64,000 nucleotides of DNA from Halioglobus sp. (GTDB lineage Bacteria > Pseudomonadota > Gammaproteobacteria > Pseudomonadales > Halieaceae). The DNA is taken from positions 1 to 64,000 of the forward strand of contig JAGRIH010000018.1 in the NCBI GenBank assembly GCA_020443345.1. The letters run 5' to 3'. Shown piece after piece: positions 1 to 64,000 of the stretch; the stretch's first letter is position 1, and each line of letters starts with the position of its first letter. The translations under genes and the position numbers were made by a program. The notes beneath the pieces are model-generated. The model did not search any database. It had not been told where the DNA came from and saw nothing but the letters and a program-made list of their open reading frames with translations.

Positions 1-810
1 ATCGCCGACCTCCACGCCGAGGTCGCCGCGCGCCACCATGACCCCGGCGGAGGCGTCCACTATGCCATTGAGGATGTCCTCATCGGCGACCACTTCGGCG
101 CGCTCGATCTTGGCGATAATGGCCGGTTCCAGCCGGTGGTGCGCCAGCAGGTCGCGGGTCTGGTGGATGTCCTGTGCACTGGAGACGAAGGAGACCGCCA
201 CGAAGTCCGGCTCGACCTCGGCCAGGGAGCTGATATCGGTGAGGTCCTTGGTGGTCAGGGCCGGTGCGGCCAGGCCGCCCCCCAGCCGGTTGATACCCTT
301 GCGCGACCCCAGCACCCCGCCGACCAGTACCGTGCAATCCACGGCACGGGTATCGACGTCGTCCACCCGCAGGCGGATCCGGCCGTCGTCGAGCAGCAGG
401 ATGTCGCCGCGCGCCACGCTGCTGCACAGTGCCGCGTAGTCCAGGCCCACACCGCGCAGGTCGCCCTCGTCCTCCGCCAGTTCGAGATCCAGCCGGAACG
501 GATCGCCGCCGGCCAGTTGTACCGAGCCGTTGCGAAACGATCTGATGCGGATTTTCGGCCCCTGCAGGTCCGCCAGGATGCCCACGTAACTGCCGTTGAT
601 ATCTGCCTGTTTGCGAATGCGGCGGGCCACCTGTGCGTGGTGTCCGGCGGTGCCGTGGCTGAAATTGAGGCGGAACACATTGACCCCGGCGCCGATGAGC
701 CTGGCGATCATATCGTCGGCCTCGCTGGCCGGACCGATGGTGGCGACAATCTTGGTTCGTCTGTTCACCCGGAGAGACACGTCAGTTTCCGTAGCGGCTG
801 GAGCTGGCAT
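1..810 (-). CDS. pyk: Pyruvate kinase (3' part beyond window edge)
   Basis: Last step of glycolysis, phosphoenolpyruvate + ADP to pyruvate + ATP, cytoplasmic. The minus-strand frame opens at ATG 808-810 and runs 270 codons off the window edge without a stop. It reads MPAPAATETDVSLR, then RRTKIVATIGPAS (the N-terminal pyruvate kinase signature) and GVNVFRLNFS. Further along come KIERAE, with the catalytic Lys, and GVMVARGDLGVE, the metal/phosphate loop just before the edge. Full-length enzymes have about 470-480 residues, so the end of the barrel and the allosteric C domain lie outside. It is followed downstream by nothing visible here; glpQ lies upstream on the same strand, 57 bases away. Identification is firm. 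Confidence 0.95.
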   Translation of the reverse strand, partial: MPAPAATETDVSLRVNRRTKIVATIGPASEADDMIARLIGAGVNVFRLNFSHGTAGHHAQVARRIRKQADINGSYVGILADLQGPKIRIRSFRNGSVQLAGGDPFRLDLELAEDEGDLRGVGLDYAALCSSVARGDILLLDDGRIRLRVDDVDTRAVDCTVLVGGVLGSRKGINRLGGGLAAPALTTKDLTDISSLAEVEPDFVAVSFVSSAQDIHQTRDLLAHHRLEPAIIAKIERAEVVADEDILNGIVDASAGVMVARGDLGVEVGD

Positions 811-867
811 TATGCCGGATATTCGCCGCTCAGCGGTAGCGCGCGGCCCGGCCAGGCCAGGTGCGGT

Positions 868-1866
868 CTAGCTCCGCGTCCCGCGCGGCGCAGCGCGTCG
901 GCACAGGTAGTCGCGAGTGAGGTCGGGGAAATCCGTGAACAGGCCATCCACTGCGGCCTGGCCCACGAGAATGTCGAGCAGCTCGTCGAAACTGGCGATG
1001 CCCGGCGGCAGGGCATCGCGGCGCAGCGTGTAGGGGTGCACTAGCAGGGAGCGCTCGTGCGCCAGTCGTACCAGGTCGCTGATACGGGCCTGTCCCGCGG
1101 CGTCCCGGCCCAGGTAGATCTGCATGATCCACGGGCCGATACCGTCGGCATAGCGGGCGATTTCGTCCAGTCCGCCGGGGCTGCGCAACTGGTCAAAGTC
1201 AGCCGCGGTATCCTCCCCCCAGCTGTTGTCTGCCAGCAGTTGTATCAGCGGCAGCGCGACCCGCAGTTCGCCGCGCAGGCGCCGCAGGGTCGCGTCGTCG
1301 AAGCACTGCAGGAATACCTGATCCCGGCGCTGGTCGTAGCCTGTCTCGCGCAGTACGTCCAGCACCGCCACGGCGCTATCCGCTCCTTCGCGCAGGTGCC
1401 AGTTGGGCGATTTCAACTCGATGTAAAGGCCCGTGCTGCAGCCGCGGGAGCGATCCAGGCCGTTTAGCAGCTCGATTTCTTCGGCCAGCGTGGGGACACC
1501 GAATAAGGCGCTTTGCACCGGGAACCGTTCGGGAAAAACCGCCTCCTGTGTGCCGCTTTCACCCGCTGCGCTGCGCTCGTGCACGCGCAGTTGGCGAATT
1601 TCCTCCAGGCTGAAGTCGATGGCATAGAACCTGCCGTCTGCGCGGGCGCGCCCGGGGAAGCGCTGTGCCACGTCGGTGGTCTGCTCCAGGTGGATATCGT
1701 GCAGCACCAGGGGCACGCCGTCCGCACTGAGCACCACGTCCTGCTCGATAAAATCCGCCCCCATGACATGCGCCACCGCCTTGGCGGCGAGGGTGTGTTC
1801 CGGCAGGTAGCCGCTGGCCCCGCGGTGGGCGATAACGAGGGGCTGTGAGCCCGTGCGGCTGACCAC
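868..1866 (-). CDS. glpQ: Glycerophosphodiester phosphodiesterase, GlpQ type
   Basis: Hydrolyses glycerophosphodiesters to glycerol-3-phosphate plus an alcohol. The 332-residue protein carries the family signature near the N terminus, LVIAHRGASGYLPEHT. The metal-binding stretch follows: DFIEQDVVLSADGVPLVLHD with the catalytic His. The length fits the GlpQ subgroup rather than the shorter UgpQ. No signal peptide precedes the HRGASG motif, so this copy should be cytoplasmic, unlike E. coli periplasmic GlpQ. The start is GTG at 1864-1866, only 15 bases from the stop of the aldehyde dehydrogenase, suggesting co-transcription. The product would feed the aerobic GlpD encoded at 56.4 kb. Confidence 0.9.
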   Translation of the reverse strand: MVSRTGSQPLVIAHRGASGYLPEHTLAAKAVAHVMGADFIEQDVVLSADGVPLVLHDIHLEQTTDVAQRFPGRARADGRFYAIDFSLEEIRQLRVHERSAAGESGTQEAVFPERFPVQSALFGVPTLAEEIELLNGLDRSRGCSTGLYIELKSPNWHLREGADSAVAVLDVLRETGYDQRRDQVFLQCFDDATLRRLRGELRVALPLIQLLADNSWGEDTAADFDQLRSPGGLDEIARYADGIGPWIMQIYLGRDAAGQARISDLVRLAHERSLLVHPYTLRRDALPPGIASFDELLDILVGQAAVDGLFTDFPDLTRDYLCRRAAPRGTRS

Positions 1867-1881
1867 GTGCCGGCGGGCCGG

Positions 1882-3342
1882 CTAGCGCTTGGTCTGGGCT
1901 TTTATGGTTTTCTCGGTGGTGCTGCCGTAGGGGGGCAGCATACCGCTGAGCTTGGCCACATTGACCCGGGTCTGGCTGTAAATGGACTTGGCGTGACTGA
2001 AACGCCGGAAGCCCTCGATGCCATGATACGAGCCCATACCGCTGGGCCCCACGCCGCCAAACGGCAGGTCTTCCTGCATCACGTGCATCAGCACATCGTT
2101 GATGCACATGCCCCCCGAAGTGGTGCGGCTTTCCACGGCTTCCTGCTCCGCCGCATCCGTGCCGAAGTAGTAAACTCCCAGGGGGCGCGGCCGGGCGTTG
2201 ATGTAATCGATCGTCTCCTCGATGTCGCGGTAGGTGCGGATGGGCAGCAGCGGGCCAAAGATCTCCTCTTCCAGCACCTTGGCATCTTCCGGCGGTTCGA
2301 CCAGCAAGGTGGGTGGAATCTTGTGGGTGCCGTCCTGCCGGCTGAAGTCCTCATTGGCCGGGTTGATAGCGATGGTCTGTACCCCGCGCTCCTCGGCGTC
2401 GGCCAGATAGCCCCTCAGGCGCTGGTAGTGCCGCTCGTTGATCACCGAGGTGTACTGCTCGTTGTCCAGCAGCTTCGGGTACATGGCCGCCACGGCTGTC
2501 TGCGCCGCGGCGATGACATCGTGCAATTGCTCCTCCGCTACCATCAGGTAGTCGGGCGCGAGGCAGATCTGGCCGGCATTCAGGGTTTTGCCCAGCATAA
2601 TGCGCTCGAGGCTCTGTTCGAGGTCTGCGCTGCGGGAAATAATGACGGGGGACTTGCCGCCCAACTCCAGCGTCACCGGCACCAGGTTGCGCGCCGCCGC
2701 CGCCATGATGTGCCGGGCGACGGAGGTGGCGCCGGTAAACAGCAGGTGATCAAAGGCCAGGGCGGAAAACGCCTGGCCGACTTCCGGCCCGCCGGTAAAG
2801 ACGCTCGCCTCCTGTGATGTATACGCGTCTTTGATCATGTCGCCGATCACCTCGGAGGTGGCCGGCGTGAACTCGGACGGCTTGACCATCACGCGGTTGC
2901 CCGCAGCCAGCACTCCGGCCATGGGCTGGAACACCATCGAGATGGGGAAGTTCCACGGCGCGATAATGCCCACGACGCCCAGCGGCTGGTACTCGATGCG
3001 CGAGCGCCCGCCCATCAGGTTCAGCGGGAACAGGGTGGGTCGCTTCTCCGCCTGCATCCACCGGCGCAGGTGCTTCGCGCTGTGCTTCAGGGTGTTGATC
3101 GAACCGACCACGTCGGTCAGCAGACTGACCTGCCGCGGGCGGCAGCCGAAATCACTGTGCAGCGCCTGGCAAATCCGGTCCTGATACCTGATCAGGGCGT
3201 CGATGCTGCGCTCAATGCGGTCGATGCGCGTCGCCGCGGTAACCGGGCCTTCGCGCATGAAATCCCGCCGCTGAGCCTCCAGCGTCGTCTGCATCTGTGT
3301 GTCGATATCCGCTGGTGTAACTGCCTGTTCCGGTGCGTTCAT
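1882..3342 (-). CDS. Aldehyde dehydrogenase, coniferyl aldehyde dehydrogenase type
   Basis: NAD(P)-dependent oxidation of an aldehyde to its acid. The 486-residue protein shows the ALDH elements in order: GVVGIIAPWNFPISMVFQP, LFTGATSVARHI, the general-base Glu in VTLELGGKSPVI (near residue 225), the nucleophilic Cys in NAGQICLAPDYL (near 258), and EEEIFGPLLPI. The LPFGGVGPSGMGSYHG ending and overall sequence fit the short-chain ALDH3/CalB branch (coniferyl or fatty aldehyde substrates); the exact substrate is inference. ATG 3342 is preceded by AGGAGAG at a good distance. A possible -10 box (TATACT, minus strand, 3389-3394) lies upstream. Confidence 0.88.
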   Translation of the reverse strand: MNAPEQAVTPADIDTQMQTTLEAQRRDFMREGPVTAATRIDRIERSIDALIRYQDRICQALHSDFGCRPRQVSLLTDVVGSINTLKHSAKHLRRWMQAEKRPTLFPLNLMGGRSRIEYQPLGVVGIIAPWNFPISMVFQPMAGVLAAGNRVMVKPSEFTPATSEVIGDMIKDAYTSQEASVFTGGPEVGQAFSALAFDHLLFTGATSVARHIMAAAARNLVPVTLELGGKSPVIISRSADLEQSLERIMLGKTLNAGQICLAPDYLMVAEEQLHDVIAAAQTAVAAMYPKLLDNEQYTSVINERHYQRLRGYLADAEERGVQTIAINPANEDFSRQDGTHKIPPTLLVEPPEDAKVLEEEIFGPLLPIRTYRDIEETIDYINARPRPLGVYYFGTDAAEQEAVESRTTSGGMCINDVLMHVMQEDLPFGGVGPSGMGSYHGIEGFRRFSHAKSIYSQTRVNVAKLSGMLPPYGSTTEKTIKAQTKR

Positions 3343-3440
3343 ATCCCGGGCTCTCCTGTATGTGTCGACAGCGCTGTGCCAATGCGCCAGTATAAACGCG
3401 CGGCTGCTTAAAAACTAACCGCCACCGCCGGTCCCCGCGC

Positions 3441-5117
3441 TCACCGGGGTATACCTCGCACAGTAGCGCTGCACCCCGCCGCCGCCAGCGCGGCTATGCT
3501 CAGTGCCAGAAACAGCAAGGGCAGCGCGGGAATAGCGCGGGGCGCCCCGGCCTCGACGGGCGCGGACAGTACGCTCACCGTGCGCCGCACCTCGGCGGCG
3601 TTGCCCAGGCTGTCCACTGCGCTGTAGGTCAGGGTGTAGTCGCCGGCGGCGGCGGTGTCCACGCTGCCGCTGACGGTGACGGGCACCGGCCCGTCGCGCG
3701 CGTCGGTGGCGCTGGCGCCGGGGTCGGTGAAATGCGCACCGCGCGTCAGGGTAAGGGGGTTATCGCCGTACAGCGTAATCGCGGGGGGCTGGTCATCGAC
3801 GAGCAGTAAGGCGTCGGCGGCGGGGCTCGTGGTCAGCGTGCTGGTCAGGTCGCCGGGCCGGTTGATGTACAGGCCGCCGCCGGCGGCGACCACGTCGACC
3901 GTCACCGTGCACACCGACCCGGCCGGCACCGTGCCGCCGCTCAGGGACAGCGCGGCGCTACCGGCGGCGGCGCTGAGGGTGGCGCCGCTGCAGGTGACAG
4001 CGCTATTGGGCGGGTCGGCCAGAGCCAGGCCGGCGGGCAGCGTGTTGTCGAAGGCCAGTTCGGTGTGGCGGATGGTGCTGGCGCGGTTGTCGATGGTGAA
4101 CTGCAGCGCGCTGCGGGTCACGACGCCGTCGACGCTGATGGCCGCAGGGCTGAAGCGCTGGCTGAAGACCGGCGGCGTGGCGCTGGCCAGCACCTGGCTC
4201 ACCGAGGCGCAGTCGTCTCCCCCGTTGGCACGAATCAGGATCCCTCGGCCCACGTCGGGTGCGGTGGTGCGGCCGGCCGGTGGCGGGTCGGCAGGCGGGC
4301 CCGGCCCCACCGCGGCGTCGTCATAGCTGTCCAGCAGGGGAATGACCGCCACGCAATCCGTCAACTGGTTGTTGAAGTCGATCGTTACGTCATTCCCGAC
4401 GCTGCGCAGTTGTTCCAGGCCGTGCAGGCTTTCCAGAACCCGGTTGCTGGACACGATCAGCCGGATGCCCACTGCAGTGAGCCCCGCCAGCGCCCCGATA
4501 TCGCTCAGGTTGCGATTGCTGGTCAGTCGCAGATTGCCGCCGACACTGGAGAGCGCTTCGAGTCCGTCGAGGCTGCCGAGGCTGTCGTTGCTGTGCAGCG
4601 ACAGACCGCCGGTCACAGTTTGCAGGCCGGCCAGTCCTCCCAGGTCAGTCAGCACGGCATTGCCGATGATGCTCAGGAAGCCGCGTATTTCAGTCAGTTG
4701 GGCCAGGCCGTCGATATTGGTCAAGGCCGGGTTGTCGACGATTTCCACGAAGCCCGGGCCCTTGTTGGCGAGGGCGCCCAGGGCATCCACATTGGTCAGT
4801 AAATCGTTGCGCAGTATCGACAGCGAGCGGTCCAGGGTCGTGAGGCCGGTCAGCCCGCTGATATCGGCGAGCAGGGGGTTGTCTCCCAGCCAAAAGTTTC
4901 CGCTAATTCCGCGCAGTGCCGACAGGCTGTCCAGGTTCTCGATATCGGGGCCGCTGATGGTGAGGGTGCCGCGCACCCGGTCGCAGCCGCCGGGAAACGC
5001 ATCTACCTCGGCCTGGCTGCTCAGTGTGATGTTCCAGGGGGAACAATCCGCGCCGTGTGCCTGCGGCAGCAGCGCCAGCAGGAACGTGGCGAACACCAGT
5101 CGTACAAGGTATGTCAT
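3441..5117 (-). CDS. Secreted leucine-rich-repeat protein with IPTL-like sorting tail
   Basis: 558 residues from ATG 5115-5117; the frame stays open upstream, but this start gives a clean signal peptide (RLVFATFLLALLPQAHG, cleaved before ADC). Residues about 30-260 are receptor-L-domain-like leucine-rich repeats of about 24 residues (LDSLSALRGISGN, NIDGLAQLTEIRG, SLDGLEALSSVGG and others). A DUF11-like beta domain follows (FTIDNRAS..LPAGLAL), then a DUF5011/HYR-like Ig domain (DPGASATDARDGPVPV, GDYTLTYSAVDSLGN). The C terminus is AIPALPLLFLALS, a hydrophobic helix, then VRGIPR. This matches the plan of IPTL-CTERM sorting signals processed by exosortase H, encoded at 28.2-28.7 kb. A surface or secreted role is inferred; the ligand is unknown. 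Confidence 0.8.
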   Translation of the reverse strand: MTYLVRLVFATFLLALLPQAHGADCSPWNITLSSQAEVDAFPGGCDRVRGTLTISGPDIENLDSLSALRGISGNFWLGDNPLLADISGLTGLTTLDRSLSILRNDLLTNVDALGALANKGPGFVEIVDNPALTNIDGLAQLTEIRGFLSIIGNAVLTDLGGLAGLQTVTGGLSLHSNDSLGSLDGLEALSSVGGNLRLTSNRNLSDIGALAGLTAVGIRLIVSSNRVLESLHGLEQLRSVGNDVTIDFNNQLTDCVAVIPLLDSYDDAAVGPGPPADPPPAGRTTAPDVGRGILIRANGGDDCASVSQVLASATPPVFSQRFSPAAISVDGVVTRSALQFTIDNRASTIRHTELAFDNTLPAGLALADPPNSAVTCSGATLSAAAGSAALSLSGGTVPAGSVCTVTVDVVAAGGGLYINRPGDLTSTLTTSPAADALLLVDDQPPAITLYGDNPLTLTRGAHFTDPGASATDARDGPVPVTVSGSVDTAAAGDYTLTYSAVDSLGNAAEVRRTVSVLSAPVEAGAPRAIPALPLLFLALSIAALAAAGCSATVRGIPR

Positions 5118-5499
5118 CGTCGTTTTTTTTCTGTGTGGTGTATTGCGGCCGGTGAAGAGCACAGCGACAGCGCGGTGAGATTCCCGTTTGGCTATCGACC
5201 CTGTGTCGACGCCAGTGTATCCGATCAGCCGCCCTGTGCAAAATACCAGCGGTGAGTGCTCACCTACTGCGTACCGCCCGTGTCCGGCCGCGATACTGCA
5301 TTCAAGCACTACCTGCGGGGCGGAAATTCGGGGGCGGTGATACCGTGGCAGTGGCGGGAAAAGCACACTGGCCAACAGCGAGCGGCCAGGTGCGCTCTTG
5401 CGTGACCGGCCGGTGCCTGCGGTGCCGGCAGCGTTTCCCACTGCCCTTCGACTGTCCCTTCGACTTGGCAAGCGCGCGGGGAGATGCTACTAATAAAAA
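5118..5499. other. Intergenic region, 382 bases
   Basis: Lies between the divergently oriented secreted repeat protein and the small HTH-like ORF. No convincing coding frame was found; the upstream extension of the repeat-protein frame reads as Arg/Pro-rich noise. A TTGGCA box (5465-5470) followed 18 bases later by ACTAAT (5489-5494) could be the promoter of the downstream ORF and would put transcription start almost on its ATG. No terminator hairpin with a T-run was seen. Confidence 0.5.
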
Positions 5500-5847
5500 A
5501 TGGCCCCGCAATCCACCAGCGCTGACACTCGCACGCCCTCTCCGCCCTACGGCTACTCGCGGGAGTGCCGCCATAGCCGGGAGGAGCAGGTGCACATCGT
5601 GGCGCAGTACCACGCGCACAAGATCCGCCCCAGCCGGATCGCCTACCGGGTGGGTATCGATATCGCCTTTATCGAGGAGCTGATTGCCGGTGAGGTGGAG
5701 GTCGAGCGCTTCCCGCGGCTGGTGGCACACTACCGGCGGCAGCGCTACCAGCAGCGCCTGCGCGACTCGCGTGGCCGCACCGGCGTCGCGCGCTACGAAC
5801 TGCAACAGAAGATCGAGCGCGAGTTCAACCAGGAGGTTGGGCTCTAG
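5500..5847 (+). CDS. Small basic protein with helix-turn-helix-like region, unknown function
   Basis: 115 residues, not recognised as a named family. Residues about 28-60 (REEQVHIVAQYHAHKI, SRIAYRVGIDIAFIEELIAG) look like a homeodomain or transposase-type HTH. A very basic helical segment follows (AHYRRQRYQQRLRDSRGR). The annotated ATG (5500) has no close ribosome site and may be leaderless. An alternative GTG start at 5590 has GGAGGAG just upstream and would give an 85-residue protein that keeps the helices. The stop overlaps the stop of the convergent tetR gene by three bases. Coding nature is likely from amino-acid composition; DNA binding is only inference. Confidence 0.6.
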   Translation: MAPQSTSADTRTPSPPYGYSRECRHSREEQVHIVAQYHAHKIRPSRIAYRVGIDIAFIEELIAGEVEVERFPRLVAHYRRQRYQQRLRDSRGRTGVARYELQQKIEREFNQEVGL

Positions 5848-6491
5848 CTTTTCATACACACTTCGCGGAAACCCGCGGCCATAAACGGAATCATGCGGTC
5901 GTAGGCCGCCTGCAGATCGGACGACAGACATTTGCCTTGCGACAGCGTGTCGATCCGCCCGGTCTGGGCCAGGGTCAGGGTCAGCGCCCCGGACAGGTTG
6001 TGGTAGCACCAGAACAGATCCCGGTCCGCCGCACCGGGCAGCGCCTGGCGCAGGGCGTCGATAAACTCCAGCACCAGTTCGTCAAACAGCCTGGACATCA
6101 TGCGCTGTCCCCAGTAGGGCGAATTGTTGATGTAAGCCACCAGCGCCAGGTAGTGTTGCCAGCCGGCGTCGCCGGTCTCCTGGGCCAGTTCCAGGGGCCG
6201 CAGGAAGGCCTCGATGATTTGTTCCACACTGGGGCCGCCCTCGCCGGCGTTGGCCTGGCAGGCGCGCAGGGCGCTCCGGCGCGCCTCGTTGAGGTGGGCT
6301 GCGCGGCGCTCGAACACGGCACTGAACAGCGCCAGTTTCCTGCCGAAATGGTAGTTGGCCAGCGCCACGTCCACGCCGGCGGTTGTTGCGATCTGGCGCA
6401 GGGTGACGCCATCGTAGCCGTGCAGGGCAAACAGTTTCTCGGCGGCATCGAGAATTTTCTCGCTCTTGGGGCTGGCTGGTTTTTCGCTCAT
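5844..6491 (-). CDS. TetR/AcrR family transcriptional regulator
   Basis: 215-residue repressor-type regulator. The N-terminal HTH is complete: EKILDAAEKLFALHGYDGVT, LRQIATTAGVDVALANYHFG. The C-terminal ligand domain resembles the CerR-like TetR_C group (FWCYHNLSGALTLTLAQTG). The frame extends to a GTG at 6512, but ATG 6489-6491 is preceded by AGAGGGA at ideal spacing, so it is taken as the start. It is divergent from a broken symporter gene and a TonB receptor operon. Palindromes with the consensus ATTCAAC-N4-GTTGAAT sit in its own upstream region and before the receptor, so autoregulation and repression of the operon are inferred. The effector is unknown; a CoA ester or acid handled by the operon is a reasonable guess. 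Confidence 0.9.
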   Translation of the reverse strand: MSEKPASPKSEKILDAAEKLFALHGYDGVTLRQIATTAGVDVALANYHFGRKLALFSAVFERRAAHLNEARRSALRACQANAGEGGPSVEQIIEAFLRPLELAQETGDAGWQHYLALVAYINNSPYWGQRMMSRLFDELVLEFIDALRQALPGAADRDLFWCYHNLSGALTLTLAQTGRIDTLSQGKCLSSDLQAAYDRMIPFMAAGFREVCMKS

Positions 6492-6530
6492 GCGTTCCCT
6501 CTTTTTTTTCACAAATGGAAGATACCACGG

Positions 6531-6559
6531 TTGTTAATTCAACACATGTTGAATATTCT
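6531..6559 (+). promoter_or_regulatory. Promoter with TetR-type operator in the spacer (operator 1)
   Basis: TTGTTA (6531-6536), a 17-base spacer, then TATTCT (6554-6559), reading toward the symporter pseudogene. The spacer is filled by the palindrome ATTCAAC-ACAT-GTTGAAT (6537-6554), with perfect 7-base arms. The same palindrome recurs twice before the TonB receptor. A repressor bound here would block RNA polymerase and could also act on the divergent tetR. Confidence 0.75.
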
Positions 6560-6597
6560 TGTCGCTGCTACCAGCGACAGACAGAGGCGCCGGCACA

Positions 6598-7536
6598 TGA
6601 CTCCCCAGTTTTTCACGTACCTGCTGATAGCGCTCTACGCCGCGCTGGTCTACGCCCTGTCGTGGGTCGGCATGCGGCGCACCGGCAGCGCGGCCGGTTT
6701 CGCCATCGGCAACAAGGACATGAGCCCGTATCTGGTGGGCATCACCCTGGCCGCCTCCATCTCGTCCACCGCCACCTTTGTGATCCCCGGGCTTTGTCTA
6801 CGCCCACGGCCTGTCGGCCTACCTGCACTACGGCGTGGCCGGCTCGCTGGGGATACTCGCGGCGTTTCTGGTGCTCACCCGCGGCTTCCTGCGCCTGGGT
6901 GAAAGCAATCGCGCGCTGACCATTCCCCAGTGGATCTTCTATCGCTACAACCACCGCGGCTTCAGCCTGTTTTTTGCCTTTCTCAACCTGCTGTCGGTCA
7001 CCTTCGTGGTGTTGATCCTGGTGGGCTGCAGCCTGCTGCTGACCGGCCTGTTCCCGCTGGACCAGAAAAGCGCCCTGATCGCAGTGCTGGTCTTTGTCTT
7101 TTCCTACGTGTTGATGGGCGGCACCTACGCGCACGCCTACACCAATGCGCTGCAGGGCATCATGATGCTGCTGGTGACGCTGCTGCTGTTTGTCGAGGGC
7201 TTCAAGTACTTCGGCGGTGACATACTCGCATCGCTGCGCAGTGTCGGCAGCGATTACGCGGCGGCCTCCCTGGTACCGGTGCTGTTCGGGGTGCTGGTAC
7301 GGCGCCCTGTCCCGCTGTGGGTGGTGGCGGTCCCCGCCGCTCTGGGACTGGCGACGCACCTGGCCTTGAACCTGCTCGGCGGCATGGAAAATCCCGCTGT
7401 GTCGGCGACCTGGGCGATTGGGGGGGCGTTGGCCTGTGGTGTGCTGGGCTTGTTTATTACCCGACCGGTCGCGGACGGAGGCGGTGCAAAAAAAGTTGCA
7501 CCGCTGCGCCTTGACAATTCAACGAACGTTGAATAA
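6598..7536 (+). pseudogene. Sodium:solute symporter (SSS family), frameshifted and internally deleted
   Basis: The frame from ATG 6598 reads MTPQFFTYLLIALYAALVY, then FAIGNKDMSPYLVGITLAAS and ISSTATFVIPG, typical of the first helices of SSS permeases. At 6789-6791 there is one extra G. Removing it restores IPGFVYAHGLSAYLHYG and continues into the frame ending at 7536 (SLGILAAFLVLTRGF, IPQWIFYRYNHRGFS). A second lesion is a size deficit: after about residue 220 the sequence jumps from SVGSDYAA to ASLVPVLFGVLVRR, a late-helix region, so roughly 200 residues of the usual 500-550 are missing. The last codons run into the receptor promoter, so the original stop is probably lost too. The substrate is unknown. 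Confidence 0.85.
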
Positions 7537-7539
7537 TCT
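7511..7539 (+). promoter_or_regulatory. Promoter of the TonB receptor operon with operator 2 in the spacer
   Basis: A perfect TTGACA (7511-7516) is followed by ATTCAAC-GAAC-GTTGAAT (7517-7534), the same palindrome as operator 1. The -10 is either AATAAT (7532-7537, spacer 15) or TAATCT (7534-7539, spacer 17). The operator therefore occupies the core promoter. The receptor ATG is about 90 bases downstream. Confidence 0.75.
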
Positions 7540-7546
7540 GGGTGAG

Positions 7547-7564
7547 ACTCAACAAGTGTTGAAT
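7547..7564 (+). promoter_or_regulatory. TetR-type operator 3
   Basis: ACTCAAC-AAGT-GTTGAAT: same architecture as operators 1 and 2 with one mismatch in the left arm, centred 30 bases (about three helical turns) after operator 2. It is directly followed by a further CAAC half site. Spacing on the same helix face suggests cooperative binding. Confidence 0.65.
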
Positions 7565-7627
7565 CAACGCCGGCCGGTCTCCGGCCGGCACACTCGATAA
7601 CAGCACGCCTTGCAAGAGGGAGCCACC

Positions 7628-9880
7628 ATGACATCACCTACCGCCCGCACAACTATTGTCGCTGCGCTTGCACTGGCCTCATCTGTGAATGCACCCGGTG
7701 CGCTCGCCCAGGGAAAAGAGCCGGGCCTGACCCTGGAAGAAGTGGTGGTCACCGCGCGGCGGCGTACCGAGAACCTGCAGGACGTGCCCATTGCTGTCAC
7801 CGCCTTCACTGGCGACGCGCTGACCCTGCGCGGCTCGTCCGATATTTCTGATCTCGCCCAGGTCGTCCCCAGTGTGACCCTGGAGCCGTCGCGCGCCACC
7901 AGTTCCACGCTGACTGCTTTTATTCGCGGCGTTGGCCAGCAGGACCCGCTGGCGGGTTACGAGCAGGGCGTCGGCCTCTATCTGGATGACGTCTATCTGG
8001 CGCGGCCGCAGGGTTCGCTGCTGGATATCTACGATGTCGAGCGCATCGAAGTACTGCGCGGCCCGCAGGGCACGCTGTACGGACGCAACACCGTCGGCGG
8101 CGCGATCAAGTACGTCACCCGCCGTCTGCGCGAAGAGCCCGAGGCGCGCATCCGCGCGTCCTACGGTTCCTATGACCAAATCGATCTGGTGGGCAGCGCC
8201 TCCACACCGCTGAGTTCGACGTTCCGGGTGGGAGGCACGGTGGCATCGCTGACACGCGACGGTTACGGCGAGAACAAGACGACCGGCGACGACCAGTACG
8301 ATAAGGATATCTTTGCCTACCGCCTCAGTGCCGAATTCCTGCCCAGCGAGAACTGGCTGGTGCGCCTGGCCTATGACAATACGCAGGACGACACCAACGC
8401 CGTCGCCGGCTACCGTCCCTTCCCCGGGGCGGTGAGCGGCGAGCCGGTCCTGGGTGATCTGCGGGACTCTCTCGGCGGCGCGGCGCAGGCCCCCTCGACC
8501 GCCGGCATCAACGGCCGCAACGAGCTGGAGACCGAGGGCACCATGCTGTCTATCGAGTGGCACGCCAGCGACAGTGTCACACTGCGCTCGATCACAGCGT
8601 ATCGGGAGGATTACACGGAGTCGGTGATCGATTTCGACAGCCTCAAGGTGATCGATTTCGACGCACCGGTCATCTATAAAAACGACCAGACCAGCCAGGA
8701 GTTCCAGTTGCACTACAGCGCCGACCAGTGGGTGGTCGTGGCCGGAGCCTATTACCTGGACGCCTCCGCCGCCAACGATTTCGACGTGGTGCTGGGCCAG
8801 TTGGGGCCGGTCACGGCCTATACCGGGGGTTCCGTCGATACCGAGGCCTGGTCGGTGTTTGCGGATGTCACCTACAACCTCTCCGAGCGCCTGGCGCTGT
8901 CGTTGGGCGGCCGCTACACTGACGACGAGCGTTCCGTCGACGTCTTTCGGGGCACCTACCTGGGCGTGGGCTCGCCGTTTTTCGGTAACGACGCCGCGCT
9001 GTTGCTTGCGGTGACCAGCGACTATCGCGCCAGCAAGAGCTGGACCGACTTCTCGCCGCGCGTCAATCTGAGCTACCTGTTGCGCGATGACACCACGCTT
9101 TACGGCGGTTACAGTCAGGGCTGGAAGGCCGGCATGTTCGATCCGCGCGGCGCCAATCTGCTGACGCCGGCAGTGGAAGAGGGCGTGGACCCCGAAACCC
9201 TGGATTCCTACGAAATTGGACTGAAAACTGTCTGGTGGGACGGCCGGGCACTGACTAATATCGCTGTCTTCTACAGCGAGTACGACGATATGCAGATCCC
9301 GGGCTCGGTGGGAATCGACAGCGACGGAGACGGTGTGAACGACGATTTTATCGGCACCCTGACCAATGCCGGGCAAGCGACCATTGCCGGTATCGAGGTC
9401 GAGGGCAACTACCTGCTCACTGAAAAGTTCAGCGCCCAACTGGCGCTCAGTCTGCTCGACACGGAAATCGACGAGTGGCTGGTCGACGACGTGGATGTGT
9501 CCAGTCAGCGCCAGATCCAGAATACCCCGGAAGAAATGGCCTATCTCGGCCTCACCTACAGGACAGGGTTTCTGGCCGGCACGCTGACCCTGAACGGCAA
9601 CTGGTCCTACAGGGGCAAGACCTACCAGTTCGAGGTCGCCGCACCACTTCTGGACCAGGACAGCTATGATCTGTTCAACGCCAGCGTGGTGTGGGAGAGC
9701 GGCGATGAGCACTGGCTGCTGGGTGTGCACGGCAAGAACCTGACGGACGAAGACGTGAAAACCTCGGGCTACTGCTTTGGTTTCGAGGGCTGCCCGTCGG
9801 TGCTCGGCCTGGAGAACAACACCTCGATTTTCTACGCTGCTCCGCTCACCCTTACCGGTACGCTCGAATACCGGTTCTGA
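7628..9880 (+). CDS. TonB-dependent receptor
   Basis: Outer-membrane gated channel, 750 residues. A signal peptide ends near VNAPGALAQ. A TonB-box/plug region follows: LEEVVVTARRRTENLQDVPI, then VERIEVLRGPQGTLYGRNTV and GGAIKYVTRR. A long beta-barrel ends in LTGTLEYRF with the terminal Phe needed for outer-membrane insertion. The ATG at 7628 is preceded by AGAGGGA at six bases. The plug type is that of the large family used by marine gammaproteobacteria for non-iron substrates as well as siderophores. Being upstream of an acyl-CoA ligase and a hydrolase, it more likely imports a hydrophobic carboxylic compound or ester than a siderophore; this is inference. Regulation by the adjacent TetR is strongly suggested by operators 2 and 3. 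Confidence 0.93.
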   Translation: MTSPTARTTIVAALALASSVNAPGALAQGKEPGLTLEEVVVTARRRTENLQDVPIAVTAFTGDALTLRGSSDISDLAQVVPSVTLEPSRATSSTLTAFIRGVGQQDPLAGYEQGVGLYLDDVYLARPQGSLLDIYDVERIEVLRGPQGTLYGRNTVGGAIKYVTRRLREEPEARIRASYGSYDQIDLVGSASTPLSSTFRVGGTVASLTRDGYGENKTTGDDQYDKDIFAYRLSAEFLPSENWLVRLAYDNTQDDTNAVAGYRPFPGAVSGEPVLGDLRDSLGGAAQAPSTAGINGRNELETEGTMLSIEWHASDSVTLRSITAYREDYTESVIDFDSLKVIDFDAPVIYKNDQTSQEFQLHYSADQWVVVAGAYYLDASAANDFDVVLGQLGPVTAYTGGSVDTEAWSVFADVTYNLSERLALSLGGRYTDDERSVDVFRGTYLGVGSPFFGNDAALLLAVTSDYRASKSWTDFSPRVNLSYLLRDDTTLYGGYSQGWKAGMFDPRGANLLTPAVEEGVDPETLDSYEIGLKTVWWDGRALTNIAVFYSEYDDMQIPGSVGIDSDGDGVNDDFIGTLTNAGQATIAGIEVEGNYLLTEKFSAQLALSLLDTEIDEWLVDDVDVSSQRQIQNTPEEMAYLGLTYRTGFLAGTLTLNGNWSYRGKTYQFEVAAPLLDQDSYDLFNASVVWESGDEHWLLGVHGKNLTDEDVKTSGYCFGFEGCPSVLGLENNTSIFYAAPLTLTGTLEYRF

Positions 9881-9903
9881 GTGCGGTGGGCGGAGGTTGC
9901 CGG

Positions 9904-11505
9904 ATGAGCAGGAGTAGCACGAGCGGCGGCGGGCGGGGGTCAGCGGTCAACGAACTGGCCGCACCGGCGCCGCTGCTGCCGGAAATACTCGCACTGCACG
10001 GCCGGTGGCAGCCGGGTAAAGAGGCGGTGGTGGATGGCGGGCGACGGGTTTGCTGGCCGGAATTCTGTGCCGCCAGCCACCGTTTCGCCCACGGGCTGAT
10101 TGCCCGGGGCATTACCCGTGGCGACCGGGTCGCCGTGGTCATGTCCAACGGCTTTCCCATGGTCCAGGCGCTGTTCGGCATTATGGCTGCCGGTGCGGTT
10201 TCCGTGCCCATCAATCTCTCTGTTGCCGATGACAGCCTGCTGGCCATGTTGCGCGACGCCGATGTCGCCGCGGTGGTGGTCACCGCAGACCAGCAGGCGC
10301 GGTTGGAACGCGTGTCGGCATCCCTGCCCGGAGAAATGCGCTTGCTGATAACCGCGGGGGACGCTGCACAGCCCTGGATCGATATTGATGCGCTGTGTCA
10401 CTCCCAGCCGGATGGCCTGCCCGAGCGGAACCTGGCCGACGATGCGCTGATCAATATCATCTACAGTTCGGGCACGACCGGTCTGCCCAAGGGTATCGCA
10501 CACACCCACCGCGGGCGACGCGACTGGGCCTATGACCTGGCCATCGCGCTGCGTTATGACGGCGCCGCGCGCACGCTGCTCACCATCGGCCTGTACTCCA
10601 ATATCTCCTGGGTGGCCATGTTGTCTACGCTGTTGTGCGGCGGTACCCTCGTCATACATCCGCGCTTCGATGCGCGGGAGTTTCTGGCGACCACCCGGCG
10701 GGAGAGGATTACCCATACGGCGATGGTGCCCATGCAATTCCAGCGGGTGATCGAGTCTCTGCGCGAGCAGCCCTGCGACGTGAGCAGCATGCGCGCGATG
10801 ATGAGCTGCGGGTCGCCCCTGCACGAAGACCTGAAGCGCGAACTGTTCGAGCGGTTCCCCTGCGGCATTATCGAGCTGTACGGCTTGACCGAGGGTATCA
10901 TTACCACGCTGCAGCCTGAGGACGCGGAGGGTCGCTGGAGCTCTGTGGGGCGTCCGCTGCTGGGCACGGATCTGTGCATTCTGGGGGAGGACGATCGAGT
11001 GCTGCCGCGCGGCGCCAGTGGCGAGATCGCGTCGCGGGGGCGCATCGCCATGCCCGGCTACTGGCGGCGCGAAGACGCGACCCGCGAAGCGACCTATGTC
11101 GACGAGCAGGGCCGCTGCTGGCTGCGCTCGGGCGATATCGGTTATGTGGACGAACAGGGTTTTCTCTATATTGTCGACCGCAAGAAGGACATGATCCTGT
11201 CCGGTGGCCAAAATATCTATCCCCAGGATATCGAGGCGGTGCTGGTGCGACACGAGGCCGTGGATGACGTGGCAGTCATCGGCCTGCCCAGCGTGCGCTG
11301 GGGGGAGACGCCCGTGGGGCTGGTGGTAGCGAAACCGGGAGTCACCACGGAAACCTCCAAGCTGCTGCAGTGGGCCAACGCGCGGCTCGGCAGGCAGCAG
11401 CGCCTGGCCGATATCATCTTGCTGGAGCAATTACCGCGCAACCCCAACGGCAAGATACTCAAGCGGGAGCTGCGCAAGTTATACGGGGAGCGCGAGTATG
11501 ACTGA
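9904..11505 (+). CDS. AMP-dependent acyl-CoA synthetase/ligase
   Basis: Activates a carboxylic acid to its CoA thioester through an acyl-adenylate. In the 533-residue protein the ANL motifs are complete: IIYSSGTTGLPKGIAHTH (P-loop), YGLTEG, GDIGYVDEQGFLYIVDRKKD, SGGQNIYPQDIEAVL, and the catalytic Lys in NPNGKILKREL near the C terminus. ATG 9904 has GGAGG seven bases upstream; it lies 23 bases after the receptor stop and overlaps the following hydrolase by eight bases, so the three form an operon. It resembles medium/long-chain or aromatic acid ligases; the substrate cannot be read from sequence. Confidence 0.9.
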   Translation: MSRSSTSGGGRGSAVNELAAPAPLLPEILALHGRWQPGKEAVVDGGRRVCWPEFCAASHRFAHGLIARGITRGDRVAVVMSNGFPMVQALFGIMAAGAVSVPINLSVADDSLLAMLRDADVAAVVVTADQQARLERVSASLPGEMRLLITAGDAAQPWIDIDALCHSQPDGLPERNLADDALINIIYSSGTTGLPKGIAHTHRGRRDWAYDLAIALRYDGAARTLLTIGLYSNISWVAMLSTLLCGGTLVIHPRFDAREFLATTRRERITHTAMVPMQFQRVIESLREQPCDVSSMRAMMSCGSPLHEDLKRELFERFPCGIIELYGLTEGIITTLQPEDAEGRWSSVGRPLLGTDLCILGEDDRVLPRGASGEIASRGRIAMPGYWRREDATREATYVDEQGRCWLRSGDIGYVDEQGFLYIVDRKKDMILSGGQNIYPQDIEAVLVRHEAVDDVAVIGLPSVRWGETPVGLVVAKPGVTTETSKLLQWANARLGRQQRLADIILLEQLPRNPNGKILKRELRKLYGEREYD

Positions 11506-12364
11506 ATTCAGCGACATCTGGTACCACAGTGCCGACAACCTGCGGCTGTACGCCCGCGATTACGCCTGTCGCGATAACGCGGTTAAAAATCCGCACACCG
11601 TGCTGTGTATGCACGGCCTGACGCGCAATTCCGCGGATTTTGCCGGCCTGGCAGCGCACCTGTGCCAGCGCTACCGTCTTCTGGTGGTCGATCAGCGCGG
11701 CCGCGGCCGCTCGGACTACGACCCGGTGAGCGCCAATTACACCGTCCTCACCTATGTGCAGGACATGTTCACGCTGCTCGATCAACTGGGGCTGGAGCGG
11801 ATCATTACCGTGGGGACCTCGATGGGCGGCCTGATGTCCTTTCTGATGGCCGCCATGCAGTCCGCACGCATCCGGGCGATGGTGATCAACGACGTGGGGC
11901 CGGAACTGGACCCGCGCGGCCTGGCGCGCATCGTGGCCTATGTCGGCAAGTTGCCGCCCGTGGCCGACTGGGACCAGGCCGTGGCCCAGTGCCGCGAAGT
12001 CAACGCCGGCGTCTTTCCCGATTTCAGTGATCGGCAGTGGCTGGACTTTGCCCGGGGCATTTATGTCGAGCGGGACGGAGTGCCGGTGCTGGCCCACGAT
12101 CCGGCAATCGCCGAGCCCATGGGCGATGACGGCGCCAGTGCGGTGCCGCCGGATTTGTGGCCGGTGTTCAGGGGCATCGCCGAGATTCCCATGCTGGTGG
12201 TGCGCGGTGAGGCATCGGACATTCTGTCGCGCGCCTGCGTCGAACGGATGCGTGCGATCAAACCCGATCTGCAGAGTGTCACCGTGCCGCGTCGCGGACA
12301 CGCGCCCCTGTTGACTGAGCCCGCTGCACTGCAGGCCATCGATACCTTCCTGGACCAGTTCTGA
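11498..12364 (+). CDS. Alpha/beta hydrolase
   Basis: 288 residues with the alpha/beta-hydrolase fold markers: oxyanion region MHGLTRNSADF, strand and turn VVDQRGRGRSDYD, nucleophile elbow GTSMGG, a likely acidic residue in RGEASDILS, and the catalytic His in RRGHAPLL. No signal peptide, so cytoplasmic. It begins inside the end of the acyl-CoA ligase gene (eight-base overlap), indicating translational coupling. In context it may hydrolyse an ester or thioester derived from the substrate imported by the receptor. It resembles esterases and ring-cleavage product hydrolases equally well. Confidence 0.88.
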   Translation: MTEFSDIWYHSADNLRLYARDYACRDNAVKNPHTVLCMHGLTRNSADFAGLAAHLCQRYRLLVVDQRGRGRSDYDPVSANYTVLTYVQDMFTLLDQLGLERIITVGTSMGGLMSFLMAAMQSARIRAMVINDVGPELDPRGLARIVAYVGKLPPVADWDQAVAQCREVNAGVFPDFSDRQWLDFARGIYVERDGVPVLAHDPAIAEPMGDDGASAVPPDLWPVFRGIAEIPMLVVRGEASDILSRACVERMRAIKPDLQSVTVPRRGHAPLLTEPAALQAIDTFLDQF

Positions 12365-12406
12365 GCGGACGGCCCCGGTCGCGGCCAACTGCACGGCGTT
12401 TGCCTG

Positions 12407-12412
12407 TATAAT
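12407..12412 (+). promoter_or_regulatory. -10 box upstream of the DEAD-box helicase
   Basis: A perfect TATAAT stands 48 bases before the helicase start in the gap after the hydrolase gene. No good -35 hexamer is present at 17 bases, so it may depend on an activator. It implies the helicase has its own promoter with a short leader of about 40 bases. Confidence 0.45.
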
Positions 12413-12459
12413 CCCTCACTCGCCCGCCGCGGGCGTCTCCCATCATGCAAGGTAACGAC

Positions 12460-14280
12460 ATGTCCCTCGCCGACACGGTAACCAGTTTCGCCCAACTGGA
12501 CCTGCCGCCCGCCCTGCAGCGAGCGCTGGTTGAAGTGGGCTACGAGACCCCTTCGGCCATCCAGTCGCGGATTATTCCCCACATGCTCGATGGTGTCGAC
12601 GTGCTGGGCCAGGCCCAGACCGGCACCGGCAAGACGGCCGCGTTTGCGCTGCCCATCCTGGCGCGCCTGGACCTGAAACCGGGTTTGCCGCAGGTGCTGG
12701 TGCTGGCGCCGACCCGGGAGCTGGCGATCCAGGTGGCGGAGGCCTTCCAGAAATACGCCAGGTACCTGCCCGACTTTCATGTGCTGCCCATTTACGGCGG
12801 TTCGGATTACCGCGGGCAGTTGCGCCAGCTGCGGCGCGGCGTACATGTGGTGGTCGGCACACCGGGCCGGGTCATGGATCACATGCGCCGCGGCTCGCTG
12901 GATCTGTCCGCGCTGCAGACCCTGGTGCTGGATGAGGCCGACGAGATGCTGCGCATGGGCTTTATCGACGACGTGCAGTGGATTCTGGAGCAGACACCAC
13001 AGGGGCGCCAGATCGCTCTGTTTTCCGCCACCATGCCCGATGCGATTCGCCGTATCGCCAGGCGCCACCTGCGCGAGCCGCGAGAGGTATCCGTCGAAGT
13101 CAACACGGTGGTCAACACGGCGATACGCCAGCGCGTGTGGATGATGGCGGGGGTACACAAGCTGGACGCGCTCACCCGCATCCTGGAAGTGGAAGATTTC
13201 GACGCCATGATCATTTTCGTGCGCACGCGGCTGGCCACGGTGGAACTGGCGGACAAACTGGCGGCGCGCGGTTATTCCGCGGCGGCGCTGAACGGCGACA
13301 TCCCCCAGACGCAGCGCGAAAAGACCATCGGCAATCTCAAAAGCGGCAAGCTGGACATCCTGGTGGCCACCGATGTCGCGGCGCGCGGCCTGGACGTGGC
13401 GCGCATCAGTCACGTGATCAACTACGACATTCCCTACGACGTCGAGGCCTACGTGCACCGCATCGGTCGCACCGGCCGCGCCGGGCGCGAGGGCGACACC
13501 ATCCTGTTTGCCGCGAATCGCGAGCGGCGGCTGTTGCGGGCCATCGAGAAAACCACCGGCCAGCCGATCGAGAAGATGCAACTGCCCACTGCCGAGGAGG
13601 TCACCGACAAACGTATCGGCCAGTTCAAGCAGCGCATCACCGCGACCCTCGACACCGCCGATTTGGCTGCCTGCCGGGAACTGGTCGAGCAGTACCAGCG
13701 CGAGTACGGTGTACCGGTGATAGAGATCGCCGCGGCGCTGGCCTGCCTGGCGCAGGGCGCCAGGTCCGTGGGGGCGGTGCGTGAGAAACCGCCCGGGAAA
13801 GAGCCCGGTAAACCGGCCGCTGCTGATGTGTCGGAGCGTCCGGCACGGGACCCGGCACACAAGACCACACACAGGAGCGGGCGAAAAGCCGCGCGTCAAC
13901 CGCAGCCGGACGAGTCACTGACCCGCAACGAGCGCAGCAAACCCGATCCCGGCATGGAGCGCTTTCGTATCGAGGTCGGGCGCGAGCACGGCGTGAAACC
14001 CGGCAACATCGTCGGTGCCATCGCCAACGAGGCAGAGCTGGACAGCCAGTATATCGGGCGCATCGCTATCCATGACGACTACAGTACCGTGGATCTGCCC
14101 GAGGGTATGCCCGCGGAGGTATTCAGGCATCTGCAATCGGTCTGGGTCAGCGGCCGGAAGCTGCGGATCGCCAGGCTGCACGAACCGCAAGCGCACCCCG
14201 AGGCGGTAGAGCGCGGCTCCGCCGGCAAGCCGGCCGCTGCGCGCCGCGCCGGCAAGACCTCCCGTTCGCGGGGGAAATGA
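12460..14280 (+). CDS. deaD: DEAD-box ATP-dependent RNA helicase (DeaD/CsdA-like)
   Basis: RNA unwinding in ribosome assembly and mRNA turnover, often cold induced. All motifs are seen: AQTGTGKTAAFALP (Walker A), PTRELAIQV, TPGRVMDHM, VLDEADEML (DEAD box), SAT, VATDVAARGLDVAR and HRIGRTGRAGREG. A basic Pro/Lys linker follows (about residues 430-490), then a DbpA-type RNA-binding domain (MERFRIEVGREHGVKPGNIV, GRIAIHDDYSTVDLPEG). 606 residues from ATG 12460, chosen because AAGG lies at a suitable distance; ATG 12445 in frame would add five residues. The length and C-terminal domain match CsdA rather than RhlE or DbpA. Confidence 0.92.
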   Translation: MSLADTVTSFAQLDLPPALQRALVEVGYETPSAIQSRIIPHMLDGVDVLGQAQTGTGKTAAFALPILARLDLKPGLPQVLVLAPTRELAIQVAEAFQKYARYLPDFHVLPIYGGSDYRGQLRQLRRGVHVVVGTPGRVMDHMRRGSLDLSALQTLVLDEADEMLRMGFIDDVQWILEQTPQGRQIALFSATMPDAIRRIARRHLREPREVSVEVNTVVNTAIRQRVWMMAGVHKLDALTRILEVEDFDAMIIFVRTRLATVELADKLAARGYSAAALNGDIPQTQREKTIGNLKSGKLDILVATDVAARGLDVARISHVINYDIPYDVEAYVHRIGRTGRAGREGDTILFAANRERRLLRAIEKTTGQPIEKMQLPTAEEVTDKRIGQFKQRITATLDTADLAACRELVEQYQREYGVPVIEIAAALACLAQGARSVGAVREKPPGKEPGKPAAADVSERPARDPAHKTTHRSGRKAARQPQPDESLTRNERSKPDPGMERFRIEVGREHGVKPGNIVGAIANEAELDSQYIGRIAIHDDYSTVDLPEGMPAEVFRHLQSVWVSGRKLRIARLHEPQAHPEAVERGSAGKPAAARRAGKTSRSRGK

Positions 14281-14371
14281 CCTTGTCGGCACGGCCGCTG
14301 CCGGACTGTCCGCCGCGCGCAACCCGGCAGCCGCTCGGGCGGGCCCGTCCCCTGTACCGGAACGGCCGCTG

Positions 14372-15553
14372 ATGGCGATCCTGTTCGGCGTCATTCTGCT
14401 GGATCTGATCGGCTTTGGCATCGTGATTCCCATTTTGCCCTTCCTGGCCCCGCAACTGGGCGGCGACAAAATGGACGTGGCGCTGATTATCGTCACCTAC
14501 GCCGTCTGTGCGGGCCTGTGCGGACCCTACTGGGGGCGGCTGTCGGATCGCCTGGGGCGCAAGCCCGTCATCATGATGTGCCTGGCGGGCGCGGCGCTAT
14601 CCTACCTCATGCTCGGGCAGGCCTCCCAGTTGTGGATGGTCTACGCTGCGCGCGGCTTTGCCGGGTTGATGGCGGGCAACTTCGGTGTGGCCTCAGCCAT
14701 GATGGCGGATCTGGCACCGCCGGAAAAACGCGCTCGTGCCATGGGGCTGATCGGCGCGGCCTTCGGCCTGGGTCTGGTGCTGGGTCCCCTGCTGGGCGGT
14801 GTGCTGTCCGGGGAGAGCGCCAGCCTGACCTGGCCCTGTCTGGTGGCGGGGGTGATGTCGGTGCTGGCGGTGCTGGCCGCCGCCGTGTTCCTGCCCGAGT
14901 CCCTGTCACCGGAAAAACGCGCGGCCCATCGCGCACAACAAAAGAGCGGTCAGCACGGCTCGCTCTACAGCATGCTCCGGCAGACCGGCAACCGCCTGCT
15001 GGTGCTGCAGTATGTCGTGCACAATTGCTGCGTGAGCTGCGCCACCTACCTGATTCCACTGTGGCTGGGCGATGTGTTGGGCTGGCATGCCCGGGAGGTG
15101 GGCATCGTGTTTGGTGTTCAGGGCGGTCTCATGGTGATACTGCAGGGCGGCCTGCTGGGGCCGGCGGTGCGCGTACTGGGCGAGCTGCGTCTGCTGCGCA
15201 TCGCAATCAGCGTGTTTTTGCTGGGCCTGCTGGTGGCGGTGTCCGCCAGCACCGAGTCGCCGATGCTGGCGGCGATCTTCCTCGCCATGTCCGGGGCCAC
15301 ACTGTGCATGCCGCTGCTCAACAGCATGACCTCCCACCGCACCCCCCTCGCCATGCGCGGCCGCATGCTCGGCACCACCGGGGCCGCCTCGTCCTGGGGG
15401 CGGGTGGTCGGCCCCCTGCTGGGCGGCGCCAACCTGGCGCTGTTTGGCTATGCCGGGGCATGGCTGGGCTGCGTGTTGATCGCCGCACTGTATCTGGCCT
15501 GGGCCCTGCGCACCGGCAGCCCCGCGCCGCTGCCGGCGGCGTCCGAAGGTTAG
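14372..15553 (+). CDS. Major facilitator superfamily transporter, TetA/Bcr-like exporter
   Basis: 393-residue inner-membrane protein with about 12 hydrophobic helices. It carries the MFS signature GRLSDRLGRKPVIMM between helices 2 and 3. The antiporter motif GLIGAAFGLGLVLGPLLGG lies in helix 5 (motif C of drug:H+ antiporters). Its opening, DLIGFGIVIPILPFLAPQLG, is characteristic of the TetA group. The role would be proton-driven efflux of a small molecule; the substrate is not predictable. It lies 91 bases after the helicase in the same direction and is convergent with the next large gene. Confidence 0.9.
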   Translation: MAILFGVILLDLIGFGIVIPILPFLAPQLGGDKMDVALIIVTYAVCAGLCGPYWGRLSDRLGRKPVIMMCLAGAALSYLMLGQASQLWMVYAARGFAGLMAGNFGVASAMMADLAPPEKRARAMGLIGAAFGLGLVLGPLLGGVLSGESASLTWPCLVAGVMSVLAVLAAAVFLPESLSPEKRAAHRAQQKSGQHGSLYSMLRQTGNRLLVLQYVVHNCCVSCATYLIPLWLGDVLGWHAREVGIVFGVQGGLMVILQGGLLGPAVRVLGELRLLRIAISVFLLGLLVAVSASTESPMLAAIFLAMSGATLCMPLLNSMTSHRTPLAMRGRMLGTTGAASSWGRVVGPLLGGANLALFGYAGAWLGCVLIAALYLAWALRTGSPAPLPAASEG

Positions 15554-15581
15554 CCGGCCGAGCTGGCCGCTGCCGGCGGCG

Positions 15582-18500
15582 TCAGTCGCCGAGTTTCTCT
15601 TCCCCCGAGCGGTTGAGCAGGCCCAGCAGTTTAAGGATTCCCGCCGAGCCGGCCGCGGCGGTGCCGAGATAGGCTATCCAAATTTCTACCATGTCGCGCT
15701 GGGTAAAGCTGAGGAACAGTAGCAGGGGTATGAGGGCAGTGAGCATCGCGCCGCGCAGTTTGCGCCAGCTCAAGCCGTCGGCTTCCAGCGCCCGGACTCG
15801 GGCAGCCGGTATTTTTGTCTGCACGAATAACGCGAAGCTCCTATTCATGATGCGCAGCACCGGATCCCGTTGCAGCAGGCCGCGCCGCAACAGGTGCCGC
15901 ACCGCATCGGTCTGTCTGGGATTGGCGAAGCGCTCCTGGGCCATCTGGTGCAGCAGCAGTTGTTCGTCGGTGTGCAAATCGCGCCACAGACGCTCGTACA
16001 ACGGCGTCGCCAGCGTCAGGATCCGGTCCACCACGGAGCGACAGGTGGAGCAGTCGCGGCACCACTGCGCCATGCTCTGCGCTGCGATGTCCAGGCCTGT
16101 TTCCCTGAGATAGGCCACCTCTCGCGCCACCCATTGCCGTGTGGGGGGGTCGCGCAATGCGGATTCAGCCAGGCGCGCTGCCGCTCCGGCGCTGCGCCCG
16201 CCAGCGGGCGACGCCTCCTCCTCGATTTCGCCGAAGAACAGCTTGCGGGTGCTGAACGAGGCCAGCGCGGAGAGCAGCCACAGTCCCGCGGGCACACCCA
16301 GCAGCCAGCCCCACCCGCCCAGCACCGGCTCCAGCAGCGCCGGTTCGCCGGTGATGTACACGCTGTCCTCACTGCACTCGCCGGTACTGTCGCCGCGATA
16401 GCCAAGGGCTACCCCGATCTCGCCCGCCTGCCAGACCCAGTGACCGGGGCTGACTGCCTCGCGAGCGTCTGCGCTCGGGTGGCGCGGATGCGCGATGTAG
16501 CGCGCGTAGGTGGTTGTTTCGTTGTACACCGGCGCATACCGGGAAAGCAGCCGGCGGCTGCCTTTCAACAGGCCGGTTGCGGACCTGTCCAGCACGGCTG
16601 CCTGGGTCGAGCGTGTCACCTCGAGACGTTGCTGCAGCACCACAGCCTGCGGATAAATGGAAGTCTGGCGCGCTCTTTGATGGAAGCTGCCGGCGTCGAG
16701 GGCGACTGCCATCAGGTCCCGTCGGCCGGTCCCCGCCGGGACGGGAATCTGGCGATCCTCGCTCGCCCACGCACAGTCCCGCCAGTGCAGCGCCCGGTGC
16801 ACATAGGCTTGCTCCAGCTGCATCCAGCGCACCGATTCCTCCTGCCATGCAAACTTGAAAAAACCGTAGGCGGGTAATGCGCCAGCCAACAGCCACACCA
16901 GTACGGAACAGGCGATATGGGGGCTCAGGCGATCCCGTAGGCGCCTGAACCAGCGGGCGGGCAGCAACCAGCGCAATACCGCTCTGAGGCGTTGGGGAAA
17001 GCGCCCGCTCGCCGCCAGCAAGACCAGGGCGGCAAAGGCCAACGCGGCGTTCAGCGTGCCGTCCCAGCGCAGCAGTCTGGCCGCCACCTCGTCCGAGGTG
17101 TACATGCCGATAACCAGCGACAGCGCGAGCAGCGCGGATGCCAGGGGCCAGCAGTACCTGCTGGTGGCGAGTCCGAACAGTTTTCCCGTATTTTCCTGCA
17201 GCCTGTCGGCCTTCGCCGTGGCGCTGGCAACGGTTAGTACCGCCGGTAGCGGCAGCAGCGCGCTGGCCAGCAACAACAGCCAGCCTTGCAGCAGACTCAG
17301 GGTGACCAGGAAGACGGCCAGTTGCAGCGCCAGGACTTGCAAGGTCGATAGATACAGGCCGCGGAATGCGTCCTGCGGTCGCGGCCACACCCAGTGGGGC
17401 GGATTGCGGCCGCGCACCAGCAGATAGACCAGGGTGAACAACAGGAAAAACAGCCAGTACAGGCCGATATAGTACAGCGCCGTCACGATGGTCTCGATGT
17501 GCAGGGTGCGCAGCACTTCGTCGTCGACAAAGGTCACCACGAACCACGGCAGATTTTTTACCGGGGTCACGTAGAGCTGGTGCGGTCGGGTCTGGTACTG
17601 AGCATAGATTCTGGCGCTGGCATCCGCCGCCACCACCGCGCGCAGACGGGCGGCGATGCCAGGGTCCTGGAACAGGTTGTCGTAGACGGAGCGGCGCGAA
17701 TCGGAGTGCACCATGACCCTGCCTTCGCTATCGATAACGGCAAAGCCGACACCGGGGGCCAGCACCGGGTGCTGCAGGTTTTCCAGGTTGCCGATCAGGG
17801 CGACCGCAAAGCGCCGGTTTTCGGGTGGCTGGCAATCGCGCCAGGCCGCCGGTGTCGCCGTGCCGGGCGCGGGGAACAACGCCCCGGTATCGTGTTGCAG
17901 CCGGGATTGGCTGGAGACAGCGGCAAAGAACTCACCGGTGGTGATGGACGCAGACGTGTCGGCAAACAGCCGCACCGCGCCGGATTCGGGCAGGTGTGTC
18001 GTCCACAGTTGCCCGGTTCTGACCCGCTGGAAATACGCCCTTTCCGCCAGGGGTACGGCGGGGGTGTTCTGCAACCGCGGTGTCGCCTTGATGAACTGCT
18101 GGCCGTCGCAGGGCCGCATCCAGAAAATCGAGCTCAGCGCGGGATAGATTGCCGGCGGCGGGAACGTGCGTCCCAGCGCCGAGGCGGGTGCCGCGGCGCC
18201 GCTGCGCTGCGCGAGTGGCAGCAGCAGCTCGGTGATGCTCACCGAAGCCCGCGGCGCGCGCCGAGCCAGCTCGAATACGGTCGCTGTCGGCGCGTCGGCG
18301 ACGAGGGTGTCGTACGCGCGCAGTTGCCGGTACATGGCATCGATCTCGCGCTGCAGGCGCTCGCTCACTGCGGCGGCGGTCTGTTGCAGTCGACCATAGG
18401 ATAGTTGCCGCAGTTTAAGGTGGGTACCGATATCGACGATCGCCACCGTCACCAGCATGGTCAGTGCCAGCGTGGCGAGCAGCAGCAGGTAGAAATCGGA

Positions 18501-19607
18501 AAACTTGACCCGTTCGTGGCGCGACAGGCTGGCAAATTTCAGAATCGGCCAACTGACGATACCCAGAGTCAGCAACACCAGCAAGGTCACTGAAACGTAG
18601 GGCGCCACCGTCAGCGCCTGGCGGAAAGCCTGCCGGCTGTCCACCAGGCCGCACAGTTGCCAGTTGCCCAGCGCCGCATCGTCGGCGTCCGGCGCCCCCG
18701 CCCGGGCGGTGACGGCGACGCCGCCGCGGCCGGGCCAGAATGGCTGGCACACCAGATCGAAGCGGCGGCCGGCAATGGTGGGCTGGTAAATCACGGTGGC
18801 GCTGGCCAGTTCCTGCAGCATTTTCGGCGCCTGGTCGGCGCCCGCCGGCAGCGCGAGCCCCTTGAGGCGCAGGACGTTCACCGGGGCGGGAACGGCCGTT
18901 ACCCCCGTTCCGGGTGGCTGCATCACCGAGGGTTTTTGCGGGATGATCTGCGGACCCACCAGACGGCCCTGGGTGTCGATGATCATGACGCGATCAAAGG
19001 CTTGGCCGAAAGGGATCTGCTGCATCAGCCGGTCCAGGCGCACCGTAACGACGATTTCCTGCTCGTCCGACAACCGCTCTGCAAGCGGCGCCACGGATGC
19101 GCCGGCGACTCGCACGTCTCCATCTGCGGCGCCACTGCCCGATGCCGCTGCGGGAGGCTTCGCGGCGGCCGCCGCTGTCGATAACGGCCGGCTCCAGGTG
19201 GAATGCAGTTGCAGGCCCTGGGCTGCCACCCGCCACGCCGGAGGCGTCGCCGTGTAGCCGGCGTAGTGCTTCAGATCGTTGCAGTTTTCCGGCTTGCTCA
19301 AGTCCAGCAGGGGCTGGCGCAGGAAAAACGCGCAGGGGTCGTCCCAGCGGTCGGTGTCCGCAGTGGTGGCGGACAGAAAACCAAAGTTCCGGCCCGCATT
19401 TGCGAGCACCGCGGTGATGGACTGTGCGGCGTAGTCCAGCCGTTGCAGGTTGTGGCTGCGTATCTGGTCGAGCTGGCCCACGACATAGAAGATGTACAGG
19501 CCCGCTGGCGCCAGTAGCAGCAGCACAAACACCGCAGCGGCACGCAGACCGGCGCGGCGGCGCGCTGTAGCACCCGGCGGTGGGTCTTCAGGCGCGGAGC
19601 CGGACAT
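15582..19607 (-). CDS. Large multi-membrane Cache-type sensor-like protein, unknown output
   Basis: 1341 residues, not recognised as a named protein. TM1 (about 21-44) and TM2 (336-356) flank a first periplasmic domain. TM3 (369-394) and TM4 (704-729) flank a second, Cache-like domain (GFAVIDSEGRVMVHSDSRRS near 610-640; TPVKNLPWFVVTFVDDE). Several more helices follow to about residue 1130 (SLLQGWLLLLASALLPLPAV, ACSVLVWLLAGALPAYGFF, WGWLLGVPAGLWLLSALAS). A cytoplasmic part then has a Cys motif, WCRDCSTCRS, near 1182, and a winged-helix-like segment near 1202-1258 (LWRDLHTDEQLLLHQMAQ, LRRGLLQRDPVLRIMNRSF). Two last helices end the protein. No kinase, GGDEF, EAL or methyl-accepting domain is present. 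Sensing is inferred from the Cache-like region. It stands alone, convergent with the exporter. Confidence 0.85.
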   Translation of the reverse strand: MSGSAPEDPPPGATARRRAGLRAAAVFVLLLLAPAGLYIFYVVGQLDQIRSHNLQRLDYAAQSITAVLANAGRNFGFLSATTADTDRWDDPCAFFLRQPLLDLSKPENCNDLKHYAGYTATPPAWRVAAQGLQLHSTWSRPLSTAAAAAKPPAAASGSGAADGDVRVAGASVAPLAERLSDEQEIVVTVRLDRLMQQIPFGQAFDRVMIIDTQGRLVGPQIIPQKPSVMQPPGTGVTAVPAPVNVLRLKGLALPAGADQAPKMLQELASATVIYQPTIAGRRFDLVCQPFWPGRGGVAVTARAGAPDADDAALGNWQLCGLVDSRQAFRQALTVAPYVSVTLLVLLTLGIVSWPILKFASLSRHERVKFSDFYLLLLATLALTMLVTVAIVDIGTHLKLRQLSYGRLQQTAAAVSERLQREIDAMYRQLRAYDTLVADAPTATVFELARRAPRASVSITELLLPLAQRSGAAAPASALGRTFPPPAIYPALSSIFWMRPCDGQQFIKATPRLQNTPAVPLAERAYFQRVRTGQLWTTHLPESGAVRLFADTSASITTGEFFAAVSSQSRLQHDTGALFPAPGTATPAAWRDCQPPENRRFAVALIGNLENLQHPVLAPGVGFAVIDSEGRVMVHSDSRRSVYDNLFQDPGIAARLRAVVAADASARIYAQYQTRPHQLYVTPVKNLPWFVVTFVDDEVLRTLHIETIVTALYYIGLYWLFFLLFTLVYLLVRGRNPPHWVWPRPQDAFRGLYLSTLQVLALQLAVFLVTLSLLQGWLLLLASALLPLPAVLTVASATAKADRLQENTGKLFGLATSRYCWPLASALLALSLVIGMYTSDEVAARLLRWDGTLNAALAFAALVLLAASGRFPQRLRAVLRWLLPARWFRRLRDRLSPHIACSVLVWLLAGALPAYGFFKFAWQEESVRWMQLEQAYVHRALHWRDCAWASEDRQIPVPAGTGRRDLMAVALDAGSFHQRARQTSIYPQAVVLQQRLEVTRSTQAAVLDRSATGLLKGSRRLLSRYAPVYNETTTYARYIAHPRHPSADAREAVSPGHWVWQAGEIGVALGYRGDSTGECSEDSVYITGEPALLEPVLGGWGWLLGVPAGLWLLSALASFSTRKLFFGEIEEEASPAGGRSAGAAARLAESALRDPPTRQWVAREVAYLRETGLDIAAQSMAQWCRDCSTCRSVVDRILTLATPLYERLWRDLHTDEQLLLHQMAQERFANPRQTDAVRHLLRRGLLQRDPVLRIMNRSFALFVQTKIPAARVRALEADGLSWRKLRGAMLTALIPLLLFLSFTQRDMVEIWIAYLGTAAAGSAGILKLLGLLNRSGEEKLGD

Positions 19608-19770
19608 GCGCTGTCCTCTTCTGTCAGTGCACAGTTGATTCCTTACACTACACTAGTATAGGCAGGCGTTTTGGCAAACCCGCTCGCGCAGCGCAAGGTT
19701 GGGATATGCGGTTGCCAGCGCTGCGACCGTGGGGCCACATGAAGACAATCGAACGGGGAGCATCGGGGAC

Positions 19771-20196
19771 ATGGACAGGACACAGATTGACGCGCAACTG
19801 CTGGCCGACTGCCACTACCTGGGCGCATTGCCGCAGTCACAGGTGTTGCTGCAGCGCAATGCCGCGCTACCGTGGTTTATCCTGGTACCCGACACCCGGC
19901 TCAATGACGTGCTGGACCTGCCCGATGAGCATAGTCACGCAGTGATCGCGGAATGTGCCGCGATTTCCGGCTTCATCAAGCGGGCGCTGGGGTTCCAGAA
20001 GGTGAACTTCGCGGGGCTTGGCAATGTGGTGGCGCAGATGCACCTGCATATCATCGGTCGACACAGCGCCGACCCCTGCTGGCCACAACCGGTGTGGGGC
20101 AACCTGCCCGCTGGGGAGACTTACACCTTGGCGCAGCTCCGGGAGTGGCAGCAAGCGCTGGTGAAGATAGCGGGTCTGGAGCCATCCGCGCTGTAA
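19771..20196 (+). CDS. HIT family protein (histidine triad)
   Basis: 141 residues. The histidine triad motif is QMHLHIIGRH, i.e. Q-x-H-x-H with Gln in place of the first His. This is the pattern of the HIT subgroup with nucleotidyl hydrolase or transferase activity in proteobacteria. Upstream conserved parts are PWFILVPDTRLNDVLDL and KVNFAGLGNVVAQ. ATG 19771 is selected over an upstream in-frame start because MDRTQID begins the conserved region and GGGGAG precedes it. A possible promoter (TTGATT 19635-19640, TATAGG 19657-19662) lies in the gap divergent from the large sensor-like gene. The substrate is unknown. Confidence 0.85.
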   Translation: MDRTQIDAQLLADCHYLGALPQSQVLLQRNAALPWFILVPDTRLNDVLDLPDEHSHAVIAECAAISGFIKRALGFQKVNFAGLGNVVAQMHLHIIGRHSADPCWPQPVWGNLPAGETYTLAQLREWQQALVKIAGLEPSAL

Positions 20197-20246
20197 CCGC
20201 GCGACAACGGCGCGCTGTGGCGGTCAGCCTCGACCCTGCACCGCCG

Positions 20247-20831
20247 TTACTGCGCGGCGTCGGGCAGCGGCCGCAGCGCCTGCTCCAGGGCTTTTCTCAG
20301 GTTGCCCCCGAATTTGGCGGGGTCCACCCGCTGGTTGGCGTTTTCCACGATTTTGGTGATGATCACCTGCCACACCTGATCGTTGCTGGACTGGTCGTGA
20401 AACTGCAGGGCCAGGTTGCTGGTCTCTTTCATGCCGCCCAGCGCGATGGCGTTGTCCACCACGGCCTGGTCCACCCGGCGATTGGGCACCGCAGTGGGGT
20501 AGGGGGTGATGTTGGTGCTCTCCTGGCTCATTTCACCCATGCGCATACCCATGGCATAGCGGTAGGTCACATTGAACTGGGCCCGCTGCGGATCCAGTAT
20601 GTAGCCTTTTTCCCGCAGCGCGGCGTCGACCTCGGTGCGTACGATGGGGTCCAGTAAATAGATCGGATCGGATGAGCGCGTGGTATTGACCAGTGGCTGG
20701 TTGAGCCAGGTGTAGTAGCGATAGTGGCCCGCGGCAAAGCGGTCGGTGTCGGTCGGGGTGGTTTCGACGTTGCTGCAGGCCGCCGTGCCCAGGGTCAGTA
20801 GCAGTGCCGCCAGGGGGAGTAGAATGCGCAT
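20247..20831 (-). CDS. DUF4136-type lipoprotein
   Basis: 194-residue predicted lipoprotein. The start ATG 20829-20831 is chosen because GAGG lies six bases upstream and it begins the signal peptide MRILLPLAALLLTLGTAAC, with Cys as the lipidated residue. The mature part has the DUF4136 plan: HYRYYTWLNQP, then DPIVRTEVDAALREKGY, AQFNVTYRYAMG and a C-terminal RVDPAKFGGNLRKALEQAL. Such proteins are envelope lipoproteins of unknown function found widely in proteobacteria. Convergent with the HIT gene. Confidence 0.82.
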   Translation of the reverse strand: MRILLPLAALLLTLGTAACSNVETTPTDTDRFAAGHYRYYTWLNQPLVNTTRSSDPIYLLDPIVRTEVDAALREKGYILDPQRAQFNVTYRYAMGMRMGEMSQESTNITPYPTAVPNRRVDQAVVDNAIALGGMKETSNLALQFHDQSSNDQVWQVIITKIVENANQRVDPAKFGGNLRKALEQALRPLPDAAQ

Positions 20832-20928
20832 GTTATGCCTCACATATTGCCGCTTGCCTGTTGACAAGCATAGCCCATTGACCGCCTGTCGCCGTATGCG
20901 GCGTGATCTGCCGGGCCCGGATCGGGAG

Positions 20929-21813
20929 CTACTGACGCACGGAACTGCGGTAGGCGCGCGGTGACATACCCACGGTGCGGCGAAACAGGCGGGAAAAATA
21001 CAGCGGGTCGTCGTAGCCCAGCGCCGCCGCCACCCGCTTGACGCTCAGTGCGGTGGCGTCCAGCAGATGGCAGGCGTACTCCATTTTCATGTTCAAAAAA
21101 TGTTTGATGGGCGAATAGCCGGTCAGCGCCTTGTACTTGGCGCTGAAGTGATACTTCGACAGCGCGGCGCGCGAAGCCAGTGCGTCCAGGTCCAGCGTCT
21201 GATTGATGTGTTCGCGCATGAAGCGCTGTATTGCCTCCAGGTCGAAGCTCTGCTGCTGACGGGCCCGTGCGTTGCGCAGCTCCAGTCCGATTTGTGCCAG
21301 CAACTGACGCAACTGGTTGGCGGCCATGATGAAGGCGCTGGTCCTGTAGCCGGTGCGACGCACCGCCATCAGCTCCTGAAAGCGGGCCACCAGCAGCGGT
21401 GACATGCCGATACGGCTGCGTGGGCTGGCGTCCGCGCGGTAGCCCAGGTGCTGGTTGAACGCGGCGCTGGCCCCACCTGCAAAATGCACCCAGTAAATGG
21501 TCCAGGGATCCGCGAAAGCCGCTTCGTAGCGATGTGCCAGCCCTTCGGGCAGCAGGAGCATGTCGCCGGGATCCACGGCGCCCGCCCAGTTGCCGGTACT
21601 GGCGCCGCCGCAGCCCTCGACACAATAAATCAACAGGTTGTCATCGTGGCGCTCACGCTGCATGCGGTGTCCCGCGGCGCGCGGATAAAAACCCATGGCC
21701 ACCGGGTAGCACTCCCGGGTCAGGGGGTGCTGTGCCAGTTTTTGGCGCATAAACAGCGGAGTAACGAAGCGTATGCCCTGGTCCGGCAGGGGCCATTTTG
21801 ACGGTGCGCTCAT
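20929..21813 (-). CDS. AraC family transcriptional regulator, likely MmsR-like
   Basis: 294 residues. The N-terminal cupin-like sensing domain includes DPGDMLLLPEGLAHRYEA and WTIYWVHFAGG. The C-terminal double HTH is complete: LDLDALASRAALSKYHFSAK, then FKALTGYSP-like YKALTGYSPIKHFLNMKM, and VKRVAAALGYDDPLYFSRLF with FRRTVGMSPRAYR. It is divergent from mmsA and the valine catabolic operon, with 179 bases between starts. An activator of that operon, as MmsR is for mmsAB in Pseudomonas, is the natural inference. Target sites probably lie in the shared intergenic region. Confidence 0.88.
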   Translation of the reverse strand: MSAPSKWPLPDQGIRFVTPLFMRQKLAQHPLTRECYPVAMGFYPRAAGHRMQRERHDDNLLIYCVEGCGGASTGNWAGAVDPGDMLLLPEGLAHRYEAAFADPWTIYWVHFAGGASAAFNQHLGYRADASPRSRIGMSPLLVARFQELMAVRRTGYRTSAFIMAANQLRQLLAQIGLELRNARARQQQSFDLEAIQRFMREHINQTLDLDALASRAALSKYHFSAKYKALTGYSPIKHFLNMKMEYACHLLDATALSVKRVAAALGYDDPLYFSRLFRRTVGMSPRAYRSSVRQ

Positions 21814-21909
21814 GACGAAAGCCCTGTGGCTGGAAGCGGATGCGGCGCCGACACCCTGACTCCCAGTGCCGGGTGGTTACAGCGCCGGACCGCAATATTG
21901 TCCATGATA

Positions 21910-21931
21910 TGCACAATTTTGCCAATGTGCA
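21910..21931. promoter_or_regulatory. Candidate operator between araC and mmsA
   Basis: TGCACA-N10-TGTGCA, perfect six-base arms with one-turn spacing, in an unusually AT-rich stretch that also contains the self-complementary CAATATTG. It lies about 25 bases upstream of a TTGATA box (21954-21959) with a weak CATACA -10 (21976-21981), a position usual for an activator site. Confidence 0.4.
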
Positions 21932-21992
21932 CGCAGCCCTGGGCAGTGCTACCTTGATAGCTAGTGCAGACAGGGCATACAGGGTGAAGGCC

Positions 21993-23489
21993 ATGACACA
22001 GCAGGTACCACTGTTCATCGACGGTGAATTCATCAGCAGCGGCAGCGCCGACAAGCTGCCGGTGACCAACCCCGCCAATCAGCAACTGCTGGCCGAAGTG
22101 CCGCTGGCCACCGCCGCCGAGGTGGACCGCGCGGTGGCCAGCGCAGTGGGTGCCTTCCACCGTTGGAAAGAGGTGTCGGTCAGCGAGCGCGCGCGCCTGA
22201 TGATGCGCTACTGCCAGTTGTTGAAGGACCGCCACGACGAGCTCGGCGAGCTGCTCGCCCAGGACACGGGCAAAACCTTCGAAGATGCCAAGGGTGATGT
22301 GTGGCGCGGCATCGAGGTGGTGGAACAGGCCGCCAATGTGCCCTCCGGTATGATGGGTGAAACGCTGGAGAACGTCGCCGGTGGCGTCGATACCTACAGC
22401 TACGTGCAGCCGCTGGGCGTAGTGGCGGGCATCACGCCGTTTAACTTTCCCGCCATGATTCCGCTGTGGATGTTCCCGCTGGCCATCGCCTGTGGCAATA
22501 CCTTCGTGCTGAAGCCCTCGGAGCAGGACCCGCTGACACCGGTGCGGCTGGTGGAGTTGTTCGTCGAGGCCGGCGCACCCGCGGGAGTGCTCAACATGGT
22601 GCACGGCGGCGCCTCACAGGTGGACCAGTTGCTCAATCATCCGGACATTCGCGCAGTGTCGTTCGTCGGCTCCTCGCGGGTCGGCGAGCATATCTACCGC
22701 ACCGGTACCGCTGCCGGCAAGCGGGTGCAGTGCATGATGGGCGCCAAGAACCACATGGTGGTGATGCCCGATGCAAACCGCGACGCCACCCTGAACGCAC
22801 TGGTCGGCGCCTCCGTCGGTGCTGCCGGACAGCGCTGCATGGCCATATCGGTGGCGGTGCTGGTCGGCGCCGCCAACGACTGGATAGAAGAACTGGCCGG
22901 ACGCATGGCCGCGGTCCGCCCCGGTGCCTGGGACGACGCCGGCGCCGCCTACGGGCCGATCATCTCGAAGCAGGCGCGCCAGCGCGTGCTGGCGCTGATC
23001 GAGCAGGGCAAGAAAGAGGGTGCGACCTGCCTGCTCGACGGTTCCGGAGCTACCGTCGAGAGCCTGCCGGACGGCAACTGGGTGGGCCCGACCCTGTTTG
23101 CCGGCGTGACACCGGAAATGGCCATCTATCGCGAGGAGATTTTCGGGCCGGTGCTGTGCTGCATGCGCGCGGATACGCTGGAGGACGCCATCGATTTGAT
23201 CAATCGCCTCAATCTGGGTAACGGCACCTCGATTTTTACCGAATCCGGCGGCGCCGCGCGCAAGTTTCAGCACGAGGTACAGGTCGGGCAGGTGGGTATC
23301 AATATTCCCATTCCGGTGCCGCTGCCGATGTTCTCCTTCACCGGCTGGCGCGGCTCGTTTCGCGGCGACCTGCACGCCTACGGCAAACAGGCGGTGCGCT
23401 TTTACACGGAGACCAAGACCATCACCGCGCGCTGGACCCAAACAAAGGCCAACGCCGGGCAGCCGAACATGAGCATCAATTTGCGTTAG
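21993..23489 (+). CDS. mmsA: CoA-acylating methylmalonate-semialdehyde dehydrogenase
   Basis: Converts methylmalonate semialdehyde (valine) or malonate semialdehyde to propionyl-CoA or acetyl-CoA with NAD and CoA. The 498-residue protein opens with [13 protein letters not shown]. It has [31 protein letters not shown], and the catalytic Cys in [14 protein letters not shown]. It ends the fold with [15 protein letters not shown] and [16 protein letters not shown], diagnostic for MmsA. The general-base Glu of ordinary ALDHs is replaced by Asn (GAKNHMVV), as expected for this CoA-dependent family. It opens the valine operon; the first in-frame ATG upstream lies in non-conserved sequence and was rejected. 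Confidence 0.95.
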
Positions 23490-23523
23490 GTGTTCGATCC
23501 CGTTCAATGCCGCGGAGCAGCGC

Positions 23524-24684
23524 ATGGACTTTTCTCTCAGCGATGACCAGACTGCCTTTGTCGAGAGCGCCCGGGCGTTTGCCGCGGGCGCCCTGGCGCC
23601 GCATGCAGCGCACTGGGACGCAGCGGCTGTCTTTCCCGTGGACGCCCTGCGCCGGGCCGGCGAGCTGGGCTTTATGGGCATGTACACACCCGAGTCAGCC
23701 GGCGGGCTGGGCATGGGGCGGCTGGATGCCAGCCTGATCGTCGAGGAACTGGCCAGAGGCTGTACCGCCACCGCGGCATTCATCACCATCCACAATATGG
23801 CGACCAGCATGATCGGCCGCTATTGCAGCGCCGCGGTCGTCGCACAGTGGTGCCCGGACCTGGTCGCCGGCCGGACCCTCGCCTCCTACTGCCTGACCGA
23901 GCCGGGCGCCGGCTCGGACGCCGCTTCGCTGCGCACCACGGCGCGGCGCGACGGCGATGATTATGTACTCGACGGCAGCAAGGTATTCATTTCCGGGGCG
24001 GGCGCCACCGATGTGCTGGTGGTGATGCTGCGTACCGGGGATGCGGGCCCCAAAGGGATCTCCGCGCTGCTGGTGCCGGCGGACGCGCAGGGCATCACCT
24101 ACGGCAAAAAGGAAGACAAGATGGGCTGGAACGCCCAGCCGACCCGCACGGTGACCTTCGATGGCGTGCGCGTGCCCGCGGGCAACCGCCTGGGCGAGGA
24201 GGGGCAGGGCTTTGCCATCGCCATGGAGGGGCTGGACGGCGGGCGCATCAATATCGCCACCTGCAGCGTGGGCACGGCGCAGCAGGCGCTGGAGGAGGCC
24301 GTGGCCTATGTGCGCGAGCGGCGGCAGTTCGATACTGCGATCGCCGACTTTCAGGCCACCCAGTTTAAACTGGCCGACATGCTCACCCAGTTGGTGGCGG
24401 CGCGGCAGATGGTGCGCCTGGCGGCCAGCAAGCTGGATGACCGCGACCCGCAGGCATCGGTCTACTGCGCGATGGCCAAGCGCTTCGCCACCGATGCGGG
24501 CTTCGAGGTGTGCAACGACGCCCTGCAGCTGTTCGGGGGCTATGGCTATATCCGGGAATACCCGATGGAGCGCCACGTGCGCGACACCCGGGTACACCAG
24601 ATACTGGAAGGCACGAATGAAATCATGCGGGTGATTATCGCCCGCCGCATGGCAATGGACGGTGCACTGGAGGCAATCAAGTGA
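23524..24684 (+). CDS. Acyl-CoA dehydrogenase, probable isobutyryl-CoA dehydrogenase
   Basis: FAD-dependent oxidation of isobutyryl-CoA to methacrylyl-CoA, passing electrons to ETF. In the 386-residue protein the acyl-CoA dehydrogenase signatures are seen: YCLTEPGAGSDAASLRTTA, GSKVFISGAGATDVLVVML, KEDKMGWNAQPTRTVTFD, LFGGYGYIREYPMERHVRD and HQILEGTNEIMR, the last with the catalytic Glu used by isobutyryl-type enzymes. GGAG lies six bases before ATG 23524. It is 34 bases after mmsA and overlaps the next gene by four bases. Confidence 0.92.
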   Translation: MDFSLSDDQTAFVESARAFAAGALAPHAAHWDAAAVFPVDALRRAGELGFMGMYTPESAGGLGMGRLDASLIVEELARGCTATAAFITIHNMATSMIGRYCSAAVVAQWCPDLVAGRTLASYCLTEPGAGSDAASLRTTARRDGDDYVLDGSKVFISGAGATDVLVVMLRTGDAGPKGISALLVPADAQGITYGKKEDKMGWNAQPTRTVTFDGVRVPAGNRLGEEGQGFAIAMEGLDGGRINIATCSVGTAQQALEEAVAYVRERRQFDTAIADFQATQFKLADMLTQLVAARQMVRLAASKLDDRDPQASVYCAMAKRFATDAGFEVCNDALQLFGGYGYIREYPMERHVRDTRVHQILEGTNEIMRVIIARRMAMDGALEAIK

Positions 24685-25469
24685 CTATGAGTACAGCGCA
24701 GAAACTGCAGGTCGAAAGGCGCGGCCACACCGCGCTGATAACCATCGACAACCCGGGCGCCAATACCTGGGACACCGAGAGCTTGCCGGCGCTCAAAGAC
24801 CTGGTGCAGAAACTCAATGGCGACAAAGACGTCTACGCCCTGGTGATCACCGGTGCCGGTGAAAAGTTTTTTTCCGCGGGGGCGGACCTGAAACTGTTTG
24901 CCGACGGCGACCCGGAGACTGCGCGCCGCATGGCGCAGTATTTCGGTGAGGCCTTCGAAGCCCTGGCGGACTTTCGCGGCGTATCCATCGCGGCCATCAA
25001 CGGCTTTGCCATGGGCGGCGGTCTGGAAGCGGCGCTGGCCTGTGATTTACGGGTCGCCGAGGAACAGGCGCAACTGGCCCTGCCGGAAGCCGGGGTGGGG
25101 CTGCTGCCCTGCGCCGGGGGCACCCAGCGGCTGTCGTGGCTGGTCGGCGAGGGCTGGGCCAAGCGCATGATTCTCTGCGGCGAGCGCGTCGACGCCGCCA
25201 CCGCCCGGCGCATCGGCCTGGTGGAGGAGGTGGTGGGTGCCGGCGAGTCGGTGGCGCGCGCGCTGGCTCTGGCCGAGCAGGCCGCCCGGCAGAGCCCGAC
25301 ATCGGTCGCCTTCTGCAAGCGCCTGATCCACACTGGCCGCGACACGGTTGTCGGGCGCGGCCTGGAGAGCGAGCGCGAGTTGTTTGTCGAGCTGTTCTCC
25401 ACCCGCGACCAGCGCGAGGGCGTCAATGCCTTTCTGGAAAAGCGCCAGCCGCAGTGGCACAACGCCTGA
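24681..25469 (+). CDS. Enoyl-CoA hydratase
   Basis: Hydrates methacrylyl-CoA to 3-hydroxyisobutyryl-CoA in this pathway. 262 residues of the crotonase fold. The oxyanion-hole segments are KFFSAGADLKLF and AINGFAMGGGLEAALACDLR; the acidic catalytic region is LALPEAGVGLLPCAGGTQRL. The GTG at 24681 overlaps the TGA of the dehydrogenase and has GGAGG seven bases upstream. ATG 24687 in frame is possible but worse spaced. The position between the dehydrogenase and the hydrolase supports the assignment. Confidence 0.9.
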   Translation: MTMSTAQKLQVERRGHTALITIDNPGANTWDTESLPALKDLVQKLNGDKDVYALVITGAGEKFFSAGADLKLFADGDPETARRMAQYFGEAFEALADFRGVSIAAINGFAMGGGLEAALACDLRVAEEQAQLALPEAGVGLLPCAGGTQRLSWLVGEGWAKRMILCGERVDAATARRIGLVEEVVGAGESVARALALAEQAARQSPTSVAFCKRLIHTGRDTVVGRGLESERELFVELFSTRDQREGVNAFLEKRQPQWHNA

Positions 25470-25478
25470 GGCAATGCG

Positions 25479-26594
25479 ATGAGTAATGAAGCACCCGTGC
25501 TGTTTGAGGAACTGCCCGCCACGTCCGGCAAGCTGGGCCGTATTACCCTCAATGTGCCGGCCACCCTCAATTCCCTGACCCTGGAAATGGTGGACCTGCT
25601 CCAGGGCGCGCTGGACGCCTGGCGCGCGGATGACAACATCGCCGCCATTTTCATTGACGCCGCCGGGGACAGGGCGTTTTGCGCCGGCGGCGATGTGCAG
25701 GCCCTCTACCGCAGCGCGCTCGCCACCCCGGGCGGCCCCTGCGCGTACGCGGAGACCTTTTTTGCGCGTGAATACCGCATGAACTACACCCTGCACACCT
25801 ATCCCAAGCCATTGATCTGCTGGGGCCACGGCATCGTCATGGGCGGCGGTCTGGGAGTGATGGCCGGCTGCGGCCATCGCGTGGTCACCGAGAAAACCCG
25901 CATCGCCATGCCGGAAGTGACCATTGGCCTGTTTCCCGATGTGGGCGGGAGCTGGTTCCTGAATCACATGCCCGGCGAGGTGGGCCTGTTCCTGGCCCTG
26001 ACCGGTGCATCGATCAACGCGGTGGATGCTATCTACACGGGGATTGCCGATCGCTTCATTGCCGCCGAGCACAAGGATGAGGTGCTGGATTCATTGTTGC
26101 ACCAGCCGTGGGAAGGGCGGCCGCAGCCCGATCGGGCCCGGGTCCGCCAGGTCCTGCGGCAATGTGCCGAGCTCAGTGGCGCGCAGCGCCCGGATGCACA
26201 GGTGGAGCCGCATCTGGGCTTCGTCAACCGCTTGTGCGACGGCGCTGATATTCACCAGGTCATCGACAACATCGTGTCACTGGCCGCGGACGATCCCTGG
26301 CTGGTCAAAGCCGGCGAGGGCCTGGCCCACGGCTCGCCGCTGGCGGCGCTGTGGATTCACCGGCAACTGGTGCGCACGCGCCACGCCTCACTCAGGGAAG
26401 TGTTTCAGGCGGAGCTGGTGCTGGCGACGAATATCGTGCGCCATCCCGAATTTTCCGAGGGGGTGCGCGCCCTGTTGATCGACAAGGACCGCCGGCCATC
26501 CTGGCAGTATCGAAGCTCGCGCGAAGTGCCCGCAGCGGTGCTGGATGCCTTTTTCGAGGCGCCCTGGGAACGCAATCCCCTGGCGGATCTGTAG
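25479..26594 (+). CDS. 3-hydroxyisobutyryl-CoA hydrolase (HIBCH type)
   Basis: Releases free 3-hydroxyisobutyrate from its CoA ester, which also removes reactive methacrylyl-CoA by pulling the pathway forward. The 371 residues exceed a typical crotonase by about 100, which is the HIBCH/ECH_2 pattern. Motifs: AFCAGGDVQALY, GIVMGGGLGVMAGCGHR, IAMPEVTIGLFPDVGGSWFL, and the late conserved RPSWQYRS. It begins nine bases after the hydratase stop and is followed 24 bases later by mmsB. Distinction from a plain isomerase rests on length and operon context. Confidence 0.9.
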   Translation: MSNEAPVLFEELPATSGKLGRITLNVPATLNSLTLEMVDLLQGALDAWRADDNIAAIFIDAAGDRAFCAGGDVQALYRSALATPGGPCAYAETFFAREYRMNYTLHTYPKPLICWGHGIVMGGGLGVMAGCGHRVVTEKTRIAMPEVTIGLFPDVGGSWFLNHMPGEVGLFLALTGASINAVDAIYTGIADRFIAAEHKDEVLDSLLHQPWEGRPQPDRARVRQVLRQCAELSGAQRPDAQVEPHLGFVNRLCDGADIHQVIDNIVSLAADDPWLVKAGEGLAHGSPLAALWIHRQLVRTRHASLREVFQAELVLATNIVRHPEFSEGVRALLIDKDRRPSWQYRSSREVPAAVLDAFFEAPWERNPLADL

Positions 26595-26618
26595 CGGTAC
26601 AACACGGAGGAACTGGCG

Positions 26619-27518
26619 ATGGCCAAGGTGGCATTTATCGGCCTGGGCAACATGGGTGGCCCGATGGCCCTGAACCTGGTGCGGACCGGACACGAGGTCG
26701 CGGTCTTCGATCTGTCGGCTGCGGCCTGTGAGTCGCTGCGGCAGGGCGGTGCCGCAGTGGCCGGCTCGGCGGTCGAGGCGGCCGCCGCGGTCGATTACGT
26801 GGTGACGATGCTGCCGGCCGGCAAACACGTGGCCGCGACCTACCTGGGCGAAGACGGCCTGCTGGCGCATCTGGACAGCGCCACTACGGCGCTCGATTGC
26901 AGTACCATCGACGCCGCCACCGCGCGCCGCGTGGGTGAGGCGGCTGCGGCCCGGGGCATCGGTTTCATGGATGCCCCGGTATCGGGCGGGGTCGCCGCCG
27001 CCGCGGCCGGTACTCTGGCCTTTATGTGCGGCGGCAGCGAGGCGATCTTCGAGCGCGCCCGCCTGATCCTCACGGATATGGGCGCCAATATCTTTCACGC
27101 CGGCCCGGCCGGTGCCGGTCAGGTGGCCAAGGGCTGCAACAACATGCTGCTGGCCATACACATGATCGGCACCTGCGAGGCGCTGGAGATGGGCGTCCGC
27201 AACGGCCTCGACCCGGCGGTGCTGTCACAGATCATGCTGGCCAGTTCGGGGCGCAACTGGTCGCTGGAAGTCTACAACCCCTACCCCGGAGTGATGGAAA
27301 AAGCGCCGGCCAGCAACGACTACAAGCCGGGCTTCATGGTCGATCTGATGGTCAAGGACCTGGGTCTGGCGCTGGATATTGCCCGCCACAGCGGCTGCGA
27401 CAATCCCATGGGTCACCTGGCCCAGACCCTGTACAGCGAGCACCAGGCTGCGGGCAATGGGCAGCTGGATTTTTCCAGTATCCTGCGCAGGTTGCAAAGG
27501 ACAGAGGACAGAGGGTAA
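26619..27518 (+). CDS. mmsB: 3-hydroxyisobutyrate dehydrogenase
   Basis: NAD-dependent oxidation of 3-hydroxyisobutyrate to methylmalonate semialdehyde, the substrate of MmsA at the head of the operon. The 299-residue protein has the N-terminal Rossmann motif FIGLGNMGGPMALNLVRTGH, then GFMDAPVSGGVAAA. The catalytic Lys lies in GAGQVAKGCNNMLLA. KDLGLALDIARHSG completes the helical domain. GAGG lies at good distance before ATG 26619. Last gene of the operon; the next genes are convergent. Confidence 0.94.
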   Translation: MAKVAFIGLGNMGGPMALNLVRTGHEVAVFDLSAAACESLRQGGAAVAGSAVEAAAAVDYVVTMLPAGKHVAATYLGEDGLLAHLDSATTALDCSTIDAATARRVGEAAAARGIGFMDAPVSGGVAAAAAGTLAFMCGGSEAIFERARLILTDMGANIFHAGPAGAGQVAKGCNNMLLAIHMIGTCEALEMGVRNGLDPAVLSQIMLASSGRNWSLEVYNPYPGVMEKAPASNDYKPGFMVDLMVKDLGLALDIARHSGCDNPMGHLAQTLYSEHQAAGNGQLDFSSILRRLQRTEDRG

Positions 27519-27563
27519 ACAAGCCGAGACGGCTGTGCGGCGGCCGCTCTCGCGGGGCGGGTG

Positions 27564-28193
27564 TCACGTTGACTGGTTTGCCTTGCTCGCGGGTTCGATG
27601 CGCGGCAGCAGACCGCGCAACAGTGCGGTGTCCCGGCTCTGTCCCAGCCACACCAGCGCCGGCACCAGGGTCGGCACGATCAGGGTGCTGAGCTGGAACA
27701 GGACGGCGATGGCGTCCGCCGGCGGCACGAACACGTCGGGCTGCTGCAGGAAGGTCGCGCCCAGATTGACCACCAGTTCCTTGAGGCACACGCACAGCAG
27801 GCCCAACACGATAAACGGGTAGATCAGCACCAGCCCCCACAGGTAATCCGCCAGGTAGTCGCGCCGCGGCGTGGCGAAATGCAGCGCGGTGTAAAACGCA
27901 ATAGCGTAGGATAAAATGCGGGTGTCGATCTTGAAGCCCAGGCTGCCAGCGGCCGCCTGCGGTGTGACCAGTCGCCCCTGCAGCTCGCCGAATTGCGTCA
28001 TCAGCAGGGCATCGGCGCCCTGCACGTAAACGCCCTCCACCACGTCGGGAAACCAGCTTTTAAGCAGCATATTCACCAGCCCGGTGGCCGGCATCGCCAG
28101 AGTGGCGCTGGCCATCGTCCACAGCGCAAAACAGGGCACCAGCAGCACGAACACGAACAGCAGGAACTGGCGCATCGGGCGCTGCTCAGCCAC
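27564..28193 (-). CDS. Exosortase H-associated membrane protein
   Basis: 209 residues, mostly hydrophobic. It has an N-terminal helix (FLLFVFVLLVPCFALWTMAS), a periplasmic stretch with GFKIDTRILSYAIAFYTALHFA, a helix pair (YLWGLVLIYPFIVLGLLCVC) and FQLSTLIVPTLVPALVWLG. It matches in form and position the partner protein that accompanies XrtH. The GTG start at 28191-28193 overlaps the end of xrtH by eight bases, so the two are translationally coupled. The role in sorting is unknown, probably assembly or substrate handling in the inner membrane. Confidence 0.8.
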   Translation of the reverse strand: MAEQRPMRQFLLFVFVLLVPCFALWTMASATLAMPATGLVNMLLKSWFPDVVEGVYVQGADALLMTQFGELQGRLVTPQAAAGSLGFKIDTRILSYAIAFYTALHFATPRRDYLADYLWGLVLIYPFIVLGLLCVCLKELVVNLGATFLQQPDVFVPPADAIAVLFQLSTLIVPTLVPALVWLGQSRDTALLRGLLPRIEPASKANQST

Positions 28194-28689
28194 GGGCGGT
28201 CCGGGTCGAGGGCTGGCGCGTGAGATAGCGCAGATACACGATAAAAACGATCAGCACGTCCAGCATGATCAGGCTCGGCCACAGGTACAGGTGCACCCAG
28301 GAGAAGAATTGCATATTCCAGTCACCCAGGTAAAACAGGCTGATGATGCGCGCGACATTCATCACCTGTACGGCGATGAAACCCAGGGCGATAGCCAGCA
28401 GGCGCGCGCGCCATGGCGCCGGAAAGGCCACCACGGCGGCGATCAGCACAATGATCGCCTCGACGCCGTTGCAGCCGGCCTCGATGGAGACCGCAAAACC
28501 ACTGTCACTGAAGCGCAGCACTTTCCCCGCGGCGATGACGGAGCTGTCAAATGGCGCGATCAGTGCGGCGCTCAGTTGCGCCAGCAGTTCGGTGAAGGGC
28601 ACGATTACATGCTCCTGCACCGGGTTCAGCATCTCCAGGGTGAACAGGGCGATGAGCAGCGCGGTAAAAACCGTCAGAAATCGTCCCAC
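28186..28689 (-). CDS. xrtH: Exosortase H (IPTLxxWG-CTERM specific)
   Basis: Inner-membrane cysteine transpeptidase-like enzyme that cleaves C-terminal sorting tails of exported proteins. 167 residues with the exosortase triad in order: Cys in SIEAGCNGVEAIIVL (near residue 71), Arg in VMNVARIISLFYLG (near 111) and His in FFSWVHLYLWPSLIML (near 131). Helices surround each. The start is GTG 28687-28689 with GAGGAA upstream. It follows the DUF4340 gene by 93 bases on the same strand. One likely substrate, the LRR protein with an IPALPLL tail, is encoded at 3.4-5.1 kb. Confidence 0.9.
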   Translation of the reverse strand: MGRFLTVFTALLIALFTLEMLNPVQEHVIVPFTELLAQLSAALIAPFDSSVIAAGKVLRFSDSGFAVSIEAGCNGVEAIIVLIAAVVAFPAPWRARLLAIALGFIAVQVMNVARIISLFYLGDWNMQFFSWVHLYLWPSLIMLDVLIVFIVYLRYLTRQPSTRTARG

Positions 28690-28782
28690 CGGCGCGCTTC
28701 CTCGTGGTTGTTTTCAACGTCGATATTAGCATTTTAAGCGCCGGTTTCAGCGCCCGGCCTGGAGGGCGCGCTCCGGCATTTG

Positions 28783-29691
28783 CTAGTCGCCCCCGCTGGG
28801 GTCCGACACCAAGCGCAAATCGATACCGGTCAGCCGGTCGTAGTCATAGGCGCTCAGCCTGAAGAACAGCGGGTATTCGCTGCTGTGGATGAAGTGCCTG
28901 TCCCCCAGTCGATACAGCTCCAGCGTGACCTCGCCGCCCAGTCCTGCTACCTGCAGCACCAGGTCGGCCTGCGCCTGCGACAGGTCGCGCTGGGTATCTG
29001 CGCCGGCCACGCCGTCCACCTGCAGCGAGCGCAGGGCGCTGGTCAGGGCCAGCACTTCCCGCGCATCGACCGGCGTGCCGCGCCCGGACAGCCAGTCGCC
29101 GTCGCGCAGTTGCACGCTGCTGTAGCCGTCTGCCGTGATGCGCAGCGGGGTGCGCACCTGCAGCAGGCGGGGGTCGAGCCAGGCTCCCGGGCTGCCCGGG
29201 GCGTCGAATGCATTGAATTCGATGCTGTAGATTTCCTCGCGGCCGGCGCTGCGCGCATGCACCTTGCGAAAACCCGGCGACGTGCCCAGGTAGATCTCGC
29301 CGCACGGTGCGCCGCCGCAAGTCAGCGCTATGCGGCGCTGGTAGAGGTAGTCGGCGACCTGAAAGCGCTGGCGCGCCGCGCCGGACTGCGCCACCGGCCA
29401 GCCGCTGATCCTGCCGGTCAGCACCGCCAGCAGTTTGCCGACCTGGTCCGGGTCCGCCGGCAGGCCGTCCAGGTCGGGCAGTAGCCAGTGCTCACCCGCG
29501 CGCTGCAGTACCGCCTCGTTGTCGTGTTCGTCGCCGATGCGGATCTCGTCGATTGCCGCCGCCTCTACTGGCGCCAGCGCAGCCGCGGGCGCCTGCCGTT
29601 GCGGGTCGGATGCCGGCCAGTAGAGCGCGGCAAGCAGGCCGCACTGCAGCAGCAACAGCAGTAACAGGCCGCCAGTGACAGTGCGGCTCAC
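28783..29691 (-). CDS. DUF4340 protein, accessory to Gld-type ABC system
   Basis: 302 residues with one N-terminal helix (TVTGGLLLLLLLQCGLLAAL) and a long periplasmic or extracytoplasmic part (GEHWLLPDLDGLPADPDQVG, KVHARSAGREEIYSIEF). DUF4340 proteins regularly follow GldG-like genes; their function is not known. The GTG start at 29689-29691 overlaps the TGA of the GldFG gene, so translation is coupled. An upstream in-frame extension was rejected because it lies wholly in the preceding gene. The order ATPase, permease/GldG, DUF4340 argues for one complex. Confidence 0.82.
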   Translation of the reverse strand: MSRTVTGGLLLLLLLQCGLLAALYWPASDPQRQAPAAALAPVEAAAIDEIRIGDEHDNEAVLQRAGEHWLLPDLDGLPADPDQVGKLLAVLTGRISGWPVAQSGAARQRFQVADYLYQRRIALTCGGAPCGEIYLGTSPGFRKVHARSAGREEIYSIEFNAFDAPGSPGAWLDPRLLQVRTPLRITADGYSSVQLRDGDWLSGRGTPVDAREVLALTSALRSLQVDGVAGADTQRDLSQAQADLVLQVAGLGGEVTLELYRLGDRHFIHSSEYPLFFRLSAYDYDRLTGIDLRLVSDPSGGD

Positions 29692-32678
29692 AGCTTGAGT
29701 TCCCGGGCGTAGCGCCGGCGCCGCGCCCTCTGTAACAACCACTGCAGCAGGGCCAGCGCCGCCAGCCACAACAGTGCCAGGGCGTAGTTGAAATACTCGA
29801 TGAGCGCCTGGGCCCGCTGCGCCATCGGCGGCAGCGTCCGGTTGAAATGCGCGCGCGAGCGGATCTCCAGTAGTTGTTCATCCCGCAGCGCCCAGTCCAG
29901 TGTGTTCATAAACAGCTCGATCGGTCCCAGGTACTGCGTGCCGGTGGCCACTGCCGTGGCGTTGAGTATCTGGTCGTCCATGAAGTCGTTGGAGGCGTAC
30001 AGCACGATACGGGCCGACTCGGGAGAGCGCGACAGCGCGCTGCCGGGCGCCGCGTTGCGCTCTGCCGCGCTCGAGTCGCTGTCGGCGCCGTTTTGCGGGG
30101 GCGGTTTTTCCGCAAAAAACGCATCGAAACGCCCCTGCACCGCCACCCCCAGGACCCGCGGCTGCAGCGCACCGCTGTCGTCGGGGGCCGCCTGTGCGGC
30201 AGTTGTCGCAGCCTGTGTGTCTGCATTCGGGGCGCTGAGCTGTGCTGTTTGCCCGGCGCCGTCCGGCGGGAACGATGGCTCTGCGTCCGCGTCCTGTGCG
30301 GCGGCTGTCGCGGGGCGAAAGCTGCTCAGGCCATCGTCGCCCAGGCTGGGCATGGTGTCCATGCTGTCGCTCAGCCAGCTGTCGGGGGAACTGGTCAATA
30401 GCTGGTCAATACGCCGTCCCCGGGCGCGTTCCACCTCGACCGGTGAGGCCCAGGCTATGGTCAGTTGCGGCAGATTTGCGGTGACCGGGTGATCGGGCGC
30501 CAGCCCCGGCGGGCGCAGGTCGATGAAGTAGGGGTAGTCGATCATGCGCACGTCGCGAAATTCATAGCCCTCCGACTGCCGCGTCACCGGGGCGGGAAAC
30601 GCCGCGTTGCGCTCATCCAGCACCAGGGTCTGGCCGATCTGCAGGCCGTGGTGGGCCAGCCAGCCCTGCAGGCCGCTGTCCCAGTCCAGCATGCGCAGTC
30701 GCCCGTCGCTGATCTCGGCAGTGTAGGGCGATGTCGCCAGGATCACGGTACCGCCGCGCATGAGGAACTGGTCGATGGCAAAGACGGCTTGTTCACCCAG
30801 TTGCCGCGGGGCCACCACCGCCAGGATATCCGCCTCGGGACTGACGCTGCCATCGGAGAGATCTTCCAGGCGGATGCTGTAGTCCCGGCCGATGGCCTGC
30901 TCCAGCAGCTCGAAGGTGGGTCCGCCCAGGTTGAACCTGGCCAGCTGGGCGCTGCCCCGCGGCAGCGCCAGGGCCACCGTGCGGGTAAAGCCGCTGGCAA
31001 AGCGTTTCAGGCCCGCCTCCAGGGTCGCGGCAAAATCCGCCGGCTCAAAGCCATCGGTGGGCAGTTGTACCACCTGCTGCGAATCGGCCAGGGTCAGGTA
31101 AAAGTAAAACCCGCGCTCGTCCCCCGGGGTCGCGCGCAGGGGCCGGAAGCCCCACTCCTGTTCGATCTGGCGGGCCACGCTGCCAGCGCCCGCCTCGGGC
31201 TCGATAAAGCGCACGCTGAATTTGTCCGGCGCCTCCGCCGCCCGGCTTTGCAGCGTTGCCTGAATGGCCTCTTTATAGTCGCGCAGTGGTTCCGGCAGCG
31301 AGGCATCCGCCGAGATGTAGCCGATAAACTCCAGCGGTTCATCGATACCGTCAAACAGCCTGCCGCCGGCGCGGTAGCTGTACAGCACGTCCTTGATGGC
31401 GCGGGTGATGTCGTACTCGGGGTTGCGCAGCATTACTTCCGCCCCCGCATTGGCCGCCGTGCGCACCTCGATCAGATCGGCGAAGCCCAGCGCTTCGTGC
31501 TCGCCGCCATAGGTCACCAGAATATTGAAATAGGAGTTGACCAGGGCCGCCTGATAGCGGTCGGCGACCTGGAACGGAGTGGCGGTGATATCGTAGCGCT
31601 CGTTTGCCTCGCGCTCCAGCGCCGGGTCGCCGGCCGGATCGACGAACTCCACGCGCACCCTGCCGCCGCCGGCCACTTCGTACTCGCGCAGCAGGTCGCG
31701 CAGCTGCGGCACCAGTGGCGCCAGCAGGGGGTGGGTCTTGGCGCTGAAATAGCCGCGAATCACCAGCGGTTCCTGCAGGTGTTGCAGCAAATCCCGGGTG
31801 GGCGCGGAGATCGAGTAGAGCCTGCCCTGGGTCATATCGAGGCGCAAGCCGTTGATGCGGGCCAGCCACACATTGGCCAGCACCAGGTTGGCCAGCAACA
31901 GCACCACGGCGGCGCGCCAGGTGCGATGCCGCGCCGTCCCCACGGATCTGGCCCAGCGCTCCTTTTCCAGCACATAGACATTGAGTGCCAGGAAGGCCAC
32001 GGTGAGGCTCAGGTAATACCACAAGTCGCGGGCGTCGAGCACCCCGCGCGTAATGCTCTCAAAGCGTGCGCCGCTGCCCAACTGGCGCAGTGCATGGGCC
32101 ACGCTGTCATCGAAGAAGCCGGTGAGGCTGGGGCTGCCCAGCAGGTAGAGACCGCCGCACAGGGCCACCGTGCCGATCAGGCTGACGATGGGGTTGTCGG
32201 TGCGAGCCGAGATGAACAGTCCCGCGCTGAGATAGGTGGCGCCGAGCAGGGTGCTGGCCAGATAAGCGGCTGCGACCGGTCCCCAGTCGAGATCGGCGAT
32301 AAGCGCCACGGTGACCGGCAGCGGCAAAGTGCTGGCCAGCGCCAGCAGCAGCAGGGCAAAGCAGGCGTAAAACTTGCCCAGTACGAAACGCCACAGCGCC
32401 ACGGGCTGGGTCTGGACGTGCTCCAGGGTACCGCTGCGGCGCTCTTCGCTCCACATGCGCATGGTCAGAGCGGCGCACAGGAAGATCAGCAGGATCGGCA
32501 GCCACTGGAACAGCGGGCGGATATCGGCGATATTGCGGGCAAAAAACGCCTCCACCCAGAAAAAAACAAACAGCGTGACGGCGGCAAAGGAGGCCAGGAA
32601 CAGCCAGGCCACAGGGGAGGCAAAAAACAGCCGGGCCTCCTTCTGGGCCACCCGGCGCACGGCGGAGTCAGTGGCCAC
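29688..32678 (-). CDS. ABC-2 permease fused to GldG-type domain (GldF-GldG fusion)
   Basis: 996 residues. The N-terminal 240 or so form an ABC-2 permease with about six helices (LFFASPVAWLFLASFAAVTL, RMWSEERRSGTLEHVQTQPV). A further helix (AAVVLLLANLVLANVWLARI) leads into the Gldg_uT/ABC-uncharacterised domain: LRLDMTQGRLYSISAPTRDL, EPLVIRGYFSAKTHPLL, DKFSVRFIEPEAGAGS, DILAVVAPRQLGEQAVFAID. A Pro/Ala/Asp-rich linker (near residues 780-850) precedes a last helix (YALALLWLAALALLQWLLQ). In Bacteroidetes GldF and GldG are separate and work with GldA. The GTG start overlaps the ATPase gene by 11 bases. The transported substrate is unknown. Confidence 0.85.
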   Translation of the reverse strand: MATDSAVRRVAQKEARLFFASPVAWLFLASFAAVTLFVFFWVEAFFARNIADIRPLFQWLPILLIFLCAALTMRMWSEERRSGTLEHVQTQPVALWRFVLGKFYACFALLLLALASTLPLPVTVALIADLDWGPVAAAYLASTLLGATYLSAGLFISARTDNPIVSLIGTVALCGGLYLLGSPSLTGFFDDSVAHALRQLGSGARFESITRGVLDARDLWYYLSLTVAFLALNVYVLEKERWARSVGTARHRTWRAAVVLLLANLVLANVWLARINGLRLDMTQGRLYSISAPTRDLLQHLQEPLVIRGYFSAKTHPLLAPLVPQLRDLLREYEVAGGGRVRVEFVDPAGDPALEREANERYDITATPFQVADRYQAALVNSYFNILVTYGGEHEALGFADLIEVRTAANAGAEVMLRNPEYDITRAIKDVLYSYRAGGRLFDGIDEPLEFIGYISADASLPEPLRDYKEAIQATLQSRAAEAPDKFSVRFIEPEAGAGSVARQIEQEWGFRPLRATPGDERGFYFYLTLADSQQVVQLPTDGFEPADFAATLEAGLKRFASGFTRTVALALPRGSAQLARFNLGGPTFELLEQAIGRDYSIRLEDLSDGSVSPEADILAVVAPRQLGEQAVFAIDQFLMRGGTVILATSPYTAEISDGRLRMLDWDSGLQGWLAHHGLQIGQTLVLDERNAAFPAPVTRQSEGYEFRDVRMIDYPYFIDLRPPGLAPDHPVTANLPQLTIAWASPVEVERARGRRIDQLLTSSPDSWLSDSMDTMPSLGDDGLSSFRPATAAAQDADAEPSFPPDGAGQTAQLSAPNADTQAATTAAQAAPDDSGALQPRVLGVAVQGRFDAFFAEKPPPQNGADSDSSAAERNAAPGSALSRSPESARIVLYASNDFMDDQILNATAVATGTQYLGPIELFMNTLDWALRDEQLLEIRSRAHFNRTLPPMAQRAQALIEYFNYALALLWLAALALLQWLLQRARRRRYARELKL

Positions 32679-33597
32679 CGGCGGTCACCTCCCGGAACAC
32701 GCTGTCCAGATCTCTCACCACCGGCTGCAACTGGTAGAGGCGCGCGCCGCAGCGCAGTACACACTGGGCGATCGCGTCCGCGGCGGCGTCCGTATCGGCA
32801 CCTTCGCGCAGCCGCAGGGTGAACACCGCGCGCTGCCTGGCGGGGGCTTGCTCCACCGCTGCCACCTGCGGCACCCGGCGCAGGTGGGGCAGCAGGTTCT
32901 CCGCCCCCGCAGCGGTGTGCAGGCACAGGGTCTGCGTGTGATGCAGTGCGTGCAGGGACTCATCCAGCGCCAGTCGGCCGTGGCGCAGCACCAGTACGCG
33001 GTCACAGATGGCGTCCACCTCCTGCATGATGTGCGTGGACAGGATGATGGTGGCGCGCCGCGACAACTGCACAATCAGTTCCCGCATATGCTCGGTCTGG
33101 TTGGGGTCGAGCCCGTTGGTGGGCTCATCGAGGATCAGCAGGCCGGGCCTGCCGAGCGTGGCCTGGGCGACGCCCACGCGCTGCCGGTAGCCGCGCGACA
33201 GGGTGCCGATACGGTCCAGCGCCCGGCCGGCCAGATCGGTGGCGGCCAGGGCTTCGCGCACCGCCTGGCTGCGCTCGCGGGCCCCGATACCCTTGAGCGT
33301 CGCGGCGTAATCCAGGTAGTCGGCCACGATCATCTCCGGGTAGATCGGCAGATTTTCCGGCAGGTAGCCCAGTTGCTGCTGGACCGAGTGGGCGTGGCGG
33401 GCCAGGTCCAGACCGCCGATGGTGATGCTGCCGGCGGAGGGCTCCAGATAGCCGCTGAGCATGCGCATGACAGTCGTTTTGCCGGCGCCGTTGTGGCCCA
33501 GCAGGCCGACAATTGCATGGTCGTCGATGCAAAACGATACATCCTCGACAGCGGTGGTACTGCCGTAGTGGCGGGTGAGGGATTGCACGTCAATCAT
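32668..33597 (-). CDS. ABC transporter ATP-binding protein (GldA/CcmA-like)
   Basis: 309 residues with Walker A GHNGAGKTT, Q-loop region GYLPENLPIYPEM, signature LSRGYRQRVGVAQATLG, Walker B LLILDEPTNGLDP and the switch His in ILSTHIMQEVD. A C-terminal extension of about 90 residues follows, typical of exporters of the ABC-2/GldA type. It heads the operon ATPase, GldFG fusion, DUF4340 and possibly xrtH. ATG 33595-33597. Drives the adjacent permease; direction is probably export. Confidence 0.92.
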   Translation of the reverse strand: MIDVQSLTRHYGSTTAVEDVSFCIDDHAIVGLLGHNGAGKTTVMRMLSGYLEPSAGSITIGGLDLARHAHSVQQQLGYLPENLPIYPEMIVADYLDYAATLKGIGARERSQAVREALAATDLAGRALDRIGTLSRGYRQRVGVAQATLGRPGLLILDEPTNGLDPNQTEHMRELIVQLSRRATIILSTHIMQEVDAICDRVLVLRHGRLALDESLHALHHTQTLCLHTAAGAENLLPHLRRVPQVAAVEQAPARQRAVFTLRLREGADTDAAADAIAQCVLRCGARLYQLQPVVRDLDSVFREVTAGGH

Positions 33598-33660
33598 AGA
33601 GCCGGATCACTACTGGTGTCGTGTCAGGAATAAGTTGTGCATCGCGGTCAGCGGCGATAG

Positions 33661-34419
33661 TTAAACGGAGAATAGCAGCTTGACGATGAAGGCAGCGAGC
33701 ACCGCGTTCAGTACCAGGCGAATCAACCGCTCACCCCGGCTGACGGCAAAGTGCGCCCCCAGGTAACCGCCGACGGCGTTGCCCAGCGCCAGCACCAGGC
33801 CCACCGCCCACAACAGTTCGACGCGGCTGGCAAACACCGCCAGTGCCACCAGGGTATAGCAGCCGATGATAAACACCTTGTGCATATTGGTGCGCACCAG
33901 GTCCAGGCCCATCGCGCGGTTCAGGATAGGCATGAAGATAAAGCCTACCCCGAGCTGGATGAAGCCGCCCCAGAACCCGGCTCCCACCATCAGCAGGTGC
34001 CCGGTAATGAGCTGTCCGCGACTCGGGCGGTAATCCCGGGGCCGCTCGGCGGCGCCGCGATCGAAGTGCATCACCAGCATGACGCCGACCATAATGGCCG
34101 CCAGCGCGCGATTGAACCAGACGCCCTCCAGGTGCGTGCCGACCAGCGCGCCCACCGCCGCCCCCGGCGCTGCACAGGCCGCCAGACTGAGGCTGAGCCT
34201 GAACTCACCGAAGCCGCGCCGCGCAAATGCCACGATGGCTGCCAGGTTCTGTGCCAGTATCGCGATGCGGTTGGTGCCGTTGGCGACGGGCCCGGGCAGG
34301 CCCATGAACACCATGACCGGCACGGTGACGAGCGAACCGCCGCCGGCCATGACATTGACGAAGCCGCCGATGACGCCGACGCCGGCCAGCACGGCCGCCT
34401 GCCACAGTTCGAGCGGCAC
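33661..34419 (-). CDS. TauE/SafE (TSUP) family permease
   Basis: 252-residue inner-membrane protein with about eight helices. The opening GVGVIGGFVNVMAGGGSLVT is the first repeat signature of TSUP carriers, repeated in weaker form as GAGFWGGFIQLGVGFIFMP. Members export or import sulfite, sulfoacetate or related organosulfur anions; the substrate here is not known. The start is GTG 34417-34419, two bases after the stop of glutathione reductase, so both are co-transcribed; a link to thiol or sulfur metabolism is plausible. Confidence 0.87.
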   Translation of the reverse strand: MPLELWQAAVLAGVGVIGGFVNVMAGGGSLVTVPVMVFMGLPGPVANGTNRIAILAQNLAAIVAFARRGFGEFRLSLSLAACAAPGAAVGALVGTHLEGVWFNRALAAIMVGVMLVMHFDRGAAERPRDYRPSRGQLITGHLLMVGAGFWGGFIQLGVGFIFMPILNRAMGLDLVRTNMHKVFIIGCYTLVALAVFASRVELLWAVGLVLALGNAVGGYLGAHFAVSRGERLIRLVLNAVLAAFIVKLLFSV

Positions 34420-34421
34420 GC

Positions 34422-35774
34422 TCAGTCCTCGCTCCAGGGCTCGCGCATGGTCACCAGTTCCTCGGCGGCGGTAGGGTGAATGCCGATGGTGCTGTCAAAG
34501 ATGGCCTTGGTCGCCCCCGCGCGCAGGGCGATGGCGATGCCCTGCATGATCTCGCCGGCATCGGGACCAACCATGTGCACCCCGACCACCCGGTCGCTGT
34601 GGGCGTCGACCACGAGTTTCATGAAGGTCTGTTCATCGCGTCCGCTGATGGTGTGCACCATGGGTTTGAACGTGGATTTAAACAGTCGAATACGGCCAAA
34701 CTTTGCGCGAGCCTGGTCCTCGGTAAAACCCACCGTGCCGATATTGGGCTGGCAGAACACGGTGGTGGGCACAAATTCGTAATCCACGTGTTGCTCGCTG
34801 CCGCCAAACTGGCAGCGTGCGAAGGCCATGCCCTCGGCCAGCGCCAGGGGGGTGAGCTCCATGCCGCCGGTCACGTCACCCAGGGCGAAAATACTGTCCT
34901 GGCTGGTGCGGAAATCCCGGTCGACCCGGATCATGCCGGATTCAGTGAGCGCTATATCGACATGCTCCAGGCCCAGTCCCTGCAGGTTCGCCCCGCGGCC
35001 GGTGGCATACAGGATGGTGTCGGCCTCTATGCAGGAGCCGTCGGTGAGCTGTGCGCGCAGTCCGGTGCGGCCGCGTTCGATGGCTGCCACGTTTACCTCG
35101 AACCGCAGGTCCACACCGGTCTTGGCGATCTCCCGGGCGGCGTGTGCGCGAATGTCGGGATCGAAGCCGCGCAGAAACAGCGGGCCGCGGTAAAGCTGTG
35201 TGACTTGCGCACCCAGACCGTTGAAAATCCCGGCGAACTCCACCGCGATATAGCCGCCCCCGACGATCAGCAGCCGTTTCGGGAACGTCTGCAGGTCGAA
35301 AATCTCGTTGGAGCTGATGGCGTGCTCGCTGCCGGGCACGTTGGGAATATGCGGCCAGGCACCGGTGGCCAGCAGGATTTTTGCCGCACTGTAGCAGGTG
35401 TCGCCGACGTTCACGGTGTGGGGGTCGACCAAGCTGGCGCGCGCATCGTAGACCGTGACTTTGGCAGTGTCCAGGAGGTTGCGGTAGATGGCGTTCAGCC
35501 GTGCAATCTCTTTCTTTTTGTTGTCGCGCAGCGTTGCCCAATCGAACGCTGGAGCCGGCACCTGCCAGCCAAAATTGCGCGCATCGGTAAACGCTCTGCT
35601 GTACTGTGATGCGTAGACGTAGAGCTTCTTGGGCACACAGCCCACGTTGACACAGGTGCCGCCCATGTAGCGGTCTTCCGCCACCGCGACGCGGGCGCCC
35701 AATCCCGCCGCCGTGCGCGCCGCGCGCACGCCGCCCGAGCCGGCGCCGATAACGAACAGGTCGTAGTCTGTCAA
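34422..35774 (-). CDS. gor: Glutathione-disulfide reductase
   Basis: NADPH-dependent reduction of oxidised glutathione. The 450-residue protein has the FAD site DLFVIGAGSGGVRAARTAA and the redox disulfide GGTCVNVGCVPKK. The NADPH domain has VGGGYIAVEFAGIFNGLG, a second FAD motif is SIFALGDVTGG, and the interface/active His is in IGIHPTAAEE. The start is TTG 35772-35774 with AGGAGAT four bases upstream; no ATG is available near. Divergent from the DUF481 gene. Confidence 0.94.
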   Translation of the reverse strand: MTDYDLFVIGAGSGGVRAARTAAGLGARVAVAEDRYMGGTCVNVGCVPKKLYVYASQYSRAFTDARNFGWQVPAPAFDWATLRDNKKKEIARLNAIYRNLLDTAKVTVYDARASLVDPHTVNVGDTCYSAAKILLATGAWPHIPNVPGSEHAISSNEIFDLQTFPKRLLIVGGGYIAVEFAGIFNGLGAQVTQLYRGPLFLRGFDPDIRAHAAREIAKTGVDLRFEVNVAAIERGRTGLRAQLTDGSCIEADTILYATGRGANLQGLGLEHVDIALTESGMIRVDRDFRTSQDSIFALGDVTGGMELTPLALAEGMAFARCQFGGSEQHVDYEFVPTTVFCQPNIGTVGFTEDQARAKFGRIRLFKSTFKPMVHTISGRDEQTFMKLVVDAHSDRVVGVHMVGPDAGEIMQGIAIALRAGATKAIFDSTIGIHPTAAEELVTMREPWSED

Positions 35775-35871
35775 GGGGATCTCCTGTCTGGCCTGGTGGC
35801 AGTACGGGCAGATTCTAGCAGTCCTTGCGCCTGCTCTGCATCAGATGCGCGGCGGGGGACGGGCCCCGAGT

Positions 35872-35900
35872 TTGAGCACGGCAGGGCTTTTCTATATGAT
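35872..35900 (+). promoter_or_regulatory. Sigma-70 promoter of the DUF481 gene
   Basis: TTGAGC (35872-35877), a 17-base spacer, TATGAT (35895-35900), about 50 bases before the ATG at 35955. Both hexamers match four or five of six consensus positions, which stands out in this GC-rich sequence. Confidence 0.65.
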
Positions 35901-35954
35901 GCGCGCCTCAATAACCGAACCCGGACCACGGGCAATCAAACGAGGTGAAGAAAA

Positions 35955-37007
35955 ATGATGCTGTTGAGACGCTTCCCGCCACAACCCGCACTCGCACTAC
36001 TGGCCTGCCTGGCAGCGGCGGCGCCGGCACCGGCAGCCGACGCGCCGCCGCCAGACGAGGTGGTGCTGCAAAACGGCTCCAAGATTCTGGGTACCATCAC
36101 CGCTTCCAGAGACGGCAAACTCAAGATCGAAACAGATTTTGCCGGTACCCTGACGATTTCACTGGACCAGGTACAGTCCATGCGCACCGCTGAGCCGGTG
36201 GTGATCAAGCTGGCCGACGACCAGGTGATCTCGGGCCAGCCGCTGCAGGTGGAGGATGACAAGCTGGTGCTCTCCAGCCCGGCGGAGCCGGCCCGAACCT
36301 ATGCCGTGGACGAACTGCTAGTGGTCAACCCGGAGCCCTGGGAACTGGGTATCGGCCACAAGTGGACGGGCCTGGTGTCCTTTGCCATGACCATGCAGCG
36401 CGGCAACACCGACACCGACGAGCTGGACTACAAGCTGGAGACCGTCTGGCGTAGTCAGAAGGACCGCTACACCCTGCGCCTCAACGGTGAACTGGACGAA
36501 GCCGACGGCCAGAAGAACGCCGACAACTGGATGGCCCAGGGCAAGTACGACTACTTCGTCAGCGACCGGACCTACTACGGTTTCAGTGCATTGGCCGAGC
36601 ACGACAAGTTCACCGACCTGGATCTGCGCTATGTGCTGGGCCCATACATAGGCCGCCAGTTCTACGACGACCCGGTGTTTACCCTGGCCGGGGAACTCGG
36701 TCTGTCCTACGTCGACGAAGACTACATAGTGGCCGAGGACGACCACTATGTAGCCGCCACCTGGGAGTTCCGTGCCAGCAGCAACTACCTGGGCGGGGAC
36801 TCGCGCCTGTATGTGGAAAACAACGGCCTGTGGGATCTGGAAGAGACCTCCGACTACATCGTGAACACCATCTTCGGCCTGTCGTTCCCGCTGTTGTGGA
36901 GCCTGGAGGCCGCCGCCGAAATCCTGCTCGAATACGACGCCGGCGCGGTTGCGGGCGTGGACAAGCTGGACGAAACCTACAGCTTCCGTATCGGCTACAC
37001 CTGGTAA
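35955..37007 (+). CDS. DUF481 family outer-membrane protein (YdiY-like)
   Basis: 350 residues with a signal peptide ending in APAPAADA. Residues about 30-120 form a small N-terminal domain (VVLQNGSKILGTITASRDG, TLTISLDQVQSMRT). The rest is the DUF481 beta barrel: GLVSFAMTMQRGNTDTDELD, RYTLRLNGELDEAD, and a C-terminal strand EDTYS-like ETYSFRIGYTW ending in Trp. The family includes acid-inducible E. coli YdiY; the function is unknown. GAGGTGAAG precedes ATG 35955. It has its own promoter and is closed by a hairpin at 37014-37042. Confidence 0.87.
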   Translation: MMLLRRFPPQPALALLACLAAAAPAPAADAPPPDEVVLQNGSKILGTITASRDGKLKIETDFAGTLTISLDQVQSMRTAEPVVIKLADDQVISGQPLQVEDDKLVLSSPAEPARTYAVDELLVVNPEPWELGIGHKWTGLVSFAMTMQRGNTDTDELDYKLETVWRSQKDRYTLRLNGELDEADGQKNADNWMAQGKYDYFVSDRTYYGFSALAEHDKFTDLDLRYVLGPYIGRQFYDDPVFTLAGELGLSYVDEDYIVAEDDHYVAATWEFRASSNYLGGDSRLYVENNGLWDLEETSDYIVNTIFGLSFPLLWSLEAAAEILLEYDAGAVAGVDKLDETYSFRIGYTW

Positions 37008-37013
37008 TCCAGT

Positions 37014-37042
37014 GCCGGCCGCAGCCCGCCCCTGCGGCCGGC
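37014..37042. terminator. Bidirectional hairpin between convergent genes
   Basis: Perfect 11-base stem GCCGGCCGCAG / CTGCGGCCGGC with a seven-base loop, seven bases after the DUF481 stop and five before the stop of the convergent zinc-ribbon gene. No T-run follows on either strand, so efficient intrinsic termination is uncertain; it could serve both genes. Confidence 0.55.
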
Positions 37043-37046
37043 GCGC

Positions 37047-37442
37047 TCAGCGCGCACCCCTGATCAGGCCGCGAAACCAGTCGAGCAGGGTTTCCTGCTT
37101 GTAGTCGGTGAATTCGCCGGCGTCCATGAACAGGCCGTGGTCGCCGCACACCTCATACCAGATATGCGGCTGTCCGGGGTCGGATGCCTTTGCCATGTCC
37201 CGGCCGCAGCGCGGGCAGGCGATGTCGTCGACGGTATCCCACTTCCGGCCCTCCCGGGCGTCACCTGCATCCAGCGCGTCACCCATCCATTTCACCTTCA
37301 GGCGGGCGGCCTCGTCGTCGTCGAACCACAGGCCCCCGCAATTGGCGCAGCGGTCTATGACCACATCGCCGTAGGTGACCTCCCGCATGCCGTGCCCGCA
37401 CTTCGGACACTCCATGCTGTGTTTACCCGGGTTGTAATCCAT
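37047..37442 (-). CDS. TFIIB-type zinc ribbon protein
   Basis: 131 residues. Two zinc-binding units are visible: MECPKCGHGM with DRCANCGGLWFDDDEAARL, and IACPRCGRDM with VCGDHGLFMDAGEFTDY. This is the zf-TFIIB domain arrangement, with the GGLWxD and AGE motifs. ATG 37440-37442 is chosen because GGAGG lies four bases upstream; the longer open frame adds a non-conserved tail. Function unknown; such proteins are proposed to be nucleic-acid or metal handling factors. Confidence 0.85.
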   Translation of the reverse strand: MDYNPGKHSMECPKCGHGMREVTYGDVVIDRCANCGGLWFDDDEAARLKVKWMGDALDAGDAREGRKWDTVDDIACPRCGRDMAKASDPGQPHIWYEVCGDHGLFMDAGEFTDYKQETLLDWFRGLIRGAR

Positions 37443-37601
37443 AGGGCCTCCGCATTTGCCCGGCGCACTGTTGTCGTGCGGCCGCTTACCGGCGCCATCT
37501 GAGTATAGCCGGCCGGCGCTACCCGCGCCGGCGGCTGTGGTGGCCATTATCCGCAGCCTGCAGCCACGGGGGACTGCGCCGGCTGTATCGCGGCATCTAC
37601 C

Positions 37602-38270
37602 TCAACACCAGCTCGCTTCGGCGCCCGGGTGTTTGAGCAACTCCTCGATATTGGCACTCAGAATCCGGTAGCCGACGTTGCCGAACAGCACCTGGCGCCC
37701 CTCGTTGAGCACCCAGGTGGGGCTGCCCTTGAGACCCAGTTGCGCGGCGCTGCGCAGGTCGCCGCTCAGCGCCGCCATGGCGCGGCCGTCGCGCAGGGCC
37801 TTGAGCACCTCGGTGACATCGATGTGTTCCGCGTCCGCCAGGTCCAGCAGCAGGCTGGTGTTGCCCACATCCTCCAGTTCGCAGAAGAAGGCGCGGCGGA
37901 TGCGCAGGGCCATGTGCGCGGCCTCCTCGGCCCCCGCCGCAATTGCCACCGCCTTGAGCAGCACGTGCGCCGGCATGGAGGAGTGCGGCCGCGTGGTGCA
38001 CCACACATCGGGGTGCACGGTCACCTCGGCGTAGGGCGCAGCACACTGGATCACGTGTGCGCCGAAGGTGCGGTAGCCTTCCTGTTCTCCCCACTGCGCG
38101 GGGATCTTCTGGCGGCAGTCGCCGAAAATATCCACGTAGCGGTGATGCACGGTGACGGCATCGCGCCACTGGCGGTGCAGCTCGTCCAGGCGCGGCTGGG
38201 CGACCCAGGCCCATATGCACAGGACATCGGAATAGTAGTCGATCGTAATGGGTGAAGCGTGTTTCGGCAC
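37602..38270 (-). CDS. DsbA family protein with incomplete active site
   Basis: 222 residues of the DsbA/FrnE/HCCA-isomerase thioredoxin fold. The segment ITIDYYSDVLCIWAW stands where FrnE proteins have D-x-x-C-P-W-C, so only the first Cys remains (C-I-W-A). The cis-Pro loop KGSPTWVLNEGR and the helical insert (AHVLLKAVAIAAGAEEAAH) are normal. No signal peptide, so cytoplasmic. With one Cys it cannot form the usual CxxC disulfide; it may act as a glutathione-dependent or monothiol enzyme, or isomerase. The GTG start (38268-38270) is four bases after the MltF stop. Confidence 0.85.
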   Translation of the reverse strand: MPKHASPITIDYYSDVLCIWAWVAQPRLDELHRQWRDAVTVHHRYVDIFGDCRQKIPAQWGEQEGYRTFGAHVIQCAAPYAEVTVHPDVWCTTRPHSSMPAHVLLKAVAIAAGAEEAAHMALRIRRAFFCELEDVGNTSLLLDLADAEHIDVTEVLKALRDGRAMAALSGDLRSAAQLGLKGSPTWVLNEGRQVLFGNVGYRILSANIEELLKHPGAEASWC

Positions 38271-38274
38271 TGCG

Positions 38275-39828
38275 CTACTCCTGCTCGATGCCGGCTTTTT
38301 GCCGGGCCGCCTGGCGTCGCACCCCCTGCGCCGCCGACATCCGGTAGGCGAGGTAGTATTTGTAGATATTTGCCACGTACTGCACTGTCTCGCGACCGAT
38401 CTCCTGCGCGGCTATCAGTTCGACGTTATCAAACCACACATTTGGATCGTAGCCCTGTTGGGCCGCCTTGCGGCGCAAGTTGATCATGCGTGCGGGACCG
38501 GCATTATAGGCGGCCAGCGCCAGCAGAGTACGATTGAGAGTATCGATGTCGGGGTCGGAAAAATAGCGATCTCGCAGGTAATCGACGTACTTAACGCCGG
38601 CGTGAATGTTGGCGTCCACTTCATCGATGTTGTGTATCCCCACTTTCGGATCCGCCGCGGTCGACGGCAGCAACTGCATCACGCCGATCGCGCCGGCATC
38701 GCTGCGCGCGCTCTGGTCCAGGCGCGACTCCTGGTAGCCCTGGGCGGCAGCCAGCAGGTACTCTATGCCGTATTGTTCGCCATACTTCCTGAAAATCTCC
38801 TCGAGCTGCGCAAAGCGACCGTAGTGTTCGGCCTCCAGGGCGTTGGCCGACCAGTCGAAGTCCCTGATGTAGCGGTTGATCAGGATGTTGCCGATGAGGG
38901 TGCCCTGTCGGATGCCGGCCAGAAACTCGTTCAGCGCTTCGCGTAGCAGGGGGCTGTCCCGGCGAAACGCCCAACCGATCCGCCCGCCCGAGCGGAACAC
39001 GATATCTTTGCGCACCACCAGTTCGTTGAACACACCATCCCACAACTGCAGCTTGTAATCGTCGACAATGGCCCAGGGCAACAGACCGCCATTGACCATT
39101 TCGATCAGGTCGTCGTCTTCCAGCACCTCGGTAACCGGCACCACCTCGATGGGCGCCTTGCCCGCCCTGAGCAGGCGCTCGTTCGAGGCCGCGACGCTCT
39201 GGCGGTAGCTGCTGGACTCGCGCACGAATACCTCGCGACCCGACAGATCCTCCAGGCCGGACAGGGCCGGCGCGGAGGGACCGGTAACCAGTATCTCAGA
39301 AAGGGCTTTGGTCACGGGGATGCTGAAATCGATTGCATCCCGCCGTTGCCCGGTGATGGTCAGGCCGGCGTCGATGATATCGCCGCGCCCCTCCAGCAGT
39401 GCCGGAATCAGCTGGTTGCGCGCCACCGGAATGATGACTACGTGCACCTTGACGTTATCGCGTTCATAGCGTCGGTTGATGAATTTCTGCAGGCGGTCAG
39501 CGGACTCCTTTACCAGGCCCTTCTCCTGGCCATCGTCCAGGTAGTAGCGCCCGAGACCATACACCGTGAGTACGCGGATCATGCGCGCCTGTACCATCGC
39601 ATCCAGATCACCGAGCCGCCGGGTCTTGAGTGCCGCGGGCGTGAACATCGCAGTTTCATCGGGAGCCGGCGCCACACGTTCGGCGACGCCATCGGCGGGC
39701 GTCGCGGCCAGTGGCCGGCCGGCCTGTGCCGCCTCGGTAGCGGGCGAGTCGGCCTGCGGAGCGTCATCGCCACAGGCGAGAATTGCCAGTACCAGCGGCA
39801 GGTGGATCAGTTTCATGATGCGCATCAT
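38275..39828 (-). CDS. mltF: Membrane-bound lytic transglycosylase F
   Basis: Cleaves peptidoglycan glycan strands, leaving 1,6-anhydro ends. 517 residues. A lipoprotein signal MKLIHLPLVLAILAC lies behind start codons at 39828, 39825 and 39816; the last gives the shortest signal. The N half (about 80-330) is a SBP_bac_3 module (RYYLDDGQEKGLVKESADR, GDIIDAGLTITGQRRDAIDF). The C half is an SLT domain with the catalytic Glu in AAAQGYQESRLDQSARS, then GAIGVMQLLPSTAADPKVG and LLALAAYNAGPARM. This two-module order is MltF. It is followed at once by the DsbA-like gene. Confidence 0.92.
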   Translation of the reverse strand: MMRIMKLIHLPLVLAILACGDDAPQADSPATEAAQAGRPLAATPADGVAERVAPAPDETAMFTPAALKTRRLGDLDAMVQARMIRVLTVYGLGRYYLDDGQEKGLVKESADRLQKFINRRYERDNVKVHVVIIPVARNQLIPALLEGRGDIIDAGLTITGQRRDAIDFSIPVTKALSEILVTGPSAPALSGLEDLSGREVFVRESSSYRQSVAASNERLLRAGKAPIEVVPVTEVLEDDDLIEMVNGGLLPWAIVDDYKLQLWDGVFNELVVRKDIVFRSGGRIGWAFRRDSPLLREALNEFLAGIRQGTLIGNILINRYIRDFDWSANALEAEHYGRFAQLEEIFRKYGEQYGIEYLLAAAQGYQESRLDQSARSDAGAIGVMQLLPSTAADPKVGIHNIDEVDANIHAGVKYVDYLRDRYFSDPDIDTLNRTLLALAAYNAGPARMINLRRKAAQQGYDPNVWFDNVELIAAQEIGRETVQYVANIYKYYLAYRMSAAQGVRRQAARQKAGIEQE

Positions 39829-39967
39829 TTATGACAGAACTCCGAGCCTGGTCCGCGAGCCGGTGGCGGCGACAAGCCCTGCAATGCAACAACCGGCGGT
39901 GGTTTGTCGCCCTGCGGCTGTGTTTTCCATCCCGATGGGCTCGCTGGCCGGGTCACCGGGACGGTCT

Positions 39968-40960
39968 TTACATCTGTAGCACGATCTTACCCATATGCAC
40001 ACCGCTGTGCATGTAGTCGTGGGCATCCGCCACATCCTCCAGGGCGAAAACCCGGTCGATGACCGGTACTATGGCGCCGCTTTCGAAAAATGGATATATA
40101 TGCGCCAGAATTTCCTCGACCATCACGGCTTTCTGGGCAAAGGTCTGGGCGCGCAGCGTGGAGCCGGTGATGGTCAGGCGTTTTAGCAGTAGCGGCACGA
40201 AGTTGACCTCGGCGGTGGACCCGCGGGCGAAGGCGATATAGGCGATGCGCCCTTCCGGGGCGGCAATGTTGATGTTTTTCTGGATAAAATCCCCGCCCGC
40301 CATGTCCAGGATTACGTCGATCCGCTCCTTCAGGCCCAGTTCGGTGAGTACGGCCTCGAAATCCTCGGTTCGGTAGTTGATCGCCCGGATGGCCCCCAGT
40401 GTCTCCAGCGCACGGCATTTCTCCTCGCTGCCGGCGGTGGTGTAGACATCGTGGCCGGTGGCGCGGCACATGGCGATGGCCAGTGTGCCGATGCCGCTGG
40501 CGCCGCCGTGAATGAACACGGTCTCTCCCGCGCGCAGGGCACAGCGCTGGAACACGTTGTGCCATACCGTGAGCAGGGCTTCGGGCAGTGCCGCGGCCTG
40601 TACCATGGACAGCCCGGCCGGTACCGGCAGGCTCTGTCCGGCCGGCGCGAGGGCGTAGTCCGCATAGCCCCCGCCGTGGGTGAGGGCGCAGACCCTGTCG
40701 CCCTCGCGCCAGGTATCGACATCGGGGCCCACCGCCTGCACCACCCCGGCCACTTCCAGCCCCAGGACCGGCGAGGCATCCGGAGGGGGTGGGTACAGGC
40801 CCTTGCGCTGCAACAAGTCTGCGCGGTTGATGCCCGCGGCATGTACGCGAATCAGCAACTCGCCCGGACCCGGCGCCGGCAGGGGCTCGCGCTGGATGCT
40901 CAGACTTTTATCGTCACTGGCGACCGCCACATAGCGGCGCTGGTCTGCTGAATGCTGCAT
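39968..40960 (-). CDS. Zinc-free quinone oxidoreductase (MDR family)
   Basis: NADPH:quinone or crotonyl-type reductase, 330 residues. Seen: VHAAGINRADLLQRKGLYP, PVLGLEVAGVVQAVG, GDRVCALTHGGGYADYA, the nucleotide-binding FIHGGASGIGTLAIAMCRAT, and DVILDMAGGDFIQKN. This is the PIG3/Qor subgroup without zinc ligands. ATG 40958-40960 is chosen for the CGGAGA at four bases upstream; the frame extends further but without conserved sequence. Single gene, divergent from the iron alcohol dehydrogenase. Confidence 0.9.
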   Translation of the reverse strand: MQHSADQRRYVAVASDDKSLSIQREPLPAPGPGELLIRVHAAGINRADLLQRKGLYPPPPDASPVLGLEVAGVVQAVGPDVDTWREGDRVCALTHGGGYADYALAPAGQSLPVPAGLSMVQAAALPEALLTVWHNVFQRCALRAGETVFIHGGASGIGTLAIAMCRATGHDVYTTAGSEEKCRALETLGAIRAINYRTEDFEAVLTELGLKERIDVILDMAGGDFIQKNINIAAPEGRIAYIAFARGSTAEVNFVPLLLKRLTITGSTLRAQTFAQKAVMVEEILAHIYPFFESGAIVPVIDRVFALEDVADAHDYMHSGVHMGKIVLQM

Positions 40961-41168
40961 GGCGTCTCCGGTTCCTGCTGTGATTCCTGTGCGTTTTTGA
41001 CCCAGTATATCGGGGAGCAAAGCCCCCGGTCACCTCGCAACTGGCGGCGGTACAGGGGCGGGGCGGGCGCAACGCGATGGCGCTGGAGCGCCGCGCGCTG
41101 GGATTTTTGTTAGTATGCCGCTCACAGGCGCGATGCACCAGGCGTGCCCATTTCCCGGAGGGTGAGAT

Positions 41169-42374
41169 ATGCCACTGTTTTTGCGAAAACTACAACACGC
41201 CGTGGTCGTGCGCATGATGAAGCTGTTTGCCGGCATGGCGCCCTCCACCCAGCACCGGGTTTTTCTCGGCAGCGGCAGCTCGCGCCATCTTTGCGAGCAC
41301 ATCGTGCGCTCGGGTGTCACCAAACTGCTGGTTGTCACCGACAAACCGCTGCGCGAGCTGGGCGTGGTGGATCAAGCCTGCGCCGCGCTGCTGGAGTCGC
41401 CGGTGGATGTCGCCTACTACGACGGTGTGCTGCCCGACCCCACCTTTGACCAGGTGGCCGCCGGCGCGGCGCTGGCGCGCTCCCACGGTGCGCAAGCGGT
41501 TCTGGCCATTGGCGGCGGCTCGTCCATCGATGCGGCGAAGATCATCTCCGCGTCGGCCACCAGCGACCAGTCGCCCACCGATTGGGTCGGCTTTGGCAAG
41601 GTCAAGCACCCGGTATTGAAATTGTACGCGCTGCCCACCACGTCCGGCACCGGCTCCGAGGCCACTATGGGCGCGGTGATCTCCGATTCCAGCACCCACG
41701 AAAAGCACATTATCTCCGGCAATTCGCTGTTGCCGCTGGTGGCGGCGCTTGACGGCGACCTGATGCTGGGCCTGCCCCCGCACATCACAGCCGCCACCGG
41801 CATGGATGCGCTGACCCACGGTATCGAAGCCTATATCGGGGTGTGGGAGCGGGGCACGCGGCGCGAGGATGCCCGCATTGCGGTGCAGCTGGTGTTTGCA
41901 AACCTGGCGCCGGCCTACCACGAGGGCGGCAACATGCAGGCGCGGGACAGCATGGCCATGGCCGCGTACTATGCGGGCCTCGCCATCAACCAGGTCAATG
42001 TGGGCAGCGTGCACGCCATCGCCCACCAGCTCGGCGGTAAATACGGCATCCCGCACGGACTGGCCAACGCCCTGGTCCTGCCCCACGTGCTGGATTTCTG
42101 CCACGACGAGGCGCAGCAGTCCCTGGCGGAACTGGCGCTGGCGATTGGAGTGGGTAGCGCAGGTGAAGACCCCAGCCAGCTCGCCCACCGTTTCATCAAG
42201 GCGGTGCGGGATCTGCGCACAGAAGTGGGTATTCCCGATCACTCCGACAAGCTGCAGCGCGAGGATTTTGAGCAGATTACGGCAATGGCGCTGGCCGAGG
42301 GAACGCAGTACCCGGTGCCGCGGCTGCTGGAGCGCGACAGCGTGCTGGCGATACTGGACAAAATCGCGGGCTGA
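41169..42374 (+). CDS. Iron-containing alcohol dehydrogenase
   Basis: NAD(P)-dependent oxidation of an alcohol or reduction of an aldehyde, 401 residues. Motifs: IGGGSSIDAAKIIS (nucleotide), LPTTSGTGSEATMGAVI, AATGMDALTHGIEAYI, and the metal ligands in NVGSVHAIAHQLGGKYGIPH with GLANALVLPHVLDF. GGAGG lies seven bases before ATG 41169. The N terminus is extended by about 30 residues (RKLQHAVVVRMMKLFAG) relative to common family members. The substrate is unknown. Confidence 0.92.
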   Translation: MPLFLRKLQHAVVVRMMKLFAGMAPSTQHRVFLGSGSSRHLCEHIVRSGVTKLLVVTDKPLRELGVVDQACAALLESPVDVAYYDGVLPDPTFDQVAAGAALARSHGAQAVLAIGGGSSIDAAKIISASATSDQSPTDWVGFGKVKHPVLKLYALPTTSGTGSEATMGAVISDSSTHEKHIISGNSLLPLVAALDGDLMLGLPPHITAATGMDALTHGIEAYIGVWERGTRREDARIAVQLVFANLAPAYHEGGNMQARDSMAMAAYYAGLAINQVNVGSVHAIAHQLGGKYGIPHGLANALVLPHVLDFCHDEAQQSLAELALAIGVGSAGEDPSQLAHRFIKAVRDLRTEVGIPDHSDKLQREDFEQITAMALAEGTQYPVPRLLERDSVLAILDKIAG

Positions 42375-42542
42375 GTCCGGGCCCGACCTGCCTGACCAAG
42401 GGGGACAGCGGCTATACCTTCGCCTGCGCCACCGACCGGCGCCGGTACCGAACAACCCGCAGCATCGGCACTATCTCCCACTACGAGAGCGACGGCTATG
42501 TGCCAGCGCAGTGCCAACTTCCTCTGACGCGGCCTCGCCGCG

Positions 42543-43286
42543 CTAAAGTGCCGATACACCGCCATCCACCGCGACAGCCTGGCCCGTCATATAGGTATTG
42601 GTCGGGTGGATGATCAGCAGCATAGCGCTGACGATTTCCTCCGGCGTTCCCAGGCGCTTCATGGGTGAGCCCTGGGACAGAAAGTCCTGCATGCCGCCGA
42701 GATCGCTATCGGTTACCAGCGGTGTGGGGCTGTAATACGGGCACACGGCATTGATGCGAATGTTCTTTCTCGCAAACTCCGCCGCCGCCGTTTTGGTCAG
42801 GCCCACCACGGCGTGCTTTGCCGCGCAGTAGGCCGTCAGTTTCGGTGCGCCGCCGATACCCGCCATGGAGGCCACGTTGAGAATGCAGCCCTCGCCCTGT
42901 GGCAGCATGGCCTGTAGCTGGTGCTTCATGCCGAAAAAGACGCCCTTGGCGTTGACCGCGAAGTTCAGGTCCATGTCCGCTTCGGTGGTATCGATGAGGC
43001 TCTTCATGGGCGAGGAGATGCCGGCGTTATTGATGGCGATATCCAGCCTGCCGAAGTCGCTGACGGCGGCCCGGACCAGGCCCTGTACCTGGGTTTCGTC
43101 GGTCACATCACAGCTGCGCACGATGACGTCGCCAGTCAGGTCTTCCTGCAGACGTTGCAGGCCCTGCGCATTGCTATCGCCCAGTACCAGCCTGGCGCCG
43201 GCCGCCGATAGTTTCTCGGCCAGTAATTTGCCGAAACCACTGGCGGCACCGGTGATTAGAACGACCGTGTTGTGGAACCCCTGCAT
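42543..43286 (-). CDS. Short-chain dehydrogenase/reductase
   Basis: 247-residue classical SDR. The cofactor motif is VLITGAASGFGKLLAEKLSA; the acidic residue at the end of the second strand (VLGDSN) favours NAD. NNAGISS, the catalytic Ser in NVASMAGIG and YxxxK as YCAAKHAV are present, and TGQAVAVDGGVSAL closes the fold. ATG 43284-43286 is chosen for GAGGAGAGG upstream; a longer frame to 43337 lacks conserved residues. The substrate is not known. Divergent from the deacetylase gene, with inverted repeats in between. Confidence 0.92.
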   Translation of the reverse strand: MQGFHNTVVLITGAASGFGKLLAEKLSAAGARLVLGDSNAQGLQRLQEDLTGDVIVRSCDVTDETQVQGLVRAAVSDFGRLDIAINNAGISSPMKSLIDTTEADMDLNFAVNAKGVFFGMKHQLQAMLPQGEGCILNVASMAGIGGAPKLTAYCAAKHAVVGLTKTAAAEFARKNIRINAVCPYYSPTPLVTDSDLGGMQDFLSQGSPMKRLGTPEEIVSAMLLIIHPTNTYMTGQAVAVDGGVSAL

Positions 43287-43326
43287 AGCTGCCTCTCCTC
43301 GATGCAAGCCCGGCGGCTTGTCATGC

Positions 43327-43353
43327 GCCACCAACAAACGACCCGTTGGTGGC
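43327..43353. repeat. 9-base perfect inverted repeat upstream of the SDR gene
   Basis: GCCACCAAC, nine-base spacer, GTTGGTGGC. It lies 41 bases upstream of the SDR start, and 193 before the deacetylase start. A second palindrome, CAAGCC-CGGC-GGCTTG (43305-43320), is closer to the SDR gene. Either a regulator site or leader hairpins of the SDR mRNA. Confidence 0.5.
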
Positions 43354-43546
43354 TATTCTGCCATTTCGAGCCGGCCGCTACCCGGCGCCCGGGACTGGAG
43401 CCTTGATTGGGCCGCCAGATGGGGCAGTTTCCCTTGGCTGCTATCTGGCGCTAAATCAGTTGCTGCAGTGTAGCCCCGGATCATTGCATTGTGGTCGTCG
43501 CTGGGAAAGGATACAGAATATACGCGCCCGACATGCAGGTCAGTTT

Positions 43547-44470
43547 ATGGTAACAGCCTATATTTCGCACCCCGACTGCCGCCTGCACCATATGGGGCGC
43601 CATCATCCGGAGCAGCCCGCGCGACTGGCGGCCATCGACGATCGATTGATTGCCAGCGGCCTGGACGCGGTGTTGCAGCACCACCGTGCGGAGCCGGTTG
43701 CGCGCAGCGCACTTGTAGCGGCGCACGAGGCCGCCTATGTGAACGAGATCTTTGCACGTGCGCCGCGAGACGGCGTCCTGTGGTTCGATGGTGAGACGGC
43801 CATGAATGAACACAGCCTGCGCGCCGCACTGCTGGCGGCGGGCGCCCTGGTGATGGGCGTGGATCTGGCGCTCGCCGGTGAGGCCGCGCGGGTTTTCTGC
43901 GCTGTGCGACCGCCCGGCCACCACGCCGGGCGCGACAGGGCCATGGGTTTTTGCTTTTTCAATAACGTAGCCGTGGGCGCCTACCACGCCATTAACGCCC
44001 ATGGGCTCAGCCGTGTGGCCATTGTGGACTTTGACGTACACCACGGCAACGGCACCGAGGATATCGTGGCGGGCGACGAGCGCGTGCTGTTCTGCTCGAC
44101 TTTTCAGCACCCGTTTTATCCCCACTCTGGCGCCGGGTCCACGGCGTCGAACGTCGTCAAGGTGCCCCTGCCGCAGGGCGCCGATGGGGCGCTGTTTCGA
44201 CAGGCGGTGCGAGAACACTGGCTGCCGCGGCTGGCGGCCTTCGCGCCCCAGTTGATCCTGGTGTCCGCCGGCTTCGATGCGCACCGGGCCGACCCCATGG
44301 CAGGTTTGAACCTGGTCGAAGCCGACTATGCCTGGGTGACGCGCCAGCTATGCCGGCAGTCGGAATGCAGCGCCCGGGGACGTATCGTGTCAACGCTGGA
44401 GGGAGGCTACGACCTGCACGCACTGGCGCGCAGCGTGGAAGCCCATCTCAAGGCATTTCTCGGTGATTGA
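43547..44470 (+). CDS. Histone deacetylase family protein (AcuC/class II type)
   Basis: Zinc-dependent deacetylase of acetyl-lysine or acetylpolyamine, 307 residues. Motifs in order: HHPEQPARLAAIDDRL, RPPGHHAGRDRAMGFCFFNN with the two charge-relay His, VDFDVHHGNGTED with the zinc Asp and His, SAGFDAHRADPM with the second zinc Asp, and STLEGGYDLHALARS. ATG 43547 starts the conserved VTAYISHPDC; earlier in-frame starts are in non-conserved sequence. It is convergent with a second family member fused to an acetyltransferase. Confidence 0.92.
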   Translation: MVTAYISHPDCRLHHMGRHHPEQPARLAAIDDRLIASGLDAVLQHHRAEPVARSALVAAHEAAYVNEIFARAPRDGVLWFDGETAMNEHSLRAALLAAGALVMGVDLALAGEAARVFCAVRPPGHHAGRDRAMGFCFFNNVAVGAYHAINAHGLSRVAIVDFDVHHGNGTEDIVAGDERVLFCSTFQHPFYPHSGAGSTASNVVKVPLPQGADGALFRQAVREHWLPRLAAFAPQLILVSAGFDAHRADPMAGLNLVEADYAWVTRQLCRQSECSARGRIVSTLEGGYDLHALARSVEAHLKAFLGD

Positions 44471-44671
44471 AGGCGGTTGTGTGGTCAGGCCATCGGCTTC
44501 GGCTGCTGCGTTGAGGCACACGACATCCGGCTTCGCCTTGCAGCCGCTGTAGCGGCGCAAAATGCAACAGGACACACGAGTTTGCGGGCTTGACGAAGGT
44601 CAGTGGCGGGCCAGCGGGCGCTCGGCTCCTGGTGCAGCCGGCGGCATCGGGTAGAATCGCGGGTGGCGCTG

Positions 44672-46402
44672 CTACGGGGTCATGCCCACACCATAACCCA
44701 CCAGAAAACCCCGCACGCCCCGGCGCAGGTTCTGCAGGTGATAGCCGCCCTCCTGAATGATGACTGAAGGCCGGCGCAGGGAGCCGATGGACCGACCGAT
44801 CGCGCGCATGCCGTCCGCGCTCACGTAAAAAGCGCCGGTGGGATCGCCACGCATGATGTCCACTCCGAGGGAGATCACCAGATAGTCCGGTGCAAACTTT
44901 CTGATCACTTTCAGAGCCTTATCCAGTGCCGTGAAATAGGCGGCATCGTCAACCCCGGGCCGCAGCGGAAAATTGACATTGAATCCCGTGCCCTCGCCTT
45001 CCCCGCGCTCGTCCTCAAAACCGGCATAGAAGGGGTAGGAGAATTCGGGATGACCGTGGATGGATACGGTCAGTACATCCTTGCGGCTGTAGAAAATATC
45101 CTGCGTACCGTTGCCGTGATGGTGGTCCACATCGAGCACCGCCACCCGTCCCTTGCGCGACAGTGCATTGGCAGCCAGGGCCGCGTTATTGAAATAACAG
45201 AAGCCGCCAAAGACCTTGCGCTCGGCATGGTGTCCCGGGGGGCGTCCCGCCACATAGGTCATTTCAGACTTGCCCGCCCCCACCAGCTTTGCCGCGGTCA
45301 GCGCCGCATTCGCGGAGCGGGTGGCGGCGGCAAAGACATTGCTGGTAATCGGGGTTGATGTGTCGATACAAAAATAGCCAGCGCGCATGGGCCAGTTGTG
45401 CGGCAGGCGGTCGGCGTAGCGGATAGGGAATATTTCAGGGTAGACAATCTGCCCTGCGGGTACCTTGTCCCGGCTTTCTCTGAGGAAGGTGACCATGCGC
45501 TTGTCGTGTATTTCCAAGATGGGCTTGAGCCCGAAGTCCTGGACCTCGTGACGTACGATTGGCAGATCATCCAGGGCCTTGGCGATGGCGGCCACCCGGG
45601 CCGGACGCTCGTAATAGCCTTTGAAAGGAGAGTGGCTGATGTCGTTGGCGGTGCCTGTCTCGACAAGGTCTATCGAATGCCTGAGCTTTGGCAGTGGACC
45701 CGGTGACGGCGCGGGATAGCGTGGTGGCCGGATGCGTACCGGGTCATCCCTTACGGAGGCCAGCAGTGTTTTCAGCGGCTCTTGTTCCGGTTGGAGACCG
45801 CATTTGGCCAGCAAAATGCGCGCTATGACGCTTTTCAACTTGGACCGCGACAACTCTGCCGTCTGTCCCATACCATCATGCATCAGGCAGTTGGGGTCGC
45901 CCAGATTGGCCGGGGTGACCACGTGCTCGTACTGTGTGCCCAGAATGGGCCGGGCCCCCAGCCGCTCATAGAAAGCCATCCGCTTCTTGTTGTCCGGCAG
46001 CAGTGCGGGGTCGACATTGGGGCCGGGCTCGTCGGGCAGGGAATCGAAGAACAGGCGCCGCGCCCCGCGCTTTTTCAGGTCCGTGCGCATGGCTTCGTAG
46101 AGTGCCGCACCGATACCCCGGGAGGAGCGGTCTGGGTCGCTGGCAATGTAGTCGAGATAGGCGACCTTCAGATCGCTGAAATAAAAAGATGCCGTGAATC
46201 CCAGAATCTCTTCCCGCGCACCGGTGGCCGCCAGCAGGATGCACTCCGCTCCCGGCGGGTGTTCACCCCGTGCAAAAGCTTCTATCTTGTCCAGATAGGG
46301 CGCGTTGAACGCAAACGCCTTGTTAAAGACTGTCTTGAGTCCCTCGAGGTGGCGCTCGTACTGGGCATCCATGCCCGCCATGACCCGCACTATTTTCAAC
46401 AT
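44672..46402 (-). CDS. GNAT acetyltransferase-histone deacetylase fusion
   Basis: 576 residues from ATG 46400-46402 (GAGG six or so bases upstream; the longer frame was rejected). Residues about 1-190 form a GNAT domain: LGFTASFYFSDLKVAYLDYI, the acetyl-CoA loop RSSRGIGAALYEAM near 90, and KKRGARRLFFDSLPDE. A linker of about 60 residues leads to a deacetylase domain: HSPFKGYYERPARVAAIAKA, RPPGHHAERKVFGGFCYFNN near 386, VLDVDHHHGNGTQDIFY near 425, SLGVDIMRGDP and IIQEGGYHLQNLRRG. All catalytic residues of both halves seem present. In Bacillus, separate AcuA (acetyltransferase) and AcuC (deacetylase) control acetyl-CoA synthetase; a one-chain equivalent is a plausible inference. Confidence 0.88.
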   Translation of the reverse strand: MLKIVRVMAGMDAQYERHLEGLKTVFNKAFAFNAPYLDKIEAFARGEHPPGAECILLAATGAREEILGFTASFYFSDLKVAYLDYIASDPDRSSRGIGAALYEAMRTDLKKRGARRLFFDSLPDEPGPNVDPALLPDNKKRMAFYERLGARPILGTQYEHVVTPANLGDPNCLMHDGMGQTAELSRSKLKSVIARILLAKCGLQPEQEPLKTLLASVRDDPVRIRPPRYPAPSPGPLPKLRHSIDLVETGTANDISHSPFKGYYERPARVAAIAKALDDLPIVRHEVQDFGLKPILEIHDKRMVTFLRESRDKVPAGQIVYPEIFPIRYADRLPHNWPMRAGYFCIDTSTPITSNVFAAATRSANAALTAAKLVGAGKSEMTYVAGRPPGHHAERKVFGGFCYFNNAALAANALSRKGRVAVLDVDHHHGNGTQDIFYSRKDVLTVSIHGHPEFSYPFYAGFEDERGEGEGTGFNVNFPLRPGVDDAAYFTALDKALKVIRKFAPDYLVISLGVDIMRGDPTGAFYVSADGMRAIGRSIGSLRRPSVIIQEGGYHLQNLRRGVRGFLVGYGVGMTP

Positions 46403-46461
46403 GTACTGTACTGCCTCTGCAACCGGGTGCAATGATGAATCACCCGACAGCCGCTGTGATC

Positions 46462-46470
46462 TGCTATATT
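46462..46470 (+). promoter_or_regulatory. Extended -10 promoter of the 2OG oxygenase gene
   Basis: TGC-TATATT, an extended -10 motif, about 30 bases before the ATG at 46499. The -35 region is poor, as allowed for extended -10 promoters. Confidence 0.45.
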
Positions 46471-46498
46471 TGCGCCCATCGACACAAACCCTTATAGC

Positions 46499-47203
46499 AT
46501 GAAGCGAAACATGGAAAAACAGACTTTTGAACCCAATGAAACGGCCGTGCCGGAGGGCACCACCTATCAGCTCTTTCCAACGCCGGTAAAGCTCTTCGAG
46601 CTGGAGGAGGCGCAGATGAACGCCGAGCTGGCCGCCTTCTTCAACAACCACGAGCACTTCAGCAGAAGCGATCAGGCGCAAATGTCAGACGTCACCACCC
46701 TGATGGAACATGCGCCGCAGGTGCCGGCGCTTTATCGGTTAGAGGGCCTGTTCCTGGGCGGTTTGAAGCGCTACTGCCGCGAGATCGGCTGGCAGGGGGA
46801 GTTCGACCTGGCGATGCAGATGTTTCCCAACGTGGCACCGCAAGGGCACTATGTGCCCTCCCACAACCACGTGTCGCATATCTCGGCGGTGTACTATGTG
46901 CACACCCGTCCCTCCGACCGGCCCTTACTGGTCAGCGACGAGTCGGTGCAGGACTACTGGCGCCCGGACGAGGGCGCACTGATACTGCATGATCCGCGCT
47001 TCAACGCCTCGTTGCAGGGGGGCTGGCAGTACCATGCGAAGGTCTTTCCGCGCCCGGGATTGATGCTGTTCTTTCCGTCTTTTCTCTGGCACGAGGTTAC
47101 ACCGCACGGCGCACCGGAGCCGCGTCTGTCAGTAGCGGCTAACTTCAGCCTGGCCTATCGCGATATTCCCGCTTATGAGCGACACAAGTTGTTCTCGTGC
47201 TGA
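46499..47203 (+). CDS. Putative 2OG-Fe(II) oxygenase (TIGR02466-type)
   Basis: 234 residues. The double-stranded beta-helix iron site is visible as VPSHNHVSHISAVYYVH (first ligands), then LFFPSFLWHEVTPH (distal His) and a following Arg (EPRLSVAANFSL) that would bind 2-oxoglutarate. Start of the fold: YQLFPTPVKLFELEEAQ. The family is uncharacterised; members are thought to hydroxylate proteins or small molecules. ATG 46499 lies 22 bases or so after the likely transcription start; ATG 46511 is an alternative. Divergent from the acetyltransferase-deacetylase gene. Confidence 0.82.
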   Translation: MKRNMEKQTFEPNETAVPEGTTYQLFPTPVKLFELEEAQMNAELAAFFNNHEHFSRSDQAQMSDVTTLMEHAPQVPALYRLEGLFLGGLKRYCREIGWQGEFDLAMQMFPNVAPQGHYVPSHNHVSHISAVYYVHTRPSDRPLLVSDESVQDYWRPDEGALILHDPRFNASLQGGWQYHAKVFPRPGLMLFFPSFLWHEVTPHGAPEPRLSVAANFSLAYRDIPAYERHKLFSC

Positions 47204-47260
47204 GGCGCGACAGCAGTTTCCCCCGGGTATTTTTCGCCTGAATGCTGTAGAGTTCGGTAT

Positions 47261-47455
47261 GTGAAGATGCTCCTCGCCGTGGTGGTGGCTCTCGTGCTGG
47301 TGCTGGGAATCTGGCTGTTGTTCGTGCGACCGGCCGAGCGCGCCACGCAACGGCGCAAACTGGAGCGGATTCAGCGCAAGATCGAAGTACTGGAGGCGAG
47401 AGAAAACGGGCGTGACAAGGACAGTGCGCAGGCTCGAGACAGTGAATCACGATAA
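47261..47455 (+). CDS. Small membrane protein, unknown function
   Basis: 64 residues: one hydrophobic helix at the N terminus (LLAVVVALVLVLGIWLLFV) followed by a basic, strongly helical tail (RKLERIQRKIEVLEARENG) with a heptad-like pattern. Start is GTG 47261 or ATG 47267. No family recognised. It could be a single-pass anchor with a cytoplasmic coiled coil. Coding nature is supported by composition and lack of competing frames only. Confidence 0.5.
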   Translation: MKMLLAVVVALVLVLGIWLLFVRPAERATQRRKLERIQRKIEVLEARENGRDKDSAQARDSESR

Positions 47456-47515
47456 CCATACCGCTGCGTGTCCAGCGACTATAATGAATCGGGAAACAAC
47501 AACGGAGTATGAGTT

Positions 47516-47932
47516 ATGGACATTCTCAAAATCGGTGTACGAGTGCTTTCCGAAAAGCTCGGTCTGCAGGTTGACAGCGACACCATCGCGGATGCACTGT
47601 CGAATCTGCTCGGCGACGGTCAGGGCAATCTCGACTTTGCCGGTCTGGCCAGTCGCATGGCCGGCAGCGGACAGCTCGGCAGCATCCTTGATTCCTGGCT
47701 GGGCGATGGCACCAATACGGCAATTTCCGCCGAATCGATCAAGGAGTTACTGGGCTCGGAGCGGGTCGCAGCCTTTGCCAGCCGCGTTGGCACCGATACC
47801 GACAGCGCCGCCGACGGCCTCTCCGAGGCGCTGCCGCAAATGATGGACAAGGCCAGTAGTGGCGGCAGTCTGCTGGAATCGGTGGGTGGTGTCGGCGGCC
47901 TGTTTAACGCCGCGAAGTCTCTCCTGCGCTAG
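47516..47932 (+). CDS. DUF937/YidB family protein
   Basis: 138 residues, acidic, Gly/Ser/Leu-rich. The sequence LASRMAGSGQLGSILDSWLG followed by NTAISAESIKELLGSERVAA and LSEALPQMMDKASSGG is the YidB/DUF937 pattern. No signal peptide or membrane segment. Function unknown in all bacteria. ATG 47516 is preceded by GGAGT. Alone in its transcriptional direction context; no operon partner is evident. Confidence 0.8.
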   Translation: MDILKIGVRVLSEKLGLQVDSDTIADALSNLLGDGQGNLDFAGLASRMAGSGQLGSILDSWLGDGTNTAISAESIKELLGSERVAAFASRVGTDTDSAADGLSEALPQMMDKASSGGSLLESVGGVGGLFNAAKSLLR

Positions 47933-48326
47933 CGCGCAAAGGCACCGCCCAGGCCCGCCGTGGTGACACAGCGGCTGAATGGCAAGGTGGCAGGCGAGAA
48001 TATTCAACTGGCCGCTCAGTGGGTGAATGCTCTCAGAGCAACCATTCAATCGGCAGTACCACGAGCACCGCCAGAGCCGCTCGCTTGTCCAGTGTGGCGT
48101 CCGGTTCGCTGTCGTGGCGTATTTGCCTGTCCCTCTGCCGTTCATTCCAGTACAGCTTATCGTGCCGATCCAGTCGCACCTCGTGAGCGATCAAGGGTCT
48201 GCGTCAGTATGCCGACTGTAAAGTCTCGCTCAGCCATGGCGCTAAATGTGTCGACGCCGGCACGGGTCGGTACGAATGCGTTGCCGTTCGCGTCGGTTCA
48301 CGCGGTTTACCGAAGGGGGAGTACAG
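47933..48326. other. Intergenic stretch holding a decayed gene
   Basis: 394 bases between the YidB-like and monooxygenase-like genes with no intact frame. Its minus strand at 48033-48299 encodes recognisable pieces of a phospholipase D family protein (see that entry). The remainder, 47933-48032, shows nothing identifiable. Confidence 0.6.
48033..48299 (-). pseudogene. Remnant of a ClsC-like phospholipase D family gene
   Basis: On the minus strand one frame reads NAFVPTRAGVDTFSAMAERD followed by FTVGILTQTLDRS. This resembles the middle of ClsC-type proteins (a YFVPT-x-AGV segment, then an RILTNSL-like strand). After a frame change near 48210 the next frame reads EVRLDRHDKLYWNERQRD, RQIRHDSEPDATLDKRA and ends LVVLPIEWLL-stop. 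The LLPIEWLL end with a preceding YxxEP segment is typical of the C terminus of this cardiolipin-synthase group. The second HKD motif and about 150 residues between the pieces are absent, as is everything upstream. Hence a deleted, frameshifted relic. The family assignment is from memory of the motif, without a search. Confidence 0.65.
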
Positions 48327-48860
48327 ATGAGTGATCAGGAATCGGTAACCGCTATCGTCACCCGGCGCATCGTGCCCGGCCGGAAATCCGAGTACGCGGA
48401 CTGGGTACACCAGGTGGGAGAGGTCGCCAGCACGTTCCCGGGGCACCAGGGGGTCACCTATAAAGTCAAGGGCGAGAGGGGCGAATGCCATGTGGTGTTT
48501 CGCTTCGACACGATCGAACACCTGCGGGACTGGGAGGAGTCCGACGAGCGCCGGCACTGGCTGGCAAAGATTGAGCACCTGGTGGAGGGTGAGGAGCGCA
48601 TCAAGCGCCTGACCGGACTGGAGTTTTTATTTGCCGGCCAGCTCCACCCCAAGGCGCACAAAATGGCGCTGGTGCTGATCGTCGTCATCTATACCATGCT
48701 GACGATATTGAGCCCCCTGGTCGCGTTGCTGTTCAGCGTCCTGCCCGGCGTGCCGGAGTGGCTGGTTATGCTGTTTCGGGTTTCTCTCCTGGTAGCGCTG
48801 ATGACCTATTTCATCATGCCCGCAGTCACCCGGTTGCTGATGCCGTGGTTGACGCGCTAA
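48327..48860 (+). CDS. Antibiotic biosynthesis monooxygenase-like domain with membrane anchor
   Basis: 177 residues. Residues 1-95 look like an ABM (ferredoxin-like dimeric) domain: SVTAIVTRRIVPGRKSEYAD, HQGVTYKVKGERGECHVVFR, FDTIEHLRDWEESDERRHWL. Two hydrophobic helices follow (MALVLIVVIYTMLTILSPLV, WLVMLFRVSLLVALMTYFIM). This ABM-plus-two-helices form occurs in uncharacterised proteins. GGGGGA lies six bases before ATG 48327. Whether it is a monooxygenase or only a binding domain is unknown. Confidence 0.82.
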   Translation: MSDQESVTAIVTRRIVPGRKSEYADWVHQVGEVASTFPGHQGVTYKVKGERGECHVVFRFDTIEHLRDWEESDERRHWLAKIEHLVEGEERIKRLTGLEFLFAGQLHPKAHKMALVLIVVIYTMLTILSPLVALLFSVLPGVPEWLVMLFRVSLLVALMTYFIMPAVTRLLMPWLTR

Positions 48861-48867
48861 CTGCGCT

Positions 48868-50457
48868 TCAAAACCCTCGGGTCGCGCCGGGAATCGACTG
48901 CAGCAGCTGCCGCGTATAGGCCTGCTGCGGCCGCTCGAACAACTCGTCCCCGCTGCCGCGTTCCACCACCTCGCCCCGGTACAATACCAGGATGCGGTCG
49001 GCCAGGTGGCGCACCACCGCCAGATCGTGGGACACAAACAGCATGGTAAGGCCGTATTCCCGGCCCAGGGCCTGCAGCAGCTCGAGAATCTGCGCCTGGA
49101 TAGTCACATCCAGGGCCGAGACCGGCTCGTCGGCGACGATAAACTCCGGCCGGGTGGCCAGGGCGCGGCCGATAGCGATGCGCTGGCGCTGGCCGCCGGA
49201 GAATTCGTGGGGATACTTGCGCACGAAGGCGCGGGCCAGGCCCACGTCGTCCATCAGTCGCAGCACTCCCTGGGCGACATGCTTGCGACTGTGGATACCG
49301 TGCAGCAGCAGAGGCTCGGCCAGCGTGTCGTAGACCGTCATGCGCGGGTTGAGCGAGGCGAAAGGGTCCTGAAAAATCATCTGCATGCGCCGGCGCATCC
49401 GCTTCAACTCTCTGCCGCGCAGGGCGGTGAGGTCGATGCCGTCGAAGTCGATCTTTCCAGAGGTGACCGGCACCAGACGTAGGATGGAGCGGCCAATGGT
49501 GGACTTGCCGCTGCCGGATTCGCCCACCAACCCCAGCACTTCGCCGCGCTGGATATCGAAGCTGACATCGTCGACGGCCTTGACCGGTGCCGCGCCACGG
49601 CCCGGTGCAAACCAGGTGCACAGGTTGCGCACCCGGATCAGCGGCTCGGCGGGCTCTGTCCGCGGCGCCTTGCTGCCGGAGGGAATCGCCGCCAGCAACT
49701 TTTTGGTATAGGGGTGTCGGGCGCACTGGAAGATCTCCTCGCCCTCGCCGCGCTCCACCACCCGGCCGCGTTGCATCACCACGATGGTGTCGGCGATGTC
49801 AGCCACCACCGCCAGGTCGTGGCTGATGAAGATGACGCCGATATTGCGCCTGCGCTGCAGCTCGGCGATCAGCTTGAGGATCTGCGCCTGTATGGTCACG
49901 TCCAGGGCGGTGGTGGGCTCGTCGGCAATCAGCAACCTGGGCTCGTTGATCAGCGCCATGGCGATCATCACCCGCTGGCGCATGCCGCCGGAAAACTGGT
50001 GCGGGAAGTTGTCGATGGTGGCCGCCGGGTCGCGGATGCCGACCTCTGCCAGCAATTCCAGGGCGCGCGCGCGAGCGGCCTGTCTCGATACCCTGTGGTG
50101 GTAGCGCAGCGGCTCCATCAGCTGTCTGCCGATACTCATGTAGGGGTTGAGACAGGTCATCGGATCTTGGAAGATCATGGCGATATCCCGCCCGCGGATG
50201 CGCCGCAGTGCCGTCTCCTTCATCTGCAGCAGGTCGCGGCCCTCGAACAGGGCGCGGCCGCCGTCGATGCGCCCCGGAGGGCGCGGCACCAGCCCCAGCA
50301 GGCTGTAGCAGGCCACCGACTTGCCGGAGCCGGACTCGCCGATGATGGCGGTTATCCGGCCTGTCTCCACAGTAAAACTGACGCCGTCGACCGCAGTGTT
50401 GATGCCGTTGCGGGTGACGAAGCTGACCGCCAGATCTTCTACTTGCAGCAGCGCCAT
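48868..50457 (-). CDS. Dipeptide/oligopeptide ABC transporter, fused double ATPase (DppD-DppF)
   Basis: 529 residues with two nucleotide-binding domains in tandem. First: GESGSGKSVA, FSGGMRQRVMIAMAL, LLIADEPTTALD, ISHDLAVVA. Second: GESGSGKSTI, FSGGQRQRIAIGRAL, FIVADEPVSALD, VSHDLAVVR. Both halves keep all catalytic motifs. This YejF/GsiA-like fusion replaces separate DppD and DppF. ATG 50455-50457 lies one base after the permease stop. The last gene of the four-gene importer operon that begins at 53946. Confidence 0.93.
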   Translation of the reverse strand: MALLQVEDLAVSFVTRNGINTAVDGVSFTVETGRITAIIGESGSGKSVACYSLLGLVPRPPGRIDGGRALFEGRDLLQMKETALRRIRGRDIAMIFQDPMTCLNPYMSIGRQLMEPLRYHHRVSRQAARARALELLAEVGIRDPAATIDNFPHQFSGGMRQRVMIAMALINEPRLLIADEPTTALDVTIQAQILKLIAELQRRRNIGVIFISHDLAVVADIADTIVVMQRGRVVERGEGEEIFQCARHPYTKKLLAAIPSGSKAPRTEPAEPLIRVRNLCTWFAPGRGAAPVKAVDDVSFDIQRGEVLGLVGESGSGKSTIGRSILRLVPVTSGKIDFDGIDLTALRGRELKRMRRRMQMIFQDPFASLNPRMTVYDTLAEPLLLHGIHSRKHVAQGVLRLMDDVGLARAFVRKYPHEFSGGQRQRIAIGRALATRPEFIVADEPVSALDVTIQAQILELLQALGREYGLTMLFVSHDLAVVRHLADRILVLYRGEVVERGSGDELFERPQQAYTRQLLQSIPGATRGF

Positions 50458-50458
50458 A

Positions 50459-51346
50459 TCAGTCCCGCGCGCCGCGTACGTCCAGCGCATCGCGCAGGCC
50501 GTCGCCGAGAAAGTTCAGACAGAACAGGGTCAGAGTCAGCGCCAGGCCGGGGAATACCAGCAGCCAGGGATACTCTTCCATGGTCTCGGCGCCGTAGGAA
50601 ATCAGCAGGCCCCAGGAGGTCTGGGGCGGCTGCACTCCGAGCCCCAGAAAACTGAGAAAGGCCTCCAGCAGCATCACGCTGGGTATGGTCAGTGTGGTGT
50701 AGACGATAATCGGCCCCAGCGCATTGGGTACCAGGTGGCGGCGAATCAGCGTCGCCGGGGAAAGGCCCAGGGAGATTGCCGCTTCGACGAATTCCTGCTG
50801 ACGCAGTGACTGTATCTGGCCGCGCATGATGCGCGCCATGGTGAGCCACTCCACTGCGCCGATGGCCAGAAACAGCAGCAGCAGATTGCGCCCGAACACC
50901 ACGGTGAGCAGCACGATGAAAATCATGAAGGGCAGGGCGTAGAGAATGTCCACCAGGCGCATCATCACGGCGTCCACCCGGCCGCCCGCGTAACCGGCGA
51001 TCGCCCCCCAGGTCACGCCGATCAGCAGCGCCACCGCGGTGGCCACGAAGCCCACGGCCAGGGAAATGCGCCCGCCGTAGAGGATCTGGGTGAGCAGGTC
51101 GCGGCCGAAAATATCGGTGCCCAGCCAGTGCTGCGCGGAGGGCGGGCTGGCACCCAATTCCAGGTTCTGCGCCTGGTAGCTGTAGGGGGCGATCCAGGGG
51201 GTGAGCAGCGCAATGACGACAAACAGCGACAGGACGGCGAAACCGATCAGCGCCAGCTTGTTGCGCCGCAGGCGCAGCCAGGCGTCGGCCCACAGGGACG
51301 TGCCGCGCTCCGCCCGGGCGATCTCGGCAAGGGTTTCGGTGCTCAC
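50459..51346 (-). CDS. Oligopeptide ABC transporter permease (DppC/OppC)
   Basis: 295 residues. An N-terminal helix (LALIGFAVLSLFVVIALLTP) and the OppC_N region precede a binding-protein-dependent transport domain: LGTDIFGRDLLTQILYGGR, then EAAISLGLSPATLIRRHLVP, which is the EAA loop that contacts the ATPase. The start is GTG 51344-51346 with GGGAG seven bases upstream. It is 18 bases after dppB in the operon. Confidence 0.92.
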   Translation of the reverse strand: MSTETLAEIARAERGTSLWADAWLRLRRNKLALIGFAVLSLFVVIALLTPWIAPYSYQAQNLELGASPPSAQHWLGTDIFGRDLLTQILYGGRISLAVGFVATAVALLIGVTWGAIAGYAGGRVDAVMMRLVDILYALPFMIFIVLLTVVFGRNLLLLFLAIGAVEWLTMARIMRGQIQSLRQQEFVEAAISLGLSPATLIRRHLVPNALGPIIVYTTLTIPSVMLLEAFLSFLGLGVQPPQTSWGLLISYGAETMEEYPWLLVFPGLALTLTLFCLNFLGDGLRDALDVRGARD

Positions 51347-51364
51347 ACGCCGGCTCCCATCACC

Positions 51365-52297
51365 TCAGTGCCTGCCGTACTGGGCGCGCAGGCGCGGGTT
51401 CATCCAGGCGGCGAGAATGTCCGACAGCAGGTTGAACAGCACGATGAGTACCGACAGGAACACAGTGGTGCCCAGGATCATGGTGTAGTCGCGGTTGAAC
51501 GCGGCCTGCACGTAAAAGCGGCCCAGGCCGGGAATCTGGAAGATGGTCTCCACCACGAAGGAGCCCGCCAGCAGACCGGCAAAGGCGGGGCCGAGGAAGG
51601 CGACCACCGGCAGCAGTCCGCCGCGCAGGCCGTGCTTGAGCACCACCTGCCACTGGGGCAGGCCCTTGGCGCGGGCCGTGCGGATGTAGTCCTGGTGCAG
51701 CACCTCCAGCATGCCGGCCCGGCCCAGACGGGCGATGTAAGCGGCATAGGCGGCGCCCAGGGTGATGGAGGGCAGCACTTTGTCGCCGGAGATATCGCCC
51801 CAGCCGGACACCGGCAGCCAGTCCAGGTGGATGCCGAACACCAGTACCAGCAGCGGCCCCAGCAGGAAGGAGGGCATGCAGATGCCGATCATCGCCGCGG
51901 ACATGGGGAGATAGTCCTGCGCCGTATGGGGTTTCAGGGCGGCGATGATCCCCGCCCCGCCGCCGACCACCAGCGCCACCAGCAGGGCGTACAGGCCCAG
52001 CTCCGCCGTCACTGGAAAGCCAGCGGCGATCAGCTCATTGACGCTGCGCCCCGAGTATTTGAAGGAGGGCCCCAGGTCGCCCCGGGCGAGATCGCCCAGG
52101 TAGGACAGGTACTGCCGGTGCAGCGGCAGGTCGAGCCGGTACTGGGCCTCCAGTGCCGCCCTGACCTCGCGAGTCACGGGTTTCTCGCTGTCGAAAGGGC
52201 CGCCGGGTGCGATGCGCACCAGAAAGAATGTCGCGGTAATCACCACCAGGATAACCGGAATGGCCTGCAACAGGCGCAGGGTGATGAAGCGCCACAC
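51365..52297 (-). CDS. Oligopeptide ABC transporter permease (DppB/OppB)
   Basis: 310 residues from GTG 52295-52297, giving VWRFITLRLLQAIPVILVV, the usual first helix of DppB-type permeases. Upstream in-frame GTGs would add residues inside the binding-protein gene and were rejected. Other markers: GDLARGDLGPSFKYSGRSV and the EAA-like loop RTARAKGLPQWQVVLKHGL. The start follows the binding-protein stop by two bases, so translation is coupled. Confidence 0.9.
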   Translation of the reverse strand: MWRFITLRLLQAIPVILVVITATFFLVRIAPGGPFDSEKPVTREVRAALEAQYRLDLPLHRQYLSYLGDLARGDLGPSFKYSGRSVNELIAAGFPVTAELGLYALLVALVVGGGAGIIAALKPHTAQDYLPMSAAMIGICMPSFLLGPLLVLVFGIHLDWLPVSGWGDISGDKVLPSITLGAAYAAYIARLGRAGMLEVLHQDYIRTARAKGLPQWQVVLKHGLRGGLLPVVAFLGPAFAGLLAGSFVVETIFQIPGLGRFYVQAAFNRDYTMILGTTVFLSVLIVLFNLLSDILAAWMNPRLRAQYGRH

Positions 52298-52299
52298 GC

Positions 52300-53946
52300 T
52301 CAGCCGCCCCCGCCGTCGGCCTGCCACTGCCGATCCAGCCACACGTATTTCAGGTTCAGTGAATCCATCAGGTTGGAGGGCATGCCGCGCACACTGGGAT
52401 GGATCAGGTGTTTGCTGGTGTAGGTGTAGATCGGGATGATCGGCATCTGCTGCATCAGGCGGGTTTCCGCCGCGTGGAAGATGGCAAAGCGCTCCCGGCG
52501 CGTCGCCGCCCGGGGAGCCTGTTCCAGGATCAGCTCATCGTAGCGCGGATCGGCAAAGCCGGTGTTGTTGTTGCCGCCGCCGGTGAGGAACAGGTCCAGA
52601 AAGTTGTTCGGGTCCACATAGTCGCCGATCCAGCCGCGGCGGGCGACCTGGAAGTGCATCTGGGTGACGGAGTCCAGGTACACCTTCCACTCCTGGTTGG
52701 CCAGGCTCACCTCGATGTCGAGAGTGTCCTGCCACATCTGCTGCAGGGCCACGGCGATCTTGCGGTGGTCCTCGCTGGTGTTGTAGGTCAGCTCCAGCCC
52801 CGGCCAGCCCGCCCCGCCGGGATAACCCGCCTGCGCCAGCAGTTCCCGGGCGCGCTGCGCATCGTGGCCGAACAGTTTTGGCGGGTAGTAGCCCAGGGTG
52901 TCGGGCGGGGTGATGCTGTAAGCCGAGACAACGGTGCCCATGAGTACGGTGTCGTTGAGTTTGTCGCGGTCCACCGCCAGCGACAGCGCCCGGCGCACGC
53001 GCACGTCGTCCAGCGGCGGCCGGGTGGTGTTGAGCAGAAAGTAATAGGTTCCCAGGTAGGGCGCCTGGACGTAGGGGCTGTCGGGCATCTGCCGGTAGAC
53101 GGGAATCTTGTCCAGCGGCACGCTCTGGGTGTAGTGCAACTGCCCCACCCGGAACATGCGCTCCTCGCTCACCACGTTTTCCGTGGGGTAGTACACCACG
53201 CCGTTGAGCCGCACCCGGTCCCGGTCCCAGTACGTGGCGCTTTTTTCCACCACGATGCGCCGGTTGAGCAGCCACTCCTTGAGCCGGAACGCGCCGTTGC
53301 TCACCATGTTCTCGACCCGGGTCCAGCGCGTGAAGCGATTCGTGGCGCCACCGAACTTCTCCACCGTGGGACGGTGCACGGCGAAGGTGCTGTAGTGATC
53401 CATCAACTGCAGGAAGTAGGGCGTGCGTTCGGTTAGCGTCACCTGCAACGTCAGATCGTCCAGCGCCTTCACGCCCACCTCGGCAAAATCCGTAATGTCG
53501 CCGCTGGCGAAGGCCCGGGCATTTTTCACCGGGAACAGCATGTAGTTGTACTCGGCGCCCATGGCCGGGCTCAGCAGGCGCTGCCAGGACCACACATAGT
53601 CATGGGCGCTCATGGCGTCGCCGTTGGACCACCGCGCCCGCGGGTTGATATGAAAGGTGATGACGCGCCCGTCGTCACTGATATCCCAGCTGCGCGCCAC
53701 GCCGGGTTCCGGTTCCAGGGTGTAGGGGTTCTTGACTGCCAGGCCCTCGAACAGGGCGCGGACAATGTGGTTCTCGGGAATGCCGGTGACCACGTGCGGG
53801 TCCAGGCCCTGGGGCTCTGAACCGTTGCCGTAGTGCAGAATCCCGTCGCGGTTACCGCTCACCACATTCGACTCGCCAGTGCCGCAGGCGCTCAGCAGTA
53901 AGGCGATGGCGACAGCAGGGAGTGCTGAGAACAGGGCTGAAGGCAT
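52300..53946 (-). CDS. Oligopeptide-binding lipoprotein (SBP family 5)
   Basis: 548 residues. A lipoprotein signal peptide MPSALFSALPAVAIALLLSA is followed by the lipidated Cys. The SBP_bac_5 signature appears as ILHYGNGSEPQGLDPHVVTG and ALFEGLAVKNPYTLEPEPGV; later ALSLAVDRDKLNDTVLMGT and a C-terminal QQMPIIPIYTYTSKHLIHP. This OppA/MppA-like type binds peptides. ATG 53944-53946 is used because it starts the signal peptide; the frame continues upstream to 54045 without likely signal. First gene of the importer operon, with a promoter at 53996-54024. Confidence 0.92.
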   Translation of the reverse strand: MPSALFSALPAVAIALLLSACGTGESNVVSGNRDGILHYGNGSEPQGLDPHVVTGIPENHIVRALFEGLAVKNPYTLEPEPGVARSWDISDDGRVITFHINPRARWSNGDAMSAHDYVWSWQRLLSPAMGAEYNYMLFPVKNARAFASGDITDFAEVGVKALDDLTLQVTLTERTPYFLQLMDHYSTFAVHRPTVEKFGGATNRFTRWTRVENMVSNGAFRLKEWLLNRRIVVEKSATYWDRDRVRLNGVVYYPTENVVSEERMFRVGQLHYTQSVPLDKIPVYRQMPDSPYVQAPYLGTYYFLLNTTRPPLDDVRVRRALSLAVDRDKLNDTVLMGTVVSAYSITPPDTLGYYPPKLFGHDAQRARELLAQAGYPGGAGWPGLELTYNTSEDHRKIAVALQQMWQDTLDIEVSLANQEWKVYLDSVTQMHFQVARRGWIGDYVDPNNFLDLFLTGGGNNNTGFADPRYDELILEQAPRAATRRERFAIFHAAETRLMQQMPIIPIYTYTSKHLIHPSVRGMPSNLMDSLNLKYVWLDRQWQADGGGG

Positions 53947-53995
53947 AGGCTGGCGGTTGTCTGGAAGGTGCCTGGCGGTCTCTCGCGAAGGGCCA

Positions 53996-54024
53996 ACTGT
54001 AAAGCAAGCGGCACGCTTTGTCAT
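53996..54024 (-). promoter_or_regulatory. Promoter of the oligopeptide importer operon
   Basis: Minus strand ATGACA (54019-54024), 17-base spacer, TACAGT (53996-54001): five and four matches to the sigma-70 consensus. It lies about 50 bases upstream of the binding-protein start in the 237-base gap after the citrate synthase gene. Confidence 0.6.
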
Positions 54025-54183
54025 AAAAACCGGGCCGCCGGGCACTCGCTACGCGGCCCCCTCGGGACGATGCGCGAGGGTGGTGGGCGCTCAGTTCAGG
54101 GTTTTGCGCAAACCCCGGGTGGCGATCACCGGCAACGCTACAATAGGACGCGCGGAGCCGCAGGGTGCCCGACGGCGGGGCCT

Positions 54184-55317
54184 CTAGGCGGCGGACTTGT
54201 CGCGCTCGCCGACCGTTGGCCCAGTGTACAGGGCGCGCGGGCGGATCAGGCGGCTGTCCTGGCGAAACTCCAGGAAGTGGGCGATATAGCCGTAGACGCG
54301 GGACATGGCGAACATTGCGGTAAAGTACTGCGTGGGTATGCCCAGGCTGTGGAATACCGCGCCCTTGTAGAATTCCACGTTGGCCCAGATCTCCTTGCCC
54401 TGGGCTGCAAATTCGCGCTGGCAGGCCTCCTCCACGGCCACCAGAGTGGCCAGCAGGTTCCTGCTCTCGTCGTCCTGGCACAACTCCATCGCCATCGGCT
54501 TGAGTAGCCTGGCGCGCGGGTCCACCGTGCGGTATTCGCGGTGCCCCATGCCCATGATCTTGACCTTGTTGGCCAGGCAATCCCTGACATAGTCCCCGGC
54601 CCGGTCCGGGCTGCCGATGGCCATGGCCATTTCCAGCGCAGCCTGGTCGGCGCCGCCGTGCAGTTTGCCGAACAGGGTGCCGATAGAGGCGGCGATACAG
54701 GACTGGATCGGCGCCAGGGTGCTGGCGCAGACCCGCCCGGCGAAGGTCCCGCAGTTAAAGCTGTGCTCCATCTGCAGAATCTGGGCTGCATCGAGCATGC
54801 GCACCTGTTCGGGAGTGGGGGCGGTGCCGTGGAACATGGTCAGAAAGTTCTCGTGGAACAGGCGCCCGGGCACCGGTGCCAGGATCACCTTGCTCTGGGC
54901 CAGGCGGTGGTGGGCGGCGATCAGGGCCGCGATCTTGGCGGCCAGGAACAGTCCCTGCTCGGCCTCCAGGCCGATGTCCAGGGTCTCTTCCTCCGGCAGC
55001 GCCAGCAGTGGCACCAGGCCCTGCAGCAGCAGCATCGGGTGCAGGTCGCGGGACACGTGCTGCAGCAGGTCCACTTCTGTGTAGGACAGGCGCATATGGC
55101 GACACATGAACGCCCGCAGGGGGCTTTTTTGCTGCTCGTCGGGCCAGTCGCCGAAGATCACCATCCACGCCACGTTCAGGAACGGCGTGCCGATCAGGTC
55201 GTTGATATCGATACCGCGGTAGCTCAGGCGGCCCTCGTCGCCGCGCACATCGGAAATGGCGGTTTCGCCGACGATGACACCGGCCAGGTCGGCCGAATAC
55301 AGGGTTTCTTCGGACAT
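54184..55317 (-). CDS. Citrate synthase family protein (citrate/2-methylcitrate synthase-like)
   Basis: 377 residues, the size of short bacterial citrate or 2-methylcitrate synthases. Conserved: LSYRGIDINDLIGTPFL, GKLHGGADQAALEMAM with the first catalytic His, KIMGMGHREYRTVDPRA with the second His and substrate Arg, and FTAMFAMSRVYGYIAHFLE. The segment WANVEFYKGAVFH has Glu where active synthases have the catalytic Asp (usual N-V-D-F/A). So activity may be altered. Divergent from a LysR regulator, suggesting dedicated control. Propionyl-CoA from the valine operon would be a natural substrate for a 2-methylcitrate synthase, but no prpB/prpD/acnD neighbours are here. Confidence 0.87.
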   Translation of the reverse strand: MSEETLYSADLAGVIVGETAISDVRGDEGRLSYRGIDINDLIGTPFLNVAWMVIFGDWPDEQQKSPLRAFMCRHMRLSYTEVDLLQHVSRDLHPMLLLQGLVPLLALPEEETLDIGLEAEQGLFLAAKIAALIAAHHRLAQSKVILAPVPGRLFHENFLTMFHGTAPTPEQVRMLDAAQILQMEHSFNCGTFAGRVCASTLAPIQSCIAASIGTLFGKLHGGADQAALEMAMAIGSPDRAGDYVRDCLANKVKIMGMGHREYRTVDPRARLLKPMAMELCQDDESRNLLATLVAVEEACQREFAAQGKEIWANVEFYKGAVFHSLGIPTQYFTAMFAMSRVYGYIAHFLEFRQDSRLIRPRALYTGPTVGERDKSAA

Positions 55318-55337
55318 GATCGAGCACTCTTTTCTGG

Positions 55338-55372
55338 TAATTTTTCACAGTATACGAAGCGCGAAAAAATTA
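55338..55372. promoter_or_regulatory. Inverted repeat in the citrate synthase/LysR intergenic region
   Basis: TAATTTTTC (55338-55346) and GAAAAAATTA (55363-55372) with 16 bases between; the right arm has one extra A. It lies 20-55 bases upstream of the citrate synthase start in a markedly AT-rich gap. LysR regulators bind such dyads with T-N11-A cores; the match is by position and form. Confidence 0.45.
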
Positions 55373-55413
55373 GTAGAGTTAATTTTACTTATCTCTCTAT
55401 TAGAAAAACTGAT

Positions 55414-56301
55414 ATGCGCTTTGAAAACAGTGAGTTACGCGCGTTTCGTGCAGTGATTGAAGAGGGCGGTTTCAAGCGCGCGGCGCAGGCGCTGCACATC
55501 AGCCAGTCGGCGGTCAGCCAGGCGGTGGCCGGGCTGGAAACCAAGCTGGGATCGTCCCTGGTGCAACGTGGCAAGGAGCTGCGCCTGACCGACGTCGGCA
55601 AGCGCCTGTTCGAACACGCGGTGGATGTGTTGCGCGACGAGCAGCGCACCCTGGAGGACATCGCCCAGCTCAAGCAGGGCAATACGCAGACCCTGAGCCT
55701 CGCCCTGAGCGCATCCATCAACCGTTTTTATGCACCGATGTTAATAAGCACTTACTATCAAGAAAATCCCCACACCCGCATGAAGGTGGCGGAGATGCCG
55801 GCACGCAGCATCATATCCGAGGTGCTCTCCGGCGGCGTCGAACTGGGCTTTGGCCCTTTCCAGAAAGATATGGCTGCTTTTGCCACCGTGCCCCTGTACA
55901 GCGATTCCCGCCACCTGGTAGTGAGCCCGCGGCACCCGCGCTACGCGCAAATGCTGTGCGGCGATGAGGGGGCGTTGAAGCTGACCCCGCTGATTGCCTC
56001 GGCGCTGGACAACCCCGACATGCGCCCCTCGATCGCGCGCCTGCGCGATCAGTTCAGCACCGTGTGGGAGGTGAGCAGCCTGTCCCTGCGCATTCACATG
56101 GTGGCGCAGGGCATGGGCGTGACCTTTATCGACCGCAAGCTGCTGCAGGAGCACCCCTCGTGTGCCGACTTCAGCATCATGGACGATGTGTCCTTCGGCC
56201 GTATCGACAAGCAGGTCGGTTTGTATTACCGCGCGGGGCGCAGTCTCAGTGCCGGGGCGGCCAGTTTCACAGCCCTGTGCCGGCGTGTCTGGGCGCTGTA
56301 G
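55414..56301 (+). CDS. LysR family transcriptional regulator
   Basis: 295 residues. The N-terminal winged HTH is plain: LRAFRAVIEEGGFKRAAQAL, HISQSAVSQAVAGLETKLG, LVQRGKELRLTDVGKRL. A linker helix and a periplasmic-binding-like effector domain follow (GVELGFGPFQKDMAAFATVP, MVAQGMGVTFIDRKLLQEHP). ATG 55414 begins the HTH; longer in-frame extension overlaps the divergent gene and was rejected. Likely regulates the divergent citrate synthase-like gene. The effector may be a TCA or methylcitrate intermediate (inference). Confidence 0.92.
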   Translation: MRFENSELRAFRAVIEEGGFKRAAQALHISQSAVSQAVAGLETKLGSSLVQRGKELRLTDVGKRLFEHAVDVLRDEQRTLEDIAQLKQGNTQTLSLALSASINRFYAPMLISTYYQENPHTRMKVAEMPARSIISEVLSGGVELGFGPFQKDMAAFATVPLYSDSRHLVVSPRHPRYAQMLCGDEGALKLTPLIASALDNPDMRPSIARLRDQFSTVWEVSSLSLRIHMVAQGMGVTFIDRKLLQEHPSCADFSIMDDVSFGRIDKQVGLYYRAGRSLSAGAASFTALCRRVWAL

Positions 56302-56322
56302 ACTGGAGGGCGCCCGCCGCCC

Positions 56323-56353
56323 GGGATCACAGCAGACGGGGATCACATCAGAC
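56323..56353 (+). repeat. Short tandem direct repeat upstream of glpD
   Basis: GGGATCACAGCAGAC (56323-56337) and GGGATCACATCAGAC (56339-56353): 14 of 15 bases identical, period 16. Located 23-53 bases before the glpD start in the 74-base gap after the LysR gene. Either a regulator's direct-repeat site or a small duplication. Confidence 0.5.
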
Positions 56354-56375
56354 AGACAACAGGACACCGCGCACC

Positions 56376-58070
56376 ATGGCAGTGACGCTTCGCAGCAGCA
56401 ACCTGGACCGGCTCACCGCAGAGGACTTCGATGTACTGATCGTGGGCGGCGGCATCAACGGCGCGGTGGCCGCCGCGTCGCTGGCCGGTCGCGGCGTGCG
56501 TGTGGCGCTGATCGAGGGCGGTGATTTCGCCTCCGGCGTCAGCTCCAGCTCGTCCAACCTGGCCTGGGGCGGCATCAAGTACCTGGAGAGCCACGAGTAC
56601 CTGCTGGTCAACAAACTGTGCCAGTCGCGCAATCGCCTGATGCGGGCCTACCCCTCCACCGTGAAGGAAATCCGCTTTTTCACCACGATCGCGCGCGGCT
56701 TCCGCTTCTGGCCCATTGTTGTCTATCTCGGCAGCGTGGTCTACTGGCTCATGGGCCGCTGTGCCACGCAGGCGCCGCGCTATGTCAGCGCCCGCATGCT
56801 CGAGGCCAGCGAGCCGGTGATCGATACCAGCGATGCCGCCGGCGGGCTGGAGTATTCCGATTGCTACCTGTACGACAACGATGCGCGTTTCGTCTTCAAC
56901 TTTATCCGCAAGAGCCTCGACCACGGTTGCATCGCCGTCAACTATGTCCAGTCCACCGGTGCCCGACACACCGGGCAGGGCTGGGTCACCCAGGCGCGCG
57001 ATGTGATCAGCGGCGAGCGCCTGAGCATCCGCTCGCGGGTGTTGGTCAATGCCTGCGGCCCGCACGTGGACAGTCACAATCGTCTCACCGGGCAGCACAC
57101 GCACTATCGCCACGTGTTTTCCAAGGGGGTGCACCTGGTGGTGGACAAGGTCACCGACAACCGGCGGGTGTTGACCTTCTTTGCCAGCGACGGCCGGCTG
57201 TTCTTCCTGATCCCCATGGGCCCGCGCACCTGTATCGGCACGACCGATACCCAGGTGGATACGCCCGAGGTCGCGGTCAGCGATGCCGACCGCGATTTCA
57301 TCCTGGCCAACGCCAACGCACTGCTGGATCTGGACCCACCCCTGACCCGCGCCAGTATCATCGCCGAGCGCGTGGGCGTGCGGCCGCTGGCCATTCGCGG
57401 CGGGGAGGGGGCCGGTAAAGAAGAAATTGCCGACTGGGTGGAGTTGTCGCGCCGCCACGTGATCGAAGTGGATGAAGCGCGAAGCCACCTGAGTATCTTC
57501 GGCGGCAAGCTGACCGACTGCCTCAACGTGGGCGATGAGGTGGCGCAGTGGGTGCGGCAACTGGGCGTGGCGATACCGCAATACAGCAACACCTGGTACG
57601 GGGAGCCGGGCGCTGCAGTGCGCGAGGAATTCATGCTGCAGGCGCGGCTGATGCAGCTGGATGCGCTCACCGACCCGAGTTCGTCCGAACCCCTGTCCCA
57701 GCGTTTCTGGCGCCGCTACGACCAGAGCGCCTTCGGCCTGCTGGAGTGTATCCGCCAGGACCCGGGCAGCGCGCAGCTGCTGATAGAGAACGCCGAGTAC
57801 ACCCGCTGTGAAATGGAGCTGGCGGCGCAGCGCGAAATGATCGTGCGGCTGGAGGATTTCATGCGCCGGCGCTCCAAGATCGAACTGGTGGTGCGGCGCG
57901 AGGATATCGCCGCCGCCCCGGGCCTGCGGGAGGTCTGCGACATCCTGTTCGGGGAGGCTGCCGAGCTGCGGTGGCGTGAATACGTGGATGGTGCGACGCC
58001 GGCGCCCGGGCGGTCGACAGATGCCGCGCTCGCCGATGACTGCAGCGCGGAACCGGTCACCAGCACGTAA
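56376..58070 (+). CDS. glpD: Aerobic glycerol-3-phosphate dehydrogenase
   Basis: FAD-dependent, membrane-associated oxidation of sn-glycerol-3-phosphate to dihydroxyacetone phosphate with electrons to quinone. The 564-residue protein opens with the FAD motif DVLIVGGGINGAVAAASLAG and SSSSSNLAWGGIKYLES, a GlpD marker. It continues with RVLVNACGPHVDS, LFFLIPMGPRTCIGTTDTQ, and IFGGKLTDCLNVG. The last 150 residues form the helical C-terminal cap. ATG 56376 begins conserved sequence; the open frame before it lies in the LysR gene. Completes a route from glycerophosphodiesters (GlpQ at 0.9 kb) to glycolysis. Confidence 0.93.
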   Translation: MAVTLRSSNLDRLTAEDFDVLIVGGGINGAVAAASLAGRGVRVALIEGGDFASGVSSSSSNLAWGGIKYLESHEYLLVNKLCQSRNRLMRAYPSTVKEIRFFTTIARGFRFWPIVVYLGSVVYWLMGRCATQAPRYVSARMLEASEPVIDTSDAAGGLEYSDCYLYDNDARFVFNFIRKSLDHGCIAVNYVQSTGARHTGQGWVTQARDVISGERLSIRSRVLVNACGPHVDSHNRLTGQHTHYRHVFSKGVHLVVDKVTDNRRVLTFFASDGRLFFLIPMGPRTCIGTTDTQVDTPEVAVSDADRDFILANANALLDLDPPLTRASIIAERVGVRPLAIRGGEGAGKEEIADWVELSRRHVIEVDEARSHLSIFGGKLTDCLNVGDEVAQWVRQLGVAIPQYSNTWYGEPGAAVREEFMLQARLMQLDALTDPSSSEPLSQRFWRRYDQSAFGLLECIRQDPGSAQLLIENAEYTRCEMELAAQREMIVRLEDFMRRRSKIELVVRREDIAAAPGLREVCDILFGEAAELRWREYVDGATPAPGRSTDAALADDCSAEPVTST

Positions 58071-58112
58071 CCGCAATGCGCAGCGGCCGCAAAAATTTCG
58101 GCGTACCGGCAA

Positions 58113-59852
58113 TCAACCACCGACATTGCCCTCCACCGCGTCCAGGAAAGCATACATATCCACCACCTTTTCCTTAGACGGATCGGTGGTCTTGCCTTGC
58201 AGGTCGCCGGTAATGATGCCCTGGTCCACGGTGTCGATCAGCGCCCGCTTCAAATTGCGGGCGTAGTCGTCCAGCGCCGGGTTATCTTCCCGCTCGGCGA
58301 GGGTCTGCAGGGCGTTGGCCAGGGCGTAGATCAGCGCGGAGGAGTTGAACTGCGCCTCCTGGCCGTCGCTGGCCAGGTACTTCAGGTAGAGGTCGTGGGC
58401 GGTGCCGTGGGGCGCCTCGAACAGCATGGTGCCGTCCTTGCTCTCGATGATGGAACTGGCGGTAGCCAGGCTGCCGCCGAGGGCCGCGGAAATATCCGAA
58501 AAGATATCGCCGTCCAGGTTCTGTGCCGGGTACAGGGCGTTGCGCGGTGGGTCGGTGATCATCTTTATCAGCTGGCTGGAAGGGCGCATGATCATGAAGG
58601 ATGGCGGCCGGGTGCCGGATTTCGCCAGAGCGCGGCGCGTATCGGTAATGGCGATGCTGAATACCTCGTCGTACTCCATGTACTCGCGCTTCAGGCCGAA
58701 ATACACTTCCTTGTCTTTTTGCGAAGCGTCGCGAAAGACCTGCGCGACCCAGTCTGTAATGGCCTGCAGATCGTTCGACATCAGCAGGACGGGGTCGTTT
58801 TTCTTCACGGTGCGCGCGTGTTTTTCATCCCCGTCGACGATCACCTTGAGAATGCCGTCCTCGGGCATCGGCATATTGAAGCTGCCGTACTGGTCACCGC
58901 CGCCGGCGCTCATGCGCGACAGCGAGACGTGGTACTTGCGGTCGGGAATGCCGTATGTCCTGAGGGCGCCCACCAGTTTGAACAGTTTCCTGCCGGTGGT
59001 ATTGTCGGGCACCCCCCACAGGGCCCGCTCGGGCGGATTGGCCACCATGCGCGCCGCCTGGGCGTCGATCAGCTCGTAGTGATAGGACAATCCCGCCTGT
59101 TGGAACCGCGCCGCGTAATCGGCGTGGTAGATGGCCTCGATGCTGGCGCGCATCACCCCGTCATAGCCGGGGATGACCGTGTCTTTCAGGCCGAGGTAGG
59201 CATCGCGCTGTTCATCGAGCGCGCGCTGGAAAAACCGGTGTGCCCAGGCTTGGATCGCGTCGCTATCGTTGGTAGCCAGCAGCCAGGGATCGCCCTTGCT
59301 GATGGTGCGCCGGTGCAGTTCCTGCGGATCGCCGCTGCCGCCCACGAACACCAGCTTGAGCACCCCGGTGGATCTGGACAGGGCATTGGCGCTGTGTTTG
59401 ATGCCGCCGCCCTCCATGGTCATCACTTCGATATCGCGGCCAATCCACTGGGGAGGCCGGGTGCGCAGGTTGCGAAACTGAATGTCCTCGCGGGTGATGT
59501 TGCCTCCGATCCCCTTGCGAATGGCGCCATTGGGTGACTTGGTGGCCAGTTTGTCCAGCTCGGCTTCCCGGATAGCGGGGTGTTTGGCCAGCATTTCATC
59601 CAGTTGCTGGCGGTTGAGGGTCATGCCGGCATTCTTGATACCCACGCCGTACTGCTTCAGCGCTGCGATCGCATCGCGCACCGCCTGGCCGTTGGTGGTC
59701 AGGCGGTGCTCTGCGCTGAGGTCGATCTCCACCAGCTCGATAGCCAGGCGTGCGGCCACGAACTGCTCGAGAATGCGCGCAAAGGCGATCTGCGCCATTT
59801 CATCGCCGTGCAGCACCACCAGTGGCCTGGCCACCTGTATTTTGTCGGTCAC
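58113..59852 (-). CDS. NADP-type isocitrate dehydrogenase with internal duplication
   Basis: TCA cycle, oxidative decarboxylation of isocitrate. 579 residues from GTG 59850-59852 (GGAG eight bases upstream). The N half follows the eukaryotic-type homodimeric enzyme: LVVLHGDEMAQIAFARILEQ, the substrate loop KSPNGAIRKGIGGNITRED, and YLGLKDTVIPGYDGVM with the catalytic Lys. The C part has NLDGDIFSDISAALGGS (metal Asp residues) and FEAPHGTAHDLYLKY (cofactor site). It is some 170 residues longer than the 400-420 usual. Residues about 165-282 and 330-446 align with each other (K-x-[DN]-DP-x-LL-x2-ND-x2-AI-x2-W; later Y-x-GLK; later PP-x2-AL), showing duplication of the central module. Convergent with glpD. 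Confidence 0.85.
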   Translation of the reverse strand: MTDKIQVARPLVVLHGDEMAQIAFARILEQFVAARLAIELVEIDLSAEHRLTTNGQAVRDAIAALKQYGVGIKNAGMTLNRQQLDEMLAKHPAIREAELDKLATKSPNGAIRKGIGGNITREDIQFRNLRTRPPQWIGRDIEVMTMEGGGIKHSANALSRSTGVLKLVFVGGSGDPQELHRRTISKGDPWLLATNDSDAIQAWAHRFFQRALDEQRDAYLGLKDTVIPGYDGVMRASIEAIYHADYAARFQQAGLSYHYELIDAQAARMVANPPERALWGVPDNTTGRKLFKLVGALRTYGIPDRKYHVSLSRMSAGGGDQYGSFNMPMPEDGILKVIVDGDEKHARTVKKNDPVLLMSNDLQAITDWVAQVFRDASQKDKEVYFGLKREYMEYDEVFSIAITDTRRALAKSGTRPPSFMIMRPSSQLIKMITDPPRNALYPAQNLDGDIFSDISAALGGSLATASSIIESKDGTMLFEAPHGTAHDLYLKYLASDGQEAQFNSSALIYALANALQTLAEREDNPALDDYARNLKRALIDTVDQGIITGDLQGKTTDPSKEKVVDMYAFLDAVEGNVGG

Positions 59853-59992
59853 TTGAGCATCTCCGCCAGTGTCGTTATTTTGCCGCCCGCGTACACCCCG
59901 TGGACGGCCGGACGCCGTCGATCGGTGCCCTCTCGTCAACTGCGGTGCGCGTCCGTAGCCATGATTCTCGCACTACACAGCCAGCTTTGGTA

Positions 59993-61360
59993 TCAACCCA
60001 CACCATAGTGCGCGGCGGTCAGGTCCAGCGCCCGGGTCAGTTTCTCTACCAGCATGTCGATCTCTGCCGTGGTGCAAATGAGCGGTGGTGCCATGATTAC
60101 GGCGTCCCCGGTCTGGCGCACCATCAGGCCGCTGCTGTTGGCGGCGTCGCGGCAGTACATGGCGCCGGCCGCGGCGGGCGCCAGGCGTTCGCGCGAGCCC
60201 TTGTCGCGCACCAGTTCCACTGCCGCGAACATGCCCAGGCCGCGCACTTCGCCCACGATGGGGTGATCGGTCAGTTCGCGCAGGCGCGACTGCAAATGCG
60301 GAGCGATCGTTTGCGCCGCCCGCTCGATGATGTGGCTCTCGCGCAGGATGCGCAGCGTCGCCAGTCCGGCGGCGCAGGCGGCGGGGTGGCCGGAGTAGGT
60401 CAGGCCGTGGGCAAACTCGCCGCCGTGGGCGAGCAGCACATCCGCGATTCTGTCGCCCACCATGACGCCGCCCAGGGGGATGTAGCCGTTGCTGACGCCC
60501 TTGGCGAAGGTCAACAGGTCCGGTTGCAGCGCGTAGGTCTGGCAGCCGAACCAGTTGCCGGTGCGGCCGAAGCCGCAGATCACCTCATCCATGATCAGCA
60601 GGATATCGCGTTCAGCGCAGATACGCCCGATCTCCGGCCAGTAACTGTCGGGGGGGATGATCACGCCGCCAGCGCCCTGCACCGGTTCGGCGATGAAGGC
60701 CGCCACCCGCTCTTCGCCCAGCTCCTCAATTTTGGCCTCCAGCTCGCGCGCCACGCGCAGGCCGAAGGCCGCGGGAGAGTCCCCGCCCGCCTCGGCAAAC
60801 CAGTGGGGCTGGTTGATGTGGTGCACGTAGTCCAGCCCGTGGATCTGGCGGTGCATGGCGCTCATGCCGCCCAGCGAGGCCGCCGCTATGGTGGAGCCGT
60901 GATAGGCGTTGTGGCGGCTGATGATGTGTTTTTTTTCCGGCGTGCCCAGCAGTTCGTAGTAGCGCTGCACCAGGCGCAGATTGGTGTCGTTGGCCTCGGA
61001 GCCGGAGTTGGTGAAAAAAACATGGTTGAACTGGGGCGGTGTCACGTCCACCAGCACCCGGGCGAGTTCCACCGCCGGCTGGTTGGCGCAGCGAAAAAAA
61101 TTGTTGTAGTAGGGCAGCTCCTGCAGTTGCCGGTAAATGGCCTCGACAATGCGGTGCTGGCTGTAGCCCAGGTTGCAGCACCACAGCCCCGACATGCCAT
61201 CGAGCATCCGCCTGCCGTCGCTGTCGTAGATATAAATGTGCTCGGCGCGCGACACGATGCGCCCGCCGCGCTGGCTGTAGTCGCACAGGTCGGTAAACGG
61301 GTGCAGATGGTGGGCCTGGTCCAGCATCTGCAGGCGGCCGGTGTCGGTGTTGTCGTGCAT
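59993..61360 (-). CDS. spuC: Class III aminotransferase, putrescine-pyruvate type
   Basis: PLP-dependent transfer of an omega-amino group, probably from putrescine to pyruvate. The 455-residue protein has the opening MLDGMSGLWCCNLGYSQHRI and FFTNSGSEANDTNLRL for phosphate binding. AFIAEPVQGAGGVIIPP and LLIMDEVICGFGRTGNWFG hold the ring-binding Asp, FAKGVSNGYIPLGG the Schiff-base Lys, and TYSGHPAACAAGLA completes the site. This pattern matches SpuC and related polyamine aminotransferases. Divergent from the glutamine-synthetase-like and agmatinase genes, which supports polyamine use; beta-alanine or other omega-amino acids remain possible. Confidence 0.87.
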   Translation of the reverse strand: MHDNTDTGRLQMLDQAHHLHPFTDLCDYSQRGGRIVSRAEHIYIYDSDGRRMLDGMSGLWCCNLGYSQHRIVEAIYRQLQELPYYNNFFRCANQPAVELARVLVDVTPPQFNHVFFTNSGSEANDTNLRLVQRYYELLGTPEKKHIISRHNAYHGSTIAAASLGGMSAMHRQIHGLDYVHHINQPHWFAEAGGDSPAAFGLRVARELEAKIEELGEERVAAFIAEPVQGAGGVIIPPDSYWPEIGRICAERDILLIMDEVICGFGRTGNWFGCQTYALQPDLLTFAKGVSNGYIPLGGVMVGDRIADVLLAHGGEFAHGLTYSGHPAACAAGLATLRILRESHIIERAAQTIAPHLQSRLRELTDHPIVGEVRGLGMFAAVELVRDKGSRERLAPAAAGAMYCRDAANSSGLMVRQTGDAVIMAPPLICTTAEIDMLVEKLTRALDLTAAHYGVG

Positions 61361-61461
61361 CAGTCGATTTCTCCATACTGCTAAGTCGGGGTCGCACCCG
61401 GCTGGCCCGGGCCGCGCGATGGTGTGGCCGATTCAGCCGCAGCGGTGTTTAATAGGGCGGC

Positions 61462-61483
61462 AACAGTGTGGTAACAGTTTGGC
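61462..61483. repeat. 11-base direct repeat in the polyamine intergenic region
   Basis: AACAGTGTGGT followed at once by AACAGTTTGGC (9 of 11 identical), i.e. spaced one helical turn, between the divergent aminotransferase and glutamine-synthetase-like genes. A candidate site for a regulator of both genes. A TACAAT -10-like box lies nearer the latter gene. Confidence 0.35.
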
Positions 61484-61556
61484 ACAGCCAGCGCTACAGG
61501 GAAGTACCCCGACCCGCGGTGCTGTGCCCCCTGTACAATGTATAGGAACCCTGGTC

Positions 61557-62906
61557 ATGGCCGACGACGACACGAGTTTTCAGGTGTTTCTGGAACAGCA
61601 CCCGGATATCGAGATTTTCGAGATGCTTTTGCCGGATGTCTGTGGGGGACTGCGCGGCAAGTGGGTGCCGCGCGACAAGGTGCACAAACTGCGGGCCGGG
61701 CAGCTCAAGCTGCCACTGAGCTCGCTGGCCTTTGACGTGTGGGGCCGCGACGGTGACACATGGGTCTTCCAGGGCGGCGACGGCGATGGCTTCTGTGAGC
61801 CGGATACCCGCACCCTGGTGCCGGTGCCGTGGCAGCAGCGTGCCACCGCGCAGGTGGTGGTCTCCATGCGAGCGGTCGACGGGATGCCCTGCGCCTATGA
61901 TCCGCGGCATATTTTGCGCGGTCTGATGGCGCGGTTCGCGGCGCGCGGCCTGACGCCGGTGGTGGCCAGCGAAATGGAATTCTACCTGTTGCGTGATGAA
62001 CGGGATACGCTCGGCCGGCCGGTGCACACCCAGACAGACCGGGTGGGTGGGGTGCTGGCCAGCGGTCAGACCTACTGTATCGACGTCATGGAAGACATGG
62101 CTGAGCTGATGCACGGGATTCGCGACGCCTGCAGGCTCCAGGGGCTGCTTATCGATACGCTGATCAAGGAATCCGCGCCCTCCCAGTACGAGATCAATCT
62201 CTGTCACAGCGCCGACGCGCTGGTCGCCGCCGATCAGGCCATGATGCTGCAGCGCGCTATCAAGGGGGTGGCGCGCCAGCACGGGCTGCGCGCGACCTTC
62301 ATGGCCAAACCCTTTCGCGAGTTGGCGGGCAGTGGCATGCACGTGCACTGCAGCGTGCTGAACGCGCGGGGCGCCAATGCCTTCGACGACGGCAGCGCTC
62401 GCGGCAATGAACTGCTGCGCCAGGCGGTGGCCGGATGCCTGGCCACGCTGCCCGAGTGTATGCTGCTGTTTTCTCCAAGCCTGAACAGTTACCGGCGTTT
62501 CCAGGGTGGCAACCACGCACCGCTCACGGCCAGTTGGGGCTATGAAAATCGCACGGTGGCTGTGCGCATTCCCGCGGACGCACCGGCGGCGATGCGCATC
62601 GAGCACCGGGTGGCTGGCGCGGATGCCAACCCTTACCTGGCGATAGCGGCGGTGCTGGCCGGTGTGCTCCACGGTATTGACAATGCGCTGCAACCACCGC
62701 CGCCCCTGACCGGCAATGCCTACGACCAACTGAGCGCGGACCTGCCGCGCTACTGGCCCCAGGCGCTGTCCTGCTTTGCAGGTTCCGCTTTTGTGCGCGA
62801 CAATTTCAGCGCTGACTTCCAGCGTGTCTATACCAACCTCAAGCAGCAGGAGCTCAATGAGTTTGACCGCCAGGTCACGCCCATGGAATACGATGCCTGT
62901 TTATGA
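61557..62906 (+). CDS. puuA: Glutamine synthetase family protein, gamma-glutamylputrescine synthetase type
   Basis: ATP-dependent joining of glutamate to putrescine or another amine. The 449-residue protein has the GS catalytic motifs: VASEMEFYLL (metal Glu), PSQYEINLCHSADALVAADQ, GSGMHVHCSVLNARGAN, SPSLNSYRRFQGGNHAP and NRTVAVRIP with a later RIEHRVAGADANPYLAIAA. No adenylylation motif; the N-terminal part (QHPDIEIFEMLLPDVCGGLR) is that of PuuA/SpuI-type enzymes. ATG 61557 has AGGAA at eight bases. Its stop overlaps the start of the agmatinase gene. Confidence 0.87.
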   Translation: MADDDTSFQVFLEQHPDIEIFEMLLPDVCGGLRGKWVPRDKVHKLRAGQLKLPLSSLAFDVWGRDGDTWVFQGGDGDGFCEPDTRTLVPVPWQQRATAQVVVSMRAVDGMPCAYDPRHILRGLMARFAARGLTPVVASEMEFYLLRDERDTLGRPVHTQTDRVGGVLASGQTYCIDVMEDMAELMHGIRDACRLQGLLIDTLIKESAPSQYEINLCHSADALVAADQAMMLQRAIKGVARQHGLRATFMAKPFRELAGSGMHVHCSVLNARGANAFDDGSARGNELLRQAVAGCLATLPECMLLFSPSLNSYRRFQGGNHAPLTASWGYENRTVAVRIPADAPAAMRIEHRVAGADANPYLAIAAVLAGVLHGIDNALQPPPPLTGNAYDQLSADLPRYWPQALSCFAGSAFVRDNFSADFQRVYTNLKQQELNEFDRQVTPMEYDACL

Positions 62907-63862
62907 GAGATGCCACGATGACTGACCACCGTTTGCCGCTAGACGATCCGTCGATATTCGCCAATGTTTTTGGTTTCATGGGTCTGCCATTGAGCCGTCA
63001 ACTGGACGACGAGCGCAATGGCGCCGTGATCATGGGCGTCCCCTATGATTTGGGTACCAGCGGCCGCTCGGGGGCGCGGTTCGGGCCGCTGGCGATGCGC
63101 CGCGCCAGCGCCAACCTGGCCTGGGAGGTGCAGCGCTGGCCCTGGAATTTCAAATTGTCCGAGCGGCTGGCGGCGATCGACTATGGCGATGTCCAGTTCC
63201 TGTTCGGCGACAGCGAGGATATGCTGGCGCGGGTGGCGGAGCAGGCGGGGCGTATCGCGGCGGCCGGCAAGACACTGATCACGCTCGGTGGCGACCATTT
63301 CGTGAGTCTGCCGCTGCTGCGCGCCCATGCCGGGGTCTACGGCAAGCTGGCCCTGATCCATTTCGATGCGCACACCGACACCTACAACGATGAGGAAAAA
63401 TACAACCACGGCTGCATGTTTTACCGCGCGCCGCGAGACGGCCTGATCGATCCGGCGCACTCCATTCAGGTGGGGATTCGCACGGAGTACGACGCTCCCA
63501 CGCACGAGTTTGCGGTGCTCGATGCCCAGCGGGTCAACGACCAGTCCGCGGCGGCGACGGTGGCGGCCATCAGGAGCCGGGTGGGCTCGCAGCCGGCCTA
63601 CCTGAGCTTCGACATCGACTGCCTGGACCCGGCCTGTGCCCCGGGCACGGGCACCCCGGTGGTCGGCGGGCTCAGCACATCCCGGGCGCTGCAGATCCTG
63701 CAGGGCATTGCCGACCTCGACATCGTGGGTTTCGATGTGATGGAGGTCGCGCCCGCCTACGATCACGCCGATATCACCGCGCTGGCCGGCGCCACGCTGG
63801 CGCTACAGTTTCTGTATATGCGCGCCAGCCGGTTGGGGTCGGCTTGCGCTTCACCCCCCTGA
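62903..63862 (+). CDS. speB: Agmatinase/ureohydrolase family protein
   Basis: Mn-dependent hydrolysis of agmatine (or a guanidino acid) to putrescine plus urea. The 319-residue protein has the three ureohydrolase signatures: TLGGDHFVSLPLL, LIHFDAHTDTYND and SFDIDCLDPACAPGTGTP, with the four Asp and His metal ligands. The start is ATG 62903, whose ATGA overlaps the upstream stop, or ATG 62918, which has the better ribosome site GAGAG. Together with PuuA and SpuC it gives a route from agmatine to gamma-aminobutyrate-type products. Guanidinobutyrase (GbuA) is an alternative. Confidence 0.9.
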   Translation: MRDATMTDHRLPLDDPSIFANVFGFMGLPLSRQLDDERNGAVIMGVPYDLGTSGRSGARFGPLAMRRASANLAWEVQRWPWNFKLSERLAAIDYGDVQFLFGDSEDMLARVAEQAGRIAAAGKTLITLGGDHFVSLPLLRAHAGVYGKLALIHFDAHTDTYNDEEKYNHGCMFYRAPRDGLIDPAHSIQVGIRTEYDAPTHEFAVLDAQRVNDQSAAATVAAIRSRVGSQPAYLSFDIDCLDPACAPGTGTPVVGGLSTSRALQILQGIADLDIVGFDVMEVAPAYDHADITALAGATLALQFLYMRASRLGSACASPP

Positions 63863-64000
63863 CGGCAGCCCCGCTGATGGCAGCCCCGCAGTCACCCAAT
63901 CCAGAAAAGCCTGGTTGGCCAGGGAGATGCGGCGCCCGCGGCGCCTGGCCAGCGACATACTGACCACGGTGCGCGGCGACAGGGGCACCCCGGTCAGCCC
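63851..64000 (-). CDS. LysR-type regulator, C-terminal end (partial)
   Basis: The last 49 codons of a minus-strand gene whose 5' part is beyond the window. It reads GLTGVPLSPRTVVSMSLARR, then RGRRISLANQAFLDWV and ends GLPSGG-stop. The basic strand followed by a helix AFLDW is the usual end of LysR effector domains (pattern -RRRHLSP-x-RAFIDWL). Its 3' end overlaps the agmatinase gene by 12 bases. A regulator of the polyamine genes is plausible. Confidence 0.6.
   Translation of the reverse strand, partial: GLTGVPLSPRTVVSMSLARRRGRRISLANQAFLDWVTAGLPSAGLPSGG

Follow-up and report, generated by a model that had tools for sequence, protein, structure and literature searches.

The window analysed here, a 64,000-nucleotide stretch of a Halioglobus contig, encodes a GNAT acetyltransferase domain and a zinc deacetylase domain within one open frame, and we confirmed that the two form a real single chain. 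The fusion is an old and widespread bacterial family, not a rare one. Our preferred reading, held tentatively and at a little under even confidence, is that the protein would act as a bifunctional small-molecule N-acetyltransferase/N-deacetylase on a lysine-type amine, with the acetyl possibly serving as a protecting group. That a single polypeptide has retained opposing activities in about 16 phyla, with neither set of active-site motifs lost, needs an explanation.

The fusion gene lies on the minus strand at 44672–46402, stop codon included (all positions within the gene refer to this strand). Its frame starts with an ATG at 46402 and is open to the stop, giving 576 amino acids. Pfam placed Acetyltransf_1 at residues 48–120 (4.5e-7, above the model cut-off) and Hist_deacetyl at residues 264–565 (4e-74). 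An AlphaFold2 model built on a 41-row alignment (pLDDT 87, pTM 0.76) showed the canonical order of GNAT elements at residues 3–176, two short helices at 186–216, and an HDAC fold after residue 244. Based on Pfam, the model and fold matches, we delimited the GNAT domain as residues 1–176 (45875–46402); the same sources, together with PDB sequence matches, placed the deacetylase domain at residues 244–576 (44675–45673). Between them is a linker (residues 177–243; 45674–45874), which the initial annotation had put at about 60 residues. The linker is indeed present, at about 67 residues, but it is not a plain one: the model shows it as partly helical, and the alignment shows it as conserved between phyla.

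The same fusion was intact, at 91–92% identity, in three further genomes from the genus; thus, it is not an assembly artefact. Comparison with these relatives gave dN/dS values of 0.03–0.07 for the GNAT part, 0.08–0.16 for the linker and 0.02–0.04 for the HDAC part, and purifying selection therefore acts on all three. One copy, in a metagenome-assembled genome (L067:123-1702), was broken into two frames by a frameshift that is either real or a sequencing error.

We looked for the same domain order in other genomes, as had been proposed, and found it repeatedly. A class-wide search of 369 genomes recovered the fusion in 18 besides that of the window, and all matches above threshold were long open frames of ~575–750 amino acids that also contained the HDAC half. 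Scanning the contigs of a genome collection with the GNAT-plus-linker alignment yielded at least 551 relatives, and the complete fusion was present in nearly all of the 80 loci fetched. Judged by record titles and lineages, the loci examined came from 16 phyla, most of them from metagenome-assembled genomes, so that individual phylum assignments may be in error. Cultured carriers include Maricaulis salignorans DSM 16077 (L070) and Singulisphaera acidiphila DSM 18658. In a tree of HDAC domains, the fused deacetylases grouped in a single clade apart from 22 unfused sequences (SH-aLRT 99.9), which points to a probable single origin of the fused deacetylase. An extra C-terminal GNAT was present in some members, giving a GNAT-HDAC-GNAT protein of 751 amino acids (L043:8302-10554, L053:7104-9356).

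The motifs of both active sites were conserved throughout the family, in agreement with what the first reading of the window had claimed for its acetyl-CoA loop and its zinc and histidine residues. In the GNAT half, the loop RSSRGIGAAL (residues 92–101; 46100–46129) contains G96 and G98, which were kept in all 102 fused relatives aligned, as was Y145 of the FYE motif (45968–45970), a candidate general acid by analogy with other GNATs. In the deacetylase half, residues H391, H392, D424, D426, H428, D515 and Y554 were kept in 102/102 relatives, with Y554 gapped in one row. These residues fall in RPPGHH (residues 387–392; 45227–45244), in DVDHHHG with zinc ligands D426 and H428 (residues 424–430; 45113–45133), in a segment holding zinc ligand D515 and a PTG motif at 521–523 (residues 515–523; 44834–44860), and in EGGY (residues 551–554), whose catalytic tyrosine is Y554 (44741–44743). 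We infer from these alignments that both domains are apparently active, that is, that the fusion would have both catalytic activities.

We also considered that the deacetylase alone might be catalytic, with the GNAT half acting as an acetyl-CoA sensor that regulates it. Sensing would remove the problem of a futile cycle, and the GNAT half is less conserved than the HDAC half. The invariance of the loop glycines and Y145 in 102 relatives argues against this idea, as do the gene cassettes described below, which fuse a further GNAT to other pathway proteins in a manner that fits catalysis, and we regard it as quite unlikely. The best PDB folds for the GNAT half were GCN5, RimI, aminoglycoside and streptothricin acetyltransferases, and the window protein matched none of the NCBIfam GNAT models. 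Like RimI, GCN5 and the streptothricin acetyltransferases, this half has the GNAT fold, the acetyl-CoA loop and the FYE motif, but its sequence likeness to known GNATs is confined to the core, and by sequence we class it as a generic GNAT. Kinship with streptothricin acetyltransferase, which would have hinted at beta-lysine, was weak, involved the core motif only, and was no better than that with RimI or GCN5.

The deacetylase half could be assigned more narrowly. Its best PDB sequence match was 3men, an acetylpolyamine amidohydrolase (APAH; 1.2e-75), and its best PDB folds were likewise APAHs (3men, 6phr, 9gkz, 3q9b), at 32–41% identity in the fold alignments. The PSL-type L2 loop region (residues 317–351; 45350–45454) bears a family-specific motif and includes an insertion at residues ~317–339 that was present in the fused and APAH rows and missing from 11 other HDACs. 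The RPPGHH and XGGY motifs of the APAH group are also present (387–392, 551–554). By sequence, fold and L2 loop, this half thus classes as APAH-type among the PDB entries and the unfused APAH and HDAC rows compared.

This assignment gives weight to a polyamine cycle, in which the GNAT half would acetylate and the APAH half deacetylate putrescine- or spermidine-type polyamines. The closest solved relatives are acetylpolyamine amidohydrolases, the L2 insertion is shared with them and missing from other HDACs, and APAHs constitute cluster 4 of the classical deacylases, the cluster with polyamine activity (PMC11532494). Known members form a head-to-head dimer and act on acetylpolyamines, and the fusion shares with them the zinc site, RPPGHH, EGGY and the L2 insertion. 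In contrast to them, it has a GNAT domain, its own L2 motif, and substitutions at positions tied to polyamine deacetylases. The PIS motif of the bacterial polyamine deacetylases (PMC11532494) is replaced by PTG in nearly all of 98 fused rows. In PsApaH, the salt bridge of the dimer involves an aspartate (D163; PMC11532494); the corresponding residue is K396 in the window protein, and across the fused rows this position is R or K in 70/98 and Asp in 8/98. Compared with nine unfused APAHs, the fused deacetylases have family-wide rim residues Y321, P322, F325, P326, P334, D347 and T350. A tree of the 98 fusions has two large parts, of 71 and 27 rows, and the rim marks are common to both, which suggests that the fused deacetylases share one substrate type, other than polyamines. 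We therefore class the fusion as APAH-like by its residues, and not as a polyamine deacetylase. The operon partners seen were an aminomutase and ligases, which also speaks against the polyamine cycle, and we consider that cycle rather unlikely.

The initial annotation had likened the protein to Bacillus AcuA and AcuC and proposed a self-contained acetylation switch for a protein or a polyamine. The polyamine part of that proposal has a modest probability, with the rim residues changed as described above. The protein part fared less well. The Bacillus system does set an acetyltransferase against a zinc deacetylase, but as two proteins acting on acetyl-CoA synthetase, whereas the fusion is one chain with an APAH-type deacetylase. 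A one-chain switch of this kind would be consistent with the presence of opposing domains in a single polypeptide, and with the finding that a bacterial APAH, PsApaH, could remove acetyl groups from B. subtilis AcsA in vitro (PMC11532494). However, loops narrow the active site in the APAH group (PMC11532494), and such loops are present at least partly in the fusion. None of the scanned neighbours of the fusion was an acetyl-CoA synthetase gene, and many relatives are located with small-molecule enzymes. We conclude that the likeness to AcuA and AcuC is not supported, and that a protein-acetylation switch is improbable.

Gene neighborhoods pointed to a candidate substrate type. In 33 of the 98 fusion loci, the fusion was part of a tight operon with genes for a lysine-2,3-aminomutase-like radical SAM protein (KamA) and D-Ala-D-Ala-ligase-like ATP-grasp proteins. 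The cassette comprises KamA, two ATP-grasp genes and the fusion, frequently with a small GNAT as well, and neighboring genes often overlap at their ends (examples: L043, L053, L091, L101, L115 and L133; without the fusion, L186-L191). All 33 loci fall in the 71-row part of the tree, across 11 phyla. The 27-row part, which includes the window gene, is made up of Proteobacteria, Nitrospirota and Nitrospinota; in four of these loci, a divergent methyltransferase-ATP-grasp gene is accompanied by one for an M32 carboxypeptidase. In 55/98 loci, the vicinity of the fusion contained no ligase of the types sought. Among 20 unfused HDAC/APAH control loci, which came from relatives of the window and were not matched by phylum, no locus had a KamA, D-Ala-ligase-like or small-GNAT partner, and one had RimK-type ATP-grasp genes nearby. 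In five loci the small GNAT was fused to the second ATP-grasp; this, like the extra GNAT on some fusions, ties the parts of the cassette together.

Cassette KamA scored highest against the lysine 2,3-aminomutase model, at 464.8 bits, which is below that model's cut-off of 525.4. The aspartates D368 and D405 (A5 numbering), which we take to match the two that bind lysine in lysine 2,3-aminomutase, were invariant in 11 diverse cassette KamAs; therefore, lysine or beta-lysine derivatives are the first substrate candidates. A QCD motif occurred in 17 of the 18 sequences displayed, and QAD in the other. Strong cassette-type KamA was found in 12 genomes of the class, with the fusion adjoining in five and the contig ending too early in one. 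The class search did not find the fusion in the other six, gammaproteobacterial genomes bearing the KamA/ATP-grasp cassette; thus, the fusion is frequent in the cassette but not obligatory. The operon probably builds a lysine-derived small molecule. Neighboring genes were also considered for a role in osmolytes, but the candidates (MscS in four loci, MgtE in four, trehalose in two) were few and picked post hoc, and we rejected this reading.

Because relatives often sit in a small-molecule operon, we favor small-molecule chemistry over a protein switch. In the preferred scheme, acetyl-CoA would serve the GNAT half as donor for acetylating a primary amine, that of the side chain, in a lysine-like diamino acid or a short peptide. 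Another part of the molecule would then undergo ligation or some other reaction, presumably catalyzed in many relatives by the co-encoded ATP-grasp enzymes, and the APAH-like zinc half would hydrolyze the acetyl off the same compound or a later intermediate. In the aminomutase/ligase pathway of about one-third of the relatives examined, a removable acetyl group would keep the wrong amine from reacting. Joining the halves would give an equal dose of the two steps, and an intermediate could pass between the sites. A lysine-type substrate and a possible protecting-group role for the acetyl are the proposed elements of this scheme, and the window protein may keep the substrate of its family. A more specific version, in which the product of the cassette pathway is a small peptide or solute that contains beta-lysine, the fusion adds and removes acetyl protection, and the window lineage retains the enzyme in a reduced form with a 2OG-Fe(II) oxygenase, seems to us possible but doubtful.

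The closest precedent for such a scheme is the degradation of beta-lysine in Pseudomonas via N6-acetyl-beta-lysine, where an acetyl is put on a lysine-derived amine and later taken off. That route has a cleavage enzyme, whereas the cassette of the fusion family has ATP-grasp ligases and an aminomutase instead. Two rhizobial plasmids resemble the Pseudomonas route: on each, separate GNAT and APAH-like genes overlap one another next to a gene for an aminotransferase (L193:3507-5029, L194:3450-4978), and one of them also has a 3-keto-5-aminohexanoate cleavage gene. Similarity between the rhizobial GNAT and that of the fusion was not significant; for the GNAT, these operons parallel the fusion in logic, not in homology.

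We found no description of the fusion or of the KamA/ATP-grasp cassette in the open-access papers searched. The initial annotation had named as refuting evidence that the fusion is common and already characterized with another function; commonness is borne out by the at least 551 relatives, and characterization is not. Work on amidoligases by Iyer and others in 2009, which lies outside that scope, may bear on the cassette, and the novelty of both family and cassette is provisional. If the operon reading is true, many uncultured bacteria and some cultured ones would possess a pathway for a lysine-derived metabolite of which we found no description, and the fused enzyme would be a natural protecting-group tool.

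The window locus itself is organized differently. No KamA/ATP-grasp cassette surrounds the gene, and the window genome lacks cassette-type KamA at a strict cut-off; its one KamA-family match (34% identity) is taken to be EpmB. A close relative of the methyltransferase-ATP-grasp protein was also missing from that genome, the best match being Ddl-like at 23% identity. Therefore, the operon logic is not directly applicable there. A 2OG-Fe(II) oxygenase-like gene (46499–47203, plus strand) lies 96 bases from the fusion and is divergent from it. The same pairing was seen in the three genus relatives and at two loci from Alphaproteobacteria, L068 and L070, with a methyltransferase-like gene replacing the oxygenase-like gene in L069, and the two genes are thus a conserved pair in the subclade of the fusion. 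In this organism the enzyme would work without the operon, beside the oxygenase gene. No consensus promoter was found in 44400–46700, a null result of little weight in this organism.

A second, unfused HDAC-superfamily gene (43346–44470, plus strand) converges on the 3' end of the fusion. We rejected it as a partner, as the other genus members examined have a different gene in that position. Oligopeptide-type ABC transporter genes are located near the fusion (48868–54045, minus strand), and related genes lie near it in L061 and L062.
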